Origin: Clostridiales bacterium
GTDB taxonomy: Bacteria; Bacillota; Clostridia; Christensenellales; Borkfalkiaceae
Direction: 5' to 3'
NCBI GenBank assembly: GCA_015069615.1
Contig: SVIF01000001.1
Span: forward strand, 62,001-126,000
DNA: 64,000 nt
Notes under the pieces: model-generated
Seen by the model: the letters and a program-made list of their open reading frames with translations, nothing else
Told to the model about the DNA's origin: nothing
The model's database searches: none
Made by a program: the position numbers and the translations under genes
In this document: positions 1 through 64,000 of the stretch, in pieces
How the letters are laid out: each line of letters begins with the position of its first letter
Position numbering within the stretch: position 1 is the first letter of the stretch

Positions 1-295
1 GTTCTTCCGCTTCTTTTTTCGCGTTTTCCGCGGCAACACGTTCAGCTTCTAATCTGGCCGCTTCGTTTGCCTTGGCGTTTTCCTTTTCTTCGGCAAGGCG
101 CTTTTCTTCCGCTTCTTCACGTTCTTTCTTGATACGAACGTAATCCTTGCCCTTTTCATCTAATCTTTTCAGTACGTCCCCAATGTTACGTTTTAAATCC
201 GAAAAGCCTTTTTTCAAGCCTTCAATTTCATTGGCCTTAAAGTCCTTGATTTTATCTAAGGTTAGGGTTTCTTTTTGAATTTCTTTATCTGCCAT
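1..295 (-). CDS. infB: Translation initiation factor IF-2, N-terminal part (runs off window)
   Basis: An ATG at 295 opens a frame that runs off the left edge. The visible ~98 residues start MADKEIQKETLTL and become a Lys/Glu/Ala-rich charged helix (repeats like EEKRLAEEKENAK), as in the variable, coiled N-terminal extension of bacterial IF-2. The GTPase domain is outside the window, so the call rests on position: it follows ylxQ by one base in the conserved nusA-rnpM-ylxQ-infB order. IF-2 is the GTPase that places initiator tRNA on the 30S subunit. A different charged protein is possible but unlikely here. Confidence 0.8.
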   Translation of the reverse strand, partial: MADKEIQKETLTLDKIKDFKANEIEGLKKGFSDLKRNIGDVLKRLDEKGKDYVRIKKEREEAEEKRLAEEKENAKANEAARLEAERVAAENAKKEAEE

Positions 296-296
296 T

Positions 297-611
297 TCAG
301 TTCTCCGATTCTTCTAAAATGCTAAACGTTTCGCCCACGTTTTCCAGTATGGCACGCGCCAAGTTCATATCCGTTACCGCTATTAACTTGCAGTTTTCTT
401 TGTGGACCAAATTTTCCACGGGCTCATTACTTACAAGTAGCGGTGCGTGAAGTTTTTTAGAAAGCGACTTTGCAGCCTTAACCGTGTTTTCCTTTGCCGT
501 ACTACACAGAATAAGAAGGCTCGCTTTTTTTTGGTAAGACACGGCGTTTACGCCCTTTACCACCGCGCGTTTTCTTTGCGCGAATCCCAAAAAAGTGATT
601 GCCTTATCCAA
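297..611 (-). CDS. rplGA: L7Ae-family RNA-binding protein YlxQ
   Basis: A 104-residue protein of the L7Ae/L30e/S12e/Gadd45 fold, the normal size for YlxQ. It begins MDKAITFLGFAQRKRAVVKG, where the usual family start is a LLGLARRAGK-like motif. Members bind kink-turn RNA and may be ribosome associated. It overlaps the end of rnpM by 8 bases and ends one base before infB, so it is translationally coupled to both. Confidence comes from both the sequence and its fixed place between rnpM and infB. Confidence 0.88.
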   Translation of the reverse strand: MDKAITFLGFAQRKRAVVKGVNAVSYQKKASLLILCSTAKENTVKAAKSLSKKLHAPLLVSNEPVENLVHKENCKLIAVTDMNLARAILENVGETFSILEESEN

Positions 612-864
612 GGAGTACCTCCTTTAGATAAGCGTACACCTCATCAGGAATTTCTACACCGAAAATTTTATTTAAGAACTTTGCTTTCAGCATACGATTT
701 GCGCAAGAAGGTTCTTTGCATAAATACGCGCCCCTGCCGTTCATTTTTCCCGATTCGTCCACCTTCACTTCCCCTTCGGGGGTACGAACGATACGGATTA
801 ACTGTTGCTTAGGGTAGGAAGTTCTGCAACAAACGCAAGTTCTTAAGGGAATTTTTTTCTCCAT
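604..864 (-). CDS. rnpM: YlxR-family RNA-binding protein (RnpM)
   Basis: An 86-residue protein with the YlxR signature: RTCVCCRTSYPKQQLIRIVR at the N-terminus and GRGAYLCKEPSC in the middle. YlxR (RnpM) binds RNA and was shown in Bacillus to act on RNase P. Four cysteines (CVCC and the later C pair) could hold a metal or simply reflect the fold. It lies between nusA (24 bases upstream) and ylxQ (8-base overlap), the standard arrangement. Confidence 0.92.
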   Translation of the reverse strand: MEKKIPLRTCVCCRTSYPKQQLIRIVRTPEGEVKVDESGKMNGRGAYLCKEPSCANRMLKAKFLNKIFGVEIPDEVYAYLKEVLLG

Positions 865-888
865 ACCGAAAAATCCTTTCTCCGTTTT

Positions 889-2022
889 TTAGATCTCCAA
901 GTTACCTTCTTCCACGGGAACTTCAATATCCACGCCGTACTTTTCCAAATCCTTTTCGGCAAGTTCGGCTTCGTGTTCTAACATGTAGCTTTCGCTTTTC
1001 ACGTCAATCTTCCAGCCCGTAAGGCGAGCTGCAAGACGCGCGTTTTGACCGTTTCTACCGATAGCAAGCGAAAGTACGTCGTCCGCAACCACTACGCGCG
1101 CTGCTTTTTGTTGTTCGGAAAGCATAATTACGCGTTGTACTTTTGCAGGGGAAAGCGCTTTTGCAATAAATTCCAAGGGGTTTTCGTTCCAAAGAATAAT
1201 ATCAATTTTTTCACGGCCGAGTTCCGCAACTACCGCGTTTACGCGCGCGCCTTTATTACCAACGCACGCGCCTACGGGATCAATACGGGAATCTTCCGCG
1301 TAAATAGCGATTTTGGTTCTTTCGCCCGCTTCACGTGCAACTGCCTTTACTTCTACGTAGCCTTGGCGAATTTCGGGCACTTCGTTTTCGAACAAACGCT
1401 TCACAAGACCTGCGCAAGAACGGGATACCAAAACTTGCGCGTTTCTGCCCATGCTTTTTACACGCTTTACGTATACTTTCAGTTTATCGTTCACGTGATA
1501 TTCTTCCCCGCGGGTTTGGTCTTGGGGAAGCATAACGCCTTCCATTTCGCCTTGACCTAAATCCACGTAAACGTTGCCGTTTTCAATGCGGCGAACCAAA
1601 CAGGTCATCAATTCGTCTTCCTTATCCGAGAAAGCGGAAAGGGTGTTATCGCGTTCTGCTTCACGCAATTTTTGCATAATTACTTGCTTTGCGGTTTGCG
1701 CGGCGATACGTCCGAAATCCTTGGGGATAAATTCTTTGGTGATTACGTCCCCGATTTGGGCGTTGGGATTTTCTTCCTGCGCGTCCAAAATCCACATTTC
1801 GTTTTCTTCATCCTCTACGTCTTCCACCACCGTTTTTACACTGAAAAAGCGGATACTTCCCTTTTCAGGATCCGTTTCCATTACGATTTTAGAAGCAAGC
1901 CCCGTTTGGCGTTTATAAGCGAATACCAGTGCATTTTTTAAGGTTTCCAAAAACACTTCACTGCTGATGCCCTTTTCGCGTTCTAAATCTTCCAGCGCGG
2001 CAAAAAAATCCTTGTTTATCAT
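889..2022 (-). CDS. nusA: Transcription termination/antitermination factor NusA
   Basis: 377 residues, the normal length for the short Bacillota NusA without C-terminal acidic repeats. The order is an N-terminal RNA polymerase-binding domain (1-~125), an S1 domain (~135-200, RRIENGNVYVDLG), then two KH domains (~230-350) with the hallmark DPVGACVGNKGARV and later AIGRNGQNARLAARLTGWKI. NusA controls pausing, termination and antitermination. The gene follows rimP by 29 bases in the same operon, with AGGAGAAAGG upstream of the ATG. Confidence 0.97.
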   Translation of the reverse strand: MINKDFFAALEDLEREKGISSEVFLETLKNALVFAYKRQTGLASKIVMETDPEKGSIRFFSVKTVVEDVEDEENEMWILDAQEENPNAQIGDVITKEFIPKDFGRIAAQTAKQVIMQKLREAERDNTLSAFSDKEDELMTCLVRRIENGNVYVDLGQGEMEGVMLPQDQTRGEEYHVNDKLKVYVKRVKSMGRNAQVLVSRSCAGLVKRLFENEVPEIRQGYVEVKAVAREAGERTKIAIYAEDSRIDPVGACVGNKGARVNAVVAELGREKIDIILWNENPLEFIAKALSPAKVQRVIMLSEQQKAARVVVADDVLSLAIGRNGQNARLAARLTGWKIDVKSESYMLEHEAELAEKDLEKYGVDIEVPVEEGNLEI

Positions 2023-2051
2023 TTCCTTTCTCCTTTCCCTTGTTTTCGGGA

Positions 2052-2513
2052 TTAATCAAAGACAACGCCTTGATTGATTTTCGCTATTTTAGTTTTTTGT
2101 AGGCGATAGGTTTTTCCGTTTTCTTCCACGGTTACCGTGCCTTGGTCAAAGGCAATCATAATGCCTTCAAAGTATTTCTTACCCTGTTCGGGCGAATACA
2201 GTTTTACTTCTACCAGTTTCCCTAAATTCTTTTCGTAATCCCGTTCGGTTTTAAACGGACGGTCTACCCCAGCGCTGGAAACGTTTAAGGTGTAAGGTGC
2301 GCCAAAGGTGGGATCCAACTCGTCCAAAGCGGGATCAACCGCATTGTGATAAGCTTCGCAGTCGTTTAAATTAATGCCCCCTTCCTTATCCAAAAAGATG
2401 GTTAAGGCGGGCTCCCTACCGTTTTTAAATAGGACTTCCACCACTTCAAACCCAAAAGGTTCTGCCACGGTTTTTGCAAGCGTTTCTATTTCCGAAACGT
2501 CCTTCACTTTCAT
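2052..2513 (-). CDS. rimP: Ribosome maturation factor RimP
   Basis: 153 residues with the RimP pattern: EPFGFEVVEVLFK near the N-terminus, FLDKEGGINLNDCE, then YTLNVSSAGVDRPFK (usual LEVSSPGLDRPL) and a C-terminal SH3-like barrel. RimP helps 30S subunit assembly. It sits upstream of nusA as usual. A 12-bp inverted repeat at 2537-2562 separates it from the PolC-like gene, so expression may be partly uncoupled from that gene. Confidence 0.95.
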   Translation of the reverse strand: MKVKDVSEIETLAKTVAEPFGFEVVEVLFKNGREPALTIFLDKEGGINLNDCEAYHNAVDPALDELDPTFGAPYTLNVSSAGVDRPFKTERDYEKNLGKLVEVKLYSPEQGKKYFEGIMIAFDQGTVTVEENGKTYRLQKTKIAKINQGVVFD

Positions 2514-2536
2514 ATATTTTCCCCCTTATAAAAGGA

Positions 2537-2562
2537 TTTGAGAGTGGCGAGCCACTCTCAAA
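2537..2562 (-). terminator. Inverted repeat between the PolC-like gene and rimP
   Basis: A perfect 12-bp inverted repeat (TTTGAGAGTGGC and its complement) with a two-base centre. On the minus strand it is followed by CCTTTTA, a weak T-tract, then the rimP Shine-Dalgarno AAGGGGG. It could be a partial terminator or a processing hairpin. Confidence 0.5.
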
Positions 2563-2598
2563 TAAAAGTCAATCTTATTCAAGCATATTCATTATACA

Positions 2599-4143
2599 CT
2601 ATTTTTTTGCGTTTGGCAAGCGTTTTTGCAATTTTATCAGCTCTAAAAACATTTCTGCGGTAGCTAATGCGTCGTAACAAGCACGGTGATGCTGAAATTC
2701 AATGCCAAAATGCGCGCAAACGGTATTTAACTTATGGTTTGCAAGGTGAGGCAGTACTTCGCGCGAAAAATCCAAGGTATCCATTACCACGTTATCAAAC
2801 ATGTATTCGCAGTTTCTGCCGTGGAAACGCATAAAGCTCATATCAAAGGGCGCGTTGTGGGCAACCATAATCGCCCCTTCCACGTACTTATAAAAATCCC
2901 CAACTACTTCGCTAAACTTAGGTGCATCCGCAACCATTTCGTCCGTAATACCCGTCAGTTCCACAATCTTTGTAGGGATGGGGCGTTCGGGATTTACGAA
3001 GGTGGAAAATAGGTCGGTAATTTTTCCATCCACAATACGGACCGCACCGATTTCGGTAATCATATCCGCCGTGGGGGTTGTACCCGTAGTTTCCAAGTCA
3101 AACACCACGAAGGTTTTTCCCTTTAAGCATTCGGGCAGATTTTCTTCCACGTCAAACAGTGCCTTTTGGCGGGTGGAGTGAAAGCCCGTGGGATGTACCA
3201 AACAGTATTCGGGTGCAGGTTGGCGTTTTTCCTTTGCCATAGGCTTAAAATCGGGCGGGAAGGTACAAAGGTTTAACTTCTGGATGGTATAGCGAAGTCC
3301 ACTTCCGCCGTTTTCGTACTTGCCCGAAGTGATGATGGCGTCCCCTTCTTTAATTTTGCGCACCTTTTCCACCGTTCCTTTTTTAGAAAAATAGAACGCG
3401 CGAAGGGGCTTTGCCGCCGTACGGTCGGTATACTCAAACACAAAATACGGCTTGCCGTTTTTGGTTTCCTTTTCGCTAACCGAAAGCACTACGCCCGCAT
3501 GCACAACGCCTTCCATTTCCATTAGGGCGTCCTCCATATAAAGGGCGGTTTGCACCATTTTTTTATCGTCTATGGGAAACACTTCGTTTACGTAAAAGGA
3601 GCGCACGCGTACGGGTGCAACGCGGAAGTTTACCGTATTATTTTCGGCCAAGGGCACGAAGTTTTCTTCGGGTTTTTCCGCAACTACGCTACCCTGAAAA
3701 GTTCCGCAGAACGTGCGGTTTAAAAGCGCGTCCGCACTGGCGATTGCGTTGCTTTTCTCCAACAGTTTTTTCGCCGTAGGGGAAACCGAAACCACGTAAC
3801 GTTTTACGGGGGTAGAGGTATCCGCCGCGATATCTTGCTTACTGAGTTCAAAAGACACTGCGTTTTGGGTGGTTTTTAAATAGTTATACACCGTATGAAC
3901 CACTAAATCATTATCAGCAACCCGTTTTTCCACGCCCACGGTAACACCTAGAAAGCCATCCGGAACCACTTCGTTTACCGCGTGTAGTATGCGTTCTTGT
4001 AACGCTTCGCTTACGGTTTTTTCACAAAGAAAGGAAAAGTGTACGCTTCTGCGGCGTTTATCTATGACTACGTCCGCAAGTTTTAGCGTTTCTAACGTTT
4101 CGTCGCTTGCGCGTAAGGATTCTAACAGTTGTTTGATATCCAT
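2599..4143 (-). CDS. PolC-like protein reduced to N-terminal, OB-fold and 3'-5' exonuclease parts
   Basis: 514 residues at the place where Bacillota encode the ~1430-residue replicative polymerase PolC (between ispG and rimP). Residues ~1-180 resemble the PolC N-terminal domain, ~195-295 an OB fold (HAGVVLSVSEKETKNGKPYF), and ~343-505 a DnaQ-type DEDDh exonuclease with D349 and E351 (FDLETTG), D434 (HNAPFD), H486 and D491 all present. The linker ~300-340 replaces the PHP half-domain (no HLHT motif), and nothing follows the exonuclease: the palm, fingers and rest of PHP are absent. The frame is intact with a good ribosome site (AGGAGGGG), so this looks like a kept, shortened gene, perhaps a free proofreading or repair exonuclease. 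Confidence 0.8.
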   Translation of the reverse strand: MDIKQLLESLRASDETLETLKLADVVIDKRRRSVHFSFLCEKTVSEALQERILHAVNEVVPDGFLGVTVGVEKRVADNDLVVHTVYNYLKTTQNAVSFELSKQDIAADTSTPVKRYVVSVSPTAKKLLEKSNAIASADALLNRTFCGTFQGSVVAEKPEENFVPLAENNTVNFRVAPVRVRSFYVNEVFPIDDKKMVQTALYMEDALMEMEGVVHAGVVLSVSEKETKNGKPYFVFEYTDRTAAKPLRAFYFSKKGTVEKVRKIKEGDAIITSGKYENGGSGLRYTIQKLNLCTFPPDFKPMAKEKRQPAPEYCLVHPTGFHSTRQKALFDVEENLPECLKGKTFVVFDLETTGTTPTADMITEIGAVRIVDGKITDLFSTFVNPERPIPTKIVELTGITDEMVADAPKFSEVVGDFYKYVEGAIMVAHNAPFDMSFMRFHGRNCEYMFDNVVMDTLDFSREVLPHLANHKLNTVCAHFGIEFQHHRACYDALATAEMFLELIKLQKRLPNAKK

Positions 4144-4171
4144 ATTCCCCTCCTTTGCCCGTTTGGGCGGT

Positions 4172-5227
4172 TTAATTTTCTTGTTTTTCGCGTAAAATCT
4201 TGGTTAAAATTTCCATAAAGGCGTTTTCTGCTTGTTCTAAGGGAACTGTTTTAATTACTTCCCCCTTTTGGAAAATTGCCGCGCCGCCTTTTGCGCCAGC
4301 AATCCCTAAGTCCGCATCCCGCGATTCGCCGATACCGTTTACCACGCAGCCCATAACCGCAATTTTTACGGGAACGGTTATATCTTGCGTTAGTTTTTCC
4401 ACCTTTTCAGCAACTTCGGTGGCATTCCATAAACATCTACCGCAAGTGGGGCAAGCGATAACTTCCGCCATGTTGGGATATAATCCCGCAGCGTTTAGAA
4501 TTTTTTTAGCAGCGTACACTTCCCTTACGGGATCGGTTGCAAGCGAAACGCGGATGGTATCCCCGATCCCACTTAATAACAGTGCGCCGATACCCATACT
4601 GCTTTTCACCATACCCGTATCGTAAGTACCCGCTTCGGTAATCCCTACGTGTAAAGGATAGTGGGTACGTTCGGCTACGTAGCGATACGCTTGCACGGTT
4701 AGGGGCACGCTGGATGCTTTCACCGAAATTACGATATTTTCCACCCCGTGTTTTTCAAGTAAGGAAACTTGCGCCAGCGCACTTTCCCCCAAAGCCTTGG
4801 CGGTGGCTCCGTACTTATCAAAATACTCTTTTTGAATACTACCAAGGTTACTGCCCACGCGCACGGGGATTTGCCGTTCTTTCAGTAGGCTAGCCACTTC
4901 GCGAAGGCATGTTTCCCCACCGATATTGCCGGGGTTTAGGCGCACCTTATCAATGCCATTTTCAATGGAAAGTAAAGCAAGCTTATAGTCAAACTGAATA
5001 TCCGCAACCAAAGCCGCATGCGTTTGTTTTTTAATGGCGGGGATAGCCAGCGCATCCGCTTTATCTGAAACGGCAAAGCGTGCAATCTTAGCGCCCGCGC
5101 GTTCCATACTTTGAATTTGGCTGACCGTGGCGGCAACGTTTTCCGCCTTTACGCTGGTCATGGACTGGATGGCAATAGGTTCGCCCCCACCGATGGCAAG
5201 GCTACCGATTCGTACGCGTTTTTGCAT
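4172..5227 (-). CDS. ispG: 4-hydroxy-3-methylbut-2-en-1-yl diphosphate synthase
   Basis: 351 residues, the short bacterial IspG form: a TIM barrel (~1-240; QSMTSVKAENVAATV at the start, RLNPGNIGG) then a [4Fe-4S] domain with the ligands in ACPTCGRC and MGCVVNGIGE. It reduces MEcPP to HMBPP in the non-mevalonate isoprenoid pathway. It heads the block that runs into the PolC-like gene 28 bases later, as polC follows ispG in many Clostridia. Confidence 0.97.
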   Translation of the reverse strand: MQKRVRIGSLAIGGGEPIAIQSMTSVKAENVAATVSQIQSMERAGAKIARFAVSDKADALAIPAIKKQTHAALVADIQFDYKLALLSIENGIDKVRLNPGNIGGETCLREVASLLKERQIPVRVGSNLGSIQKEYFDKYGATAKALGESALAQVSLLEKHGVENIVISVKASSVPLTVQAYRYVAERTHYPLHVGITEAGTYDTGMVKSSMGIGALLLSGIGDTIRVSLATDPVREVYAAKKILNAAGLYPNMAEVIACPTCGRCLWNATEVAEKVEKLTQDITVPVKIAVMGCVVNGIGESRDADLGIAGAKGGAAIFQKGEVIKTVPLEQAENAFMEILTKILREKQEN

Positions 5228-5273
5228 AGTTCCCCCTTTTTTTATTTTCGTATGCGTAAAATCCTTTATTTTA

Positions 5274-5297
5274 AGGAAAAAGCCGGGGTGCCCGGCT
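5274..5297 (-). terminator. Terminator after nrdR
   Basis: On the minus strand the 7-bp stem AGCCGGG/CCCGGCT (5281-5297, 3-base loop) is followed by TTTTTCC. It sits just after the nrdR stop codon. Confidence 0.7.
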
Positions 5298-5301
5298 TAA
5301 G

Positions 5302-5757
5302 TTAGTTTTTGGAAAGTAAGCTTTCAATTTCCTTCATAAACGTGGAAATATCTTTAAACTGACGGTAAACGGATGCAAAGCGAATATACGCAACTTCGTC
5401 CACTTCTTTTAAGCGTTCCATTACCATTTCACCGATTTGTTTGCTGGTAATTTCCTGTTCCAAACTGTTGTAAATTTGCTTTTGGATATCTTCCACTATT
5501 TGGTCGATTTTCACCATGGAAACGGGGCGTTTTTCACAAGCGCGGATAATCCCGTTCTTTAACTTTGCGGGATTAAAAGTTTGGCGATTACCACCGTTTT
5601 TTACTACCAAAATTTGCGTAGTTTCAATGGTTTCGTACGTAGTGAATCTTCTACCGCAACCGTTGCATTCTCTACGGCGGCGAATACTGCTGCCTTCGTC
5701 TGCTGAGCGGGAGTCAATCACCTTACTGTCCGTACAGCCACAATACATACACTTCAT
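5302..5757 (-). CDS. nrdR: Transcriptional repressor NrdR
   Basis: The start is placed at the ATG giving [17 protein letters not shown] (5757) because AAAGGGG lies 8 bases upstream; upstream in-frame ATGs (to 5787) lack a site. 151 residues is the usual NrdR size. The N-terminus is the zinc ribbon (CMYCGC ... [12 protein letters not shown]), followed by an ATP-cone domain (~48-135). NrdR represses ribonucleotide reductase genes when dATP is bound. No target operon is visible here. Confidence 0.96.
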
Positions 5758-5920
5758 CTTTTTATCCCCTTTCATCTTCTTTTTCATTTGCGGCGAAATA
5801 TCACCTTATTTATTGTAACATAAAACGGGATTTTTTGCACCTGTTTTTGCAAAAAAATTTCGCAAATTTCTATTTTTTCCGTATCTTTACGCATACTTTA
5901 CGTAAGTAAGGGGGAAAACC

Positions 5921-6226
5921 GTGGTTTTTATATACGTTTTGTTTGGCATTTACTTGCTTGCAGTAAATTTTTACGGAATTTTGTTAATGTCCGCGCAAAA
6001 AAAAGCGCGTACGGAAACGGATGAAAAAGGCGTTTCGGACGCGCGAGTATTCGTTGCGGCATTCCTTGGGGGAACGCTTGGCGTATATCTTTATATGCTG
6101 ATTAAAAAATGGCGACTAACCAGTTTGCATTTGGTGGTGTTTTTACCCCTTGTGTTTGCGCTGAACGTATACCTAATTTATATGGCGATTTCTTACCGTT
6201 TCGGCTTTGCCATGCCCATGGTTTAA
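5921..6226 (+). CDS. Small DUF1294-like membrane protein
   Basis: 101 residues with three likely membrane helices (~4-24, ~45-65, ~70-92). The pattern fits DUF1294 proteins: an N near helix 1 (AVNFYG), a charged cytoplasmic segment, then FLGGTLGVYLYMLIKKWR. The start is GTG, chosen because AAGGGGG lies 5 bases upstream and no ATG is near. It stands alone on the plus strand between nrdR and a convergent phosphatase gene, overlapping the stop of the latter by 4 bases. Function of the family is unknown. Confidence 0.7.
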   Translation: MVFIYVLFGIYLLAVNFYGILLMSAQKKARTETDEKGVSDARVFVAAFLGGTLGVYLYMLIKKWRLTSLHLVVFLPLVFALNVYLIYMAISYRFGFAMPMV

Positions 6227-6882
6227 ACGCGCGAAAACAGCGCGTTTAATAGTTCTTCCGCACTGTGATACAAGGTGGTTGCGCCCGCCGCCAAAAGTTC
6301 TTCTACGTCGCGAAACCCCCAAGTTACCGCATATAGGGAAAGATTTGCATTTCGTGCAGTTTGTACGTCCACTTCGCTATCCCCAACGTAAACGGTTTCT
6401 TCTTGGGTAACCCCCAAAAGAGATAGCACTTCGTGTACGGGGGTTGGATCGGGCTTTTGGGGAACGCCCTCCCTTTGCCCAAGTACGGCGTGAAAAACCC
6501 CGGGGAAAAAGCGTTCGACAATCGCCTTAGTGGGCGCATCCGCTTTATTGGAAAGAACTGCAAGTTTTACCCCTGTGGCTTTTAATTTTTCAAGCAAGCA
6601 CACAATGCCGGGGTACGGGTGGGTGCAATCGGTTGTGTGTTCCTTATAATAGGAAGTTAAGGATTCGTAAACCCGTTGCTTTTCCATATCCGAACTTGTT
6701 TCCTTAGCCACCCTGCCCGCAAGCGAATATAAGCCGTTGCCTACCATTTTTCTAACCTCAGCCAAAGTGCGAAGGGGCATACCGTTTTCGGCAAGGGCGT
6801 AGTTTACAGCGTTCGTTAAATCTTGTAAGGTATCCGTAAGGGTACCATCTAAATCAAACAAAACGGCTTTTATCTTTTTCAT
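6223..6882 (-). CDS. HAD-superfamily phosphatase, phosphoglycolate phosphatase-like
   Basis: The start is the ATG at 6882 (MKKIKAVLFDLDGTLTDT); an upstream TTG at 6894 lies in the preceding terminator. About 219 residues with HAD motif I (DLDGTLTDT), motif II (VLSNKAD), the motif III lysine (KPDPTP) and motif IV (VGDSEVDV). The four-helix cap (residues ~15-85) is subclass I, as in Gph/PpaX enzymes, which hydrolyse phosphoglycolate or pyrophosphate. Substrate cannot be read from sequence. Confidence 0.9.
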   Translation of the reverse strand: MKKIKAVLFDLDGTLTDTLQDLTNAVNYALAENGMPLRTLAEVRKMVGNGLYSLAGRVAKETSSDMEKQRVYESLTSYYKEHTTDCTHPYPGIVCLLEKLKATGVKLAVLSNKADAPTKAIVERFFPGVFHAVLGQREGVPQKPDPTPVHEVLSLLGVTQEETVYVGDSEVDVQTARNANLSLYAVTWGFRDVEELLAAGATTLYHSAEELLNALFSRV

Positions 6883-6892
6883 AATTTTACCC

Positions 6893-6922
6893 AAAAAACA
6901 ACCACCAAAAGGGTGGTTGTTT
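6893..6922 (-). terminator. Terminator after rluD-type gene
   Basis: On the minus strand ACAACCACC/GGTGGTTGT with a short loop is followed by TTTTTT. It closes the transcript that contains lspA and the rluD-type gene. Confidence 0.85.
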
Positions 6923-6924
6923 CC

Positions 6925-7833
6925 TTATTTTAATTTTTCAAGTACTTGCTGAAAGTATGCTGGAAGGGGTGCGGAAAAACACATTTCTTTTCCCGTTGCG
7001 GGGTGTTGAAAGGTAATTTCATACGCGTGCAAAAGCTGCCCTTCCAAATGGAATTTTTGTTTTGCATAGCCGTATTCGGGATCCCCCACTACGGGATGCC
7101 CCAAATGTTTGGCATGTACGCGAATTTGATGCGTTCGCCCAGTTTGCAAAGAAAATTCGCAAAGCGTATAGTTTTCGTACGTCTTTACCACACGGTAATC
7201 GGTAATCGCTTTTTTGCCCGTGGAAAAAGAAACGGTATACTTGGTGCGGTTTTTATTATCCCGCGTAAGGTACGTTTCTATTCTCCCCGTAGGGGTTTTT
7301 AGTTTGCCTTCCAAAAGGGCAAGGTATTTGCGCTTACACGTTTTCTTTTCTATTTGATTAGATAAATGCACGTGCGCGGTATCGTTTTTCGCAACGAGTA
7401 AAACCCCAGAAGTGTTTTTATCAATGCGGTGCACAATCCCCGGGCGTAGTTTTCCGCCCACCCCGCTAAGCTTATCTAAATGAAATAAAAGGGCGTTGAC
7501 CAGCGTTTCCTTCCCCGTTCCGTTACCCGCGTGTACGGTTAACCCTTGGGGTTTGTTGATTACCGCAAGGTCGTCATCCTGATATAAAACCGAAAGGGGA
7601 ATATTTAAGGGCGTGGCCTCCACGGGGGTAGGTTGGGGCAAAGCAAAAGAAACGGTATCCCCCGCCTTTAGGGTATACCCTGCCTTTACCACCGCACCGT
7701 TTACCCTTACGTTGCCGTTATCCGTTTCCTTTTTTAAGCGCGAACGCGTAAGCGTGGGTACGCTTTTCGCTAGAAACACGTCCAGCCGAAGGCCATAATC
7801 CTTCGGCTGTACGGTAAAAGTTTGCATTTCCAT
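6925..7833 (-). CDS. rluD: RluD-family 23S rRNA pseudouridine synthase
   Basis: 302 residues with an N-terminal S4 RNA-binding domain (~14-75, RLDVFLAKSVPTLTRSR) and the pseudouridine synthase domain with the catalytic aspartate in HRIDKNTSGVLLVAK. The C-terminal part has GRTHQIRVHAKHLGHP. This domain order is that of RluD/YlyB. It lies 17 bases after lspA, the same lspA-ylyB order as in Bacillus. Confidence 0.9.
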   Translation of the reverse strand: MEMQTFTVQPKDYGLRLDVFLAKSVPTLTRSRLKKETDNGNVRVNGAVVKAGYTLKAGDTVSFALPQPTPVEATPLNIPLSVLYQDDDLAVINKPQGLTVHAGNGTGKETLVNALLFHLDKLSGVGGKLRPGIVHRIDKNTSGVLLVAKNDTAHVHLSNQIEKKTCKRKYLALLEGKLKTPTGRIETYLTRDNKNRTKYTVSFSTGKKAITDYRVVKTYENYTLCEFSLQTGRTHQIRVHAKHLGHPVVGDPEYGYAKQKFHLEGQLLHAYEITFQHPATGKEMCFSAPLPAYFQQVLEKLK

Positions 7834-7849
7834 AAAGGGTGTTTACCCG

Positions 7850-8419
7850 TTATTCTTGCGTATCGGATTCTTGCGCTTCCACTTCGCCTTCTACGGGCGC
7901 TTCTACTTTCTTCTTTTTAAGATTGAAGACGGGGTCGGGCCCAAGGAACAGAAGATACAAGCAGATGATAACAACGCCTGCGGTAATTGCAATATCCGCA
8001 ATGTTGATGTTAGCGAAGAATTGAATATTCAAGAAATCGCGAACGCCACCGGCAAAGCCGTCCAGACCGTAATATTTATCGCCGATCATTTGATATAACA
8101 GCGTGCAAAGACGGTCAATCAAGTTACCCGCAGTACCAGCCGCAAGTACCATCACACCACAAGAAAGCAACTTAGAGTTGGTTTTTGTAAGCACGATAAA
8201 GCAAACTGCGATAGCGCCGATAGAAATCAACGAGAAGAGCGCAATGCCCCAGGATTGACTGCCGAACAACCCGAAAGCAGCACCGCTGTTTTGGGTGTAT
8301 TCAAGCGAAAGTAATCCGCCGATAATTTCAAACTGAATATCAGCTGCTGCAACAATGATTTTGGTGAGTTGGTCTACTGCAACGATTGCAAAGAACAAAA
8401 TGATAGGTAAAATAGCCAT
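7850..8419 (-). CDS. lspA: Lipoprotein signal peptidase (signal peptidase II)
   Basis: 189 residues with four membrane helices and the two catalytic aspartates in GTAGNLIDRL and NIADIAI. It cleaves the signal peptide of lipoproteins after Lgt has modified the lipobox cysteine. It is longer than usual (~150-165) because of a charged cytoplasmic tail after residue ~165 (KKKKVEAPVEGEVEAQ). AAGGAGATACT precedes the ATG. The lgt gene is only ~2 kb away on the same strand. Confidence 0.95.
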   Translation of the reverse strand: MAILPIILFFAIVAVDQLTKIIVAAADIQFEIIGGLLSLEYTQNSGAAFGLFGSQSWGIALFSLISIGAIAVCFIVLTKTNSKLLSCGVMVLAAGTAGNLIDRLCTLLYQMIGDKYYGLDGFAGGVRDFLNIQFFANINIADIAITAGVVIICLYLLFLGPDPVFNLKKKKVEAPVEGEVEAQESDTQE

Positions 8420-8490
8420 AATAGTATCTCCTTCCTATTTTTTACTGAGTTTATTCGCAAACGGGTTATCCCGTAAATGCCATAAGAAAT

Positions 8491-9924
8491 TTATGCGTTT
8501 CCGCCCCTGTGTTTCATCAGAAGTTCGCGCTTTAAGTTATACAATTTTTCGGATAAGTCCACCTTATAAACGTGGGGTTGATCCAAACGCTTGTATTCTT
8601 CCCAAAAAGTAGCCAGTTCCTTTTGGGCAAATGCACGAATTTCCATTACCGAAGGGGAAAAGTACACCTGTTTCCCTTCATCAAACACCGTGATATGCAA
8701 GGGTTTTACCGAATATTCGGTAAAGGTGGTTTTTTTCCACGTTTCTACGGGGTGGAATACGGTTAAGGGTTTAGAGGTATCAATTTCTTCCCCGCTTAAA
8801 CAAATAAGGTCTGCTTGCGCCATACCCGCTTTGTCGTAAATGCGGTAGGTGGTTTTTAAGCCGGGGTTGGTAATTTTCGCTTCGGTTTCACTGATTTTGA
8901 TTTTGGGAACCATTTCCCCGCCCTCGTAAACCGCAGACATTTTGTACACCCCGCCAAGCGCGGGCAAATCATCACTGGTGATAAGTTTGGTTCCTACCCC
9001 CCACATGTCAATACAAGCGCCTTGCTGTTTTAAAGAGGTGATAAGCTTTTCATCTAAATCCCCGCTGGCACAAATCACCGTATCGGGGAAGCCTGCGTCA
9101 TCTAACATCTTGCGGGCTTTTTTGGATAAATACGCTAAGTCCCCACTATCCAAACGAATCCCTACGGGTTTATGCCCCGCCGCCTTTAATTCGTTAAACA
9201 CGCGGATGGCGTTGGGAATCCCGCTTTTCAGCACGTCGTACGTATCCACCAAAAGCATACACGCATCAGGATACGTGTCTGCGTAAGCGCGGAAAGCCGT
9301 ATATTCGTCCTTAAAATTCATAACCCAACTATGCGAATGGGTACCCGAAACGGGAACACCGTATTTTTTTCCCGTAAGCACGTTAGAAGTGGAACCACAA
9401 CCGCCGATTACCGCGGCGCGTGCCCCGTCAATCCCCGCATCAGGGCCTTGGGCACGGCGTAAGCCGAATTCCATTACTTTGCCGCCGTTTGCAGCGTGGC
9501 AAACCTTTGCCGCTTTGCTGGCAATTAAAGTTTGATGGTCAATAATATTTAGTAGGGCGGTTTCCACAAGTTGCGCTTCCCACAAAGGCGCGCTTACCGT
9601 TAAAATAGGTTCTTGGGGGAACACCACAGTGCCTTCCTTTACGGCGGTCATTGTACCCGTAAAGCGGAAGGATTGCAAAAGGGTTAAGAACCCTTCGTCA
9701 AATAAATTTAAAGAACGAAGATAGGAAATTTCTTCTTCCCCAAAATTTAAGCCGTTGATATATTCTATCGCTTGTTCAAGCCCCGCCGCTACCGAATAGG
9801 TAATTACGCGGTTTGCACGGAAAAAGATATCAAACACGGCGCGTTTTTCGTGTACGCCCTGCTTATAGTATCCGTACATCATGGTCAATTGATACAAGTC
9901 CGTAAGTAACGTAAGATTTCGCAT
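8491..9924 (-). CDS. pncB: Nicotinate phosphoribosyltransferase
   Basis: 477 residues, typical of the PncB form. Seen are the N-terminal LLTDLYQLTMMYGYYKQ, the active-site GLRRAQGPDAG, the SGTHSHSW motif with the phosphorylatable histidine, and GIRLDSGDLAYLSKKARK. It makes nicotinate mononucleotide from nicotinate and PRPP in NAD salvage. It follows the unknown membrane protein by 11 bases, so it is likely in one operon with lgt. Confidence 0.97.
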   Translation of the reverse strand: MRNLTLLTDLYQLTMMYGYYKQGVHEKRAVFDIFFRANRVITYSVAAGLEQAIEYINGLNFGEEEISYLRSLNLFDEGFLTLLQSFRFTGTMTAVKEGTVVFPQEPILTVSAPLWEAQLVETALLNIIDHQTLIASKAAKVCHAANGGKVMEFGLRRAQGPDAGIDGARAAVIGGCGSTSNVLTGKKYGVPVSGTHSHSWVMNFKDEYTAFRAYADTYPDACMLLVDTYDVLKSGIPNAIRVFNELKAAGHKPVGIRLDSGDLAYLSKKARKMLDDAGFPDTVICASGDLDEKLITSLKQQGACIDMWGVGTKLITSDDLPALGGVYKMSAVYEGGEMVPKIKISETEAKITNPGLKTTYRIYDKAGMAQADLICLSGEEIDTSKPLTVFHPVETWKKTTFTEYSVKPLHITVFDEGKQVYFSPSVMEIRAFAQKELATFWEEYKRLDQPHVYKVDLSEKLYNLKRELLMKHRGGNA

Positions 9925-9935
9925 ACTCTCCCCCG

Positions 9936-10421
9936 TTAATCCTTGCGGTTTACGTCCTCAAACGTTTTTAGTGTGGGAAGTTCAACCGGTTCTTCAGGCT
10001 GTGCTTCTTCCACAGCTTTTCTTTCTGCGTAAGTTTGATAGCCTTCTTGTTCGTTTTTTCCAATATCCTTTTTATTGCGTAAAGAAATCAACACTGCAAA
10101 CGCAAAGGTAATTACACACAGTACCGCAATACCAAGTATAATTGTGTGCACGGTTGCCGTAGTTAGCGAAGCCGCTAACGTAACCCCTGCCGAAGCAAAT
10201 AAGCCCGTGGCGATTAACACGTAGTTATAACGGTTTGCCGTTTGAACTGCGCGAATAAAGAGTACGAAGGATAAACTGATTCCCGCACAAACAAAGAACC
10301 AGTAGTTATGCGCGGTTCCAAAATCCACCACGCCATATTCTACAAGTAAATGCACGGTAAACGCAGCAAGAACAACTGCAACCGAAGCCATTAAGGACCA
10401 GTATTTTTTCAGCACGTTCAT
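9936..10421 (-). CDS. Unknown four-helix membrane protein
   Basis: 161 residues: four hydrophobic segments (~10-30, ~40-58, ~68-88, ~92-112) and a charged cytoplasmic tail (~115-161) rich in Glu and Lys, ending TFEDVNRKD. No family is recognised. It lies between lgt and pncB with gaps of only 21 and 11 bases, so it is co-transcribed with them; AAGGGGGAA precedes the ATG. The location hints at an envelope role, but nothing in the sequence shows a reaction. Confidence 0.75.
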   Translation of the reverse strand: MNVLKKYWSLMASVAVVLAAFTVHLLVEYGVVDFGTAHNYWFFVCAGISLSFVLFIRAVQTANRYNYVLIATGLFASAGVTLAASLTTATVHTIILGIAVLCVITFAFAVLISLRNKKDIGKNEQEGYQTYAERKAVEEAQPEEPVELPTLKTFEDVNRKD

Positions 10422-10442
10422 TTCCCCCTTAATCAGTATTCT

Positions 10443-11294
10443 TTATTCTTGCATATCCGAAGGCGGGATTTCGTCCCCCCCTTCGTCCGATTGTTTTTCA
10501 GGCAAAATTTCTTTGGTGGGTTGCCCCTTTTTCTTGCGGAAATACAAAATTAAAAGGGCACCTACAACGCCACCGATCACCAGCATTCCCGAAAGCAGTT
10601 GGGATACGCGGATACCCGTATTGCCTATATACAAACTATCCGTACGCATACCTTCCACCACTAAGCGTTCCAAGCCGTACCAAACGAAGTATGCCATGGT
10701 TACAAGCCCGTCCGCTTTTCCGCGGTACCGCCAAGCAAACACAAACAAAAGCGCGAAACCAAGCAAGCACCACATGGATTCGTAAAAGAAAGTGGCTTGA
10801 TAATATGCCCCGTCAATTTCCACGCTGAAGGGTAAACCGAAATATTTGGGATTCGTTACCAGTTCCCCATGTGCTTCTTGGTTGAAAAAGTTGCCCCAGC
10901 GGCCGATGGCTTGCCCTAAAATTAAAGCGGGCACCAATACGTCCCCCAATTTTAAGAAAGAAACTTTTTTCCAAAGACAGATGATAAGAACGCCAAGCGC
11001 CCCACCGATTACCCCGCCGTAAATGGCAAGGCCACCTTTGCGAATATTAATCATTTCTAAAAAGGAATTGTAATTTTCCCATTCAAAAATCACGTAATAA
11101 ACGCGTGCACCTATAATGGCAAGGGGAAAAATTACCACCATCATATCCAAAAGAATATCCGCGTTTATCCCCCTACGTTTCATCAGTAGCCAAGCGATAA
11201 ACGAACCTGCCAGCATTCCGCCAACCATCGTCAAAGCGTAAAAATAAATGGGGAAGCCGAAAACTTCTATGTAATTTTTCATAAGCAGTTGCAT
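10443..11294 (-). CDS. lgt: Phosphatidylglycerol-prolipoprotein diacylglyceryl transferase
   Basis: 283 residues with seven expected membrane helices and the Lgt signature GRWGNFFNQEAHGE. The conserved arginine and tyrosine residues occur in RVYYVIFEW. It transfers diacylglycerol to the cysteine of prolipoproteins, the step before LspA. The ATG at 11294 is chosen because GGGGG lies 5 bases upstream; the next Met (residue 5) has no site. A strong promoter lies at 11364-11392. An acidic tail (~260-283) is extra. Confidence 0.95.
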   Translation of the reverse strand: MQLLMKNYIEVFGFPIYFYALTMVGGMLAGSFIAWLLMKRRGINADILLDMMVVIFPLAIIGARVYYVIFEWENYNSFLEMINIRKGGLAIYGGVIGGALGVLIICLWKKVSFLKLGDVLVPALILGQAIGRWGNFFNQEAHGELVTNPKYFGLPFSVEIDGAYYQATFFYESMWCLLGFALLFVFAWRYRGKADGLVTMAYFVWYGLERLVVEGMRTDSLYIGNTGIRVSQLLSGMLVIGGVVGALLILYFRKKKGQPTKEILPEKQSDEGGDEIPPSDMQE

Positions 11295-11296
11295 AG

Positions 11297-11334
11297 CGCC
11301 CCCACGTTTTTGCGCTTGCGCCTACGTGGGCGCC
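11297..11334 (-). promoter_or_regulatory. Leader hairpin that pairs with the lgt ribosome binding site
   Basis: GCGCCCACGT and ACGTGGGGGCGC (one bulged G) form a ~10-bp stem around a loop containing GGCGCAAGCGC. The 3' arm contains the GGGGG Shine-Dalgarno of lgt, so the fold would hide the ribosome site. Role is inferred. Confidence 0.5.
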
Positions 11335-11363
11335 CGCAAACAAAATAAATGCAGTATACAGAT

Positions 11364-11392
11364 ATTATAACACATCAATCTCCGTTTGACAA
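11364..11392 (-). promoter_or_regulatory. Sigma-A promoter of the lgt operon
   Basis: On the minus strand TTGTCA (11387-11392), a 17-base spacer, and TATAAT (11364-11369). Transcription would begin near 11357, giving a ~60-base leader. The rest of the 11295-11604 gap holds this promoter, the hairpin and the mazF terminator; I see no gene in it. Confidence 0.85.
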
Positions 11393-11413
11393 CCTTCTAT
11401 GCAAAATTTTCAC

Positions 11414-11441
11414 AAAAAAATTCCCGTTTTTTAAAAACGGG
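11414..11441 (-). terminator. Terminator downstream of mazF
   Basis: CCCGTTTTT/AAAAACGGG with a one-base centre; the minus-strand side is followed by AATTTTTTT. It lies ~160 bases after the mazF stop; the stretch between holds no gene I can support. Confidence 0.8.
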
Positions 11442-11604
11442 ACGTATTTATGGAGTGTTTTTACGTTGTTTCGGCTTAAATTTTTGCTTTTTTGCTTATC
11501 ACTATCCAGCCAAGCCAGATAAGCGAAGTACGTTTTGGGTATCTTTGCGCTTTTTGTTGCGTGTACTTTTGGGGAATATTTTCCCCTTCCCACCGCCAAC
11601 ACAG

Positions 11605-11982
11605 TTAACCGATATCCGCGTTGGGTTCTTCTGCCGCCATGGAAAATCCTAAGGAAATTAAAAGTGCCGTATCCACACGTTGCATAGTTGCCATTTCCAG
11701 CATACCGATTCGTTCCTTTAATCTGCGTTTGTCCAACGTGCGAATTTGTTCAAGAAGAACAACGGAATCCCGTTGCAGACCGTACGTGTCCGCCGAAAGT
11801 TCTATGTGTGTAGGAAGGCGCACTTTATTAAGTTTACTGGTTACCGCTGCGGCAATTACGGTGGGACTATACTTATTGCCTATATCATTTTGCACCACGA
11901 GAACGGGGCGAATTCCCCCTTGTTCACTACCCACCACAGGGCTTAAATCCGCATAATACAGTTCACCGCGCCTAACGTTCAT
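11605..11982 (-). CDS. mazF: MazF/PemK-family endoribonuclease toxin without adjacent antitoxin
   Basis: 125 residues with the MazF (NdoA/EndoA) layout: [29 protein letters not shown], then the conserved VIAAAVTSK and the [12 protein letters not shown] segment. Bacillota MazF cuts mRNA at specific U-rich sites. Normally a small antitoxin (EndoAI/MazE type) is encoded just upstream. Here the 190 bases upstream hold a terminator of the previous gene and no ORF with a ribosome site, so the toxin is either an orphan or its antitoxin lies elsewhere. The family fit is good. Confidence 0.93.
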
Positions 11983-12110
11983 ACTCCACCCGCAAAACGT
12001 CCTTCGTAAAAATTTCCGCCTACGATACCTTATGAAAAAACATAAATTTTCGTTACGGAAAGAACGCCTTTTTACACGGATTTTACCCTATTTTTTACAC
12101 TTTTATACAT

Positions 12111-12145
12111 AAAAATATCCACCCCGCTTTTATAGAGGTGGACGT
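12111..12145 (-). terminator. Terminator after the HEAT-like gene
   Basis: TCCACC (12118-12123) pairs with GGTGGA (12137-12142); the minus-strand T-rich tail is ATATTTTTATG. It separates the 12176-13033 gene from mazF. Confidence 0.7.
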
Positions 12146-12175
12146 TAAATTTTACAATAAAACGTATTACTTTTG

Positions 12176-13033
12176 TTAGGAAACGGTATCTTCCTCCGTT
12201 TCCGCGTTTTTTACGGCGTGGAAAAAGCGGTCGTGCGAAAAATCGCGTTCCTTTTCGTATACGCCGCCAAGCGATTCTATGGCACTGCGCAGTTCTTGAA
12301 AGGAAACGTAATCCAACCCTTCTTGCTCTATGGCACGATACAACGCAGGTAGGGCACGTTCATCCCCATACTTAGACAAATACTGTGCGTAAAGGGGCAA
12401 TTCGTCGTCGTGCGCGGTGAACGCATCCATTAAAATTACAAAGGCTTTTTCGCTTTTCTTTCCTTCTACGATTACGTCAAGCAGCATAGTTTTGGTGTTT
12501 TCGTCCGCCCCGTCGTAACGAGCTAAAATTTCATCCGAAACCATCTCTGCGTGGACGGCAAGCATTTCAATCATCAATTCTTTTTCGGGAATAGAATACG
12601 TGCTGTCAAACACCCCGTTTACGTACGTATTTAGGGGCGCGGTAGAACCTAAATCTTCTAATAAATTTACCGCGAAGAAGAATAATTCTTCTTCGGTTTT
12701 GGGGGTAACGAGGGATAGTAACGCAGTTTCCGCTGCGGGTGTTTGCATAATTGCATCACATAAATAATCGGGTACGGACACCCCTTGTTTTACGTATGCG
12801 GCAAGAAGGTTCACTTGCTCCTCCCCACTGAGTTTCACGAAGTACGAACGGGGGCTTTCCCCGTCTAATTCCATTAAGGGTGCATCCCCAAAATTTTCGT
12901 ATAATTCGGGCAATTTTTCTTCCCATTCTTCTTCGGTAAACTTACCCACGTTACGGCTCATCACCGCACGTAAATGTTTTTCAAACAGTTTATCAATATC
13001 AATCGGTTTCACAACATTCCTCCCAAATTTCAC
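12176..13033 (-). CDS. Unknown helical-repeat protein (HEAT-like)
   Basis: 285 residues, all predicted helical, with no membrane segment or signal. Short helix pairs recur (for example AFVILMDAFTAHDDELPLYAQYLSKYGDERALPALYRAIE), a pattern seen in HEAT/armadillo-like proteins. No catalytic motif is seen. The first 35 bases overlap the end of the TPR gene, so the two are translated together and their products probably work together. Function unknown. Confidence 0.7.
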   Translation of the reverse strand: MKFGRNVVKPIDIDKLFEKHLRAVMSRNVGKFTEEEWEEKLPELYENFGDAPLMELDGESPRSYFVKLSGEEQVNLLAAYVKQGVSVPDYLCDAIMQTPAAETALLSLVTPKTEEELFFFAVNLLEDLGSTAPLNTYVNGVFDSTYSIPEKELMIEMLAVHAEMVSDEILARYDGADENTKTMLLDVIVEGKKSEKAFVILMDAFTAHDDELPLYAQYLSKYGDERALPALYRAIEQEGLDYVSFQELRSAIESLGGVYEKERDFSHDRFFHAVKNAETEEDTVS

Positions 13034-14726
13034 GTATTTCTTCTGCGTCCGTATTGAACATCCGCGCTAATTCTTTCGCCCCCACGCCTGGCATCAATTC
13101 CCCACGGGAAAACAGCACTGCGGCAAGCGCATCCTCACTAAATTCGGTAAGACGTTTTAACTTACCTTTCATTTGCATTCCGTAATACAGCGTATCTGCT
13201 GCAGACGCAAGTTTATCACATAGTTTTTCCCCGTCTTCCACCACGCAAAGTAAGGATACTGCGCGCGCGTAGGCGGACTTAAGGGCGGGCAAATTCGCCG
13301 CCTCTGTTTCCAAAGGATGCAGTTTCAGTTTTCGGTACACGTACTGCACCACAATACCCGTATTTAAGCGAACCCCTTCTTCTAGCATACGGTGTACCGC
13401 GTACCCTTTCACTTCAATGGGAACGGCAGGGTGCATCAGTACTGACGATAAAAACGCGGCAGATTCCTTGGTTTTTAATTCGGCAAGCAAAGAAACCGTT
13501 TTCCATTTTGCCGTTTCGTACCCTTCCACGGGAAAAAAGCACCAAGAAACAGTGGGTAAAAAGGCTTTGCTTGCCACAAAACGCGCTCTTTCTTCTTTCC
13601 CCATTTTGGTAAATTCCCGCCATCTGCCTTCGTAATATTCCTTGGCAATATTTTGGGTTAGATAATACACGTGGGGAAAGGGGTCCTTGCGCTTTAATTT
13701 TCCCTTTTCTTCAGCGCGCTTATCTTCGTTGATCCGCTTATTCAACGCATCTACCAAGGGGTGCCACGGAGATAGTACCCGAAGGGTAGCAAGCGAATCT
13801 TCGGCCGTTTGAACGTTCCCCGTATTGTACGCGCAAATAGCGTTTAGGGTTAAAAAAGGCACGTCGTAAGGGTGTAACTCCAAAAAGCGCTCGGTTACGC
13901 TAAGCAAAAAATCGTCCCCACCTTCCTTAGCACAGAACACGTCCATTAAATACTGTAATTCTTCTTCGTCCTTAGGGGTGGCAAGTTTTAAGCGCGAGCG
14001 AACCTCGCTAAACTCCTCCTTCCCGTTTACGCAAAGGGCGCGATATAGTGCGTATAAATAGGTTACGTTATCTTTTTCATACGAAAGCGCTTCCCTAGCA
14101 AAAACTTCCGCTTGCTCGGTTTCATACCACAAGTTTTCATCATCCCCTTGGGTACGAAGCAAAGAACGTTTTGCAAGCGCCGTGGGGTATTCCTTTGCTC
14201 CAAACGGGATAGACGCCAAATTTTTATCCGCTTCACTGCGGAAATTTAAGGTGGCTAAATGGCGTGCGTTTTCCAAAATATGCGAATAATCCGCCAGTTC
14301 GTAAGGGTAAACGGTGCGGTAAGGGTTAAAGCGGTTTGCTTGCCCTTCCATAAACGCCATAAAATCTTCACTGTACTGCGGGGGTTCCTTTTCCGCGTCC
14401 ATATGCGTTAGGTAATAATTTGCGCCTTCCATCCGTTCGGAATACATCAAATTTTCTACTAGGCGAACACGCGCTTCCTTGCGCGCTGCAACACTTCTGC
14501 CCCCTTCGGCAAGGTATAAACACGCAATCGCCTCGTCGTACAGTTCCATGGCGGTATACACGTCCGCCATTTGCACGTGAATCATAGCGTTATTCGGTTT
14601 TAGCGAAAGAAGATAACGAAAAAGGGAAAGCGCACCAACAAGGTCGCCTTCATCCATTTTTGCGTATGCCGCACTTTCGTAAAAATCGCCGTCCTTGGGA
14701 AAGGACAGCACGCGTTTATCCTTCAT
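12999..14726 (-). CDS. Tetratricopeptide-repeat protein of unknown function
   Basis: 575 residues. The N-terminal third shows TPR-type pairs (AKMDEGDLVGALSLFRYLLS, then NAMIHVQMADVYTAMELYDEA). A further helical repeat region spans ~180-320, and the C-terminal half (~350-575) is helical with a tail NTDAEEIREIWEECCETD that resembles a helix-turn-helix-like end. No signal peptide, so cytoplasmic. It overlaps the HEAT-like gene by 35 bases; both look like scaffold proteins. Gene upstream is hslO, 43 bases away, same strand. Confidence 0.75.
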   Translation of the reverse strand: MKDKRVLSFPKDGDFYESAAYAKMDEGDLVGALSLFRYLLSLKPNNAMIHVQMADVYTAMELYDEAIACLYLAEGGRSVAARKEARVRLVENLMYSERMEGANYYLTHMDAEKEPPQYSEDFMAFMEGQANRFNPYRTVYPYELADYSHILENARHLATLNFRSEADKNLASIPFGAKEYPTALAKRSLLRTQGDDENLWYETEQAEVFAREALSYEKDNVTYLYALYRALCVNGKEEFSEVRSRLKLATPKDEEELQYLMDVFCAKEGGDDFLLSVTERFLELHPYDVPFLTLNAICAYNTGNVQTAEDSLATLRVLSPWHPLVDALNKRINEDKRAEEKGKLKRKDPFPHVYYLTQNIAKEYYEGRWREFTKMGKEERARFVASKAFLPTVSWCFFPVEGYETAKWKTVSLLAELKTKESAAFLSSVLMHPAVPIEVKGYAVHRMLEEGVRLNTGIVVQYVYRKLKLHPLETEAANLPALKSAYARAVSLLCVVEDGEKLCDKLASAADTLYYGMQMKGKLKRLTEFSEDALAAVLFSRGELMPGVGAKELARMFNTDAEEIREIWEECCETD

Positions 14727-14769
14727 AACTTTCCTTTGTTTTCTTCGGTGCCCGCAAGGGCTAAGCAGA

Positions 14770-15630
14770 TTAATCCTTTAATAGCGTTTGAAAATCTTCC
14801 CTACCGTATACGTATTCTTGCCTACAAAAATCGCAAGTTACGCGAATTTCCCCGTCTTCAATCAGCATGGTTTCTACTTCTTGTTTCCCCAAAGTTGCCA
14901 CACCGCGAATAAAATGTTCACGGCTACACGGGCAAACGTAAGATACGGGATAGGCTTCGTAAGAAATTTCCCCAAGTAAATCAAACAAGACCTCTTTTGC
15001 GGACATATTCTCAAACATAGAAGAAACTTTGCTTAAACGGGGTAACAATTCTTCCACTTTTTTAATATGTTCGTCTTCCGCGTCAGGCATGGGCTGGAAC
15101 ACCACCCCGCCAGCACCGTGGCAAGTGCCGTCCTTATTCACCAAAACGCCCAGTGCGATTGCGGTGGGTTGCTGTTCGGAATAGGTATAGTATGCGGCAA
15201 AATCCTGTGCAATTTCACCGCTAACGATATTGCAAGAGCCCACGTACGGTTCTTTTAACCCCAAACTTTTAACTACGGTTATTTTCCCCTGCGTACCAAC
15301 CGCCCCACGAACGTCCAGTTTCCCAAGTGCGTTGGGGGGTAAATCCACGGCGGGATTATCCACCGTAACACGAACTTCTAAACTGCTGTTTGCACACGCG
15401 ATGATTCTTCCGATAGGGCCGCCGCCCGCCACGGTTACCGTAAGCGCGTCCCTTTCGTTTTTTAAGGAAGTTGCCATGAAAGCCGTACCCGTAAGCGTTC
15501 TACCCACCGCTGCCGCCGCCGTGGGCGATAGCGCGTGTATTTGAATAGCGCGGTTTACCGTTTGGGTGGTTTTAAGTACGGCGAAAGCAATTTTTCCATC
15601 AAAGCACACGCCGCGCAAAAGTTCGTCCAT
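14770..15630 (-). CDS. hslO: Redox-regulated chaperone Hsp33
   Basis: 286 residues, normal for HslO. The C-terminal zinc redox switch is present: CPC (as VCPCSREHF) and CDFC about 30 residues later, giving the usual CXC-X27-32-CXXC. The N-terminal domain has RTLTGTAFMA and GGGPIGRIIACAN, both typical. It is activated by oxidation of the cysteines and holds unfolding proteins. A GGAGGAAG site precedes the ATG. Confidence 0.97.
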   Translation of the reverse strand: MDELLRGVCFDGKIAFAVLKTTQTVNRAIQIHALSPTAAAAVGRTLTGTAFMATSLKNERDALTVTVAGGGPIGRIIACANSSLEVRVTVDNPAVDLPPNALGKLDVRGAVGTQGKITVVKSLGLKEPYVGSCNIVSGEIAQDFAAYYTYSEQQPTAIALGVLVNKDGTCHGAGGVVFQPMPDAEDEHIKKVEELLPRLSKVSSMFENMSAKEVLFDLLGEISYEAYPVSYVCPCSREHFIRGVATLGKQEVETMLIEDGEIRVTCDFCRQEYVYGREDFQTLLKD

Positions 15631-15640
15631 CTTCTTCCTC

Positions 15641-15666
15641 CAAAAACGAACCGCTTTTAGCGGTTC
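15641..15666 (-). terminator. Terminator between the methyltransferase and hslO
   Basis: CGAACCGCT and AGCGGTTCG pair around a short A/T loop; on the minus strand TTTTTGG follows. It ends the 17695-15687 transcription unit. Confidence 0.8.
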
Positions 15667-15686
15667 GGAAACTTTAATATTTTCTC

Positions 15687-16415
15687 TTAATCCCGTTTAG
15701 CCCAAATGGAAAGCCGGTGGGATTCTTTCGTGTACGGCGCGCCGTTTTCCCCGCAAACGTCCGTAACCGTAAATCCGTTTTTATTTAACAGTTCAGTAAG
15801 CGCTTCCGCACTGTAAAAATACTGCGTATGGGATTCTTCGCTTTTTTCGTAAGCCCCGTCCTTGCGCTTAATAAAAAAGGATAAATCCATTTCCACACTT
15901 TTTTCGGTTTGGCGATTAAACCAAAGGTAGGTAAAATCCTCCCCGTCTTCTGCAAACACGTTGTTAGCAAGCACGGTTTTCAGTTTGTATTCGGAAGACA
16001 AATCTAAATAGAGAAGCCCTCCCTTTTTTACCGCTTTGGCAATGGCACGAACCGTTTTTTCGGCTTTCTCAGGGGGAACGTAATTAAATCCGTCCGTTAA
16101 AACGTAAGCAAAATCGTACGTTTCGGGAAGACGCAAAGCAGTCATATCCTGTTGAAATAAAGGGGCTTTTTTTCCTTGCAATAGCGCAGATGCCTTTTCC
16201 AGCATTTCTTGGGAAATATCCACGCCCGTCATACGGTAGCCTTCTGAAATAAGGCATAGCAAGGTTTGCCCCGTTCCACAGCCGATATCCAAGCCCTTCA
16301 GCCCCGCACCGCGCGCTTTTAATTGCGCCAACAAATACGCTTGTGCCTTTTCGTAGTCCTTACCCGTGATACGGGTATAGTACGAAGCCAGTGCAGAATA
16401 AGCGGAACCCTTCAT
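15687..16415 (-). CDS. Class I SAM-dependent methyltransferase
   Basis: 242 residues with the Rossmann SAM site LDIGCGTGQTLLCL (motif I), acidic VDIS (motif II) and the LTDGFNYV region (motif post-I to IV). The start MKGSAYSALASYYTRITGKDY resembles the family often annotated as YjjH-like or cypemycin-type methyltransferases, whose substrates are mostly unknown. It starts at the last base of the membrane-protein gene, so the two are co-translated. Substrate cannot be told. Confidence 0.85.
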   Translation of the reverse strand: MKGSAYSALASYYTRITGKDYEKAQAYLLAQLKARGAGLKGLDIGCGTGQTLLCLISEGYRMTGVDISQEMLEKASALLQGKKAPLFQQDMTALRLPETYDFAYVLTDGFNYVPPEKAEKTVRAIAKAVKKGGLLYLDLSSEYKLKTVLANNVFAEDGEDFTYLWFNRQTEKSVEMDLSFFIKRKDGAYEKSEESHTQYFYSAEALTELLNKNGFTVTDVCGENGAPYTKESHRLSIWAKRD

Positions 16416-17695
16416 TACTTACCGCCTTTTTTGCGCTTGCTGGAATTTTTGTAGGATTCCAACTTCTTACGGCGTTCTTCCGCCTTTTTCGCTTCTTCTT
16501 CCTTAATTTCGGTAAAGAATTTATATTTTTCGTCGTCCTTGTGTTCTTCTGCCCAAGCAGCGGCATCTGCCACCATTTTATCCTTTTGCTCTTTCAAACG
16601 TTCCAAGTCCTTACGGGTATAGTGTTCGGGCAGTTCGGTTACTTCAATATCGTCGTCAATCGGCTTTATGGGGGTGGAAATCAAGTGGTCGTCCGCCATG
16701 GACTTAAGCAATTCGCTTTTTTGCTGGCGATACTGCTGGAATGCGGCGGATTCTTTGCCCGTTTTTTCCTTTTTGTAAATACCGCGGTCCACCTTTGCCC
16801 CTTCAATTTGGGGATTAATGAACTTATCGTACGCCCATTGTGAATAGGTGGTCCAAAGCAGAAGTGCAAAGGAAATACCGATAAACACGTCCAGCATCAA
16901 AATAATTAAATAGAACGCGGAAAGATCCAACCACAAAAGCAAAAGCACGGGTAATGCAGCCAAGAAAAAGAAAATAACGTTAGTAATAATTAGCGCAAAC
17001 GAGAACATGAAAGAGTTCTTTAACAACTTAAAAATATTCATGTTATACGTAACGCCCATAGTAAGCATGTACGCCGTCATCATTCCCACAAACGCTAAAA
17101 GCAAATAGCAAAGGGTACGAATTAAAACTAAAAGCCATTCTGCGGCTTGCCCCACGGCAATCATATAGTTGATGTAATCCACACCGAACATAATGATTAC
17201 GGCAAAAAGGGAGAAAAATAGCATGGTCAAAATTACGGACTTAATATTTTTACCGATACCCCGCCAAAAGTCTGCAAGGGTTAAAACGCCTTCCGTCCAA
17301 ACCAAGTTACGAATTACGTACAATGCCCCCGAAAGCCCGATGGATGCAAACAGCATGGTAATGGGAAACAGCATGTAAAACGCACGGTTAGAAAGCAAGT
17401 TTAAAAGAGCTTCCTGACCTGCAGGCAAAGGGATAATGGGATAACCCGTAAACAGGTTTGCCGAAAAGGGCAACTGTTCGGCGTTGTACGCCAAAACGTT
17501 AAAACGCATTAACAACAATAAAAACAAGGGAATGAAGAAAAGCAAAACCAAAAGGTTAATACCCACAAGTTTAAAAAAGTTCCCCTTTAATACATCCCAA
17601 AACAAGGAAAAGCGGTTGGTGGGAAGGGTGCTTTTTGCGTAGTCGTCCTTCCTATCCACCCCTTGTATCATTTTTTGAAATAATCCGTTTGCCAT
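16415..17695 (-). CDS. YesL/DUF624-like membrane protein with long charged tail
   Basis: The start is the ATG at 17695 (MANGLFQKMIQGVDRKDDY) because TAAGGAG lies 6 bases upstream; the frame is open farther but without a site. About 426 residues. Residues ~28-300 hold six to seven hydrophobic helices, starting with the DUF624-like FSLFWDVLKGNFFKLVGINLL. Residues ~310-426 are a highly charged cytoplasmic tail with a likely coiled coil (KEEEAKKAEERRKKLESYK). YesL-like proteins sit near sugar uptake genes in Bacillus; the role is unknown. No sugar genes adjoin it here. Confidence 0.7.
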   Translation of the reverse strand: MANGLFQKMIQGVDRKDDYAKSTLPTNRFSLFWDVLKGNFFKLVGINLLVLLFFIPLFLLLLMRFNVLAYNAEQLPFSANLFTGYPIIPLPAGQEALLNLLSNRAFYMLFPITMLFASIGLSGALYVIRNLVWTEGVLTLADFWRGIGKNIKSVILTMLFFSLFAVIIMFGVDYINYMIAVGQAAEWLLVLIRTLCYLLLAFVGMMTAYMLTMGVTYNMNIFKLLKNSFMFSFALIITNVIFFFLAALPVLLLLWLDLSAFYLIILMLDVFIGISFALLLWTTYSQWAYDKFINPQIEGAKVDRGIYKKEKTGKESAAFQQYRQQKSELLKSMADDHLISTPIKPIDDDIEVTELPEHYTRKDLERLKEQKDKMVADAAAWAEEHKDDEKYKFFTEIKEEEAKKAEERRKKLESYKNSSKRKKGGK

Positions 17696-17876
17696 TATAT
17701 ACTCCTTACCCGTATTCGGGCGGTTTTCGGTTTCGGGCGGAAGCGCACACGCGAAAAAGCGTGGGTGCGCCTTTGCCTTCCCGTCTATTATAAAGCAAAA
17801 AAACGGAAAAGACAAGAAAAGCAGGCAGTTTTTTTATATTTTCGGCTATTTTTTTCGGAAAACGGCTTGCATTTTT

Positions 17877-17905
17877 TTGACAACCGTCGCGCTCTGTGAT
17901 AAAAT
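17877..17905 (+). promoter_or_regulatory. Sigma-A promoter of asd
   Basis: TTGACA (17877-17882), 17-base spacer, TAAAAT (17900-17905), with transcription expected near 17913, 26 bases before the asd ATG. Confidence 0.85.
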
Positions 17906-17938
17906 ATTCACATCTTACTACATAGGAGCGAAACGAAA

Positions 17939-18946
17939 ATGAAACAATACAAAATTGCCGTTGTTGGCGCAACCGGTATGGTAGGTAGAAAGTTCTTACA
18001 AGTTTTGGAAGAAAGAAATCTGCCCGCTAGCGAATACTTCCTGTTTGCTTCGGAAAGAAGCGCGGGTAAAAAAATTACCTTTATGGGTAAAGAACATACC
18101 ATTATTGCGACCACCGAAGAAGAAATTGCTGCTCATCCCGTAGACATTGCTCTTTTTTCGGCAGGCGGCGGCACTTCCTTAAAGTTTGCACCCGTATTCG
18201 TAGCGAACGGCGCGGTTGTTATCGATAACAGCAGCGCTTGGCGTACGGACCCCGAAGTTCCCCTGGTTGTTCCCGAAGTAAACGCACACGCGCTTAAGGG
18301 CTTCAAGAAAAAAGGTATCGTTGCAAACCCCAACTGTTCCACCATTCAAGCAATGCTTCCCTTAAAGGCGCTTAACGATAAGTTTGGTATTGAACGCGTA
18401 GTTTATTCCACCTATCAATCGGTATCGGGTGCCGGTCAAAAAGGCTGGGAAGATTTGGAAAACGGCGTAAAAGGTATCGCGCCCCAAAAGTTCCCCTACC
18501 CCATTGCATTTAACTGCTTACCCCACATTGACGTATTCCTTCCCAACGGCTACACCAAGGAAGAAGAAAAAATGATGTTTGAAACGCGCAAAATTTTGGA
18601 AGCGCCCGATATGAAAATCACCGCTACCACCGTTCGCGTTCCCGTATTCAGCTGCCATAGCGAATCCATCAACGTGCAACTGAAAAAGCCCTTTGAACTT
18701 AGCGAAGTTTTTGCTGCGTTTGAAGAAATGGAAGGCTTAATCGTGATGGATGACCCCGCAAACAACGTTTACCCCATGCCTTGCATCGCCGTAAACACCG
18801 ATCCCGTTTACGTTGGTAGAATTCGTAAGGACGAAAGCGTGGAAAACGGCTTGAATATTTGGGTTGTTGCAGATAACATCCGTAAGGGTGCTGCAACCAA
18901 CGCCGTTCAAATTGCGCAAAAAATGATTGAAATGGATTTAATTTAA
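17939..18946 (+). CDS. asd: Aspartate-semialdehyde dehydrogenase
   Basis: 335 residues, normal length. It starts MKQYKIAVVGATGMVGRKF (NADP Rossmann fold), has the catalytic cysteine in ANPNCSTIQ and later the substrate-binding RVPVFSCHSE. It makes aspartate semialdehyde for lysine/diaminopimelate, threonine and methionine. It is a single-gene transcript: own promoter before and an intrinsic terminator just after. Confidence 0.98.
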   Translation: MKQYKIAVVGATGMVGRKFLQVLEERNLPASEYFLFASERSAGKKITFMGKEHTIIATTEEEIAAHPVDIALFSAGGGTSLKFAPVFVANGAVVIDNSSAWRTDPEVPLVVPEVNAHALKGFKKKGIVANPNCSTIQAMLPLKALNDKFGIERVVYSTYQSVSGAGQKGWEDLENGVKGIAPQKFPYPIAFNCLPHIDVFLPNGYTKEEEKMMFETRKILEAPDMKITATTVRVPVFSCHSESINVQLKKPFELSEVFAAFEEMEGLIVMDDPANNVYPMPCIAVNTDPVYVGRIRKDESVENGLNIWVVADNIRKGAATNAVQIAQKMIEMDLI

Positions 18947-18969
18947 TTACTAAGTAATTAGATCACTAA

Positions 18970-19005
18970 AAAAGGTTTTCCGCCACCCGCGGAAAACCTT
19001 TTTTA
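18970..19005 (+). terminator. Terminator of asd
   Basis: GGTTTTCCGC (18974-18983) pairs with GCGGAAAACC (18989-18998), then TTTTTT. A-rich bases in front make it work in both directions. Confidence 0.92.
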
Positions 19006-19027
19006 CAAATATACGGATAGGTTACAT

Positions 19028-20038
19028 ATGAATCGTTTTATAAAGATCTTTTGCATCCCACTTTATATTTTCTTCTTACTGATTCCGTATGGATGCAGTA
19101 GGGGAAATCCGCCAAACTTGCAAGCGCCCATCATACCGCCAAGCTGTTTACCAAGCACACCCATAAGTTGCGTGCCTAGCATACAAGTAAGCAGTACGCC
19201 CAGCACGTTACCAAGTATTATCCCAAGCAATTTACCTTCTATTACCGCCAGTGTAACGCCTTCAACCAACCCCAGCGTTACTCCCAGCACTTCTACAACC
19301 CTACCCGTTACGGATATACACGCTCTTACAGACAGCGTTTACACCGCGAAAACCGAACTGGTTTGGAGCGTGGCTCCCCCTTCCCCTTGTAATTCGGTAC
19401 AAGGCTGTTGCGTGGTAGGCGACACGGTGCTTTTTGCCGCTCAATACGTTTTGCCTTCGGGAGAAGAAAGGACAAGAATTTTGGGATACGATTTTTTTGG
19501 CAATAAAGTTGCCGAAAGCGATCTTTTAAGCTTAGAACACGCAAACGATTTTGCTTATAACGCCAACGACCACACCATTTTAGTAGCGCATTGTCAACCT
19601 ACGTATAACCGATATTCGGTGCTGAATGCGGATTCTCTACAAGTGTTATATAGCGGAACCTTGCCCTATCATTTTGCAAGCATTGCTTATTGCCCTGTTA
19701 CGGACGCTTACGTTTCCGTGCAAGGCGCTGGGGAATATTTGGATTTATGGATAGGAGATAAAACGCATCTTTTGCGCAAAGCGCAAACCGTACCCACGTC
19801 CATAACCCAAGGGCTTTACGTAGATACGCAAGGCGTTTATCACACGCGGTATAACCCCAATGAAATTTTAGTGTTTGACCGGGGGTTAAACTACAAGCGC
19901 AAAATTTATTTGCAGTTTGATTATCCCAGTTGCGAGCCCGAAAGTTTATTTATTTACGAGGACGAAACCTACGTTCTTTGCAACGTTTGGGGAACGGCAT
20001 ACCTATTCCGCTTAACATCCTTTACCCCTATTGGTTAA
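19028..20038 (+). CDS. Exported protein with Ser/Thr/Pro-rich stalk and propeller-like C-terminus
   Basis: 336 residues. A signal sequence (~1-24) ends IPYGC; the cysteine suggests a lipoprotein, but the lipobox is poor (Pro at -3). Residues ~28-100 are a low-complexity stalk of PS/TPS units (for example STPSTLPSIIPSNLPSI) with recurring Ser-Xaa-Pro spacing of 4-8 residues. Residues ~108-336 show repeated beta-strand pieces (TRILGYDFFGNK, FDRGLNYKRKIYLQF) like a WD/NHL-type propeller. No family recognised. It likely projects a binding or sensing domain from the membrane. Confidence 0.7.
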   Translation: MNRFIKIFCIPLYIFFLLIPYGCSRGNPPNLQAPIIPPSCLPSTPISCVPSIQVSSTPSTLPSIIPSNLPSITASVTPSTNPSVTPSTSTTLPVTDIHALTDSVYTAKTELVWSVAPPSPCNSVQGCCVVGDTVLFAAQYVLPSGEERTRILGYDFFGNKVAESDLLSLEHANDFAYNANDHTILVAHCQPTYNRYSVLNADSLQVLYSGTLPYHFASIAYCPVTDAYVSVQGAGEYLDLWIGDKTHLLRKAQTVPTSITQGLYVDTQGVYHTRYNPNEILVFDRGLNYKRKIYLQFDYPSCEPESLFIYEDETYVLCNVWGTAYLFRLTSFTPIG

Positions 20039-20049
20039 TCAAAGAAATC

Positions 20050-20076
20050 TATCCCCCACCACGGGGGTTTTCTTTT
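20050..20076 (+). terminator. Terminator after the stalk protein
   Basis: CCCCC (20053-20057) with GGGGG (20063-20067) around ACCAC, followed by TTTTCTTTTT. Confidence 0.8.
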
Positions 20077-20096
20077 TAAATTTTTTCTTTCCGCTA

Positions 20097-20125
20097 TTGA
20101 CAAGGCGCGGAATATTTGTTATACT
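20097..20125 (+). promoter_or_regulatory. Sigma-A promoter of the isomerase-family gene
   Basis: TTGACA (20097-20102), 17-base spacer, TATACT (20120-20125); AAGGAG at 20157-20162 then serves the ATG at 20172. Confidence 0.85.
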
Positions 20126-20171
20126 TAAATAGATTTTGATAAAACATCAAAAACATAAGGAGATTGATATT

Positions 20172-21593
20172 ATGTTGGTAAACACGAAAGCGCGCATTGG
20201 CGTATTTTCCATTGCGCTTGGGGCGTATCTTCCCCAATTCCCTTCCCTAGTACCCGAATTTGAAGCGCAATACGACGCGTTCAAAAAAACTTTGCCCGAT
20301 ACCGTGGAAATTATTGACGGCGGTTTGGTAACCACCAAGGAACAATCCATGGTTGCAGGGGATAAATTCCGCGCTGCGGACGTTGACCTTGTTTTCGTAC
20401 AAATGTTGACCTACGCAACTTCTTACAATATGTTGCCCGCAATTCGCGATTTGGACGTTCCCGTTGTACTTGTAAACGTACAAAAATTAAAAGCACCCGA
20501 TTACGCGAACACGGATATTCCCAAGTGGCTTGGCGAATTGTACGCTTGCGGTGCGGTTGGCGAAGCGGTTGCGGACTTAGAACGCGCAGGCAAACGCCAC
20601 GCGGTTATTACGGGCGTTGTAGAAGGGGGCGACCCTTACGTGCAAGCGGAAATTGAAGACTGGTGCCGCGCGGCGCAAGTTAGAAGAAGATTCCGTGATA
20701 CGAATATCGCGCAAATCGGTAGACCCTACCCCGGCATGATGGATCTTTACATTGACGAAACCAACCTATATAACCGTATGTATCTTTACACCAAGCAATT
20801 CGACTGGGAAAAGATGTGGGCGATTGCAGACGATATTACGGACGAAGCCGCTATCCGCGCGAAGGCGGAAGATATTATCGCAACCTTTGATATTGAAGGT
20901 GGCGCAACGGTAGAAACCGTTTGGGAAATGGCAAAATACGTAGTAGCCTTTGAAAAATGGGTGAAAGATGAACAACTGGGCTTAATCGCTTCGCACTACG
21001 ACGGGTTTGCAAAGGGCAAAGCAGGCGTTTTGGATTCCATGTTAATCCCCGCGTTCTCCATGCTGATTAAACAAGGTACGGCTTGCGCGGTAGAAGGCGA
21101 TATTAAGGTTGCTATGGCAATGAGTATTTTGAAAACCATTGCGGGCACTGGTCAGCTTTCGGAAATGTACTCCATTGACTTTAACGAAGATATTTGCATT
21201 ATCGGTCACTCCGGTTCGGGCGATGCGGATATTTCCAAGGAAAAGAAACCCACGATGAAAATCGTTCCCGTGTTCCACGGCAAAACGGGCGGTGGCTACT
21301 TAACGCAATTCTATCCCCCCGTGGGCGACATCACCTACCTTGCAATTACGCAAGACGGGGACGGCAACTTTAAGTTCGTTGTAGCGGAAGGCGTAAACGA
21401 AGAAGGCCCCATCTTTACCTTTGGCGATACCAACATGCGCACCCGCTTTTCTATCGGCGCACGCGAATTCTGCAACCGCTGGAGTGAATCAGGCCCCACC
21501 CACCACATGGCGGCTGCAACGGGTAGACACATCGATACCATTTTGAAAGTTGCTAAAATTTTGAAAGTTCCCTGCGAAATCATTTGCAGATAA
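20172..21593 (+). CDS. L-fucose/L-arabinose isomerase family protein
   Basis: The start is the ATG at 20172 (MLVNTKARIGVFSIALGAYLPQF) with AAGGAGATTGATATT before it. 473 residues, close to arabinose isomerases (~500). The fold matches the family: an N-terminal Rossmann-like part with VEIIDGGLVTTKEQS and DVDLVFVQMLTYATS, a middle acidic part, and a C-terminal domain with RFSIGAREF and the metal-type histidine pair GPTHHMAAATGRHIDT. Family enzymes interconvert aldoses and ketoses with Mn. The exact sugar is not clear. A GH38 mannosidase lay next to it before the island was inserted, which suggests glycan use. Confidence 0.75.
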   Translation: MLVNTKARIGVFSIALGAYLPQFPSLVPEFEAQYDAFKKTLPDTVEIIDGGLVTTKEQSMVAGDKFRAADVDLVFVQMLTYATSYNMLPAIRDLDVPVVLVNVQKLKAPDYANTDIPKWLGELYACGAVGEAVADLERAGKRHAVITGVVEGGDPYVQAEIEDWCRAAQVRRRFRDTNIAQIGRPYPGMMDLYIDETNLYNRMYLYTKQFDWEKMWAIADDITDEAAIRAKAEDIIATFDIEGGATVETVWEMAKYVVAFEKWVKDEQLGLIASHYDGFAKGKAGVLDSMLIPAFSMLIKQGTACAVEGDIKVAMAMSILKTIAGTGQLSEMYSIDFNEDICIIGHSGSGDADISKEKKPTMKIVPVFHGKTGGGYLTQFYPPVGDITYLAITQDGDGNFKFVVAEGVNEEGPIFTFGDTNMRTRFSIGAREFCNRWSESGPTHHMAAATGRHIDTILKVAKILKVPCEIICR

Positions 21594-21639
21594 GGAAAAA
21601 CAAACAAAATAATTACGGCGTTCCGTTTTGCGGAACGCC
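21542..21639 (+). repeat. 98-bp direct repeat, left copy (isomerase 3' end plus terminator)
   Basis: Covers the last 16 codons of the isomerase-family gene, its stop, the short spacer and the terminator stem. The right copy at 24933-25030 differs at three bases only. See the right copy and the finding on the island. Confidence 0.95.
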
Positions 21640-21646
21640 GTTTTTT
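21615..21646 (+). terminator. Terminator of the isomerase-family gene
   Basis: CGGCGTTCCG pairs with CGGAACGCCG (loop TTTTG), then TTTTTT. Confidence 0.92.
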
Positions 21647-21786
21647 ATTTCCTTCTATTATTATATTATTTTTTTCCATGGGTACCAGAAATATTTCAAA
21701 TCCGAGTAAAAATATTTCTTTCATCTCTTTATCCTATATCTTAAATACTCACTATAATAAGCAAATTAGTTCTATTCTGATTAATC

Positions 21787-22692
21787 TCAGCAGTTCCATT
21801 TCAAAATTCCACAATCTATTTTTATGGAATCATTATCATACTCTACCTCTTCAGTATAGATACTTCCCTTGTATGCAACTATATCAAAAACAAAATAAAC
21901 TTTACAATTTGTTTTCCAAACAGGAGAATGTTGTAAAGAATCGTTAATTAGAAAGGATTCGTGCAAATCATAGCTAGGGGTTAATATATTATTGCTATAA
22001 TATCTATATTCATATGTATATCCTTGCTCGTTTTCAATAACTATTTTTATACCATCTTTGTCGCGTATTCCGTCTATATCTTTAAAGGTATAATCAAATT
22101 CAAGATTAAGACCGCTTCCGTAATATCCTTGCACTATTTGACAATTTTTAATTTGTATGTTTTCCGATGAGGGAGAATATTTCTTCCGTTGCAAACTCGA
22201 TATTCCAAAAAATATCCCCGCAAATATTGCGCTTGCTGCAAAAATTATTCCTGAAAGCATTAAAAATCCAAGCACGTCTTCAAACAAAGTATCTACCACG
22301 TCTCGATAGTTTGAAGAAAAAATACATTGAATTATCCTAATTATAATCTTTATAGGAAGAATGATAGGACTAAGTAAGCAAACGAAAAATGCAAAAAATA
22401 AGCCACTGTTTTTACGTATAATTATATCGCCTTTGTGATCAAACCCCAATGAGTAAACAGCACGAGAGCAATATAAATCACTTTTGTAGTCTAATAATAT
22501 CACCACAAGAGCAACTGCCGCAACCACTAATATGAAAAGAATTGTTGCTAAAACGTGCAAACCGCCTATTTCCAACATTTTTTCATAATATATCCAACCT
22601 ACCATAAGCATTAAAGAGCACATAAGTAGATGAGGCAAACTCCTAAAGAACTCGTAAACAATGCTTTTTGCTACCGCTTTCAATATATCCAT
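21787..22692 (-). CDS. Unknown membrane protein in A+T-rich island
   Basis: 301 residues with strong hydrophobic segments at ~15-35, ~42-68, ~88-112 and ~135-165, then an extracytoplasmic-like domain (~175-301) rich in Tyr, Asp and Asn with probable beta structure (NLEFDYTFKDIDGIRDKDG). The codon use is A/T-ending, unlike the surrounding genes. No family recognised. It is the last gene of a minus-strand run starting in front of the LRR gene. Confidence 0.65.
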   Translation of the reverse strand: MDILKAVAKSIVYEFFRSLPHLLMCSLMLMVGWIYYEKMLEIGGLHVLATILFILVVAAVALVVILLDYKSDLYCSRAVYSLGFDHKGDIIIRKNSGLFFAFFVCLLSPIILPIKIIIRIIQCIFSSNYRDVVDTLFEDVLGFLMLSGIIFAASAIFAGIFFGISSLQRKKYSPSSENIQIKNCQIVQGYYGSGLNLEFDYTFKDIDGIRDKDGIKIVIENEQGYTYEYRYYSNNILTPSYDLHESFLINDSLQHSPVWKTNCKVYFVFDIVAYKGSIYTEEVEYDNDSIKIDCGILKWNC

Positions 22693-22773
22693 TGTTAGCT
22701 ATTTCCTTTTTAATTGTGATTCAAATTAGTAAATATTAACTATATTGTCTTTACTTTGACTACTCTACCAATC

Positions 22774-23889
22774 TTATTTAAATACCCCAATTTTAAATCC
22801 AGGGACATTTTTCAGATTTTCGCAATCCTTAAACGCGTAGTTGTCAATGATTCTTACACTGCTAGGAATTTTAACATTAGTTAAACTTTTACAACCACTA
22901 AACGCGTATGAGCAAATTCTCACTAGTCCATGGGGGAGTGTGATACTTGTTAATTTTTCGCAACCATAAAATGCAAAATCGTGAATGACTTTTACACTGC
23001 TGGGAAGTGTGATATTCGTTAGATTTTTACAACCTCTAAACGCATATTCGCTAATGCTTACTACGCCATCGGGAATTGTAATACTTGTTAGATTTTCGCA
23101 ACCACTAAACGCGTTTCTACCAATACTTGTTACACTATCAGGGATTGCGATACTTGTTAGATTTTCGCAACCACTAAACGCGGATCTACCGATGCTTGTT
23201 ACCCCATTTGGAATGGTAACTGATTTAATCCCCTTACAATCAAGGAAAAGATAATCATTAATAGATTTTGTGCCACTTGGAATAACAAAATCTCCCTCTA
23301 CTAATCGTTCGTTTATGTATAAATTTACTTTATGTTCAACTCCACGCCAACATTTAGCATTGCCAAGCGGTGTTGCCTTGGGCGCCCCAAAGTTCATTTG
23401 ATTCCATACATCAAAATCATTTACATATACATTTAACGATTTAGGTTCCTGTTTGTCCCTATCATGAGTATAACAAAGAAATGCTGCAAATTCAATTTTC
23501 GAAAGCCCACAACCAAGCCTAATTTCTTTTAAATTACTACAATATCTAAAGACGTCGCGTCCAATATACGTTACACTATCGGGAATTGTAATTTTTTCTA
23601 TATTGCTAGATGCAAAAGCTTCTTCATGAATACTTGTAATAGTGTTTGGAATAATTATATGAGTATAACGTGCACCCGACAACGCATCCTTTCCTATTTC
23701 GACAACTCTTTTCCCTTTAAACGTAGGAAAAATTTCGACCTCCTTACACTCATCTTTGGGCCATTTCCACCCAACAATAGCAATCTCATTCTTATTTTTT
23801 GTTGGTTTAAACTTAAACGCTTTTTTCATTAACTTGTCGCGTCTAGCTAATTCTTTTTTTTCTATTACTTGGTTTTTGAAATCTTTCAT
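22774..23889 (-). CDS. BspA-like leucine-rich-repeat protein without signal peptide
   Basis: The start is set at the ATG at 23889 (MKDFKNQVIEKKELARRDK) because TTAGGAGAG lies 6 bases upstream. 371 residues. After a basic N-terminus, at least nine ~23-residue LRR_5 units follow, such as LTSIAIPDSVTSIGRNAFSG and LTNITLPSSVKVIHDFAFYG; the final unit ends in a short tail. Such repeats occur in surface proteins of gut bacteria, yet no signal peptide or cell-wall anchor is seen, so the product may be cytoplasmic. The frame is open into a decayed relative upstream (23890-24356). Two internal repeats are near-identical, suggesting recent unit duplication. Confidence 0.85.
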   Translation of the reverse strand: MKDFKNQVIEKKELARRDKLMKKAFKFKPTKNKNEIAIVGWKWPKDECKEVEIFPTFKGKRVVEIGKDALSGARYTHIIIPNTITSIHEEAFASSNIEKITIPDSVTYIGRDVFRYCSNLKEIRLGCGLSKIEFAAFLCYTHDRDKQEPKSLNVYVNDFDVWNQMNFGAPKATPLGNAKCWRGVEHKVNLYINERLVEGDFVIPSGTKSINDYLFLDCKGIKSVTIPNGVTSIGRSAFSGCENLTSIAIPDSVTSIGRNAFSGCENLTSITIPDGVVSISEYAFRGCKNLTNITLPSSVKVIHDFAFYGCEKLTSITLPHGLVRICSYAFSGCKSLTNVKIPSSVRIIDNYAFKDCENLKNVPGFKIGVFK

Positions 23890-24356
23890 GCGTTTCTCTC
23901 CTAAAAATAAATGAACTTTAGAAATTAATAAATTACGCCAATTAACATAATCTATATAGATATTATAGTACTTTTTGTCGATTTTGATAAGAGCGAACCT
24001 GTGCCCCATGTACGCGTTATCACCTATACGGGTTAACTTGCTGTTTAAACCAAAGTTTACCGTGGTTAAGGAAGTGCAACCAGGGAATATATTATCTATG
24101 CTGGTTAACTGGCTATTTTCACCAAATGCTACCGTGGTTAAAGAAGTGCAATCAATGAACGCTCCCTTACCTATATTGGTTACGCTGTTGGCTATTGAGA
24201 TTTTTTCAATGTACTACAACGCCAAAACGTTTCCGGCTAGAGAAATGTAACGCCGTCAGGAATAGTAAACTCTGTCAGATTCTCCATCCTCACAACCGTC
24301 CCAAACATTTTTCGTTTCATCAATTTGTTTACTTTAAGTTTGTAAAAAAGTCCCAT
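23890..24356 (-). pseudogene. Decayed BspA-like LRR gene
   Basis: An ATG at 24356 with TAGGAGAAAG before it begins MGLFYKLKVNKLMKRKMFG and reads 39 codons into an LRR start (TEFTIPDGVTFL), then hits TAG at 24237. In another frame, after a second TAG at 24214-24216, LRR units resume: SVTNIGKGAFIDCTSLTTV, then LTSIDNIFPGCTSLTTVNFG. This frame runs without a stop into the intact gene. At least one frame change and two stops mark it as a remnant. Its repeat consensus (CTSLTTV.FG) differs from that of the intact neighbour. Confidence 0.8.
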
Positions 24357-24412
24357 TTTTTCTTTCTCCTATAAATTTATTATTAAAAAGCCTGTCGGAT
24401 ATTTTATTTATT

Positions 24413-24499
24413 TTACAACATCCGAACGGTGTAATCTATCTTTTTTCTGTTTGCTGTTAAAAAGGATTTTGCCTCTATCTCGTCAAAAACTAAATGCAT
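24413..24499 (-). CDS. Possible 28-residue small protein
   Basis: ATG at 24499, stop TAA at 24413-24415; the product begins MHLVFDEIEAKSFLTANRKK. GAAGGATATAAA in front gives a plausible ribosome site. It is the first ORF behind the strong leftward promoter at 24559-24587 that carries an operator in its spacer. It is acidic then basic, probably one amphipathic helix. No family recognised. It could be a real small protein, a leader peptide, or the stump of a larger gene. Confidence 0.45.
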   Translation of the reverse strand: MHLVFDEIEAKSFLTANRKKIDYTVRML

Positions 24500-24558
24500 T
24501 TTATATCCTTCTTTCCAATTTTTCGTATTCTTTTGAATCTTAACTATATCCCAATATT

Positions 24559-24587
24559 ATTATAGTAACAAATTTTGTTACTGTCAA
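24559..24587 (-). promoter_or_regulatory. Consensus leftward promoter with operator filling the spacer
   Basis: On the minus strand: TTGACA (24582-24587), 17-base spacer, TATAAT (24559-24564), all consensus. The spacer 24565-24581 is itself a palindrome (GTAACAAA, one base, TTTGTTAC). A repressor bound there would block RNA polymerase. The adjacent XRE gene is the obvious candidate. Confidence 0.85.
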
Positions 24588-24594
24588 GTCTTTT

Positions 24595-24611
24595 GTAACA
24601 ATATTTGTTAC
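24595..24611. promoter_or_regulatory. Second operator-like palindrome before the XRE gene
   Basis: GTAACAA and TTGTTAC (7-base arms, 3-base centre), matching the palindrome at 24565-24581 with a centre-to-centre distance of 30 bases (about three helical turns). It ends 9 bases before the XRE start codon, as expected for autoregulation. Confidence 0.75.
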
Positions 24612-24620
24612 AATTTATTT

Positions 24621-24830
24621 ATGATGTTATTTAAAGATAGATTAAAGGAATTACGGATAGAAAAGGGAATTTCTCAGGCTGACTTAGGAAAGTTGGTAGA
24701 TATTTCTAAAATGGCAGTTTCTCACTGGGAAAGCGGACACAGCGAACCCAGCATTGCACAACTAATTTCCCTTGCCCTGTTTTTTGATGTTTCCGTTGAC
24801 TATTTAATTGGAAAAACTGATTTTTTATAA
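24621..24830 (+). CDS. XRE-family (Cro/CI-type) transcriptional regulator
   Basis: 69 residues, essentially a single helix-turn-helix domain: FKDRLKELRIEKGISQADLG, then ISKMAVSHWESGHSEPS (recognition helix) and VSVDYLIGKTDFL. It starts at ATG 24621 or 24624; no Shine-Dalgarno is seen, so translation may be leaderless or weak. Two matching palindromes lie directly upstream and one sits within a divergent consensus promoter, so it most likely represses both itself and the leftward genes of the island. Family members of this size control phage, plasmid and island genes. Confidence 0.9.
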   Translation: MMLFKDRLKELRIEKGISQADLGKLVDISKMAVSHWESGHSEPSIAQLISLALFFDVSVDYLIGKTDFL

Positions 24831-24872
24831 GGAAAAACCAGATAAAAAAATTAAAAGCAATCCTAAATAAAC

Positions 24873-24918
24873 ACCCAGCCGCGCCCCGTTAAAATAAACG
24901 GGGCGCGGCTGGGTTTTA
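24873..24918 (+). terminator. Strong terminator after the XRE gene
   Basis: A perfect 18-bp stem (24873-24890 with 24897-24914) that is very G+C-rich, followed by TTTT. It stands out in the A+T-rich island. The rest of 24831-25115 holds the right repeat copy and the mannosidase promoter. Confidence 0.92.
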
Positions 24919-24932
24919 TAAGTTTGTGCCTG

Positions 24933-25030
24933 TTTGAAAGTAGTTAAAATTTTGAAAGTTCCCTGCGAAATCGTTTGCAGATAAGGAAAAACAAACAAAA
25001 TAATTACGGCGTTCCGTTTTGCGGAACGCC
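24933..25030 (+). repeat. 98-bp direct repeat, right copy
   Basis: Repeats 21542-21639 with three differences in 98 bases. It encodes the last 16 codons of an isomerase-like gene (LKVVKILKVPCEIVCR plus stop) without the rest of the gene, and the same terminator. Two of the differences give Val for Ala and Val for Ile. The non-coding part is identical. The A+T-rich block lies between the copies. Confidence 0.95.
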
Positions 25031-25046
25031 TTTTTTCTGTTTTCTA

Positions 25047-25075
25047 TTGCTTTTTGAATACAAGTATTATATAAT
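25047..25075 (+). promoter_or_regulatory. Sigma-A promoter of the mannosidase gene
   Basis: TTGCTT (25047-25052), 17-base spacer, TATAAT (25070-25075), then a ~35-base leader with ATGGAGAA before the ATG. Confidence 0.75.
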
Positions 25076-25115
25076 AAGAAAAAGCAAGTTACGAAGATAA
25101 AATGGAGAAAATATA

Positions 25116-28115
25116 ATGCTTCCACACGACGAAAGACGATTTGAACATATCAGCGCAAAATTAGCGGAAATGGCAACCTTGGAAACGAAAGCGATTGACA
25201 AGATTTTTTTCGCTGAATGCGAAGGCTATGCCACACACGGAGAGATTCCCCATTCTTTCAAAAAATACACCAGTTCGGTTTGGGGCGGAAGGGCGGACGC
25301 GCACGCTTGGTTTCAATTTCACGTAAATTATCCACAAATAAAAGAAGGGCAAGAAGTTCTTTTGCAAATTTCCACGGGCATTGACGGCTGGGATGCTTGC
25401 AATCCCCAAATGCTGTTGTTTTACGACGGACTTTCGGTTCGTGGAATGGATATGAACCATACGAAATTCCTTTTGCCGAAAGGGGTAAAGGAAGTGGTTG
25501 CTTACGCCTATACGGGTACGAACGTTACGAAACCCATAACCTTTGAAGCGCGCCTTATCGTGCGAGATAAACGCATCCACGCATTGCAATCTAAAATGGC
25601 GGCAACGTGTGATATCTTAAAATACACTCCCCTGGAAACGGGGCTTCGTACGGATATATCCGAAACGTTAAAAGAAGCCGTTCTTGCTTTGGATTTTACG
25701 CAGTTATACTCTCAAACTTTCTACGCTTCCATTGAAAAAGCGGATGCGATTCTTTCCCAAAAAATGGTAGACGGTGGGGAAAAACCCACGGTTTGGGCAG
25801 TTGGGCACACGCATATTGATATCGCCTGGCTTTGGACGAAGGCGCAAACCAAAGAAAAAGTGCTACGCTCGTTTGGAACGGCTTTGGCACTTATGGACGA
25901 ATATCCCGAATATCGGTTTATCTCCTCCCAACCCATTTTATACGAATACGTGAAAGAGCAAGACCCCGCAATGTACGCCCGCATCAAAGAAAAAATTGCC
26001 AGCGGACAATGGGAAGTGGAAGGCGCAATGTGGGTGGAAGCGGACTGCAATTTATCTTCGGGTGAATCACTGATTCGCCAAATCCTCGTTGGAAAACAAT
26101 TTATAAAAGAGGAATTTGGAAAGGATAGCAAAGTATTGTGGCTTCCCGACGTATTCGGCTACTCGGCAAACCTACCGCAAATTTTAGAAAAATCAGGCGT
26201 GGAAAAATTCGTAACCAGTAAAATCAGTTGGAACGAATTTAACCGTATGCCCCACGAAATTTTTCATTGGCAAGGTATTGACGGAACGAAAACACTTGCC
26301 TTTTTTTTGACGACACAGCAAAAAGTGCAGGACGAAAAAAGCGTGAACTACGTTACCTATAACGGTGCGGGAACCCCTGCCGAGGTGGAAGGAACGTGGT
26401 ATCGTTTCAGCGATAAAAATTTGACGAAAGACGTGCTTATGCCCTACGGCTATGGGGACGGCGGTGGCGGTACCACCCCCGAAATGATTGAACGGATGAA
26501 GGTTTTGCAAACAGGCGTAAAAGGTTGTGCAAAAACCAAACTTGCAACGGTAACGGAGTTCTTTGAAAAGTTGGACCGTAATTTGGAAGGCAAAACCCTA
26601 CCCCAATGGATGGGCGAATTGTATCTTGAATTTCACCGTGGCACGTACACTTCTATGGCGAAAAACAAAAAGAACAACCGCATGGCGGAATTTGCCCTTT
26701 GGCGTAGCGAATGGGCAAGCGAAATGGCTTTACTTTTAACCGATAAACCCTACCCCAAAACGGAGATAAACGCTTGCTTGAAATCTGTTCTTACCAATCA
26801 ATTCCACGATATTTTGCCCGGTTCTTCCATTCAGCAAGTATACGACGAAACGGATAAAGATTACGCGGAAGTATTTTCTACGCTTGGAACCGTTGAAACT
26901 TCGGCGTACCAACGCGTTGCGGACAACTTGCAAGAAAACGGGGTGGTAATTTTTAACCCGAATTCTTTTGAAGGAAAAGGAACGGTTGTTTTAGACGGCG
27001 TTACGATGGGCGTAGAAAACGTTCCATCCAAAGGGTATGCACTTACAAAAGAGTTTTTAACGAGCAACCACATACAAGCAACCGAAAGAAGCCTTGAAAA
27101 CGCTTTCTTTACTCTTAAAATTAACGAAAATGGTGAAATTGTATCCTTAATTGACAAGCGCGTGAACCGCGAAATCGTGGCAAAGCAAGGTTTACTAAAC
27201 AAGATTGTTGCCTATGAAGATTTACCCTTTGAGTACGACAACTGGGAAATAAAGGATTACTATCAAGAAAAACCCATTACCCTTAACAAGGCGGAACATA
27301 TTCGCATCGTTACGGACGGGATAAGAAAAGGCTTGGCGATTACTAGGAAGTATTTTTCTTCTTCCATTGAACAAACCGTTTGGCTTTATGAAAACCTTGA
27401 TAGAATTGATTTTGAAACGAAAGTAGATTGGCAGGAAAAACATACCCTTTTGCGCGCGGAATTTGAAACGGACGTTCTTGCGGATAGCGCCACTTACGAA
27501 ATTCAATACGGTAGCGTAAAACGCCCTTCTAACGATAATACTTCGTGGGAACACGCAAAATTTGAAACTTGCGCGCATAAATACGTGGACGTTTCTGAAT
27601 TCGGTTATGGGGTTGCGCTTTTGAACGATTGCAAGTACGGGCATAGCGTTCGTGGCGGTAAAATCGGCTTAACGCTACTAAAATGCGGCACGTATCCCAA
27701 CCCCGATGCGGACCAAGGCGAACACCTTTTCACCTATTCGTTAATGCCCCATACGGGCGATTACCGCACCGCAGGCGTGATTGAACAAGCGTATTTACTG
27801 AATAATCCCTTGATTGTGGTGAACGGCAAAGGCAAGGGAAACTTGCCTACCCGCTGGTCCATGATTGCGGTGGATAAAAACAATATCGTGATTGAAGTTG
27901 TGAAGCAATCAGAGGACGGCAAAGGAATGGTCGTTCGCGCGTACGAGAGCGCAGGCGGACAAACGCGCGCAAACTTTACCCTTGGTTTTAACGCGAAAGC
28001 CGTTTACGAATGTAACCTTATGGAAGAAAATCCATCCGAAATTGCATATAACGGAAATAAAATTGCGTGCACTTTTTCACCTTTTGAAATCAAAACGCTA
28101 CATATTACAAAATGA
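25116..28115 (+). CDS. GH38 alpha-mannosidase
   Basis: 999 residues, the usual bacterial GH38 length. The catalytic domain (~225-500) has the zinc-binding HTHIDIAWLW and the nucleophile aspartate in WLPDVFGYSA. The middle helical domain (~500-610, NQFHDILPGSSIQQVYDE) and C-terminal beta-sandwich domains (~640-999) follow in the standard order; the N-terminal ~200 residues form the beta-domain seen in cytosolic enzymes. No signal peptide, so it trims imported mannose-containing oligosaccharides. It was probably the direct neighbour of the isomerase-family gene before the island came in. Confidence 0.96.
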   Translation: MLPHDERRFEHISAKLAEMATLETKAIDKIFFAECEGYATHGEIPHSFKKYTSSVWGGRADAHAWFQFHVNYPQIKEGQEVLLQISTGIDGWDACNPQMLLFYDGLSVRGMDMNHTKFLLPKGVKEVVAYAYTGTNVTKPITFEARLIVRDKRIHALQSKMAATCDILKYTPLETGLRTDISETLKEAVLALDFTQLYSQTFYASIEKADAILSQKMVDGGEKPTVWAVGHTHIDIAWLWTKAQTKEKVLRSFGTALALMDEYPEYRFISSQPILYEYVKEQDPAMYARIKEKIASGQWEVEGAMWVEADCNLSSGESLIRQILVGKQFIKEEFGKDSKVLWLPDVFGYSANLPQILEKSGVEKFVTSKISWNEFNRMPHEIFHWQGIDGTKTLAFFLTTQQKVQDEKSVNYVTYNGAGTPAEVEGTWYRFSDKNLTKDVLMPYGYGDGGGGTTPEMIERMKVLQTGVKGCAKTKLATVTEFFEKLDRNLEGKTLPQWMGELYLEFHRGTYTSMAKNKKNNRMAEFALWRSEWASEMALLLTDKPYPKTEINACLKSVLTNQFHDILPGSSIQQVYDETDKDYAEVFSTLGTVETSAYQRVADNLQENGVVIFNPNSFEGKGTVVLDGVTMGVENVPSKGYALTKEFLTSNHIQATERSLENAFFTLKINENGEIVSLIDKRVNREIVAKQGLLNKIVAYEDLPFEYDNWEIKDYYQEKPITLNKAEHIRIVTDGIRKGLAITRKYFSSSIEQTVWLYENLDRIDFETKVDWQEKHTLLRAEFETDVLADSATYEIQYGSVKRPSNDNTSWEHAKFETCAHKYVDVSEFGYGVALLNDCKYGHSVRGGKIGLTLLKCGTYPNPDADQGEHLFTYSLMPHTGDYRTAGVIEQAYLLNNPLIVVNGKGKGNLPTRWSMIAVDKNNIVIEVVKQSEDGKGMVVRAYESAGGQTRANFTLGFNAKAVYECNLMEENPSEIAYNGNKIACTFSPFEIKTLHITK

Positions 28116-28149
28116 TGATATACCATTGCTTTCGCAATGAATAAAAAGA

Positions 28150-28179
28150 TGCGACAAGTTTTTACTTGTCGCATTTTTT
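28150..28179 (+). terminator. Terminator of the mannosidase gene
   Basis: TGCGACAAG pairs with CTTGTCGCA across a short T-rich loop, followed by TTTTTT. Confidence 0.9.
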
Positions 28180-28265
28180 GGTGCGGGTAATAGGATTTGC
28201 AAGGAGTTGGCTTGCCCCACGACGGATTAGCGAAAGGCGGTAGCCGAAGCATCACGTTATTTCGA
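28179..28265. repeat. Dispersed repeat joined to tRNA 3'-like sequence, copy A
   Basis: Begins with GGTGCGGGTAATAGGATTTG, which looks like the acceptor plus T-arm of a tRNA read backwards, switches at the T loop to CAAGGAG, and then carries a 43-base block (CGACGGATTAGCGAAAGGCG...). Copy B at 28424-28520 shares the block with one change. The 28116-28633 interval contains no gene I can support. Confidence 0.7.
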
Positions 28266-28423
28266 TTATTCCGTTCTTAGCGCAATATAGCAAAAGGGTG
28301 AATAAAATAGGGTTCCCAAGAAGATTTTTTCGTAGAAAAAAGATTTTTGGGAAAAAGGAAAAGCAGGCCGTAATGTCCTTTACTTTTTTGCTTACAAAAA
28401 AGTAAGACCACAGGCCTTGCTTT

Positions 28424-28520
28424 GACGCAGTGCTGAAGATCGGACTTGCAAGGAGCGTGGGTAGGATACCCACGCGACGGATTAGCGAAAGGCGGTAGCC
28501 GAAGCGTCACGTTATTTCAA
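28424..28520. repeat. Dispersed repeat joined to tRNA-Leu 3'-like sequence, copy B
   Basis: Opens with GTGCTGAAGATCGGACTTG, identical to the 3' end of the tRNA-Leu gene 215 bases away, then switches at the T loop to CAAGGAG. A perfect hairpin (GCGTGGGTA with TACCCACGC, 28456-28476) follows, and then the same block as copy A. Short frames in it look like coding but are shared only because the DNA repeats. Confidence 0.75.
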
Positions 28521-28633
28521 CAATCCGAAACTTATCGCGTAAATAGCAAAGACTTTGCAAAGCGCAAAGGGATGTGATTTTTGCCACAAAGCAAAAAACA
28601 AAGCCCTTTGCTAAATAGCAAAAGGCTTTGCGT

Positions 28634-28720
28634 TGGTGCTGAAGATCGGACTTGAACCGATACGGAGTTTCCTCCGAGGGATTTTAAGTCCCTTGCGTCT
28701 GCCGATTCCGCCACTCCAGC
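28634..28720 (-). tRNA. tRNA-Leu (UAA)
   Basis: Acceptor GCTGGAG with CTTCAGC (one G-U), discriminator A, CCA encoded. The anticodon loop CTTAAAA gives UAA. A long variable arm (CTCGG/CCGAG type) marks it as class II. Size 87 bases. Confidence 0.96.
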
Positions 28721-28748
28721 AAAGTCGCTTTTCTCAGGCAACGAAGGT

Positions 28749-28777
28749 ATTATAGCATCTTTTTTTCTTCTTGTCAA
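28749..28777 (-). promoter_or_regulatory. Promoter of tRNA-Leu
   Basis: On the minus strand TTGACA (28772-28777), 17-base spacer, TATAAT (28749-28754): full consensus. Confidence 0.9.
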
Positions 28778-28825
28778 ACGATTAGCCGCAGATTTCCAGC
28801 CTTATCCAAAGATTTTTCGTTATTC

Positions 28826-29131
28826 TTAGATGGATTGTTCTTCGCGCAACGCATCCAAACGGCGGTTGCGGAAATACATTGCCAAATCCGCGCTTACCAT
28901 AATTAAATTTAAGAAATAGAAGCAAAGTACGTACCATTTTTCACTAAACTGCGCCATGTACGCTTCGTTGCAAAATTTAGAAATAATTCCTGCGATATAG
29001 CCCAAAATAATTAGCAGTAAAAAAACCACGCTTTTGCCCTTGGCAGTTCTTGCCTTGTACGCTTTTGCCACGTTGATGGGCCAAGACGCACCAAAACATA
29101 GTAACATAATGATTTCTAAAATTTCTGCCAT
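28826..29131 (-). CDS. Small PQ-loop/SemiSWEET-like membrane protein
   Basis: 101 residues with three hydrophobic helices (~4-18, ~36-55, ~66-86). The start MAEILEIIMLLCFGASWPINVAKAYK and KARTAKGKSVVFLLL fit the pattern of bacterial SemiSWEET and related PQ-loop proteins, which have a proline in helix 1 (here SWP) and a basic loop with TAKGKS. SemiSWEETs are sugar transporters acting as dimers; transport is an inference. It stands alone between tRNA genes. Confidence 0.65.
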   Translation of the reverse strand: MAEILEIIMLLCFGASWPINVAKAYKARTAKGKSVVFLLLIILGYIAGIISKFCNEAYMAQFSEKWYVLCFYFLNLIMVSADLAMYFRNRRLDALREEQSI

Positions 29132-29384
29132 ACGTAACCCCCTATGGTTGCTTACTTGGTATTATATCACTTCGTTAAAAAGTTGTAAAGTGAAACACTT
29201 TAGGTAAAGAAAAAAAGTATTGATTTGCGCGGGCCCTACACTCGCTAAAGCGAGGACACCCTTTCGCCCTTATGGGTATGCAAGCATCCCCCTTTGGGCG
29301 GGGTGTGTGAACCGGATTTTGCTGTGCTTCGCTTGTAAAGCCCGTGTTAAAACAAACGGGTGGCACCCCCAACGAAAAAAGCAC

Positions 29385-29403
29385 CCATAAAGGGTGCTTT
29401 GTG
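29385..29403. terminator. Hairpin after tRNA-Cys
   Basis: AGCACCC and GGGTGCT pair; on the minus strand the stem is followed by TTTTTTCG, so it should stop the Val-Gly-Cys tRNA transcript. Bases 29132-29384 hold short G+C-rich repeats and no gene I can support. Confidence 0.75.
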
Positions 29404-29404
29404 T

Positions 29405-29479
29405 TGGAGGTGCCACCCGGATTTGAACCGGGGAATCAGGGTTTTGCAGACCCACGCCTTACCGCTTGGCTATGGCACC
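29405..29479 (-). tRNA. tRNA-Cys (GCA)
   Basis: Acceptor GGTGCCA with TGGCACC, discriminator T, CCA encoded. The loop reads CTGCAAA, anticodon GCA. Third gene of a Val-Gly-Cys cluster. Confidence 0.96.
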
Positions 29480-29533
29480 ATAAAGCTATGAAAAACGGGA
29501 ACTTTTGACCTATCAAAAATTCCCGCTTTGAAA

Positions 29534-29608
29534 TGGAGCGGGAAACGAGATTCGAACTCGCGACATTCGCCTTGGCAAGGCGACGCTCTACCACTGAGCC
29601 ATTCCCGC
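29534..29608 (-). tRNA. tRNA-Gly (GCC)
   Basis: Acceptor GCGGGAA with TTCCCGC, discriminator T, CCA encoded; loop TTGCCAA, anticodon GCC. Confidence 0.96.
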
Positions 29609-29628
29609 ACACTTGAGAAAGGTTAGAT

Positions 29629-29704
29629 TGGTGGGAGTTATAGGGCTCGAACCTATGACCCCCTGCTTGTAAGGCAGATGCTCTCCCAACTGAGCTAAAC
29701 TCCC
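29629..29704 (-). tRNA. tRNA-Val (UAC)
   Basis: Acceptor GGGAGTT with AACTCCC, discriminator A, CCA encoded; anticodon loop CTTACAA, anticodon TAC. Confidence 0.96.
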
Positions 29705-29736
29705 GTAACAAACCTCTCTCAAACGAGTGCTTGTAT

Positions 29737-29765
29737 ACTATACCACACCATTTCAAATTTGGCAA
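29737..29765 (-). promoter_or_regulatory. Promoter of the Val-Gly-Cys tRNA cluster
   Basis: On the minus strand TTGCCA (29760-29765), 17-base spacer, TATAGT (29737-29742). Confidence 0.85.
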
Positions 29766-29838
29766 GCGTTTTTCACGTGTTTTTTAAAAATTTTTTAATT
29801 TTTTTCAAATTTTTTTTCGCGGGCTTTTTCGCACGAAA

Positions 29839-30525
29839 TTAGCGGAAGGAATCCGAAGTCGTTTCTTCGGTAAATTCCAGTTTCTTCAAATATTTCCCCG
29901 CTTTGTAATATACCACGCACATAATTAGGCACACTAAAAGACCTAAAACACCGAACACTACCCCACCTACCGAAACATAGAAGGACGCGTTTTCTTTTTT
30001 AATCAAAGACAACACCGAAACCTGCGCCAACACGATTGCGGAAAACGCACTGTGTAAATTCACGCCCGTAATGGAAGAAAGAAGTAAATCCTTCCTTCTA
30101 AAGGAATGAACAACACCGAATGCAGCGATTACAAATTCGGCAATCGCAATAACGGCGGTAAACGCCGCCACCCACGTACGGTAAACGAAGTCGCTAGGAA
30201 TAAAGAATAAGCGAATCATATACGCCACGCTGACTGCGGTTGCTGCAAGTAAAATTAAAATAACCTTGCTATACGTTTCCCTTTGCGAGCGCAAATCGTG
30301 CTTGGCAATCCCCATTCCATCCGAAGTTAAAAAGCGGGCAAGCCCCAAACACGCCGAATACATTCCGCTTAAAAAGAAGAAAAAGGAGCCTGCAAACACA
30401 CCGATAAAAAACTTAACCACCGCCCATACGTAGTTAAACCACATGGTGGCGTACCCTAACATCCGATCCCTTTCTTTTTGAGGGGCATTATGAAATTGTT
30501 TAAATATTTTCTTTAGTTTATTCAT
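29839..30525 (-). CDS. Unknown six-helix membrane protein
   Basis: Start placed at ATG 30525 (MNKLKKIFKQFHNAPQKERDR); a GTG two codons upstream is possible. About 228 residues with hydrophobic segments at ~30-60, ~85-105, ~118-140, ~150-172 and ~180-205 and a short charged tail. The arrangement of paired helices and the VHSFRRKDLLLSSITG loop recall cation-diffusion-type helices but no metal site is seen. No family recognised. It is flanked by tRNA genes. Confidence 0.65.
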   Translation of the reverse strand: MNKLKKIFKQFHNAPQKERDRMLGYATMWFNYVWAVVKFFIGVFAGSFFFFLSGMYSACLGLARFLTSDGMGIAKHDLRSQRETYSKVILILLAATAVSVAYMIRLFFIPSDFVYRTWVAAFTAVIAIAEFVIAAFGVVHSFRRKDLLLSSITGVNLHSAFSAIVLAQVSVLSLIKKENASFYVSVGGVVFGVLGLLVCLIMCVVYYKAGKYLKKLEFTEETTSDSFR

Positions 30526-30558
30526 TGACACCCTACGTAAAAGAAAAAACTTAACAAA

Positions 30559-30583
30559 AAACCTGCGCTATGAAAGCGCAGGT
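30559..30583 (-). terminator. Terminator after tRNA-Gly (CCC)
   Basis: CCTGCGCT and AGCGCAGG pair, then TTTTTT on the minus strand. Confidence 0.9.
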
Positions 30584-30586
30584 GAG

Positions 30587-30661
30587 TGGAGCGGGAAACG
30601 GGATTCGAACCCGCAACATTCGCCTTGGGAAGGCGACGCTCTACCGTTGAACTACTCCCGC
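30587..30661 (-). tRNA. tRNA-Gly (CCC)
   Basis: Acceptor GCGGGAG with TTCCCGC (one G-U or mismatch), discriminator T, CCA encoded; loop TTCCCAA, anticodon CCC. The minus-strand promoter TTGCGA, 17 bases, TATAGT lies just upstream (30675-30705). Confidence 0.94.
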
Positions 30662-30771
30662 ACTCCGTACGCAAAACACTATACCATATTTTATTCGTTT
30701 TCGCAAGCATTTTGCGCCTAATTTTCTATTTTTTACAAATTTTGACGCGCGCACGCGTAGGAAAACGAGAA

Positions 30772-30800
30772 AACGGGGGGGGTATTCCCCCCTGTTTACC
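30772..30800 (-). terminator. Terminator of recG
   Basis: A run of G (AACAGGGGGG) pairs with CCCCCC followed by GTTTTC on the minus strand, just after the recG stop. Confidence 0.7.
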
Positions 30801-30803
30801 TAA

Positions 30804-32807
30804 TTAGTTTAGAACTACATCCTTCAATTTCTCGTATTTTTCCACGCAAAGACGTACGTAATCGGTATCGTAATTGCCGTTTTCTGCTTCTTCCGCCAAG
30901 GTTTTGGCAAAGAATACCGTTTCGGCGGAAACGGTAAAGCCACCCAGCGCCGAAAGGGTTTTTCCGCTTTGGCGGGTACCCATAAAATCACCCGCGCCAC
31001 GAATTTCAAAATCGTATTCCGCAATTTTGAACCCATCTGAATTTTCCTTTAACACGCGCAAACGTTCTTGTGCTTTTTCGGTGGTAGAATCCGAAAGCAA
31101 ATAGCAATAGCTTTGCTTATCACTTCTGCCCACACGCCCGCGCAATTGATGCATTTGCGAAAGCCCAAAGCGTTCGGCGTTATAAATCACCATAAGGGTA
31201 GCATCAGGCACGTCCACACCCACTTCCACAATGGTGGTGGAAACAAGGGCGTGATACTTTTTATTTTTGAAATCGCGCATAATTTCCGCTTTTTGGCTAT
31301 CCTTCATTTTTCCGTGTAATAGCGCAATATTCAATTGAGGGAATAGAGTGGTCAACTCCTCGTACAATTCGGTTACGCAAAGCACCGTACTTTCTTCCTC
31401 CCCTTCAATTTTGGGGCAGACGAAATACACTTGATTCCCAGATTCGGTCTCGGCTTTTACCGCGCGGTACATTTCGTGCACCTCATGCGAAGCAAGAACA
31501 AATGTTTGCACTTCTTTGCGTTTTACGGGTTTATCCGGAATATTGGATACGTCCAAATCTCCGTACATGACTAAGGATAGGGTGCGAGGAATGGGGGTTG
31601 CACTCATCACGAGCACATCCACCAAAGTTCCCTTTTCCACAAGCGCGTTTCTTTGGGCAACGCCAAAGCGCTGCTGCTCGTCGCACACGCAAAGGGAAAG
31701 ATTTTTAAATACAACGTCATTTTGCAGTACCGCGTGCGTACCGCAAACCGCGCGAATTTTTCCGCTTTTGATGCCTTCCTTTACTTCCCTTCTTTCCTTC
31801 GCAGTCATGCTACCCGATAAAAATGCAATTTCATATTCGGGGAAATAGGTTTTCAAAATATGCAAATCTTGCTCTGCCAACACTTCGGTGGGGGCGATAA
31901 ACGCCACTTGGTAGCCCGAAGAAAGCGCTAGATACACTGCACAAAGGGCAACGGCGGTTTTTCCGCTACCTACGTCCCCTTGCAAAATGCGGTTCATCCG
32001 GCGGGGAGAACGCAAATCCCTTACAATATCGTTTACCGCATCCTTTTGACCCTTGGTAAAGGTAAAAGGAAAGCGGGCTACGAAGGAAAGAAAATCTTCT
32101 TTTTGATACTTATAGTCAAAAACGCGAACGCCTTGTGTTTCCCCTTTTAAATAGTGAAAGGCGGAAATTAAAGAAAAGTATTCTTCAATGGCAACGCGCT
32201 TTACCGCAAGCGAAGCCCCGTCCATCGTGGTGGGAAAATGCAGTTCTTTATAACTTTCGGATAGGGGCGCTAAATCGTATTTTTCAGCAAGTTCTTCGGG
32301 GATAACGCTTTCCGCCTTGGTGAAATTTAGTGCGGTTTTTACGCAATCTCGCATAATTTTTTGCGTAATACTGCCTTTTACTGCATATACGGGCAAAATC
32401 CCTTTTAGACGATTGTTTTGATTTAGCGGTTCAAAAACGGGGTTAATTAAGGTGGGCGCACCCAATTTATTTTGCACCCTGCCGTAAAAAAGCATCTCCC
32501 CTTCTTTTAACTGTTTGATAACGTACGGCTGATTAAACCATATAATTTGAAAAAACTCCCCGCCTTGCTGTGCCGCGGCTTTTACGAACGTTCTACCACC
32601 GCGTTTTATCATTACGGGGCGGGAAACAATTTCCCCTACGGTTAAAACGAAGTCGTTATGATAGGCAGAAGAAAGGGGCTTGCGCTCTGTTAAATCCAAA
32701 TAGTTTTTGGGTAAATACTTAGGTAAATCTTCCACCGAAGATATGCCCATTTTCAAAAAATCTTTCATTCTGGTTTCACTGACACCGCGCAGAGAAGATA
32801 ATTCCAT
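30804..32807 (-). CDS. recG: ATP-dependent DNA helicase RecG
   Basis: The start is the ATG at 32807 (MELSSLRGVSETRMKDF) with AAGGAGG 11 bases upstream; the longer frame lacks a site. About 667 residues, normal for RecG. Order: wedge/OB domain (~1-220), helicase core with GDVGSGKTAVA (Walker A), CDEQQRFG (motif II, where the usual form is DEQHRFG), SATPIPRT (motif III) and QLRGRVGRSDKQSYC (motif VI), then the TRG-type end (MGTRQSGKT). It remodels stalled forks and Holliday junctions. Confidence 0.97.
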   Translation of the reverse strand: MELSSLRGVSETRMKDFLKMGISSVEDLPKYLPKNYLDLTERKPLSSAYHNDFVLTVGEIVSRPVMIKRGGRTFVKAAAQQGGEFFQIIWFNQPYVIKQLKEGEMLFYGRVQNKLGAPTLINPVFEPLNQNNRLKGILPVYAVKGSITQKIMRDCVKTALNFTKAESVIPEELAEKYDLAPLSESYKELHFPTTMDGASLAVKRVAIEEYFSLISAFHYLKGETQGVRVFDYKYQKEDFLSFVARFPFTFTKGQKDAVNDIVRDLRSPRRMNRILQGDVGSGKTAVALCAVYLALSSGYQVAFIAPTEVLAEQDLHILKTYFPEYEIAFLSGSMTAKERREVKEGIKSGKIRAVCGTHAVLQNDVVFKNLSLCVCDEQQRFGVAQRNALVEKGTLVDVLVMSATPIPRTLSLVMYGDLDVSNIPDKPVKRKEVQTFVLASHEVHEMYRAVKAETESGNQVYFVCPKIEGEEESTVLCVTELYEELTTLFPQLNIALLHGKMKDSQKAEIMRDFKNKKYHALVSTTIVEVGVDVPDATLMVIYNAERFGLSQMHQLRGRVGRSDKQSYCYLLSDSTTEKAQERLRVLKENSDGFKIAEYDFEIRGAGDFMGTRQSGKTLSALGGFTVSAETVFFAKTLAEEAENGNYDTDYVRLCVEKYEKLKDVVLN

Positions 32808-32920
32808 ACCCCGATTCCTCCTTGTTAGTTTTATGCAAAAATTGCGGTTTTTAATTTCGTGGGCAAAGGATAAGTCTTCCCCCATACCGCATAAAAACGA
32901 AAAAACAAAACTGAAAAGAT

Positions 32921-32954
32921 AAAAATAGCGGGAAAAACAATCTGTTTTCCCCGC
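32921..32954 (-). terminator. Terminator after fakA
   Basis: GCGGGGAAAAC and GTTTTTCCCGC pair, then TATTTTTATC on the minus strand. Confidence 0.75.
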
Positions 32955-32962
32955 AAAATGGC

Positions 32963-34603
32963 TTATTCTAAGGAAATAAAGTAGTAATATAAGGGCTGAC
33001 CGCCAACATGTAAATCCACTTCCATATCCGGATATGCTTCTGCCACTTTATCCAACAGCGCTTCGGCATCCGCTTGATCTACGTCCTGACCGCTATACAG
33101 GGTGATAATTTCGTGATCATCCGTTCTCAGTTTTTCAATCAAAGCAAGGGTTACTTCCGCAACCGAATCGCCCTTAGTTAAAATCTTTTTGTTGTCTAAA
33201 CCGATAATATCCCCCGTTTTTAATTCGTGCCCGTCAATGTTAGCATCTCTTACCGCGGTGGTTACTTGGCCTGCGGTTACGTTATCAATCGCATGGAGCA
33301 GATTAAATACGTTTTCTTCTACGTCCGCATCCGGATCAAACGCAAGCGCAGCAGCAAAACCTTGGGGAATATTTTTAGTGGGAACTACGTGAATTCTTCT
33401 ATTATCCACAAGCGCTTTGGCTTGTTCTGCAGCAAGAATAATATTTTTGTTGTTGGGGAACACAAACACATGTTCTGCATTTACGCGTTGTACCGCGCTT
33501 GCAATATCGTCCGCACTGGGGTTCATGGTTTGACCACCTTCAATCACGCGGTCCACGTTCAAACTCTTGAAGATATCCGAAAGACCAGCCCCCGCACTAA
33601 TCGCTAGCATGCCTTGTTCTTTCTTTTCCGCTTCTACTTTTGCAAGTAACTGGCGGTACTGTTCTAACATGTTTTCAATCTTTAAACGGTCTAATTCCCC
33701 AAGTTCCAAAGCGTGCGAAAGGGCAACGCCGGGCGTGTTGGTGTGAACGTGCACTTTCACCATTTCTAAGTCCCCGATAACGATAACCGAATCCCCGATT
33801 GCCATCAGTTTTTCGCGCAGTTTGTCAATATCGGCAAGCGTCGTCTTTTTATACAGGTTGATAATGAAAAATTCGGTGCAATATCCAAATTCAATTTCAT
33901 CCAAGCTTGCGTAATCCGCAAGTTCGGCATCCGTAGCCATTTCTACTGCGTCCGCTTCTTCTTCCTGTTGGGCGGAACCTTCCACTTCTTCGCCCATCAT
34001 GGCTTTTAACATGCCTTTGTAAACGAAAAGTAAGCCTTTACCCCCCGCGTCTACAACCCCTGCCTTCTTTAATACGGGCAAAAGTTCGGGCGTGGTAGCA
34101 AGTGCATCTTCCCCTGCTTGAATCACTGCGGGTAAGAACACTTCAAAATCCTTCATTTTACTTGCGTTGGCGGTTGCAAATTCACTCATCAACCGCGCAA
34201 CGGTTAAAATGGTACCTTCTTTGGGTTTGGAAACCGCACCGTACGCAATTTCGGTTGCCACCTTCATTGCCTTGGCAAAATCCTTGGTTTCCACTTGGTC
34301 CATTTCCTTCATAACTTGGAAAAGACCACGGAAAATTTGCGATAAGATTACGCCCGAGTTACCGCGCGCACCGCGGAGTGCACCGCGCGCCACTGCATCT
34401 GCAATATCCGACATATTGTTGGTTTTGCAAGCATTGACTTCCTTTACCGCAGATTGAATGGTGAGCGACATGTTCGTACCCGTATCCCCGTCAGGCACAG
34501 GGAACACGTTTAGCGCATCTACCGCCACTCTATTTATTTCTAACATCTTAGAACCCGAAAGAATCATCTTTCTAAGCAAGATGGCATTAATAGTTTTTTG
34601 CAT
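32963..34603 (-). CDS. fakA: Fatty acid kinase catalytic subunit FakA-like (DAK2 domain)
   Basis: 546 residues. The N-terminal DAK2 domain (~10-205) has the nucleotide/metal motif VFPVPDGDTGTNM and ARGNSGVILSQI. A middle domain follows (GYCTEFFIINLY) and a C-terminal DegV-like domain (~330-546) with SGAGLSDIFKSL and VFPNNKNIILAAEQA. FakA phosphorylates fatty acids held by a FakB protein, feeding phospholipid synthesis; no fakB is in the window. It follows asp23 by 31 bases, the standard pairing. Confidence 0.95.
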   Translation of the reverse strand: MQKTINAILLRKMILSGSKMLEINRVAVDALNVFPVPDGDTGTNMSLTIQSAVKEVNACKTNNMSDIADAVARGALRGARGNSGVILSQIFRGLFQVMKEMDQVETKDFAKAMKVATEIAYGAVSKPKEGTILTVARLMSEFATANASKMKDFEVFLPAVIQAGEDALATTPELLPVLKKAGVVDAGGKGLLFVYKGMLKAMMGEEVEGSAQQEEEADAVEMATDAELADYASLDEIEFGYCTEFFIINLYKKTTLADIDKLREKLMAIGDSVIVIGDLEMVKVHVHTNTPGVALSHALELGELDRLKIENMLEQYRQLLAKVEAEKKEQGMLAISAGAGLSDIFKSLNVDRVIEGGQTMNPSADDIASAVQRVNAEHVFVFPNNKNIILAAEQAKALVDNRRIHVVPTKNIPQGFAAALAFDPDADVEENVFNLLHAIDNVTAGQVTTAVRDANIDGHELKTGDIIGLDNKKILTKGDSVAEVTLALIEKLRTDDHEIITLYSGQDVDQADAEALLDKVAEAYPDMEVDLHVGGQPLYYYFISLE

Positions 34604-34634
34604 TTGATACCCCTTATATTTATGCTTGGGTGGG

Positions 34635-34985
34635 TTACAGTTTAACCCCTACGATATTTACGTTTACGGTATCTACAAGCATACCCGTGAAGTTTTCCAC
34701 GCGGTATTTTACGCTTTCTTTTAAACTTTCCGCAACGGCGGTAATGGATACACCGTACTTTAATACTACGTAAACATCAATGTATATACGATCGCCCACG
34801 GTGGCAACTTTCACCCCGCGGGTTCCCGAACTTCTTCTAAATAATTCTTTTAAGGAATCGGTAAAGCCACGCGAAACCAACTCTACCACGCCGTAGCATT
34901 CCATAGCTACGCTGGCCGCAACCTTTGCAATGGCTTCGTCCGAAATAGATATTCTACCGTGACTGTTCTTCGTTGTTACCGACAT
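34635..34985 (-). CDS. Asp23/Gls24-family envelope-stress protein
   Basis: 116 residues, the size of the short YloU form. The fold matches the family: GRISISDEAIAKVAASVAMECYGVVEL at the start, KVATVGDRIYIDVYVVLKYG in the middle, and an end VDTVNVNIVGV. These proteins are cytoplasmic, near the membrane, and are thought to protect the envelope. It is the first gene of the asp23-fakA-recG run, opposite rpmB. Confidence 0.95.
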   Translation of the reverse strand: MSVTTKNSHGRISISDEAIAKVAASVAMECYGVVELVSRGFTDSLKELFRRSSGTRGVKVATVGDRIYIDVYVVLKYGVSITAVAESLKESVKYRVENFTGMLVDTVNVNIVGVKL

Positions 34986-35160
34986 AATGCTCCTTTTTTA
35001 AGTTGTATTTTTTAAGCCCTTTCATGGCACAATACAACTTTCCTTTTACCATTGTACACTAAAAGCAAGAAAAAGGCAAGAACTTTTCCTTAATTTCCCT
35101 ATATTTTTTCCTAAGATTAAAAATTTTCGCCTAAAGGCGCATTTTTGTATGTAAAATAAG

Positions 35161-35189
35161 TTGCATTTTTTTGCGCGTTGTGATATATT
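35161..35189 (+). promoter_or_regulatory. Sigma-A promoter of rpmB
   Basis: TTGCAT (35161-35166), 17-base spacer, TATATT (35184-35189); GGAGGTG at 35212-35218 serves the ATG at 35226. Confidence 0.8.
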
Positions 35190-35225
35190 ATATAGGCTTT
35201 AAGTATTTTACGGAGGTGTTACACC

Positions 35226-35414
35226 ATGTCCAGAGTTTGTAGTGTTTGCGGTAAGGGTAAAATCGCAGGTAATAACGTATCCCACTCGGTTCGCAGAACC
35301 AAAAGAACTTTTTCTGCTAACGTTCAAAAAGTTTCGGTTGTGGAAGACGGCGTTGTAAAAAGCGAATACGTTTGCGCACGTTGTTTGAAAAGCGGCAAGG
35401 TTGAAAGAGCGTAA
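35226..35414 (+). CDS. rpmB: Large-subunit ribosomal protein bL28
   Basis: 62 residues, the short C+ form: four zinc-type cysteines in SRVCSVCGKGKIAGNNVSHS at the start and VCARCLKSGKVERA at the end, with RRTKRTFSANVQKV between. The Bacillota location opposite asp23/fakA supports it. Its end at 35414 is 24 bases before a strongly folded RNA. Confidence 0.97.
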   Translation: MSRVCSVCGKGKIAGNNVSHSVRRTKRTFSANVQKVSVVEDGVVKSEYVCARCLKSGKVERA

Positions 35415-35438
35415 GTTTTTAATTTACGTTTTCTTTTG

Positions 35439-35630
35439 CTACGACTGTGCCCGGGCGGCAGCGTATTGGGATCCACAATCTTTTATAAGGGAGAGAAATC
35501 CCCTATGCCCAAGCGGTGCCTACGCAATTGGATGATTGCACTTATTTAGTAGGATGCAGAGGGTATAGAGTATCTCACCCACCTGCACAAAGCGGGTTTT
35601 CAAATCTTTGCTTTATCGGCACAGTGGTAG
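35439..35630 (+). ncRNA. Strongly structured RNA of unassigned class
   Basis: A 192-base element with a closing stem of 13 positions: CTACGACTGTGCC (35439-35451) pairs with GGCACAGTGGTAG (35618-35630), a single G/G mismatch. Inside are GCGTA/TACGC (35461-35465 with 35521-35525) stacked near TGGG/CCCA (35467-35470 with 35508-35511), a GGGA/TCCC hairpin (35489-35502) and a 3' hairpin TGCAG..GGGT..GAG with CTC.ACCC..CTGCA (35555-35587). TTTTT follows the closing stem. There is no ORF. Size, position after a ribosomal gene and fold suggest a known or new ncRNA class (raiA-type or 6S-like were considered, not shown). The plus strand is chosen for the T-run; the minus strand cannot be excluded. Confidence 0.7.
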
Positions 35631-35649
35631 TTTTTACAAAAAGATGAAA

Positions 35650-35668
35650 GGCAGGGGCAACCCTGCCG
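35650..35668. terminator. Hairpin after the structured RNA
   Basis: GGCAGGG and CCCTGCC around GCAA. The T-run is poor on the plus strand (GTTCCTATTT) and better on the minus (TTTCATCTTTTTG), so direction is uncertain. Confidence 0.55.
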
Positions 35669-35734
35669 TTCCTATTTACGCATTTCTTTCTTTTTTTATA
35701 CCATTTCTCACGCGCACGCGCGCAAAATATATTT

Positions 35735-36934
35735 ATGTTAGACAACCTTTCCTTACTGAATGAAGTAAGAGCAATAGAAAGCGAATTAATTTCCATACGG
35801 CGCACCTTACATAAAATTCCCGAACTCGGCGATAAACTGCCTAAAACCAAGGCCGTTGTTTGCGCGTATCTTAAAACCCTTGGTATTCCCTACCGCGAAA
35901 TGGACGACGGCGACGGTGTCATTGCAGAAATTGTTGGCAAACGTAGCGGAAAAACCATTGCTTTTCGCGCGGATATGGACGGGCTGAAAATTGAAGAAGA
36001 AACGGCAGTGCCTTTTCGTTCTGAAATTCCGGGCCAAATGCATGCTTGCGCACACGACGTTCACACCGCAATTCTTTTGTTAACCGCTAAACTTTTGCTT
36101 CGCTTCAAGGAAAACCTTTTCGGCAGAGTAAGACTTCTTTTCCAAACGGGGGAAGAATCTAGCACGGGTGCAAAACAAATGATTGCTTGCGGTGCGATTG
36201 ACGGCGTTAGTAACGTGTTTGCTATACACGCAGGTAGCCTTGCCGGGGATACGCTTTCGGCGGGGGAATTTGCAATCCTTGGCGGTTACGTAAGCGCTGG
36301 GAAAACTAAGTTTTCTATTACCGTAAAGGGAAAAGGAACGCACTCCGCTTTCCCCGAAAAAGGAAATAGTTCGCTGCTAATTGCGGCAAAAATCGTACTT
36401 GCCATCAATGAAATTACGAAAAACGAACTTCCCTTAGATACGGCGGCTGTTCTTGCAACCACTGCAATTCACGGGGGCGCAGACCAAAATACCATACCCG
36501 AAAAAACAACGATTTTGGGAAGTATTCGCGCGCAAGACCCTGCTATTCGTGAATTTTTGGCAAACAGAGTGGATGAAATTTGCAAAGCCATAACCAAAGA
36601 AGCGAAAGCAACGTATACGCTGGATTTGATACGAAGTTCGCAATCTATATGGAATGATGAAAAAACGGCGTCTGCCGTGGCTGATGCGGTTTCAAAAGTG
36701 TTTGGCTTAGACTGCGTAAAAAGAAATTTACCGAAACCCTTGATGGCTTCGGACGATTTCGTATTTTTTGCCAAAGCCCTACCTTCGGTATACTTTATGT
36801 TACACACGAATAACCCCGATAAGGGCATTGACGCAGCAAATCACAATCCGCGCTTTGACGTTGACGAATCCGTGTTATATAAAGGGGTTGTCGCCTATTT
36901 GGCTATCGCCTTGCACTTTTTAAGTGAAACGTAA
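35735..36934 (+). CDS. M20-family amidohydrolase/peptidase
   Basis: 399 residues. Zinc-binding motifs of the M20D group are present: AFRADMDGLKIEEE, the MHACAHDVHTA box with two histidines and an aspartate, and the QTGEESSTGAKQM glutamates; the C-terminal histidine is in AANHNPRFDVDE. A lid domain sits at ~180-295. Members remove acyl groups from amino acids or peptides (hippurate, N-acyl-diaminopimelate, IAA-amino acids); the substrate is not known here. No ribosome site is clear before the ATG. Confidence 0.93.
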   Translation: MLDNLSLLNEVRAIESELISIRRTLHKIPELGDKLPKTKAVVCAYLKTLGIPYREMDDGDGVIAEIVGKRSGKTIAFRADMDGLKIEEETAVPFRSEIPGQMHACAHDVHTAILLLTAKLLLRFKENLFGRVRLLFQTGEESSTGAKQMIACGAIDGVSNVFAIHAGSLAGDTLSAGEFAILGGYVSAGKTKFSITVKGKGTHSAFPEKGNSSLLIAAKIVLAINEITKNELPLDTAAVLATTAIHGGADQNTIPEKTTILGSIRAQDPAIREFLANRVDEICKAITKEAKATYTLDLIRSSQSIWNDEKTASAVADAVSKVFGLDCVKRNLPKPLMASDDFVFFAKALPSVYFMLHTNNPDKGIDAANHNPRFDVDESVLYKGVVAYLAIALHFLSET

Positions 36935-36986
36935 AATACATATTTCCCGTTGCTACAACTAAAATTATGGTTGCACGCAACCGTAT

Positions 36987-37061
36987 GCCCTCATGGTCAA
37001 GCGGTCAAGACGTCGCCCTCTCACGGCGGAGTCAGGGGTTCGACCCCCCTTGAGGGTACCA
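36987..37061 (+). tRNA. tRNA-Glu (CUC)
   Basis: Acceptor GCCCTCA with TGAGGGT (a terminal G-U), discriminator A, CCA encoded; loop CTCTCAC, anticodon CTC; T arm AGGGGTTCGACCCCCCT. 75 bases. Confidence 0.93.
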
Positions 37062-37065
37062 CAAT

Positions 37066-37100
37066 TTAAGCCCAAGCCTTGTGCTTGGGCTTAAATTTTA
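37066..37100 (+). terminator. Terminator after tRNA-Glu
   Basis: TTTAAGCCCAAGC pairs with GCTTGGGCTTAAA across CTTGT, then TTTT. Confidence 0.92.
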
Positions 37101-37103
37101 CTA

Positions 37104-37132
37104 TTGACGAAAAAGAAAAAGAGTGCTACAAT
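37104..37132 (+). promoter_or_regulatory. Promoter of the Mrr-like gene
   Basis: TTGACG (37104-37109), 17-base spacer, TACAAT (37127-37132), followed by AAGGGGGAAA before the ATG. Confidence 0.8.
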
Positions 37133-37164
37133 AATAGTAAGAAAAAAGTTAAGGGGGAAACCCA

Positions 37165-38166
37165 ATGAACAAACGCGAACGGGATAGCGCGTACACGCGC
37201 ATTAAAAAGGAAATCGTTGCTTATCTTTCCACGAAAAAAAGCGCTTCGGTAAGCGAGCTGATGGACCGCGCGCTTGGCATTTTTACTCTTTCCCCACAAG
37301 AAAAGATGGATAAATCCCCCAACGGGCGAAAAAACGTTTTGCGCAGTTTAATCGGTACGGCGATTGCGGAAATGAAGAAGGACGAAGTGCTTTCGGACTT
37401 AAACAGTGAAGTTTCTTTATTGAAAAGCGAAACGGTGGTCATTACCGAAGAAAAGTGTAAAACCGCCCTTCTTTCGCTTGTAAAATGCGGTTCGTACACC
37501 AAGGCAGAAGTGTTTGCCTTTTTAGAACGAACGCTTGGCACGGATAAAACGCTATCCGTAAAAGACGACGAAACGCTACATAGCATAACGGGGCAAATTT
37601 TATCCCGTTTTCTAAAGGACGGCGCGCTTGTGTTGGAGGATGGAAAATACAAAAAACCCGAAACGCCCTTTACCACCCCAACGGCGAATAAATCCTTAAA
37701 GGACGCTTTTTTAGCCAAAATACACGGGATGGGCGGTGCGTTTTTAGAGCGGTTCACGGTGAATTTATTTTCCAAATACTTCCCCCTAATTAAAAAATCG
37801 GTTACCCTTTGCCAAGTTTCGGGTGGCGCGGCAGACGGCGGTATTGACGGCATCGTGGACACGGTAGACGATTTAGGGTTTGCCGAGCGCATGATGATTC
37901 AAACCAAAAACCGCAACCCCAAAAACCAAGTTACCGAAAAGGAAGTGCGCGAATTTTACGGCGCGGTCAACGCGAAAAACGGTAGCCGTGGCGCGTACGT
38001 TACCACCAGTTCCTTTCATAGCGGGGCAACCAAACTACTTACTTCCCTACCCGATTGCATTGGGATAGACGGCAACCGCTTGTTTGAACTTGCGGTAGAA
38101 ACGGGCTACGGCATCAAAAAAACGCGCTTTGGGTATACGGTGGATGAAAGCGTGTTCGTAAAGTAA
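37165..38166 (+). CDS. Mrr-like restriction endonuclease (type IV candidate)
   Basis: 333 residues. The N-terminal ~150 residues are helical with two winged-helix-like pieces (VAYLSTKKSASVSELMDRAL; LVKCGSYTKAEVFAFLE). The C-terminal domain (~185-315) is a PD-(D/E)XK nuclease of the Mrr type: FTVNLFSKYF, the GGAADGGIDGIVD aspartates, then MMIQTKNR (the Q-x-K core). Mrr enzymes cut methylated foreign DNA. It is a single-gene transcript with its own promoter, no methyltransferase partner, placed next to tRNA-Glu. Confidence 0.85.
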   Translation: MNKRERDSAYTRIKKEIVAYLSTKKSASVSELMDRALGIFTLSPQEKMDKSPNGRKNVLRSLIGTAIAEMKKDEVLSDLNSEVSLLKSETVVITEEKCKTALLSLVKCGSYTKAEVFAFLERTLGTDKTLSVKDDETLHSITGQILSRFLKDGALVLEDGKYKKPETPFTTPTANKSLKDAFLAKIHGMGGAFLERFTVNLFSKYFPLIKKSVTLCQVSGGAADGGIDGIVDTVDDLGFAERMMIQTKNRNPKNQVTEKEVREFYGAVNAKNGSRGAYVTTSSFHSGATKLLTSLPDCIGIDGNRLFELAVETGYGIKKTRFGYTVDESVFVK

Positions 38167-38271
38167 AGAAAGTGCACCGTAGCCTAGCGAAAAACACTGA
38201 ACTGACTTTTGCGCGTACGGTATCGTACGGTATGATACGGAACAAAAATTTCTTTTATTAAGGAGCTTACC

Positions 38272-39051
38272 ATGCAATCGTTAAAAATTTTATTTCTTGG
38301 TAACAGTTTTGCAGAAGACACGATGCAATACGCGGCGGAGGTTGCCCAATCTTTGGGCGTTTCTTCGGTAACGCTTGGCCTTTTATATAAAGGCGGTTGT
38401 CCGATAGACTTTCATTACAGCCACGCGGTGAAGGACGAACTCGAATACGAATACCGCACTAACGACGGTTCAGGATGGACTTGTACCCTTGATTATACGG
38501 TAAACCGCGCCGTAAACAGTGAAGATTGGGATTGGATTGCCATTCAACACGGCACGCGCGACGACCGCAGATACACCTCCCCCGAATGCTACGAAAAATT
38601 GGCGCCCTTAGTTGATTACTTAAAATCGATTACACCCTCCAAAACGAAATTTGCCTTTAATTTAACCTGGCTGGGAGAACCCGATCACCCCCATCACGAA
38701 ATTCTTTCTTACGATAAAAATACGGCGCTGATGCGCAAAAAGTTAGAGGAGGTAACGAAAGACGTAATTGCAAACACCCCCCAAATAGACTTACTGATTC
38801 CCACGGGAACGGCGGTAGAAAACGCGCGCACCTCCGCCATCGGCATTTTAACGCGGGACGGATACCACTTAAGCCTTGATAAGGGGCGATTTATTGCCGC
38901 GCTTACGTTGATTAGCACCATTACCCAAATCCCCGCAGAACGAATTAGCTGGGCACCCGAAGGCGTGGACGATTACGCCGTGAAGGTTGCCGTTTCCGCC
39001 GTAAAATACGCGCAACAAAACCCCCTTGCAATTACGAAAATTGATTTTTGA
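38272..39051 (+). CDS. DUF4886 SGNH-hydrolase-like protein
   Basis: 259 residues. The start KILFLGNSFAEDTMQYAAEVA has the GNSF motif (block I serine of the SGNH fold) used by DUF4886 proteins, then DWDWIAIQHGTRDD (block II-III glycine/asparagine-like positions) and LTRDGYHLSLDKGRF with the D..H catalytic pair. Members are thought to act on acylated sugars. No signal peptide, so cytoplasmic. AAGGAGC lies before the ATG. Confidence 0.87.
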   Translation: MQSLKILFLGNSFAEDTMQYAAEVAQSLGVSSVTLGLLYKGGCPIDFHYSHAVKDELEYEYRTNDGSGWTCTLDYTVNRAVNSEDWDWIAIQHGTRDDRRYTSPECYEKLAPLVDYLKSITPSKTKFAFNLTWLGEPDHPHHEILSYDKNTALMRKKLEEVTKDVIANTPQIDLLIPTGTAVENARTSAIGILTRDGYHLSLDKGRFIAALTLISTITQIPAERISWAPEGVDDYAVKVAVSAVKYAQQNPLAITKIDF

Positions 39052-39106
39052 TAAAGGAATTGCTTCCATTAGTTTAGGGGCACCCCCCTTCTATAAATCG
39101 CACAAT

Positions 39107-39147
39107 AAATTTCCCCTATGCCGTTTGCATAGGGGAAATTTATTTTT
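39107..39147. terminator. Bidirectional terminator between the DUF4886 gene and clpB
   Basis: A 15-bp perfect stem (39107-39121 with 39127-39141), T-rich on both sides. The two genes converge here. Confidence 0.92.
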
Positions 39148-41731
39148 ATTCTTCTACCCGCACCGTAAAGGATTCGTTTTCGTAGTCCACGGTTAGCGTG
39201 TCGCCCGCGTGGACGCTACCTTCCACTATTTTTCTTGCCAAGGCGGTTTCCACCGCTTGGGTTAGATAGCGTTTTAAGGGGCGCGCGCCGTAAACGGGGT
39301 CGTAGCCCCCTTCCACCACGGCGGAAAGGGCGCTGGGGGTAAGGATTAATTTTAGGTTTTGGGAAGAAAGCCGTTTTTGTAAATCTTGCACCAAAAGCGT
39401 TACGATACGTTCGGTTTCTTCCTTTTTCAAAGGTTTATAGAACACGGTTTCATCTAAGCGATTCAAAAATTCGGGGCGGAATTGCGTTTTGAGTAGGCGA
39501 CTAACTTCCGCTTTTGCGCTTTCGGAAATTTCCCCGCTATCCGTAATCCCTTCCAAAATGATTTGAGATCCAAGGTTGGAAGTTAGGATAATGACCGTGT
39601 TTTTGAAATCTACCGTACGGCCTTGCGAATCGGTTACCCTGCCGTCATCCAAAATTTGCAGTAGGATATTGAATACGTCCGGGTGCGCTTTTTCAATTTC
39701 GTCAAACAGCACCACCGAATACGGCTTACGTCGTACCGCTTCGGTAAGTTGACCGCCTTCTTCGTAACCCACGTATCCCGGGGGCGCACCGATTAATCGC
39801 GAAACGGCGAATTTTTCCATATACTCCGTCATATCAATGCGAATCAGGTTCTTTTCGTCGTCAAACAAGGTTTTCGCTAAGGTTTTGGCAAGTTCGGTTT
39901 TGCCCACGCCCGTTGGCCCTAAGAATAGAAAGGAACCGATGGGGCGGCTACCATCCTGAATCCCCGCACGGCTACGCAAAATCGCTTCAGAAACCGCTTG
40001 CACCGCTTCGTCCTGACCGATAACGCGCGCATGCAAAATTTCGGGTAGGCGGAGCAGTTTATCCCGTTCCCCTTCCATCAGTTTGCTTACGGGAATCCCC
40101 GTCCAACGCGCAACCACTTTGGCAATTTCGTCCTCGGTTACGCGGTCGCGAAGAAGGGTGTTTTCTTCGGTTTTCGCGGCGGATTTTTCCGCTTCGGCAA
40201 GTTCGGCGGTAAGCTGGGGCAGTTTGCCGTGTTGCAAGCGGGCAAGCGTATCTAAATCGTACACCCGTTCGGCTTGCTCAATTTCGCGGTTAACTTCCCC
40301 AATTTCCTCCCTTAACTTTTGCACTTTGGAAATGGCATCCTTTTCCTTTAACCATTTCGCGTTCATTTCCTTTAAGGATTCTTCGCGTTCGGCTAAATCC
40401 TTACGAATTACCGCAAGGCGATCTTGGGAAAGGGCATCGTTTTCCTTTTTCAAGGCGGCTTCTTCAATTTTTAGTTGCATAATTTTGCGCGAAATTTCAT
40501 CAATTTCTTGGGGGCTACTATCAATTTCGGTACGGATGGAAGCGCACGCTTCGTCCACCAAATCAATGGCTTTATCGGGCAAGAACCGATCTGAAATATA
40601 GCGGTTGGAAAGGGTTGCGGCGGCAACTAACGCGCCGTCCTGAATTTTTACACCGTGGAACACTTCGTACCGTTCCTTTAATCCGCGAAGGATAGAAATG
40701 GTATCTTCCACCGTAGGTTCACCGATGATTACAGGTTGGAAACGGCGTTCCAACGCGGGGTCCTTTTCAATATATTTGCGGTATTCATCTAGCGTAGTTG
40801 CGCCGATACAATGCAGTTCCCCGCGCGCAAGCATAGGCTTTAACAAATTGCCAGCATCCATTGCACCGTCCGTTTTCCCCGCGCCCACCACGGTGTGCAA
40901 TTCGTCGATAAACAGTAAAATTTTCCCTTCGCTTTTCTTAATTTCCGCAAGAACGGCTTTTAAGCGTTCTTCAAATTCCCCACGGAATTTTGCGCCTGCA
41001 ATTAAAGCGCCCATATCCAAGGAAAACACCTTTCTATCCTTTAAGGATGCGGGGACGTCCCCCTTCAAAATGCGGATGGCAAGCCCTTCGGCAATGGCGG
41101 TTTTACCAACGCCCGGCTCCCCGATTAAAACGGGGTTATTTTTGGTTTTGCGGGATAAAATGCGGATTACGCTACGGATTTCCGCATCCCTACCGATTAC
41201 GGGGTCAATTTTATGCGTACGTGCTAGTTCTACTAAATCTTGGCCGTATTTAGATAACACGTCGTAAGTATCTTCGGGATTTTCCCCCGTTACACGGGTA
41301 TTTCCGCGCACCTTAGATAGTGCGGAAAGAAAGGCACTTTCTTCCACCCCGTGGGCGGAAAACACCTTTTTTAGTGCATCTGCTTTTAGTAACGCAAGGA
41401 ATAAGTGTTCTACCGAAACGTACTCATCCTTCATTTCCTGCGCATTTTTTTCGGCTTGATCCAAGGTTTTTTGCATGGAAGGGGAAAGATACTGCGTGCC
41501 TGCCCCCGAAACGCGGGGTAGCTTTTCCACTTCTTCTTTTAAGGCCGTGGAAAGCGCGGTTTCGTTTACCCCTGCGCGGGTTAAAAGGGTGGGAATTAAA
41601 CCCCCTTCTGCGGACGTAAGCGCGTAGGCAAGGTGTACTTCCTTAATTTCGGGATTTCCATATTCGCGCGCCAATTTTTCGCACGATTGTAATGCTTCTA
41701 AACTTTTTTGTGTAAAACGATTTGCGTTCAT
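39146..41731 (-). CDS. clpB: ATP-dependent disaggregase ClpB
   Basis: 861 residues, full length. Order: N-domain (~1-145), AAA-1 with [13 protein letters not shown], the middle coiled-coil domain (~400-520) that separates ClpB from ClpA/ClpC, AAA-2 with [13 protein letters not shown], and the C-terminal domain. It works with DnaK to unfold aggregates. It follows a ribbon-helix-helix gene by 22 bases with AGGAGG in front. No CIRCE element is seen upstream. Confidence 0.97.
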
Positions 41732-41753
41732 ATTTTCTACCTCCTATTCTGTA

Positions 41754-42365
41754 TTACCAAGGGCGAATATACGCCCCTTTTACGCTTTTTGCGGCAATTA
41801 AGCCGTTTTCCCCACGGGCTTCGGCGCTAAAATATACGTCTAAAAGCGCTTTGATGCCCTTTACGTACGCGGAAAGTTTTTCGCTAACCGCTTGCGTATC
41901 CCCCACGGGGCATGAAAGTACGCGCACGTACCTGCCTTCTTCTATGGAAGAAGTGATATCCCCTTGCTTTTTTTCTTCCCCATCAAACCAAAGGAAAAAC
42001 CTAGCAAAGTGGTTTAGCAAGCCTTCGTTTTGGGTGCGAAGGGAAACGCGCAGTTCCCCCAAATCCTCCCCCCGTTCGTATAGCACAAGGGCAAAACGAA
42101 CGCTAGGGTTATAGCGATAGGTAATGGCAGATTGCAAGTCTATCGCGCCCGCGCTACGCCCCGTAAGGCGCAAGGCGGTATCCTGAAACATGCTTTCCAG
42201 TGCCGAAAATAAACTTTGCATGCGCATATGTGGGGTTGTACAAGCCAAATGCTCCGCCAAAATTTCATTAATTAAGTGGCTACGAGAAACACCCTTTCGG
42301 TAAGCGGCGTTATCCACCGCGCGGACTACCTCGTCAGACAAAACTAAACTGTAAACGCTTTTCAT
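41754..42365 (-). CDS. Ribbon-helix-helix protein with unknown C-terminal domain, before clpB
   Basis: 203 residues. The N-terminus MKSVYSLVLSDEVVRAVDNA AYRKGVSRSHLINEIL fits a CopG-type ribbon-helix-helix: a strand, then two helices with a turn. The rest (~45-203) has alternating strands and helices (ALVLYERGEDLGELRVSLR) with no family I recognise. It shares a promoter with clpB. It could repress its own operon, linking it to stress. I did not find a clear palindrome at the promoter. Confidence 0.75.
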   Translation of the reverse strand: MKSVYSLVLSDEVVRAVDNAAYRKGVSRSHLINEILAEHLACTTPHMRMQSLFSALESMFQDTALRLTGRSAGAIDLQSAITYRYNPSVRFALVLYERGEDLGELRVSLRTQNEGLLNHFARFFLWFDGEEKKQGDITSSIEEGRYVRVLSCPVGDTQAVSEKLSAYVKGIKALLDVYFSAEARGENGLIAAKSVKGAYIRPW

Positions 42366-42388
42366 AAGTACTACCTCTCTTCCCTTTT

Positions 42389-42416
42389 ATTATACCCCAT
42401 TTTTAAAACTTGTCAA
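42389..42416 (-). promoter_or_regulatory. Promoter of the RHH-clpB operon
   Basis: On the minus strand TTGACA (42411-42416), 16-base spacer, TATAAT (42389-42394). It is a housekeeping-type promoter. Confidence 0.85.
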
Positions 42417-42465
42417 GCAAATTATATAATTTTATTTGCAAATTATGAATAATTTTTTGCAAGAA

Positions 42466-42496
42466 TTAAAAACGCCTTCCGCTTTGCGGAAGGCGT
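42466..42496 (-). terminator. Terminator of the PH-like gene
   Basis: ACGCCTTCCGC (42472-42482) pairs with GCGGAAGGCGT (42486-42496); on the minus strand TTTTTAATTC follows. Confidence 0.9.
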
Positions 42497-42521
42497 AAGT
42501 ATATATTTTAAACTATTTAAT

Positions 42522-43133
42522 CTAAAAAACTTCTTTTTCTGGTTTGTTTATAACATGATCTAATATAACCATAAAATTGAAATCATCTACCACTTGAAAT
42601 AAATATGTCTTTTTTTCGGTTTGAATTTGAAGCATATTTTCAACAACATTTAAATTTATAATCTCCTCATACTTAATAACTGAGGAATTTTTAATTGCGC
42701 TAAAAATAATTTTTTTATTTGTTAGGTAGATTACGCCATCAGTCTTTTCCGTTATATCTTGCTTAACATAATGCCCACGGTAATTTCCAACCCTAAAACT
42801 TACCCCCTTTGCAACCCTAAAAGAAACACCACGACTACCGCCCTCATACCCAACAGTTTGTTGTTTTACACGGCAAAAACATGCGTTACCCATAAAATGG
42901 CAAAGTTCATTTTGGGTTAATTGAAGATTACTACAATTTATAATTGGCAAGCCATTTTCCAAAAGTTCTTTTGTCTTTCTATCCCACTTTTCCTTTAACT
43001 CCGCCTCTTCTATCCTCCTTGCTTCTTCCATCCTCGCCTCTTCTTGCTGTTTTTCTTCTTTTCGCTTATTTGTATAATAAACGATAATCGCAATAATGCC
43101 ACCAAGCATCAATAAACCCAACAACCCTTCCAT
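42522..43133 (-). CDS. Membrane-anchored protein with PH-like C-terminal domain
   Basis: 203 residues: one N-terminal membrane helix (~3-20), a charged coiled coil (~22-55, EEKQQEEARMEEARRIEEAE), then a cytoplasmic domain. GVIYLTNKKIIFSAIKNSS and the following strand pattern resemble the bacterial PH-like domain of stress proteins that carry the YL-TN-R/K-hh motif. A cysteine-bearing middle (FMGNACFCRVKQQ) precedes it. It is A/T-codon rich. An unusual structured leader with a terminator lies directly before its ribosome site (TCCTCCT complement, 43137-43143). Confidence 0.65.
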   Translation of the reverse strand: MEGLLGLLMLGGIIAIIVYYTNKRKEEKQQEEARMEEARRIEEAELKEKWDRKTKELLENGLPIINCSNLQLTQNELCHFMGNACFCRVKQQTVGYEGGSRGVSFRVAKGVSFRVGNYRGHYVKQDITEKTDGVIYLTNKKIIFSAIKNSSVIKYEEIINLNVVENMLQIQTEKKTYLFQVVDDFNFMVILDHVINKPEKEVF

Positions 43134-43145
43134 AATTTCCTCCTA

Positions 43146-43366
43146 AAAATAAAAAAGTGCGCCAACCGAAGTCAACGCACCGAAAAACGCAAACTCCGAT
43201 TGTCGCCAAACAAATTTCAAGCATACGAAAGGGATTCCCGTTCACAATAACCTGATGGAATTTGCGATTTTACCAAAATCATACAGATATTGTGAACGCG
43301 AAAATAAGGAATTATTCTTCTAAAAAAGAAAAATATCCCCACGTTTGCTTATAAAATTTGTTTGGC
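43146..43366 (-). promoter_or_regulatory. Riboswitch-like structured leader
   Basis: Starts at the expected transcription start. P1: GCCAAACAAATTT (43354-43366) with AAATTTGTTTGGC (43205-43217), 13 perfect pairs. P2: AAGCAAACG (43342-43350) with CGTATGCTT (43219-43227), one mismatch. P3: CGTTCACAATA (43288-43298) with TATTGTGAACG (43239-43249), 11 pairs. Its loop CGCAAATTCC (43257-43266) can pair with GGAGTTTGCG (43188-43197) outside P1, a 10-bp pseudoknot. The terminator at 43151-43180 follows, then the ribosome site. The order fits a riboswitch that acts by termination. No known aptamer class is recognised. Confidence 0.7.
43151..43180 (-). terminator. Intrinsic terminator inside the leader of the PH-like gene
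   Basis: GTGCGTTGAC and GTTGGCGCAC (with G-U pairs) around a TTCG loop, then TTTTTT. It stands ~8 bases before the AGGAGGA ribosome site, so reading the gene needs its bypass. Confidence 0.85.
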
Positions 43367-43372
43367 ATAGTT

Positions 43373-43401
43373 ATCATAACACATATTTTTTATTTTTGCA
43401 A
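43373..43401 (-). promoter_or_regulatory. Promoter of the leader RNA and PH-like gene
   Basis: On the minus strand TTGCAA (43396-43401), 17-base spacer, TATGAT (43373-43378). The expected start is at or next to the first base of P1. Confidence 0.85.
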
Positions 43402-43411
43402 GGGTTTTTAG

Positions 43412-43450
43412 AAAAAAATAAAACTCGGCTTTGATAAGCCGAGTTTTTCT
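43412..43450. terminator. Terminator after the DUF164 gene
   Basis: ACTCGGCT with AGCCGAGT, T-rich on both strands. It closes the minus-strand operon that ends with the DUF164 gene. Confidence 0.88.
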
Positions 43451-43472
43451 TTACGCGCATGTGCGCGCGACA

Positions 43473-44168
43473 TTAAAGATATAAAATTTTGTGGCAGTTT
43501 TTACAAGCGCCAACTTTTTCCTTCTTTATCTCGCCAAGTTCTTGCAAGGAAAATTCCATACCGCAAGCGGGGCAGTTTTTTCCGCCTTCGGGGAATTCGC
43601 AAACGATAGGGAACGGAACTTTATCGTTACGGCGATCTAAATACATTTGCATTACCTTTTCGGGTACCGCCTTTTTCAAAGTTTCTAATTCCTTGGCAAG
43701 TGCTTCCCTTTCTTCCTTTACTTCGGCGCGGGCTTGGTTGTAAAGGGGCGCGTTTTCCTTATACATGGCTTGCGCTTGTTGTGTTTTCTTTTTTAAATCT
43801 TCGTAAGAAGCAACGATTTCGGAGATTGCGTCTTCCAAATTTTTCAATTCTTGCGCCATAGCAAGGATGCTTCCTTCCACTTCCTTCGCCTTTTTTTGCA
43901 CGTAGGAAATTTCGTCCTCCCCCGTTTCTTCTACGTCGTCGTATTCCGAAACGGCTTTAATTAAGGAATTTTGCGCTTCTGCAAGCATTTTGTACTTTTG
44001 GGTACATTCCCCTGCTTTCGCTTCTAAGGATGCGGTTGCTTCGGCAACGCCGTCCAAAAACTTTTTAGCCGTAAGCGCTTTTTTACGCGCGGGGTTGCCT
44101 GCTAGGTCGCGCTCTATTTTATAAAGTTTTGCGTCCGTTTCCTGATACTTTAAAATTGCTTCCATCAT
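43473..44168 (-). CDS. C4-type zinc ribbon coiled-coil protein (DUF164)
   Basis: 231 residues: a long coiled coil (~1-185), then a zinc ribbon with CPACGMEF and CKNCHKILYL. This matches the DUF164/CdsZ family, linked in other bacteria to nucleic acid handling or translation. The start ATG at 44168 lies 15 bases after nif3, in the order usual for Clostridia (rpoD, trmK, nif3, DUF164). Confidence 0.9.
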   Translation of the reverse strand: MMEAILKYQETDAKLYKIERDLAGNPARKKALTAKKFLDGVAEATASLEAKAGECTQKYKMLAEAQNSLIKAVSEYDDVEETGEDEISYVQKKAKEVEGSILAMAQELKNLEDAISEIVASYEDLKKKTQQAQAMYKENAPLYNQARAEVKEEREALAKELETLKKAVPEKVMQMYLDRRNDKVPFPIVCEFPEGGKNCPACGMEFSLQELGEIKKEKVGACKNCHKILYL

Positions 44169-44183
44169 GATATTTATACCTCC

Positions 44184-44972
44184 TTACAGCAAGTCCTCTT
44201 CCACGAAATATTCGGTGGGAAGACCGCCCAGATGATGATTGATAAGATTAAAAAATTGATTAAATCCGTAATTTTCCGCGCTGTAATGGGTTACTTGCAT
44301 TAACGCAATTCCCCGTTGATACGCTTCCAAAATTACGTGGTGAGCGAAGTCGGATGAAACCATTAGTTCTGCGCCCGCTTTATCCGCGAGTAAGAGTTCT
44401 TCCATTCCGCCGCCGCCCCCACAAAAAGAAGCTACACGCGTGATGATCCTTTCGGGATTTCCGTAGCAAAGCACGCGGTTAGACCCCGTTGCTTTTTTAT
44501 AGCGTTGCGCTAAATTTTTCAGCATAGAACCGCCTATTTCGGTCAGCCTGCCGTAGCCCACGGCATCCCCTTCCATAGGAATTAAAATTTTACTGTTTTT
44601 ACCGAAAATTCCCGCAAGGGATGCGTCTATCCCACAAGGGGCGCAGTCCAAATTTAAGTGCGCGCTGTACACGGCGATATTTTGCTTTACCGCATCCGAA
44701 AGGGCGCGCCCCAAAGGGGTTGCGTTTGTAATAGAAGGGATAGGCCGGTAAATCGCAGGGTGATGCGTTATCATCATATCTGCACCCACCGAAACCGCCC
44801 GTTCTACCGCTCGTTCGGAAAAATCCAAGGAAAACAAGATTTTTTCCACGCGGTCCTTACCTTCCACAATCAGCCCGCTGTTATCGTATCCGTTTACCGC
44901 TTTTACAAAAGCCGAAGAATACGAAAGGGGGGCGAATTTTTCAAGTGTTTCAACGATTTTTTTGGTTTCCAT
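44184..44972 (-). CDS. Nif3-like dinuclear metal center protein
   Basis: 262 residues, the short form without inserted PII-like domain. Seen: YDNSGLIVEGKD, the metal-binding MITHHPAIYRP, SAHLNLDCA and the C-terminal VTHYSAENYG. It forms hexamers with a two-metal site; GTP cyclohydrolase-like and other activities have been suggested. Its start overlaps the trmK end by 23 bases, as in other Bacillota. Confidence 0.93.
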   Translation of the reverse strand: METKKIVETLEKFAPLSYSSAFVKAVNGYDNSGLIVEGKDRVEKILFSLDFSERAVERAVSVGADMMITHHPAIYRPIPSITNATPLGRALSDAVKQNIAVYSAHLNLDCAPCGIDASLAGIFGKNSKILIPMEGDAVGYGRLTEIGGSMLKNLAQRYKKATGSNRVLCYGNPERIITRVASFCGGGGGMEELLLADKAGAELMVSSDFAHHVILEAYQRGIALMQVTHYSAENYGFNQFFNLINHHLGGLPTEYFVEEDLL

Positions 44973-45609
44973 ACGCCATTAGTTCCTCAATTTCACGTAA
45001 CCGTAAAAGGAGTTCTTCCTTTTCGGTTGCGCCTTTTAGGGCGGATTCTAACACCGCCTTGCGCTCGGTTAAGATGCGCGTGAATACGGGGGAAAATTCT
45101 TTCAGCACGTCCCTACCGTAACGATATTCACGCTCCCCGTAAGGGGTGGACTCTTCCCCCTTTTCGGCTGTAATTAGGTAGTAATACTTACCTTCGGCGG
45201 AAAATAAAGTATCCGTAGTAATGCGGTAAGAAAGGGCGTGCAACGTTCTTCTAACCCGTTCTTCATCCTTCATGGGCTGTAATACCAAGCGCAAGGGCAA
45301 GGTGTATGCGGTTTGTAAAATTTTGATAATTTCCATACCGCCCATACCCGCAATTAACACTTGGTCGCACTCCGCATGCGCCGAAACGATACCGTCCGCA
45401 ACCACACCCGTTGCCCGCGCTTTGAAGGGAGCAAGCAACGTTTGTGCTTTTTTTAGGCAAAGGGGGGATACGTCCGAATACACAGCGCGCCCCGCTATAT
45501 TTAGCGATAACACCGCCTCGGTCATCACACCGTGGTCGCAACCTACGTCCCCAAACACGTTACACGGGGTAAGGTGCGATATAATTACCTTTTGCCTTTC
45601 GGTTTTCAT
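44950..45609 (-). CDS. trmK: tRNA (adenine-22-N1)-methyltransferase
   Basis: 219 residues. Motif I is DVGCDHGVMTEAVL; GRAVYSDVSPLCLKKAQ and the AGMGGMEIIKIL segment with the NPPY-like region are typical of TrmK. The C-terminal coiled coil is present. It methylates A22 of tRNA. It follows rpoD by one base. Confidence 0.95.
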   Translation of the reverse strand: MKTERQKVIISHLTPCNVFGDVGCDHGVMTEAVLSLNIAGRAVYSDVSPLCLKKAQTLLAPFKARATGVVADGIVSAHAECDQVLIAGMGGMEIIKILQTAYTLPLRLVLQPMKDEERVRRTLHALSYRITTDTLFSAEGKYYYLITAEKGEESTPYGEREYRYGRDVLKEFSPVFTRILTERKAVLESALKGATEKEELLLRLREIEELMAYGNQKNR

Positions 45610-45610
45610 C

Positions 45611-46666
<1,056 letters not shown>

Positions 46667-46685
46667 CTTTTTTCCTCCTTTACGG

Positions 46686-48467
46686 TTAAGAAAGCTTTTT
46701 CAGTTGAACCGTCCGTTTTTGTAAATAAACGGCAAGTTCTTTGCGTTTTTCGGTGTCTGATTCGTGCTTGAACGCTTTGGTTAGCGCGTCGATTTCACTT
46801 TGCAAAATGGCGCGTTTTACGGTTTTCACACAGTCTTCATAATACTTTTTGGCAGTTAAATAGTCCTGCCCATCCCGGCTGCTTTCCGCAAAAATCGCGT
46901 CTAATTCCGCGTGGTCGGTTTGTTCCAAAACGTCGTATAGCATAGATGCGTTGGGGGCTTCCCCCGCTGCAAATTTTTCGTATAAATAATCCGCGATCAC
47001 ACGGTGCACGGGGTGGGTGAAATCTAGTTCTTCCACGTCCGCTTGTTTTGCAAATTTTTTGCCCGTTAACAGCGAATACAGAATAAAGCGCGTTGCCGAA
47101 GTGCCTGCGTCGCTTGCGGGGGCGGTAACTTGCACGGGAACGGGGGTTTCCTTCTTCTTGTTTTCCGTACCGCGGTCCGCATCCCGATATAAGGATTCGT
47201 ACGAAATACCCGTATCTTCGCGCAGGGTTTTAAGAAGGTCTTCCTTTACGAAGTTATCCTTTACGTTTCTTACAATTTCCAAGGCTTCCCCCAAATAATC
47301 ACGGCGGCCGTCCGTAGTGGTTAGGTCGTACTTCCGTTTTAAAGAAAGCAGTTTAAAATCAATTAAGGGCAAACTTTCGTTTAGAATTTTTCGGTACGCT
47401 TCGGCGCCTTGTTTCCTTATTACGTCGTCCGGATCTAACCCTTCGGGCATCACCGCAACTTTTACTTTTAAGCCTTCGCTTTCCAAAATTTCCAAGCCAC
47501 GAAGCGTTGCGTTTTGCCCCGCAAAATCCCCGTCGTAACTGATAATTACGGTATCCACGTAGCGTTTTATCATGCGCGCTTGGTCCGAAGTTAGCGCAGT
47601 GCCCATGCTGGCAACTACGTTACAAAAACCCGCGCAGTACAATGAAATGGTATCCATATACCCTTCCACCACTACGATTTCGTTTAGGCCCTTTTCATTT
47701 TTTAGTTTTTTTACTAAGTTTAGGTTATATAGAGTTTTACGCTTTTGGAAAAGATCGGTTTCCTGCGTGTTTTTGTACTTGGCAAACTTAGGCTTTTGCT
47801 CCATCAGTCTACCGCCAAAGGCAACCACTTCCCCCATTTGATTGATAACGGGAACGATTAGCCTTCCCCCAAGCGCGTCGTACACCCTGCCGTTCTTTTC
47901 CCCAGCAACGCCCGCTTTTAGCATCTCTTCCTTTTTGTATCCTTTTTGGGATAAATAGGTAATTAAAGATTCAAAGTCGGGAGAAGCGCCTAAACCAAAG
48001 CGTTTCATCGCCTTTTCGTCCACACCGCGGCCAAGCAAATATTTGCGGAAAGGTTCGCCCACTTCCGCGTGTAAGTTTGCCGCGTAGAAACGCGCCGTTT
48101 CCTTCATCATAGAAAGCGCGCGGTCCTTTTCCTTTCTTTCCTTGGCTACCCGTTCGGCATCATACGAACTTTCGGGCATTTCCATACCCGCTTTTTCGGC
48201 AAGCAAACGAACGGCGTCAATAAAGGTAAGCGATTCGTATTCTTGCACGAACTTAATTACGTCCCCACCCGTGTGGCAACCAAAGCAGTGATAAAACTGC
48301 CCGTCCTGATTAATGGAAAAGGAAGGGGTGCGTTCGTGGTGGAAGGGGCAACAAGCCCAATGATTCCCACCGTTCTTTTTCACGGGAATATACGAACCGA
48401 TCACCTGAACGATATCCGTTTTGCTTTTTAACTGTTCCATAAAGGCTTTATCAATGCCATTTGCCAC
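46686..48467 (-). CDS. dnaG: DNA primase DnaG
   Basis: 593 residues. CHC2 zinc finger ([18 protein letters not shown]), the TOPRIM core with VVEGYMDTI and [11 protein letters not shown], and a C-terminal helicase-binding domain (~440-593). It makes RNA primers for replication. dnaG-rpoD is the classic macromolecular-synthesis pair, here followed by trmK, nif3 and DUF164. Confidence 0.97.
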
Positions 48468-48546
48468 GGTTCGTACCTCCTTTTCGTTGTTTCAAATTTT
48501 GGAATTTATAGTTCTTCCATCAAAGCCAAAGGTTTTTTAGCGCCGT

Positions 48547-49548
48547 TTATTTCGTAAATAGCCAACTTTTGGGAATAAATAGAGAGCGGAAGACGTGTTC
48601 GGCGTAGCGATCGGTCATACTGGAAAGGTAATCGCAAATCGCGCGCGTTACCCCGTCCTTTTCCACCATTATCTGGTAGAACGCGGGGAGTTTTTCCACG
48701 TTGGTTTTATAATAATTGAACATGGCTTCCAGCATGCGGTTTGCTTTTTCTTCTTCCGCCATACTGGTGGGGGTGATGTAAACGGTTTGAAATAAGAAAG
48801 AGCGCAATTCGTTTAGCGCGGAAAGAACTTCTTCTTCCATTTCCACAAAGGGCTTTCCGTTTGACTTGCGGTACACCGACCAAATCATGCTATTGATGCG
48901 TGCGGAAGAAGAATCCCCCAGCACTTTTAACGCGTTTTTAGGTAAATCTTCCCTTTTTAGGACGCCCGCGCGGAGCGCGTCGTCCACGTCGTGCGTAACG
49001 TATGCGATACGATCCGCAAAGGAAACGGCTTTCCCTTCTAATGTGGCGGGAGTGCCACTTTTACGGTGATGCAAAATCCCGTCCCGCACTTCCTTGGTTA
49101 GGTTTAATCCTTTGCCTTCGTTTTCCAGCAGTTCCACAACCCTTACAGATTGTTCGTTATGCGAAAAGTTACCGCCCGAAAGACGATCTAATACCCGTTC
49201 ACCGCTATGGCCGAAAGGGGTATGGCCTAAATCGTGCCCCAAGGAAATGGCTTCGGCTAAATCCTCGTTTAAACGCAAGCAACGCGCAATGGCGCGTGCA
49301 ATTTGGGCTACGTCCAACGTGTGCGAAAGGCGGGTGCGGTAGTGATCCCCTTCGGGGGATAAAAACACCTGCGTTTTGTTTTTTAAACGGCGAAATGCCT
49401 TGCAATGCAAAATGCGATCCCTATCCCGTTGAAAATCCGTACGCATAGGGCAAGGCGTTTCGGGGTTTTCCCTGCCTGCCGTATTTTTAGAAAAAGTTGC
49501 GTAGGGGGATAAAAAACGTTCTTCAATTTCGTACGTCAGTTCTTTCAC
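48547..49548 (-). CDS. dgt: dGTP triphosphohydrolase-like HD protein
   Basis: 333 residues of the HD superfamily. RLSHTLDVAQIARAIAR, EAISLGHDLGHTPFGHSGE and SFADRIAYVTHDVDD carry the metal residues of the deoxyguanosinetriphosphate triphosphohydrolase-like group common before dnaG in Bacillota. The activity (dNTP hydrolysis) is known for relatives only. Confidence 0.93.
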   Translation of the reverse strand: MKELTYEIEERFLSPYATFSKNTAGRENPETPCPMRTDFQRDRDRILHCKAFRRLKNKTQVFLSPEGDHYRTRLSHTLDVAQIARAIARCLRLNEDLAEAISLGHDLGHTPFGHSGERVLDRLSGGNFSHNEQSVRVVELLENEGKGLNLTKEVRDGILHHRKSGTPATLEGKAVSFADRIAYVTHDVDDALRAGVLKREDLPKNALKVLGDSSSARINSMIWSVYRKSNGKPFVEMEEEVLSALNELRSFLFQTVYITPTSMAEEEKANRMLEAMFNYYKTNVEKLPAFYQIMVEKDGVTRAICDYLSSMTDRYAEHVFRSLFIPKSWLFTK

Positions 49549-49565
49549 GGGGACAACCTCCTTCC

Positions 49566-50270
49566 TTAAAACAAGGAAACCTTAGAAGTGATATCAAACG
49601 CGCGCCAAGGAATTAAGTCCTTAGGCGGTTCGGATAAAAACACCATGCGTTCTTTGGTTACGGGGTGGGTAAATTTTAAGGAATACGCGTAAAGGGCAAG
49701 GTTGCCTTTTACCGCCTTTTCCCCGCCGTATTTCATATCCCCGAAAACGGGCGTGCTTTGCCCCGCCATTTGTACGCGGATTTGGTGGCTTCTGCCCGTT
49801 AAAAGGCGAACTTCTACCAAAGAATACTTGCCTTTTTCTTCTAACACGCGGTAGTTTAGTTCAGCGCGTTTTGCCCCTTCGGTGGTTTCCGAACAGAGGT
49901 ATACTTGGTTGGTTATGGGGTTCTTTTTTAAGAAGTTGATTAAAGTTCCCTTTTCCTTTTTGGGGGAGCCAACCAAAACGGTAAGATACTTCTTTTCAAA
50001 ATCCCCCGCCTTCATTTGTTCGGCAAGGCGAGATGCCGCCTTAGACGTTTTAGCAAACACCATAACCCCACCCGTGGGGCGATCCAAGCGGTGAACAAGC
50101 CCAACGAAGGCTTCGCCCGGCTTTTCGTATACCGTTTTGATATAGGTTTTCACTGCGGAAAGCAGGTCTAAATCCTTAGTTACATCCTCGCAAGTGGGCA
50201 TGTTTTGGGGTTTTTCCACAACGATAATATGATTATCTTCGTATAAAATTTCAAAGCCGAAATTATCCAT
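49566..50270 (-). CDS. RluA-type pseudouridine synthase
   Basis: The start is the ATG at 50270 (MDNFGFEILYEDNHI) with AGGAGG upstream; a longer frame runs into the preceding gene. About 234 residues, consisting of the catalytic domain only, with no S4 domain. The catalytic aspartate is in HRLDRPTGGVMVFAK and LTGRSHQIRVQM completes the family pattern. Its RNA target is not clear. It overlaps the methyltransferase stop by 8 bases. Confidence 0.9.
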   Translation of the reverse strand: MDNFGFEILYEDNHIIVVEKPQNMPTCEDVTKDLDLLSAVKTYIKTVYEKPGEAFVGLVHRLDRPTGGVMVFAKTSKAASRLAEQMKAGDFEKKYLTVLVGSPKKEKGTLINFLKKNPITNQVYLCSETTEGAKRAELNYRVLEEKGKYSLVEVRLLTGRSHQIRVQMAGQSTPVFGDMKYGGEKAVKGNLALYAYSLKFTHPVTKERMVFLSEPPKDLIPWRAFDITSKVSLF

Positions 50271-51132
50271 TGTACGACATTCCTCCTGCCCCGCAAGGCA
50301 AAACGATTCCTTCTTCGGTGGGCAAGCCAACTTCATACGCGTCGATAGAAGTGAACGCGTTAGGAAGGGCAAGCGTTAAAATATTTTTCAGTACCGCGGG
50401 CTGCAATCCCGTGGTGTATGCGTTGATTAAAAAGAACAAGGGATCATCCGAAAGCACTTCCTTGCAAAGGGTAACTAAATCGTATAACCCGCTTTCGATT
50501 TTCCAAGTTTCTCCGTTTGGTCCGCGCCCGTACGAAGGGGGGTCCATAATGACCGCGTCGTACTTTCTACCACGGCGGATTTCCCTTTGCACGAACTTAA
50601 AACAATCGTCCACGATATAGCGTACCGAACCTTCGGGAACCTTGGAAAGACGCACGTTTTCCCCCGCCCGCTCTACCATATTTTTCGCTGCGTCTACGTG
50701 GCATACCTTTGCACCTGCTTTTGCGCAAGCCACAGTGGCACCACCCGTATACGCAAATAAATTCAGTACGGAAACTTCCTTTCCTTGCTTTTTACGGTTT
50801 TCAATTAAACGGCGCATTACATCCCAGTTCGCCGCTTGTTCGGGGAAAAGCCCCGTGTGTTTGAACCCCATGGGCTTTACGCGGAAGGAACAATCCTTAT
50901 ACGAAACCGTCCATTCTTCGGGCATCTTTTTTAAGATTTTCCATCTACCCCCACCCGTTTCACTACGTTCGTAATACGCAGATAAGTTGGGGTACGTTTT
51001 AAAATCAAACTTAGCGGGCCATATTACCTGCGGGTCGGGGCGAAGCAGGATTACGTCCTTCCAACGTTCCAGCTTATACCCATCCCCCGTAGCGATTACC
51101 GAATAATCCTTCCATCCGTTTGCAACGTGCAT
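50263..51132 (-). CDS. Class I SAM methyltransferase, RlmI/RlmK-like
   Basis: 289 residues. VLNLFAYTGGATVACAKAGA (motif I), HVDAAKNMVERAGENV (motif II) and IMDPPSYGRG (DPPSYG catalytic box) place it in the group of RlmI-type rRNA cytosine methyltransferases; no PUA domain precedes it. Likely rRNA C5-methylation, unproven. It is co-transcribed with ileS (4-base gap) and the pseudouridine synthase. Confidence 0.87.
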   Translation of the reverse strand: MHVANGWKDYSVIATGDGYKLERWKDVILLRPDPQVIWPAKFDFKTYPNLSAYYERSETGGGRWKILKKMPEEWTVSYKDCSFRVKPMGFKHTGLFPEQAANWDVMRRLIENRKKQGKEVSVLNLFAYTGGATVACAKAGAKVCHVDAAKNMVERAGENVRLSKVPEGSVRYIVDDCFKFVQREIRRGRKYDAVIMDPPSYGRGPNGETWKIESGLYDLVTLCKEVLSDDPLFFLINAYTTGLQPAVLKNILTLALPNAFTSIDAYEVGLPTEEGIVLPCGAGGMSYNG

Positions 51133-51135
51133 AGG

Positions 51136-54100
51136 TTATACCTTTTTCACGGTTACGGTAACGGCGGCGCCGTTCACTTCCAATTCCTTGGTAAATCCGC
51201 CTTCCGCGCCCGTAAATCCATCTGCAAGGACTGCGGAAGCAAGTTCTTCCCCACAAAGGGTGATGAGTTCGTTTACGCTTTCCGCTTCGCTTACCACACT
51301 CAGTAGTACGTGATCGGTAACTTCAAAGCCCGCTTCCTTACGCATGGTTTGCACCTTGCTGATAAGTTCGCGCAAGTTCCCTTCGCGAATCAGTTCGGGG
51401 GTAAGGGCGGTGGGCATTGCTACCGCGATACCACGGTCTTCAGCAACGGCAAAACCTTCCGCCGCCTTAACGGTGATAAGAAGGTCGTCCTTTTCCAAAA
51501 TTACGTCCTCCCCGCCAAGGTTAACGGTGTAAGCACCTTTAGAAACCGCATCTACAACTTCTTTGCCATTGCAAGAAGATAGGAACGCACGGATGTCGTT
51601 TAACTTTTTACCGTATTTGGGTCCAAGCGTTTTTAATTGGGGTTTTAATTCGTAAGTAATTAAATCCGAACTTGCAGAAGTTACTTCTACGTCCTTCACG
51701 TTCAGTTCGTCCTTCAAAATTTCCTTGGTTTCTTCCCCGATATTTAATTCGCGGTCGGTGGAAACGATCAGTTTGGATAAGGGTTGACGGTTTTTGATGG
51801 AAGATGCGTTTCTTGCCGCTCTACCCAAAACAACCACTTCCAAAGTTTCGCGCATGCTCTTTTCCAAATCCTTATCAATTAAGGTTTCATCTGCTTGGGG
51901 ATAGGAGCAAAGGTGTACCGAAAGGGGCGCATCCTTATCAAATTGGGGAACCAAGTTTTGGTAGATGGATTCTGCCATGAAAGGCACGTAGGGCGCGATA
52001 ACTTTCGCCAAGGTGGTAAGAACGTGATAAAGGGTGGTATAAGCCGCTTTCTTGTCTTCGGTCATATCCTTGCCCCAGTAACGTTCACGGCCACGGCGTA
52101 CGTACCAGTTGGAAAGCTCGTCCGTAAAGTCCGCAATCGCGCGGGCGCTATCCGTAATGTTGTATTCATCTAGCTTCTTCGCGATATCTTTTACCAAGGA
52201 GTGCAATTTGGAAAGCACCCAACGATCCATACGGCTCAGCGCACATTTTTTCAAATCGTACTTGGAAGGATCAAACCCATCAATTTCCGCGTAAAGGGTA
52301 AAGAATGCGTAGGTATTCCAAAGCGTACCCATAAATTTACGTTGCGCTTCGCTAACCGCTTCTTCACCGAAACGGGAAGGAATCCAGGGTGCGGAAGAAG
52401 TGTAGAAGTACCAACGAACCGCGTCTGCCCCTTGTTTATCCAAAACCGTCCAAGGATCAACAACGTTGCCCTTGTGCTTACTCATCTTGATGCCGTTTTT
52501 ATCGTTTACGTGCCCAAGAACGATACAGTTTTTGAAGGGGGATTTCCCAAACAGCAAGGTGGACACGGTAAGTAAGGTGTAGAACCAACCGCGCGTTTGG
52601 TCAACCGCTTCACTGATGAAATCGGCGGGGAAACGCTTTTCAAACAGTTCTTTATTTTCAAAGGGATAATGGTATTGTGCGAAGGGCATGCTGCCGCTAT
52701 CAAACCAGCAGTCGATAACTTCGGGAACACGTTGCATTTTGCCACCGCACTTTTCACAAGTGCAAGTTAAACTATCTAAATAGGGGCGGTGCAATTCAAT
52801 ATCCCCCGTAATACCGCAACGGGCGCGGAGTTCCTCCTTACTGCCGATTACGTGGATTTCCCCACAATCAGCGCACTTCCATACGGGAAGGGGGGTTCCC
52901 CAGTAACGTTCGCGGGATAAGCCCCAGTCGATAACGTTTTCCAAGAAGTTACCCATACGGCCCGTACCAATGGATTCGGGTAGCCAGTTTACCGAGTTGT
53001 TGGAAGCAATCAGTTCATCCTTAATTGCGGTTACGCGGATAAACCAGCTGTGGCGCGCGTAATAAAGAAGGGGGGTATCGCAACGCCAGCAGAAAGGATA
53101 GCTGTGTTCGTATAGCGCGTCCTTTAAAAGCATTCCGTTTTCTTTTAATTCTTTAATAATGAATTTATCCGCGTCCTTAACGAACATACCTGCGTAAGCG
53201 CCCGCGTTTTCCTTAAAGCAACCGCGGTCGTTTACCAGTTGCACAAAAGGCAAATTGTAAATCTTACCTACGCGCGCGTCGTCTTCACCAAATGCGGGTG
53301 CGTTGTGTACGATACCCGTACCGTCCGTAAGCGTTACGTAAGTATCGCAAGTTACGTAATAGCCCTTTTCCTTAAAGGTGCCTACGGCGTAGGGGAACAA
53401 GGGTTCGTATTCTACGTATTCGTATTCCTTACCCGTTTTTACGGATAACGTTTCGTACGTTTCAAACAAAGAAGAAACCAAGGCTTCCGCCATAATATAC
53501 ACTTCCCCGTTTTCCACTTTGATTTCCGCATAGTTTTCTTGCGGGTTTACGCAAAGGGCTACGTTGGAAGGCAACGTCCAAGGCGTGGTGGTCCAAGCCA
53601 AGAAGTATTTGTTTTCTTCACCCTTAACGCGGAATTTTACGTATACGGATTTTTCCTTTACGTCCTTATAGCCTTGTGCTACTTCGTGCGAAGCAAGGGC
53701 GGTTCCGCAACGGGGGCAATAAGGCACGATTTTATGGCCTTGGTAAAGGAGTCCCTTTTTCCAGATTTCCTTTAATGCCCACCATTCGGATTCAATATAA
53801 TCGTCGTGATAGGTTACGTAAGGATTTTCCATATCTGCCCAAAAACCTACGCGGTCGCTCATTTTTTCCCATTCGGATTTATACTTCCAAACGCTTTCCT
53901 TACACTTGCCGATAAAGGGTTCGATACCGTACGTTTCAATTTCCTTTTTACCGTCTAACCCCAAAAGTTTTTCCACTTCCAGTTCAACGGGAAGGCCGTG
54001 AGTATCCCAGCCTGCTTTACGGGATACGTCGTACCCTTGCATAGTTTTATAGCGCGGAATAATATCCTTCATAACGCGCGTTAAAATGTGCCCGATATGG

Positions 54101-54261
54101 GGCTTGCCGTTTGCGGTGGGCGGTCCGTCGTAAAAAGTGAAGGTTTCCCTTCCTTCGCTTTCTTCCATTACCCGTTCGAAAACGCGGTTTTCCTTCCAGA
54201 AATCCAACACTTCCTTTTCGCGGTCCAAGAAATTCATGCCCGTGTCTACTTTGCGATACAT
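51136..54261 (-). CDS. ileS: Isoleucyl-tRNA synthetase, long (type 2-like) form
   Basis: 1041 residues. HIGH box PHIGHILTRVMKDIIPRYK, an editing domain (~190-380), the tRNA synthetase core with WDTHGLPVE, and a KMSKH in place of KMSKS (GIKMSKHKGNVV), plus a C-terminal anticodon-binding domain. The first 100 residues follow the eukaryote-like/type 2 pattern. It charges tRNA-Ile. No T-box leader is seen in the 250 bases before it. GGAGGAC lies 10 bases before the ATG. Confidence 0.96.
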   Translation of the reverse strand: MYRKVDTGMNFLDREKEVLDFWKENRVFERVMEESEGRETFTFYDGPPTANGKPHIGHILTRVMKDIIPRYKTMQGYDVSRKAGWDTHGLPVELEVEKLLGLDGKKEIETYGIEPFIGKCKESVWKYKSEWEKMSDRVGFWADMENPYVTYHDDYIESEWWALKEIWKKGLLYQGHKIVPYCPRCGTALASHEVAQGYKDVKEKSVYVKFRVKGEENKYFLAWTTTPWTLPSNVALCVNPQENYAEIKVENGEVYIMAEALVSSLFETYETLSVKTGKEYEYVEYEPLFPYAVGTFKEKGYYVTCDTYVTLTDGTGIVHNAPAFGEDDARVGKIYNLPFVQLVNDRGCFKENAGAYAGMFVKDADKFIIKELKENGMLLKDALYEHSYPFCWRCDTPLLYYARHSWFIRVTAIKDELIASNNSVNWLPESIGTGRMGNFLENVIDWGLSRERYWGTPLPVWKCADCGEIHVIGSKEELRARCGITGDIELHRPYLDSLTCTCEKCGGKMQRVPEVIDCWFDSGSMPFAQYHYPFENKELFEKRFPADFISEAVDQTRGWFYTLLTVSTLLFGKSPFKNCIVLGHVNDKNGIKMSKHKGNVVDPWTVLDKQGADAVRWYFYTSSAPWIPSRFGEEAVSEAQRKFMGTLWNTYAFFTLYAEIDGFDPSKYDLKKCALSRMDRWVLSKLHSLVKDIAKKLDEYNITDSARAIADFTDELSNWYVRRGRERYWGKDMTEDKKAAYTTLYHVLTTLAKVIAPYVPFMAESIYQNLVPQFDKDAPLSVHLCSYPQADETLIDKDLEKSMRETLEVVVLGRAARNASSIKNRQPLSKLIVSTDRELNIGEETKEILKDELNVKDVEVTSASSDLITYELKPQLKTLGPKYGKKLNDIRAFLSSCNGKEVVDAVSKGAYTVNLGGEDVILEKDDLLITVKAAEGFAVAEDRGIAVAMPTALTPELIREGNLRELISKVQTMRKEAGFEVTDHVLLSVVSEAESVNELITLCGEELASAVLADGFTGAEGGFTKELEVNGAAVTVTVKKV

Positions 54262-54365
54262 ATACGCTTTGTCCTCCTCGCACTTACTGCGGTTTTTCCT
54301 TGATTTTGCTTGGGAATTTCCCCTGTTTTGGGGTTCTTTTCCCTGGTTTTCGTTTGGGAATTTGC

Positions 54366-54430
54366 CTTTACGCGTACGCGCGAATAAAACACGCGCTTGT
54401 AGCGCGTATTCACGCGCCCACGCGCGAAAA
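54366..54430. repeat. G+C-rich inverted-repeat leader before ileS
   Basis: ACGCGCT-TGT-AGCGCGT forms a perfect 7-bp hairpin inside larger CGCG-rich inverted repeats (CGCGAAT...ATTCACGCG). It lies between the SRP RNA and ileS. No gene is supported in 54262-54542. Confidence 0.5.
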
Positions 54431-54542
54431 AGACAAGGCCCTTGCCATTTTTTGCAAGAACCGCATCCCCGGTAAACGGGCTTAACACCCGCGTTTTATA
54501 CGTGAAACGGAAACGTACGCTTTGCTTCCGTAACGATTTTAA

Positions 54543-54812
54543 AAGGGCTGTGCATCCTTCTTTGACCGATTAAACCGGGCCGGCACCCCGACAGGTAACT
54601 CCGGTAAAGCTACCTTATGGCACACGGGCACTTCCACTTAGTGCTGCTGCATCCCTGCCCTGACACGGTTCACGGCTACCCGTTGCATAAGACCTTACCA
54701 TCAAAATCCCTTATCGGTTCCAGCGCCCCATCCAAGGGGCCGAGGAAGGCGTTCAGCTCTGCTACAGCGGATTGCAGATACAGGGCACCGCTAACTCCCC
54801 ACCTAGCACAGC
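54543..54812 (-). ncRNA. ffs: Signal recognition particle RNA, large Bacillota type
   Basis: About 268 bases with the same order of blocks as Bacillus scRNA: GTGCTAGGTGGGGAGTTAGC, GGTGCCCTGTATCTGCAATC, CCGTGAACCGTGTCAGG, AGCAGCACTAAGTGGAAG and a 3' GATGCACAGCCC that pairs with the 5' end. Alu domain present. Helix 8 reads CAGG, GCA, GGGA, TGC, AGCAGC where the usual form is CAGG, TCC, GGAA, GGA, AGCAGC: both stem arms changed together and the loop stays GNRA. It scaffolds Ffh for membrane targeting. Confidence 0.94.
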
Positions 54813-54818
54813 ACAAGG

Positions 54819-54847
54819 ATTATACCCTATTTTTTTGTTTTTGGCAA
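54819..54847 (-). promoter_or_regulatory. Promoter of the SRP RNA
   Basis: On the minus strand TTGCCA (54842-54847), 17-base spacer, TATAAT (54819-54824). Start expected at ~54812. Confidence 0.9.
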
Positions 54848-54939
54848 GTGTTTTCTATCCTTTTTCATCTTTTTTCCATAGGAAAAGTAGGTTTTTTACA
54901 AGAAAAGAAATTTTCTTTACGTTTCTTTTTGCAAAACGC

Positions 54940-54968
54940 TTGACAAGTTTTGAAAAAGAAACTAAAAT
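54940..54968 (+). promoter_or_regulatory. Promoter of the DUF4130-like gene
   Basis: TTGACA (54940-54945), 17-base spacer, TAAAAT (54963-54968); AAAGGGGGATC precedes the ATG at 55008. Confidence 0.85.
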
Positions 54969-55007
54969 AATAGAACATATGTTTAACTAAAACAAAGGGG
55001 GATCGCA

Positions 55008-55769
55008 ATGATTTTTTGGTATGACGGCACGGAAAACGGCTTTTTTACCCTTTGTTACGATTGCTATTTAAGAAGGGAATTGCCCACCCGTATTCTGCGC
55101 GGAAAAAAGGCAAGCACACGCGGAAAACAAGTAATTACGGTTAGCACAAGCGAAAAAAAAGCAAACGCGTTTCGCGCGCTATTAAAAGAACAATCCCCCA
55201 CCCTTTTGGGGGAAACCGCCCTGGCTTTACGAAGGCTGGACGAAGGGGTGCCCCTTGCGGTAATACAGTACGCGTTTTCCTTTTTATTTACCAAAAAGGA
55301 AGGGGCTTTTTTACCAAAAAATCCCGCCTACCCTTTTATGCAATTTTTGCAAATGGCAAAACTGGAACTTGCACGGTACGGGGGCATTTTGCAGTTTTTT
55401 GAAAAAAACGGCGGTTTTTATGCGGAAATTGACCCCGTGGACGACGTGGTGGATTTACTACTAATCGGGGCGATAAGAAAGTTTTCCGCCCCCACTATAG
55501 TGCAAGACGTAAAAAGGAACAAATGGGCGGTTTGGAATGGAAAAGACTACGCTATTTTCCACGACGAAGAAGGGGAAGAACCCGAAATTTTAACCGAAGA
55601 AAACGCCTCCTTTTTCTCCCTACTTTCCTACCTTACCCCCAAGAAAAAACCGCCCATGGTTACCCAGCTTTGCTTATTTTCCGAAACACCGAAAGAACAA
55701 GCACGCAAAAGTTATTTAACCCTTTTCGGCAAATTTTACCCCGTAAAAAACGGAAACGTTTTACCCTAA
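55008..55769 (+). CDS. DUF4130/TIGR03915-like DNA metabolism protein
   Basis: 253 residues. IFWYDGTENGFFTLCYDCY at the start and the two-helix pattern, then DIVDLLLIGAIRKF-type helix and TPKEQARKSYLTLFGKFYPV at the end match the DUF4130 family, whose usual partner is a radical-SAM protein (TIGR03916) and which sometimes precedes a uracil-DNA glycosylase domain. No partner is adjacent here. Function is inferred from that family only. Confidence 0.7.
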   Translation: MIFWYDGTENGFFTLCYDCYLRRELPTRILRGKKASTRGKQVITVSTSEKKANAFRALLKEQSPTLLGETALALRRLDEGVPLAVIQYAFSFLFTKKEGAFLPKNPAYPFMQFLQMAKLELARYGGILQFFEKNGGFYAEIDPVDDVVDLLLIGAIRKFSAPTIVQDVKRNKWAVWNGKDYAIFHDEEGEEPEILTEENASFFSLLSYLTPKKKPPMVTQLCLFSETPKEQARKSYLTLFGKFYPVKNGNVLP

Positions 55770-55846
55770 TCCGTCTCTGCCCTTTTCGGCAAAAAAGGGC
55801 AAAATTTTACAAAAAGTAAATATTTGTTTGTTTTTTATACAAAAAA

Positions 55847-55885
55847 TGGGCGAAGCCGTTTTTCGGCTTCGCCCAAACTGTTTTT
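55847..55885 (+). terminator. Terminator after the DUF4130-like gene
   Basis: TGGGCGAAGCCG pairs with CGGCTTCGCCCA, then a T-run (ACTGTTTTTTATTT); it serves both convergent genes. Confidence 0.9.
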
Positions 55886-55892
55886 TATTTCG

Positions 55893-56126
55893 TTAGTCAA
55901 TCCACCAAACTTTATTGTTCATCAGGATACAAATGATATCAACGACCCAGAAAATTATGCCCGAAACAAAAATAAAGATTACGCCGAACACAATGTGCAA
56001 AGTATCCCCTTTTACGATACTTCTGCAAAGGCGGTAAATACCCCAAATAATTGCGATACCAGGAATGCAAAGGATTAATTTTGCAAGCAAAGGCAAATCG
56101 TCAATAGCTTTAATTAAATTTTTCAT
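55893..56126 (-). CDS. Small hydrophobic membrane protein
   Basis: 77 residues with two to three hydrophobic segments (~12-32, ~42-66) separated by CRSIVKGDTLH. It looks like the small phospholipase-D-nuclease-N-like or DUF-type membrane proteins with a terminal WW-ID. AGGAGAGTG precedes the ATG. No family fixed; real gene judged by the ribosome site and hydrophobic pattern. Confidence 0.6.
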   Translation of the reverse strand: MKNLIKAIDDLPLLAKLILCIPGIAIIWGIYRLCRSIVKGDTLHIVFGVIFIFVSGIIFWVVDIICILMNNKVWWID

Positions 56127-56205
56127 AACAACACTCTCCTTTTGTTTTGTTGTATTTATGATATCATATTATGCGAAAAAACACAAGAGGTTTCGTAAAA
56201 AAATA

Positions 56206-57570
56206 TTATTTTTTAGAATAATTTTTCCCACTTGCGCGTTTTTGGGAAGGTTGTTCTTTACTTTTAGAAAAACTAGCTTTGGGTTTTCCGTGTGAAAATT
56301 CCATAAGAACACTTGCCTTCTTTTCTTGACGTGAACGGTTTTCGTTGCCTCCCTTGCGGAAGGGTTTCCCCTGCCCTTTGCCCTTGGGAAATCCGCCTTT
56401 TACGGGCTTTTTCCCGCTTTGGGGGGCGAATTTGCCACGCGTGGGCAATTCTTCTTCGTATGAAAGGCTTGCACTTAACTTGCCTTCCTTGGCGGTTGCA
56501 CCGATTTCGGTAAGCAAACGCATATATTCCCCTTTTTGCGGGGGCGTGTTGATAAAGGTAACGGCGTTACCCGATTTCCCCGCGCGCGCAGTTCTACCCA
56601 CGCGGTGCGCGAAGATTTCCGCGCTTTGGGGCATATCAAAGTTAATTACTACGTCCACGTTTTGAATATCAATGCCACGGGCAGCCACGTCCGTTGCAAC
56701 CAAATATCCCCCGTCCTTTTTCATTTCTTCCATGGCGCGAATACGGCGGGGTTGGGGGATTTCTCCGTGAATTAATCCATGGGTAACACCTTCCCCCGTA
56801 AGGTAATTAGAAAGGGTGTCCGCCATTTTTTTGGTGTTACAAAAAATCAGCGCGGTGTGTGGACGGTATTTTGCAAGGTATTCGGTAAGTGCGCGTTGTT
56901 TCTCCTTTCTACCTACCGTAAAGTAGGTGTGGTAGATGGGTAGCGTTTTGGGGGCAACTTCCACCGTAACGGGGCTTTTAAGATAAGTTTGCGCCAACTT
57001 TTTCACGCTTTCGGGCATGGTTGCGCTAAGCATTAAGGTTTGCCGTTCGGGATTTACTTTTTTTAGTACTTTATCAATTTCCTTTTGAAAGCCCATGGAA
57101 AGCATTTCGTCCGCTTCGTCAAAAATTAAGGTTTTTACACCCCCGAGTTTTAGCACGCGGCGGTCAATATGGTCCAAAATGCGCCCCGGGGTACCCACCA
57201 CGATACGCGCGCCCTTTTTTAGGTCGAAAATTTGGCGTTCCATCCCTTCCCCACCGTACACGGCAACCGCACGGCAACCTTCCTTTTTCACGCACAGTTT
57301 TCGGAATTCCTTTACCGTTTGCACGCACAATTCGCGGGTGGGGCAAAGCACCAAAACTTGGGTGGCGCGGTCCTCCGTATTCACACCGCAAAGGGCGGGA
57401 AGGGCAAACGCAAAGGTTTTACCGCTACCCGTTTCCGAACGAGCCACGATATCCACCCCTTGCATAGCAAGGGGAATCATCTTTTCTTGAATTTCGGTAC
57501 AAGTGGTAAGCCCCAATTCGTTTAGGGCAAAGGTAAATTCGGCGGGAAGATTTAGTTCTTCAAATCGCAT
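56206..57570 (-). CDS. DEAD-box RNA helicase
   Basis: The start is the ATG at 57570 (MRFEELNLPAEFTFALNEL) with AAGGAG 7 bases upstream. About 454 residues. ARSETGSGKTFAFALP (motif I), PTRELCVQ (Ia), IFDEADEMLS (II), LSATMP (III) and HRVGRTARAG (VI) are present. The C-terminal ~90 residues are basic and low complexity (KPVKGGFPKGKGQGKPF), typical for RNA tethering. Such helicases serve ribosome assembly, mRNA decay or cold adaptation. Confidence 0.95.
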   Translation of the reverse strand: MRFEELNLPAEFTFALNELGLTTCTEIQEKMIPLAMQGVDIVARSETGSGKTFAFALPALCGVNTEDRATQVLVLCPTRELCVQTVKEFRKLCVKKEGCRAVAVYGGEGMERQIFDLKKGARIVVGTPGRILDHIDRRVLKLGGVKTLIFDEADEMLSMGFQKEIDKVLKKVNPERQTLMLSATMPESVKKLAQTYLKSPVTVEVAPKTLPIYHTYFTVGRKEKQRALTEYLAKYRPHTALIFCNTKKMADTLSNYLTGEGVTHGLIHGEIPQPRRIRAMEEMKKDGGYLVATDVAARGIDIQNVDVVINFDMPQSAEIFAHRVGRTARAGKSGNAVTFINTPPQKGEYMRLLTEIGATAKEGKLSASLSYEEELPTRGKFAPQSGKKPVKGGFPKGKGQGKPFRKGGNENRSRQEKKASVLMEFSHGKPKASFSKSKEQPSQKRASGKNYSKK

Positions 57571-57581
57571 TCGCTTTCTCC

Positions 57582-59069
57582 TTACGTAATTTCTTTGATT
57601 ACGGCCTTTAAGCAATTCACGGTATCCGTGGGGGTAGCGGTGTATTCCGTTTCTTTTTGGGTGGCAAGTTCCCCCGCCCTACCCGTAAAATAGCACGCGG
57701 CGGATAACAGTTTGGCAGAAGGAAGGGTTAGTTCGCTTTCGCGCGAGAACATGCCAAGGGCAACCCCCAAAAGCACGTCCCCACTTCCTCCTTTCGCCAT
57801 AGCGGGGGAACCCGTGGCGGAAAGATAGGTGGCGCTTCCATCCGAAATTAGCGTGCTTGCGCCTTTTAATAAGCAAGTTACCCCGTATTCCTTTGCAAAG
57901 AGAATCAGGCTTTCGTAGGGCGAAGAAAGAATTTCACTTACGGGTTTTCCGCTTAAACGGGAAAATTCCGCAGGATGAGGGGTAAGAACCACCTTCGCCG
58001 TGGCGGTTTTTAATGTTTCCACCCCGTACTTGGCAAGCGAATTTAAGCCGTCCGCATCAATAAGTAAAGTCCCTTTGAAATTTTGTAATAAAAAGCGAAC
58101 TAAGCGGTACACGTTTTTACTTACACCTAAGCCAGCGCCCACCGCAATCACGCGCGAACGGGCGCAAATTTCCGCGTAAAACTTCTTGCGAAAACGAATT
58201 TTACCACCCCAAGAAGGGGCGTTTGTATAAATAAGTTCGGGCAAGGAAGTTTTTGCAAGGGCAATGACTTCGGGCACCGAAACAAGTTCTGCATAGCCAG
58301 CGCCCGTAAGTAAGCTTGCCGTAGCGTTTGCCGCAAGGCGCGCCGCACCCGTATAGGATTTGCTACCTGCAATTAAAGTTGCCCTACCGTGCGTTCCTTT
58401 GTGCATATTGCGTTTTAAGGGGGGAAAGGCTTGTTTTAATAGGTTTTCGTCCGCCAAAAAGGCTTGCGCTTCTCCACCGATTTCTATGGGTAATACGGTC
58501 AGTTTTCCGCACATATCTAGCCCGTCCCCTAAAAAATGGCCGAACTTAAAGCCTTCCACGGCAAAGGTTTGCACCGCTTTTACGGCATGTTTTCCTTCCC
58601 CCGTATCCGCGTTTAAGCCTGCGGGAATATCCACCGCGTAAAGGGGAATTTGCTTCCCCATTTCGTTTAATTTTTGCAAAAGGGCTTTACTTTCCCCTTT
58701 GGGTTCGCCTGAAAAACCCGTTCCCATCAAACATTCCACAATGGCAGTATATTCCCCCGTGGCAAGGGTACTTTCGTATTCCCCTTGGTATTCGGTTTGG
58801 GCGCGCAGGGTTTCCTTTGTTTTGGGGGGCATAGCCTGATACACTTTTACGGGAATTTTCTTTTGAAAAAGTTGTTGGGCAATCACGTATCCGTCCCCAC
58901 CGTTATTTCCGCCGCCACAAACCACAAGCACGCGGTCCTTCTGGGTTACGGGAAGGGCGGAAGCCACCGTTTTTCCCGCCGTAAGCATCATTTCGTAATA
59001 GCCGTAGCCACGTTCAAAAGCGTGGCGTTCGGCTTGTTTCATACCGTAAGCAGAATAGATTTTATGCAT
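57582..59069 (-). CDS. nnrDE: Bifunctional NAD(P)HX epimerase/dehydratase
   Basis: 495 residues, fused two-domain form. The N-terminal NnrE epimerase (~1-215) has VVCGGGNNGGDGYV. The C-terminal NnrD dehydratase (~225-495) has VLTPHPAEFSRLSG and ATGSPAMAKGGSGDVLLG. It repairs hydrated NADH and NADPH. It starts 7 bases inside the end of recX (overlap), and its stop is 11 bases before the helicase start. Confidence 0.95.
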   Translation of the reverse strand: MHKIYSAYGMKQAERHAFERGYGYYEMMLTAGKTVASALPVTQKDRVLVVCGGGNNGGDGYVIAQQLFQKKIPVKVYQAMPPKTKETLRAQTEYQGEYESTLATGEYTAIVECLMGTGFSGEPKGESKALLQKLNEMGKQIPLYAVDIPAGLNADTGEGKHAVKAVQTFAVEGFKFGHFLGDGLDMCGKLTVLPIEIGGEAQAFLADENLLKQAFPPLKRNMHKGTHGRATLIAGSKSYTGAARLAANATASLLTGAGYAELVSVPEVIALAKTSLPELIYTNAPSWGGKIRFRKKFYAEICARSRVIAVGAGLGVSKNVYRLVRFLLQNFKGTLLIDADGLNSLAKYGVETLKTATAKVVLTPHPAEFSRLSGKPVSEILSSPYESLILFAKEYGVTCLLKGASTLISDGSATYLSATGSPAMAKGGSGDVLLGVALGMFSRESELTLPSAKLLSAACYFTGRAGELATQKETEYTATPTDTVNCLKAVIKEIT

Positions 59070-59691
59070 CCGTTTCCTCCCCCGATACTTGCTGTTTTAA
59101 GGATTGTACGGCTTCCCCAACCGCATCCCCCGAAAAGCCCTTGGAAAGCAAATAGCGGTACGCCTTTTGCAGATTTTCCAAGGTGTTTTCTTTACCGCGT
59201 AGGTATTTCGTTAGGGCAGCTTTTGCGCCCTCCGTTTCATCTATTTCGTTTAGAGCGGAAGATATATCCGCATCCGAAACACCCTTCATTTTCAGTTCCG
59301 CCGCTAGCATCCTTCCCCCTTTTTTGTTTGCGTGGGAAATAACGTATTCGCGCGCGTATTCGGCGTTATCCACGTAGCCGTATTCCTTAAGTTTTGTTAT
59401 CGTTTCGCGAATAATCGCGTGCGCGTAGCCCTTTTCTTTCAGTTTTAGATACAGTTCTTTTTCGGTTTTTCCCGTTACGGATAAAAGGGAAACCGCTTTT
59501 GCAAAGGCTTTATCCTTTTCGGCGGCAAGCTGAATTTCGGATAGGGTTTCTTCGGTAATTTCCATCCCTTTTTTTAAGCGGTATTCCGCCAGGGTTACAA
59601 AATCCAAACCGCAACAAAACCGCCCGTCCAAATATACGTTGACGCGCGTTTTATCCTTTGTTTGGGGGGTAATTTCGGTAATAATTGCCAT
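59062..59691 (-). CDS. recX: Regulatory protein RecX
   Basis: 209 residues of three-helix repeats: TPQTKDKTRVNVYLDGRF at the start, KAVSLLSVTGKTEKELYLKL, the GYVDNAEYAREYVISHANKK pattern and later RYLLSKGFSGDAVGEAVQSL. RecX limits RecA filaments. recA is not in the window. It overlaps nnrDE by 8 bases and is preceded by the inverted repeat at 59709-59732. Confidence 0.93.
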   Translation of the reverse strand: MAIITEITPQTKDKTRVNVYLDGRFCCGLDFVTLAEYRLKKGMEITEETLSEIQLAAEKDKAFAKAVSLLSVTGKTEKELYLKLKEKGYAHAIIRETITKLKEYGYVDNAEYAREYVISHANKKGGRMLAAELKMKGVSDADISSALNEIDETEGAKAALTKYLRGKENTLENLQKAYRYLLSKGFSGDAVGEAVQSLKQQVSGEETDA

Positions 59692-59708
59692 ATTCCTTTT
59701 CCTTACGA

Positions 59709-59732
59709 TAAAACGGGTTGCAGGCGCAACCC
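59709..59732 (-). terminator. Hairpin between yigZ and recX
   Basis: ACGGGTTGC pairs with GCAACCCGT around AGGC; on the minus strand TTTATCG follows. Confidence 0.7.
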
Positions 59733-59739
59733 GTAATCG

Positions 59740-60360
59740 TTAAAATCTAAAATATTCTTCGCGTTCTACACGGCAAGTAACCTTGCCAAGAAGCGCATCC
59801 GTAATGCGCAAAAATAAGCTTTGCGCGTTTTCCGATTTTACGGGAAAGCGCGCGGTAATTTCTTCCGCGTACTCGTATTCAGGGGTAAGGTTTTCGCGTT
59901 CCGCCACTTTACGGAAGGCATCCGAAAGTTCGTACGAAAAACGCACCGCGCAAAAAGCGGCAAGCGCGCTTTCCTTAATTTCGTTTGCGTCCAAGGAAAG
60001 CCCCGCGGCATACGCGTACGCGCGAACAAGCCCCCCTGCGCCCAGTTTAATCCCGCCAAAGTACCTTACCACCGCCACGCCCGTTTCCTTAACGCCTTTA
60101 TTTTTTAGTACTTCTAAAATGGGAATTCCTGCCGTTCCTTGGGGTTCCCCGTCATCCGAATAGCGCATGATATTGCCCGCTTTATCCGCAATAAAGGCAT
60201 AGCAAACGTGCGTGGCAAGGGAGTGTTCCTTGCGAATTTTCGCAATCTCCGCGCGCGCTTGTTCTTCGTTTTCCACGGGAAAGGAATATCCGATAAAACG
60301 CGAACGCTGTTCGGTAAATTCCGCCGTAACGGATTTGGTTACGCCAAGATATCTACTCAC
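59740..60360 (-). CDS. yigZ: YigZ/IMPACT-family protein
   Basis: 206 residues. The N-terminal UPF0029 domain has [17 protein letters not shown] and the family box [21 protein letters not shown]; the C-terminal domain is DUF1949-like. GTG start; the start overlaps the tyrS stop as GTGA. Bacterial members are poorly understood; the yeast relative affects translation stress signalling. Confidence 0.92.
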
Positions 60361-61553
60361 GCGCGAGTTACCGCCACGTGTACTTTTTTACCCTTATGCA
60401 AAACGAATTCGCCGGTGGGAAGTTCGGCCATGGGGTCGGTAAGTTTATCTTCGTTCAGTTTTACACCGCCTTCTTGAATCAAGCGGCGCGCTTCCCCCTT
60501 GCTTTTGCAAAGGCCCGCGGCAATCAAAAGGTCTACCCCAGTTGCGCAGTCCAACCCAACCGTAAGTTTGGGCATATCTTGGGCGTTACCGCCAAACGCC
60601 GCGCGGGCTTGGTTTCTTGCAAGGTTTGCCTTTTCTTCCCCGTGAACAAGCTTGGTTACTTCGTAAGCCAAACGTTCTTTTGCCGCGTTGATGCGTTCGT
60701 CCGCATACTTGGTCAGTTCTTCAATTTCTTCTAAATCCATAAAGGTGAGAAGGCGCATACATTCGGCAACCTTGCAGTCTTCCACGTTTCTGAAATATTG
60801 GAAGAAATCGTACACGCTGCACTTGTTTTCATCCAGCCACAGCGCGCCCTTTTGGGTTTTTCCCATTTTTTTACCTTCACTATTTAGAAGAAGGGTACAA
60901 GTTGCGCAGAAGGCGGGTTTGCCTTCCTTTTTACGGATTAAATCCACGCCCGCAAGCATGTTGGACCATTGATCGTCCCCGCCCAGTTCTAGCTTACAGC
61001 CGTGCTTTCTGTTCAGCACTAAAAAGTCGTAGCCTTGCATTAGCATATAGTTGAATTCAAAGAAGGTGAGCCCCTTTTCCATACGTTGCTTAAAGCATTC
61101 GGCGGTAAGCATACGGTTTACGGAGAAGTGTACCCCGATTTCACGCAAGAAGTCAATATAATTTAAGTTGAAAAGCCAGTCCGCGTTATTTTCAATGGTG
61201 GCGGCGTTTTCCCCTTCAAAATCAATAAAGCGGGACATTTGTTCTTTGAAACATTCTACGTTGTGGTTGATGGTTTCACGCGTCATCATTTGGCGCATAT
61301 CGCTTCTGCCCGAAGGATCGCCAATCATAGCCGTACCGCCCCCAAAAAGAGCAATGGGTTTATGCCCGTAACGTTGCATCCACGCCATCATCATAACGGG
61401 AATATAATGCCCGATATGCAAACTGTCCGCCGTGGGGTCAAAGCCGATATAAAAAGGAACGCTTTCCTTGCCTAACATTTCATAAAGTTCGTCTTCAAAA
61501 ATGGTTTGCTTGATAAAACCGCGCGCTTTCAGTACGTCTAATACGTTTTCCAT
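60357..61553 (-). CDS. tyrS: Tyrosyl-tRNA synthetase
   Basis: The start is the ATG at 61553 ([17 protein letters not shown]) with TAGGAGAT upstream; a longer frame would enter the promoter. About 398 residues. HIGH-type motif [22 protein letters not shown], and the KMSKS-type [13 protein letters not shown], then a C-terminal S4 domain (~335-395). No T-box fits in the short upstream gap. Confidence 0.97.
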
Positions 61554-61720
61554 AAAAGTATCTCCTATTTTCCCCGCGCCCGAAGGGGCGCGCATCATTT
61601 TCTACCCCGTATTGTACCAAATTCCCCTTGATTTTGCAAGCAAAAGAAAGGGATTTCCCCCACGCGCACGCAAAAAAAACAAATTTTTTACGCGAACCGC
61701 AACTTTTTACTAAAAAGCAA

Positions 61721-61749
61721 TTGTAATTTATAAAAATTTATGCTATAAT
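61721..61749 (+). promoter_or_regulatory. Promoter of the NifU-like/GGGtGRT operon
   Basis: TTGTAA (61721-61726), 17-base spacer, TATAAT (61744-61749); TTGGAGGG before the ATG at 61817. Confidence 0.8.
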
Positions 61750-61816
61750 ACCAAAGGTTTGGGCAAGAAAAAGCCCAACGCCGAAAATACGTTAAAAAAT
61801 CTAATTGGAGGGTTTT

Positions 61817-62509
61817 ATGCAATACTCAAAAGAAGTAAAAGAGATGATTTGCGTTGCCAAGGGCCCCAACCACGGCCCCGCGCCCATTCCCGAAGAAGGT
61901 AAATGGGTTCAATCCAAGCAAATCAGCGACATCAACGGCTTTACGCACGGTATCGGCTGGTGCGCGCCCCAACAAGGTGCTTGTAAGCTGACCTTAAACG
62001 TAAAGGAAGGGATTATTCGCGAAGCTTTGGTGGAAACCATCGGCTGCTCGGGTATGACCCACTCTGCCGCTATGGCATCCGAAATTCTGCCCGGCAAAAC
62101 CGTGCTGGAAGCACTGAATACCGACTTGGTATGTGATGCAATCAATACCGCTATGCGCGAACTGTTCTTGCAAATCGTTTACGGTAGAACGCAATCCGCG
62201 TTCTCGGACGACGGCTTGGTTATCGGCGCAGGCTTGGAAGACTTAGGAAAAGGACTTCGTTCGCAAGTTGGTACCATGTACGGCACCGAAGAAAAGGGCG
62301 TTCGCTACCTGGAAATGGCAGAAGGTTACGTTACCCGCATGGCTTTGGACGAAAACAAGGAAGTTATCGGTTACGAATTCATCCACATGGGCAAAATGAT
62401 GGATTTCATCAAGAAAGGCATGACGGCGGATGAAGCACTTGCAAAAGCAAAGGGTCACTACGGCAGATTTGAAAACGCCGCTTCCTACATTGACCCCAGA
62501 CATCAATAA
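61817..62509 (+). CDS. IscU/NifU-like iron-sulfur scaffold partner of the GGGtGRT protein
   Basis: Start at ATG 61817 (MQYSKEVKEMICVAKG) because GGAGGG lies 6 bases upstream. 230 residues. Three scaffold-type cysteines are spread as CVAKG, GWCAPQQGACKLT and ETIGCSGMTHSA. The middle (~100-160) has an extra helical part, and the end has KGMTADEALAKAKGHYGRF. NCBI-type annotation places such genes next to GGGtGRT as an iron-sulfur scaffold. It is separated from that gene by 12 bases. A role in cluster building is inferred. Confidence 0.75.
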   Translation: MQYSKEVKEMICVAKGPNHGPAPIPEEGKWVQSKQISDINGFTHGIGWCAPQQGACKLTLNVKEGIIREALVETIGCSGMTHSAAMASEILPGKTVLEALNTDLVCDAINTAMRELFLQIVYGRTQSAFSDDGLVIGAGLEDLGKGLRSQVGTMYGTEEKGVRYLEMAEGYVTRMALDENKEVIGYEFIHMGKMMDFIKKGMTADEALAKAKGHYGRFENAASYIDPRHQ

Positions 62510-62521
62510 GGAGGCAGTATC

Positions 62522-63526
62522 ATGAGCGTTAGTTTTGAAGGATATGAAAGAAGAATTAACCAAATCAACCCCGTTCTTGCAAAGTACGGTATGAAAGATT
62601 TGGAAGAAGCGAAAGAAGTTTGCCTTGCAAAAGGCGTTGACGCGGAAGCAATCGTAAGAAGCGTTCAACCCATCGCTTTTGAAAACGCAGTTTGGGCTTA
62701 CACCCTTGGTTGCGCTATCGCTATTAAGAAAGGTTGCACCAAAGCGGCTGACGCAGCGGAAGCAATCGGCGAAGGTTTACAAGCGTTCTGCATCCCCGGT
62801 TCGGTTGCCGACCAACGTCAAGTAGGTCTTGGCCACGGAAACTTGGCAGCAATGCTTCTTTCCGAAAGCACCCAATGCTTCTGCTTCTTGGCAGGCCACG
62901 AATCTTTTGCTGCGGCAGAAGGCGCAATCGGTATTGCGAAAACCGCTAACAAAGTTAGAAAAACTCCCTTAAAGGTTATTTTGAACGGTTTAGGTAAGGA
63001 CGCAGCGTTCATTATCTCCCGTATCAACGGCTTTACTTACTGCCAAACCAAGTACGATTACTACACCGGTAAGGTAGAAGTTGTTAAGGAAACCAAATAT
63101 TCGGACGGCGACCGCGCTAAGGTGCGTTGCTACGGCTGTGATGACGTAAACGAAGGCGTTGCTATTATGAGACTGGAAGAAGTTGGCGTTTCCATTACCG
63201 GCAACTCCACCAACCCCACCCGTTTCCAACACCCCGTTGCAGGCACCTACAAAAAGTGGTGTAATGAAAACGGCAAAAAGTACTTCTCCGTTGCTTCGGG
63301 CGGTGGTACGGGCCGTACCCTTCACCCCGACAACATGGCTGCAGGCCCCGCTTCCTACGGCATGACGGATACCATGGGTAGAATGCATAGCGACGCGCAA
63401 TTTGCAGGTAGCTCCTCCGTACCCGCTCACGTAGAAATGATGGGCTTAATCGGTATGGGTAACAACCCCATGGTTGGCGCATCCGTTGCTTGCGCAGTAG
63501 CAGTGGAAGAAGGCATGAATAAATAA
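62522..63526 (+). CDS. GGGtGRT protein
   Basis: 334 residues, containing SVASGGGTGRTLHPDN, the motif that names this family. Other conserved segments: AYTLGCAIAIKKGCTKAADAA, GLGHGNLAAMLLSE, and GSSSVPAHVEMMGLIGMGNN near the end. There is no enzyme class I can assign; repeated cysteines (GCAIAIKKGC, CFCFLAGH) suggest a metal or cluster. The operon with the NifU-like gene is strongly expressed-looking (strong promoter and ribosome sites). A terminator follows at 63569-63605. Confidence 0.88.
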   Translation: MSVSFEGYERRINQINPVLAKYGMKDLEEAKEVCLAKGVDAEAIVRSVQPIAFENAVWAYTLGCAIAIKKGCTKAADAAEAIGEGLQAFCIPGSVADQRQVGLGHGNLAAMLLSESTQCFCFLAGHESFAAAEGAIGIAKTANKVRKTPLKVILNGLGKDAAFIISRINGFTYCQTKYDYYTGKVEVVKETKYSDGDRAKVRCYGCDDVNEGVAIMRLEEVGVSITGNSTNPTRFQHPVAGTYKKWCNENGKKYFSVASGGGTGRTLHPDNMAAGPASYGMTDTMGRMHSDAQFAGSSSVPAHVEMMGLIGMGNNPMVGASVACAVAVEEGMNK

Positions 63527-63568
63527 GTTTTCGTACCACTTACCCCTACGGGGTAAAATGATAAAAAT

Positions 63569-63605
63569 TTACCGCCGTGGCAAAATTGCCACGGCGGTTT
63601 TTTAC
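63569..63605 (+). terminator. Terminator after the GGGtGRT gene
   Basis: ACCGCCGTGGCA pairs with TGCCACGGCGGT around AAAT, followed by TTTTTT; works for both converging genes. Confidence 0.93.
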
Positions 63606-64000
63606 TCTTCAGCTAAATTGAAAAAAGGCTTATTTCTTGCTTTTGCATATTGCAACATTCTTGCAGCTTCACCATAACTCCTATGAACGTAAAAAAACAC
63701 GTAATCCGCCTTTTGTATCATCCATTCGTTTCTTTTTATATAAGCAAATTTGGGGATAATTTTTCCCTCCGCAAAATACACGGTTTCATCGTAATTAGAA
63801 GAAATCGAGGCACCGTTTTTTCCCAAAACTCCCCTAAATACGGTGAAACGTAAATTAATTTTGCGTTCTTATATTCTTTTTGAAACATACGGCAAAACCG
63901 TTTTGCAAAATAATCAAATTTTCCTTTACCACCCAACAAAAAGTCTATCTTCTTATTTTTATCAAGAATAAGGCTTTTTAACTTAGAAATTAAAATTTTT
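63602..64000 (-). pseudogene. SLOG-fold protein, frameshifted and cut by the window edge
   Basis: Reading from the right edge: ILISKLKSLILDKNKKIDFL, then LGGKGKFDYFAKRFCRMF and LIYVSPYLG. At a run of six A (about 63815) the frame must shift by -1 to continue with DETVYFAEGKIIPKFAYIKR, then RNEWMIQKADYVFFYVHRSY and the stop at 63602. Together these match a SLOG-type family common in Clostridia (GG-aFDxxA, PYL, RN-wM, AYV). One base seems to be missing in the A-run; a sequencing error is as likely as a real mutation. Confidence 0.6.

Follow-up and report, generated by a model that had tools for sequence, protein, structure and literature searches.

We report that the 64,000-nucleotide stretch of Clostridiales DNA analyzed here (the window; contig SVIF01000001.1, positions 62,001-126,000) carries on its minus strand a leader RNA of approximately 210 nt, extending from a predicted transcription start to a terminator T run (43151-43367), which is very probably a conditional transcription terminator acting in cis, an orphan riboswitch candidate, and a member of a new RNA class. 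Comparison among homologues shows the predicted closing stem (P1), terminator, antiterminator and pseudoknot, the sharing of strands between them, and the positions of the promoter and the gene. In our sample of Clostridia, roughly one genome in four carries this class, with as many as 13 copies per genome. Rfam lacks it, and its members precede hundreds of unrelated genes, including lipoprotein, BspA-repeat and zinc-ribbon genes, in gut bacteria that have yet to be cultured. If its ligand is found, this would reveal a signal sensed by gut bacteria, and supply a ready-made sensor.

Architecture of the leader RNA

The near-consensus promoter proposed in the original prediction was found on the minus strand as TTGCAA-17-TATGAT, with a -35 element TTGCAA (43396-43401) and a -10 element TATGAT (43373-43378) separated by a 17-bp spacer. 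The latter can be read as an extended -10 element (TGt-TATGAT, 43373-43381), and across 168 copies the corresponding TGnTATAAT, together with TTGA, is kept at constant spacing from the closing stem. At the downstream end, on the same strand, the ribosome binding site AGGAGGA (43138-43144) and the ATG of the controlled gene (43133) follow in the order originally described. Directly before the leader promoter, at 43412-43447, the cdsZ-like gene upstream has a strong terminator, which insulates the unit on its 5' side; hairpins resembling it also precede several homologues (e.g., L004, L009, L013).

Between these ends, the leader transcript has a structure far from chance, with a folding energy of -84 kcal/mol compared with -45.9 +/- 4.2 kcal/mol for dinucleotide shuffles (z = -9.0), and it is matched by our covariance model from 43367 to 43152 with 187.5 bits. 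All of the following elements are on the minus strand. The first 13 transcript bases had been predicted to pair perfectly with a later segment, and this 13-bp closing stem, P1, is formed by GCCAAACAAATTT (43354-43366) and AAATTTGTTTGGC (43205-43217), which covary among homologues. Enclosed within P1, the computed fold contains the 11-bp inner hairpin that had also been noted (CGTTCACAATA, 43288-43298, with TATTGTGAACG, 43239-43249), a helix that varies among homologues. The predicted 10-bp pairing with one G-U between loop and tail likewise bears out, linking CGCAAATTCC (43266-43257) with GGAGTTTGCG (43197-43188). Partner exchange and pairing in homologues place the apical-loop strand of this pseudoknot at 43257-43271 (AAAATCGCAAATTCC), and its 3' strand, GGAGTTTGCGTTTTT (43183-43197), adjoins the 3' end of P1 directly. 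The apical-loop strand additionally has an alternative partner in the local apical 5' strand.

The intrinsic terminator with its TTCG loop and T6 run occupies 43151-43180 (GTGCGTTGAC-TTCG-GTTGGCGCAC-T6), as had been proposed. One decisive feature, absent from the original prediction, is an antiterminator that pairs CAATCGGAGT (43193-43202), which overlaps the pseudoknot strand and is backed by covariation, with ACTTCGGTTG (43163-43172), which lies within the terminator hairpin. This hairpin is also present in the minimum-energy structure computed for the transcript. When the window tail is folded without the pseudoknot, this antiterminator is the computed minimum-energy fold, at -19.2 kcal/mol vs. 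-14.8 kcal/mol for the terminator alone.

Homologues, covariation and strand exchange

In a DNA search, 30 of 61 related genomes had a match, and several of these had multiple copies; 25 full-length copies (alignment A1) were used to build a covariance model, R1, that contains no pseudoknot. Within the order, R1 matched 62 of 297 genomes, and a class-wide sample gave matches in 81 of 341, while in a phylum-wide sample of 398 genomes it matched the window's own genome alone (0/397 others), so that this sample also serves as a control for the specificity of R1. A short pattern covering the 3' part of the RNA found at least 119 stretches, derived from uncultured Clostridia, Oscillospiraceae and similar metagenome-assembled genomes, many of them from herbivore guts, as well as from 4 viral contigs. 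The first 100 of these stretches all matched R1 (100/100), and did so end to end, covering even the 5' half, which lies outside the pattern, save for a handful cut off by the end of the stretch. In total, 170 distinct RNA copies were gathered. Some weak model matches were antisense shadows of palindromic stems or spurious, and 5 rows (e.g., L095 minus, L196) were taken out by hand after the exchange test described below.

We counted covariation on an alignment of 98 distinct homologues (A6). P1 was paired in 97.1% of cells, with 198 double-change cells vs. 55 in shuffled controls; the corresponding values were 99.0% with 79 vs. 28.7 for the terminator, and 98.4% with 51 vs. 23.6 for the antiterminator. 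All three signals collapsed when the partners were slid by 1-3 columns. The pseudoknot was paired in 98.0% of cells across the same 98 homologues, most of which were found by a pattern that fixes the pseudoknot 3' strand; the divergent set, which was found with the pseudoknot-free R1, tests the pseudoknot independently. In several divergent copies (L211, L219, L173, L209, L215 and L216), both the pseudoknot and the antiterminator are rebuilt with different letters, such as AAAAACGU(A)UUCUCU with AGAGAAACGUUUUU in the pseudoknot of L211, and GGCAAUUCUUGUCUUGUCUU with UAGGCGAGGCAAAGUUGUA in that of L219. Covarying homologues and compensatory changes, which the original prediction had named as checks on itself, were thus both obtained: the former among the 98 aligned copies, and the latter in P1, in the terminator and in the rebuilt loop-tail pairing.

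In the antiterminator consensus, the linker and pseudoknot strand (CWAUCGGAGU) pairs with ACUUCGGUWG of the terminator hairpin. Within the alignment, column 296 has one partner in the antiterminator (column 253) and another in the terminator (column 286), and all three change together, indicating that the terminator and antiterminator states are both under selection. We had also considered a pairing between the loop strand and the 5' arm of the terminator, which share UGCG; this pairing fails where the terminator has changed (e.g., L003), whereas the antiterminator, which uses the linker together with the pseudoknot 3' strand, held when the terminator changed.

Exchanging strands between copies gave a further measure of these pairings, with statistics that make no correction for kinship among the copies beyond collapsing those with half their 8-mers in common. 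For the pseudoknot, own partners paired at -18.5 kcal/mol vs. -17.2 kcal/mol for foreign partners (z = -7.0, all copies), and at -15.4 vs. -12.1 kcal/mol in 29 divergent rows (z = -4.9). The antiterminator likewise favored its own partner, at -16.0 vs. -13.1 kcal/mol overall (z = -12.2) and -14.0 vs. -9.9 kcal/mol in the divergent rows (z = -7.1), and the apical-loop strand also preferred the local 5' strand of its own copy (z = -6.4 for all copies, and -8.4 in 20 divergent rows). These tests therefore point to three competing pairings, namely a local apical hairpin, the pseudoknot and the antiterminator. Conserved unpaired bases are few by eye across the divergent copies, consisting of GGYA in the loop and RAC in the linker, and an AAUA bulge is mildly enriched across copies.

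Carriers and downstream genes

Ten carriers examined singly had 5-13 matches per genome, and the window's own genome had six, or five copies once an antisense shadow is set aside. Some copies occur in tandem with little or nothing between them, such as L163 2667-2888 and 3029-3232, L173 2782-2979 and 3062-3213, three copies on the minus strand at L166 1382-720, and L019 357-168 and 599-439 (minus), with a promoter of its own visible for the second copy in L173. Tandem riboswitch copies share one promoter, and separately promoted tandems are unusual. We also observed a degenerate copy of 100 nt (L197 607-706) that keeps P1, the linker, the tail and the terminator, without the apical pseudoknot loop; such a copy would presumably be stuck in a single state.

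The gene controlled by the window RNA encodes a 203-aa protein (42522-43133, minus strand). The original prediction of a PH-like membrane gene stands as to the membrane, with an N-terminal membrane anchor, while the PH-like part amounts to a weak, sub-threshold GRAM/PH-like match. This gene is rare: among 61 family genomes searched, the only relative outside its own genome was in G026, a member of another genus, at 67% identity and with the RNA directly upstream there too. The G026 RNA carries a matched change of antiterminator and terminator (CAAUCGG..GGUUG to CUAUCGG..GGUAG). At the cdsZ loci of relatives, the RNA was found in 0 of 24 within the flanks examined, and at the three of these loci with longer flanks, the clpB and CopG neighbors were not found, so synteny itself is not kept. 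The pairing of RNA and gene in G026 and the absence of the RNA from the 24 cdsZ loci together suggest an accessory module of RNA plus gene.

Outside the window, a ribosome site and start codon follow the terminator within 120 nt in 139 of 169 copies, at a median distance from terminator to start codon of 22 nt (and at no more than 40 nt in 114/169). For the other 30, no clear gene lies within that distance, and some of these are tandem copies or are cut by contig ends. Scanning the 139 downstream products with Pfam, PHROGs and PADLOC yielded 15 with BspA repeats, 12 zinc ribbons and many singletons, with no common pathway or metabolic theme found among them; 45 are lipoprotein-like by a simple pattern, and the remainder are mostly of unknown kind. 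The device, which brings its own promoter, is a portable accessory unit, and the many proteins encoded behind it are unrelated to one another and often surface-exposed or of the zinc-ribbon type. This raises the question of why a single switch should accompany such a changing collection of accessory genes.

On contigs classed as viral, we observed the RNA in L187, L188 and L190 (the same RNA) and in L189, preceding a zinc-ribbon protein in L187 and a lipoprotein in L189. A search of a phage collection gave one match, in an unverified phage scaffold from human faeces (MT835503.1 485-539, L300), and a search of a plasmid collection gave no match to the RNA. Carriage of the RNA by phages or mobile elements is suggested by these copies.

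Candidate mechanism and alternative explanations

The original prediction of a cis-acting RNA that chooses between termination and reading of the gene is supported by the covariation of a terminator and an antiterminator that exclude each other, and by a covarying pseudoknot built on the antiterminator strand. In the mechanism that we propose, transcription would start at the closing stem and P1 would form, after which the tail (GGAGUUUGCGUUUUU) would face two choices. In the OFF state, the tail would invade the apical loop in a pseudoknot of 10-15 bp; because the pseudoknot uses up the antiterminator strand, the terminator would be free to form and transcription would stop before the gene. 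In the ON state, the loop strand would be paired locally, and the tail (CAAUCGGAGU) would pair with the terminator segment ACUUCGGUUG, blocking the terminator so that the gene is read. We infer that some effector tips this balance, likeliest by binding and stabilizing the pseudoknotted fold, and it would act as an OFF switch since the minimum-energy fold of the pseudoknot-free tail contains the antiterminator.

Several features fit the hypothesized identity of the leader as an orphan riboswitch. It lies in a 5' leader, with a promoter upstream and a start codon at the short median distance given above; it has a conserved covarying domain, comprising P1, the antiterminator and the terminator along with the pseudoknot; and its expression platform is mutually exclusive, with column 296 common to terminator and antiterminator and the GGAG strand common to pseudoknot and antiterminator. 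The original prediction, which knew of no aptamer class with this layout, agrees with a search of Rfam (4227 families), which gave no relevant match for the window at the gathering score, for the RNA at a permissive E-value, or for 16 divergent homologous loci. A published description of the leader RNA was not found in the searchable literature, supplements and subscription journals aside. The candidate RNAs of Fremin and Bhatt from the human microbiome (PMC8040213) are similar in their gut sources, and some lie beside terminators; the main text of that paper mentions no pseudoknot or such family, and with candidates given as numbered models in its supplements, overlap with our RNA is possible.

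We rate the RNA as a new class within a familiar kind of device; its strand-sharing design, copy number and theme-less targets are unusual. The preQ1, c-di-GMP-II and fluoride riboswitches likewise combine a 5' leader position, a pseudoknot with the 3' tail, and an antiterminator opposed to an intrinsic terminator, and, like the c-di-GMP riboswitches of Clostridia, pseudoknotted riboswitches can stand before different genes at several places in one genome. Unlike these, the window RNA has no Rfam match, encloses a larger domain, and uses as its pseudoknot strand the antiterminator strand itself, which covaries freely. This design, with a third, local competitor for pairing, is unusually clean and directly testable in vitro. 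Unlike the carriers and targets of c-di-GMP-II and similar riboswitches, some carriers of the class lack GGDEF and its targets share no common pathway; c-di-GMP as a general ligand was rejected because GGDEF was missing from 4 of 10 carriers, among them the window's own genome (86% complete) and G340 (12 copies, 97% completeness). T-box leaders of Firmicutes similarly pair a conditional terminator with an antiterminator, but a T-box was rejected here, with none among the Rfam matches and a different antiterminator sequence (CWAUCGGAG with CUUCGGUWG, with no tRNA-acceptor bulge), and with targets that are not amino-acid genes. Antiterminators of the BglG/LicT type, which overlap the terminator hairpin in the same way, are hairpins of about 30 nt next to their own regulator gene, in contrast to a structured unit of 130-240 nt with a pseudoknot and no adjoining regulator. 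Leader-peptide attenuation was also set aside as unlikely for want of a conserved frame: an ATG occurs at +1 in 71/170 copies with scattered frame lengths, and an internal ribosome site and start in 12/170.

As to what the switch responds to, one possibility, somewhat less likely than not, is an undescribed, Clostridia-specific riboswitch class, common in uncultured gut lineages, that senses a small molecule, possibly specific to the gut; as a portable promoter and switch before dozens of unrelated accessory and surface genes, it would let one signal control variable, horizontally gained genes. Weighing against an orphan riboswitch, the downstream genes have no common pathway, unlike those of most metabolite riboswitches, and conserved unpaired bases are few. 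A somewhat unlikely alternative is that a protein or small RNA binding the pseudoknot or antiterminator operates the same leader: the diverse targets and few conserved unpaired bases would fit the regulon of one RNA-binding regulator, and the terminator and antiterminator are evident with no pointer to a metabolite among the downstream genes. Yet no partner gene adjoins the RNA, and its P1-enclosed structured domain is longer than required by known protein-binding antiterminators, which are short and need no long enclosed domain. The competition between three helices seen in the exchange tests, again with few conserved unpaired bases, could also serve a sensor without ligand, in which exchange among apical hairpin, pseudoknot and antiterminator reads temperature, elongation speed or nucleotide supply; we consider this improbable, as P1 and its enclosed domain are kept at 130-240 nt in very diverse genomes, which a pure timing device would not need.

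Two further explanations would dispense with the switch. The promoter and terminator sit exactly at the ends of the unit, some tandem copies without a gene have their own promoters (L163, L166, L173, L019), and a clear gene is missing after some copies, all as would be expected of a free-standing, trans-acting small RNA with the next gene expressed by leak. Such a stand-alone RNA becomes less likely because the start codon lies about 20 nt after the terminator in most copies (within 40 nt in the 114/169 noted above); moreover, in G026 the gene travels with the RNA, and a covarying antiterminator would be useless in it, such that we regard this explanation as quite improbable. Least probable is a folded DNA recombination site of integron-like gene cassettes with incidental RNA structure, which would account for copies before unrelated accessory genes, sometimes in tandem, and for the missing unit at the orthologous place in relatives. 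The sigma-70-type promoter at fixed distance, the acceptance of G-U pairs at paired positions, and an antiterminator that overlaps a T-run terminator are instead features of RNA, and no integrase was common to the downstream products, the part of the surroundings that the search covered.

Elsewhere in the window, a stretch on the plus strand (35436-35634) gave a borderline Rfam match to 6S RNA (48.5 bits, compared with a gathering score of 46.4), and may represent this lineage's divergent form of 6S RNA.
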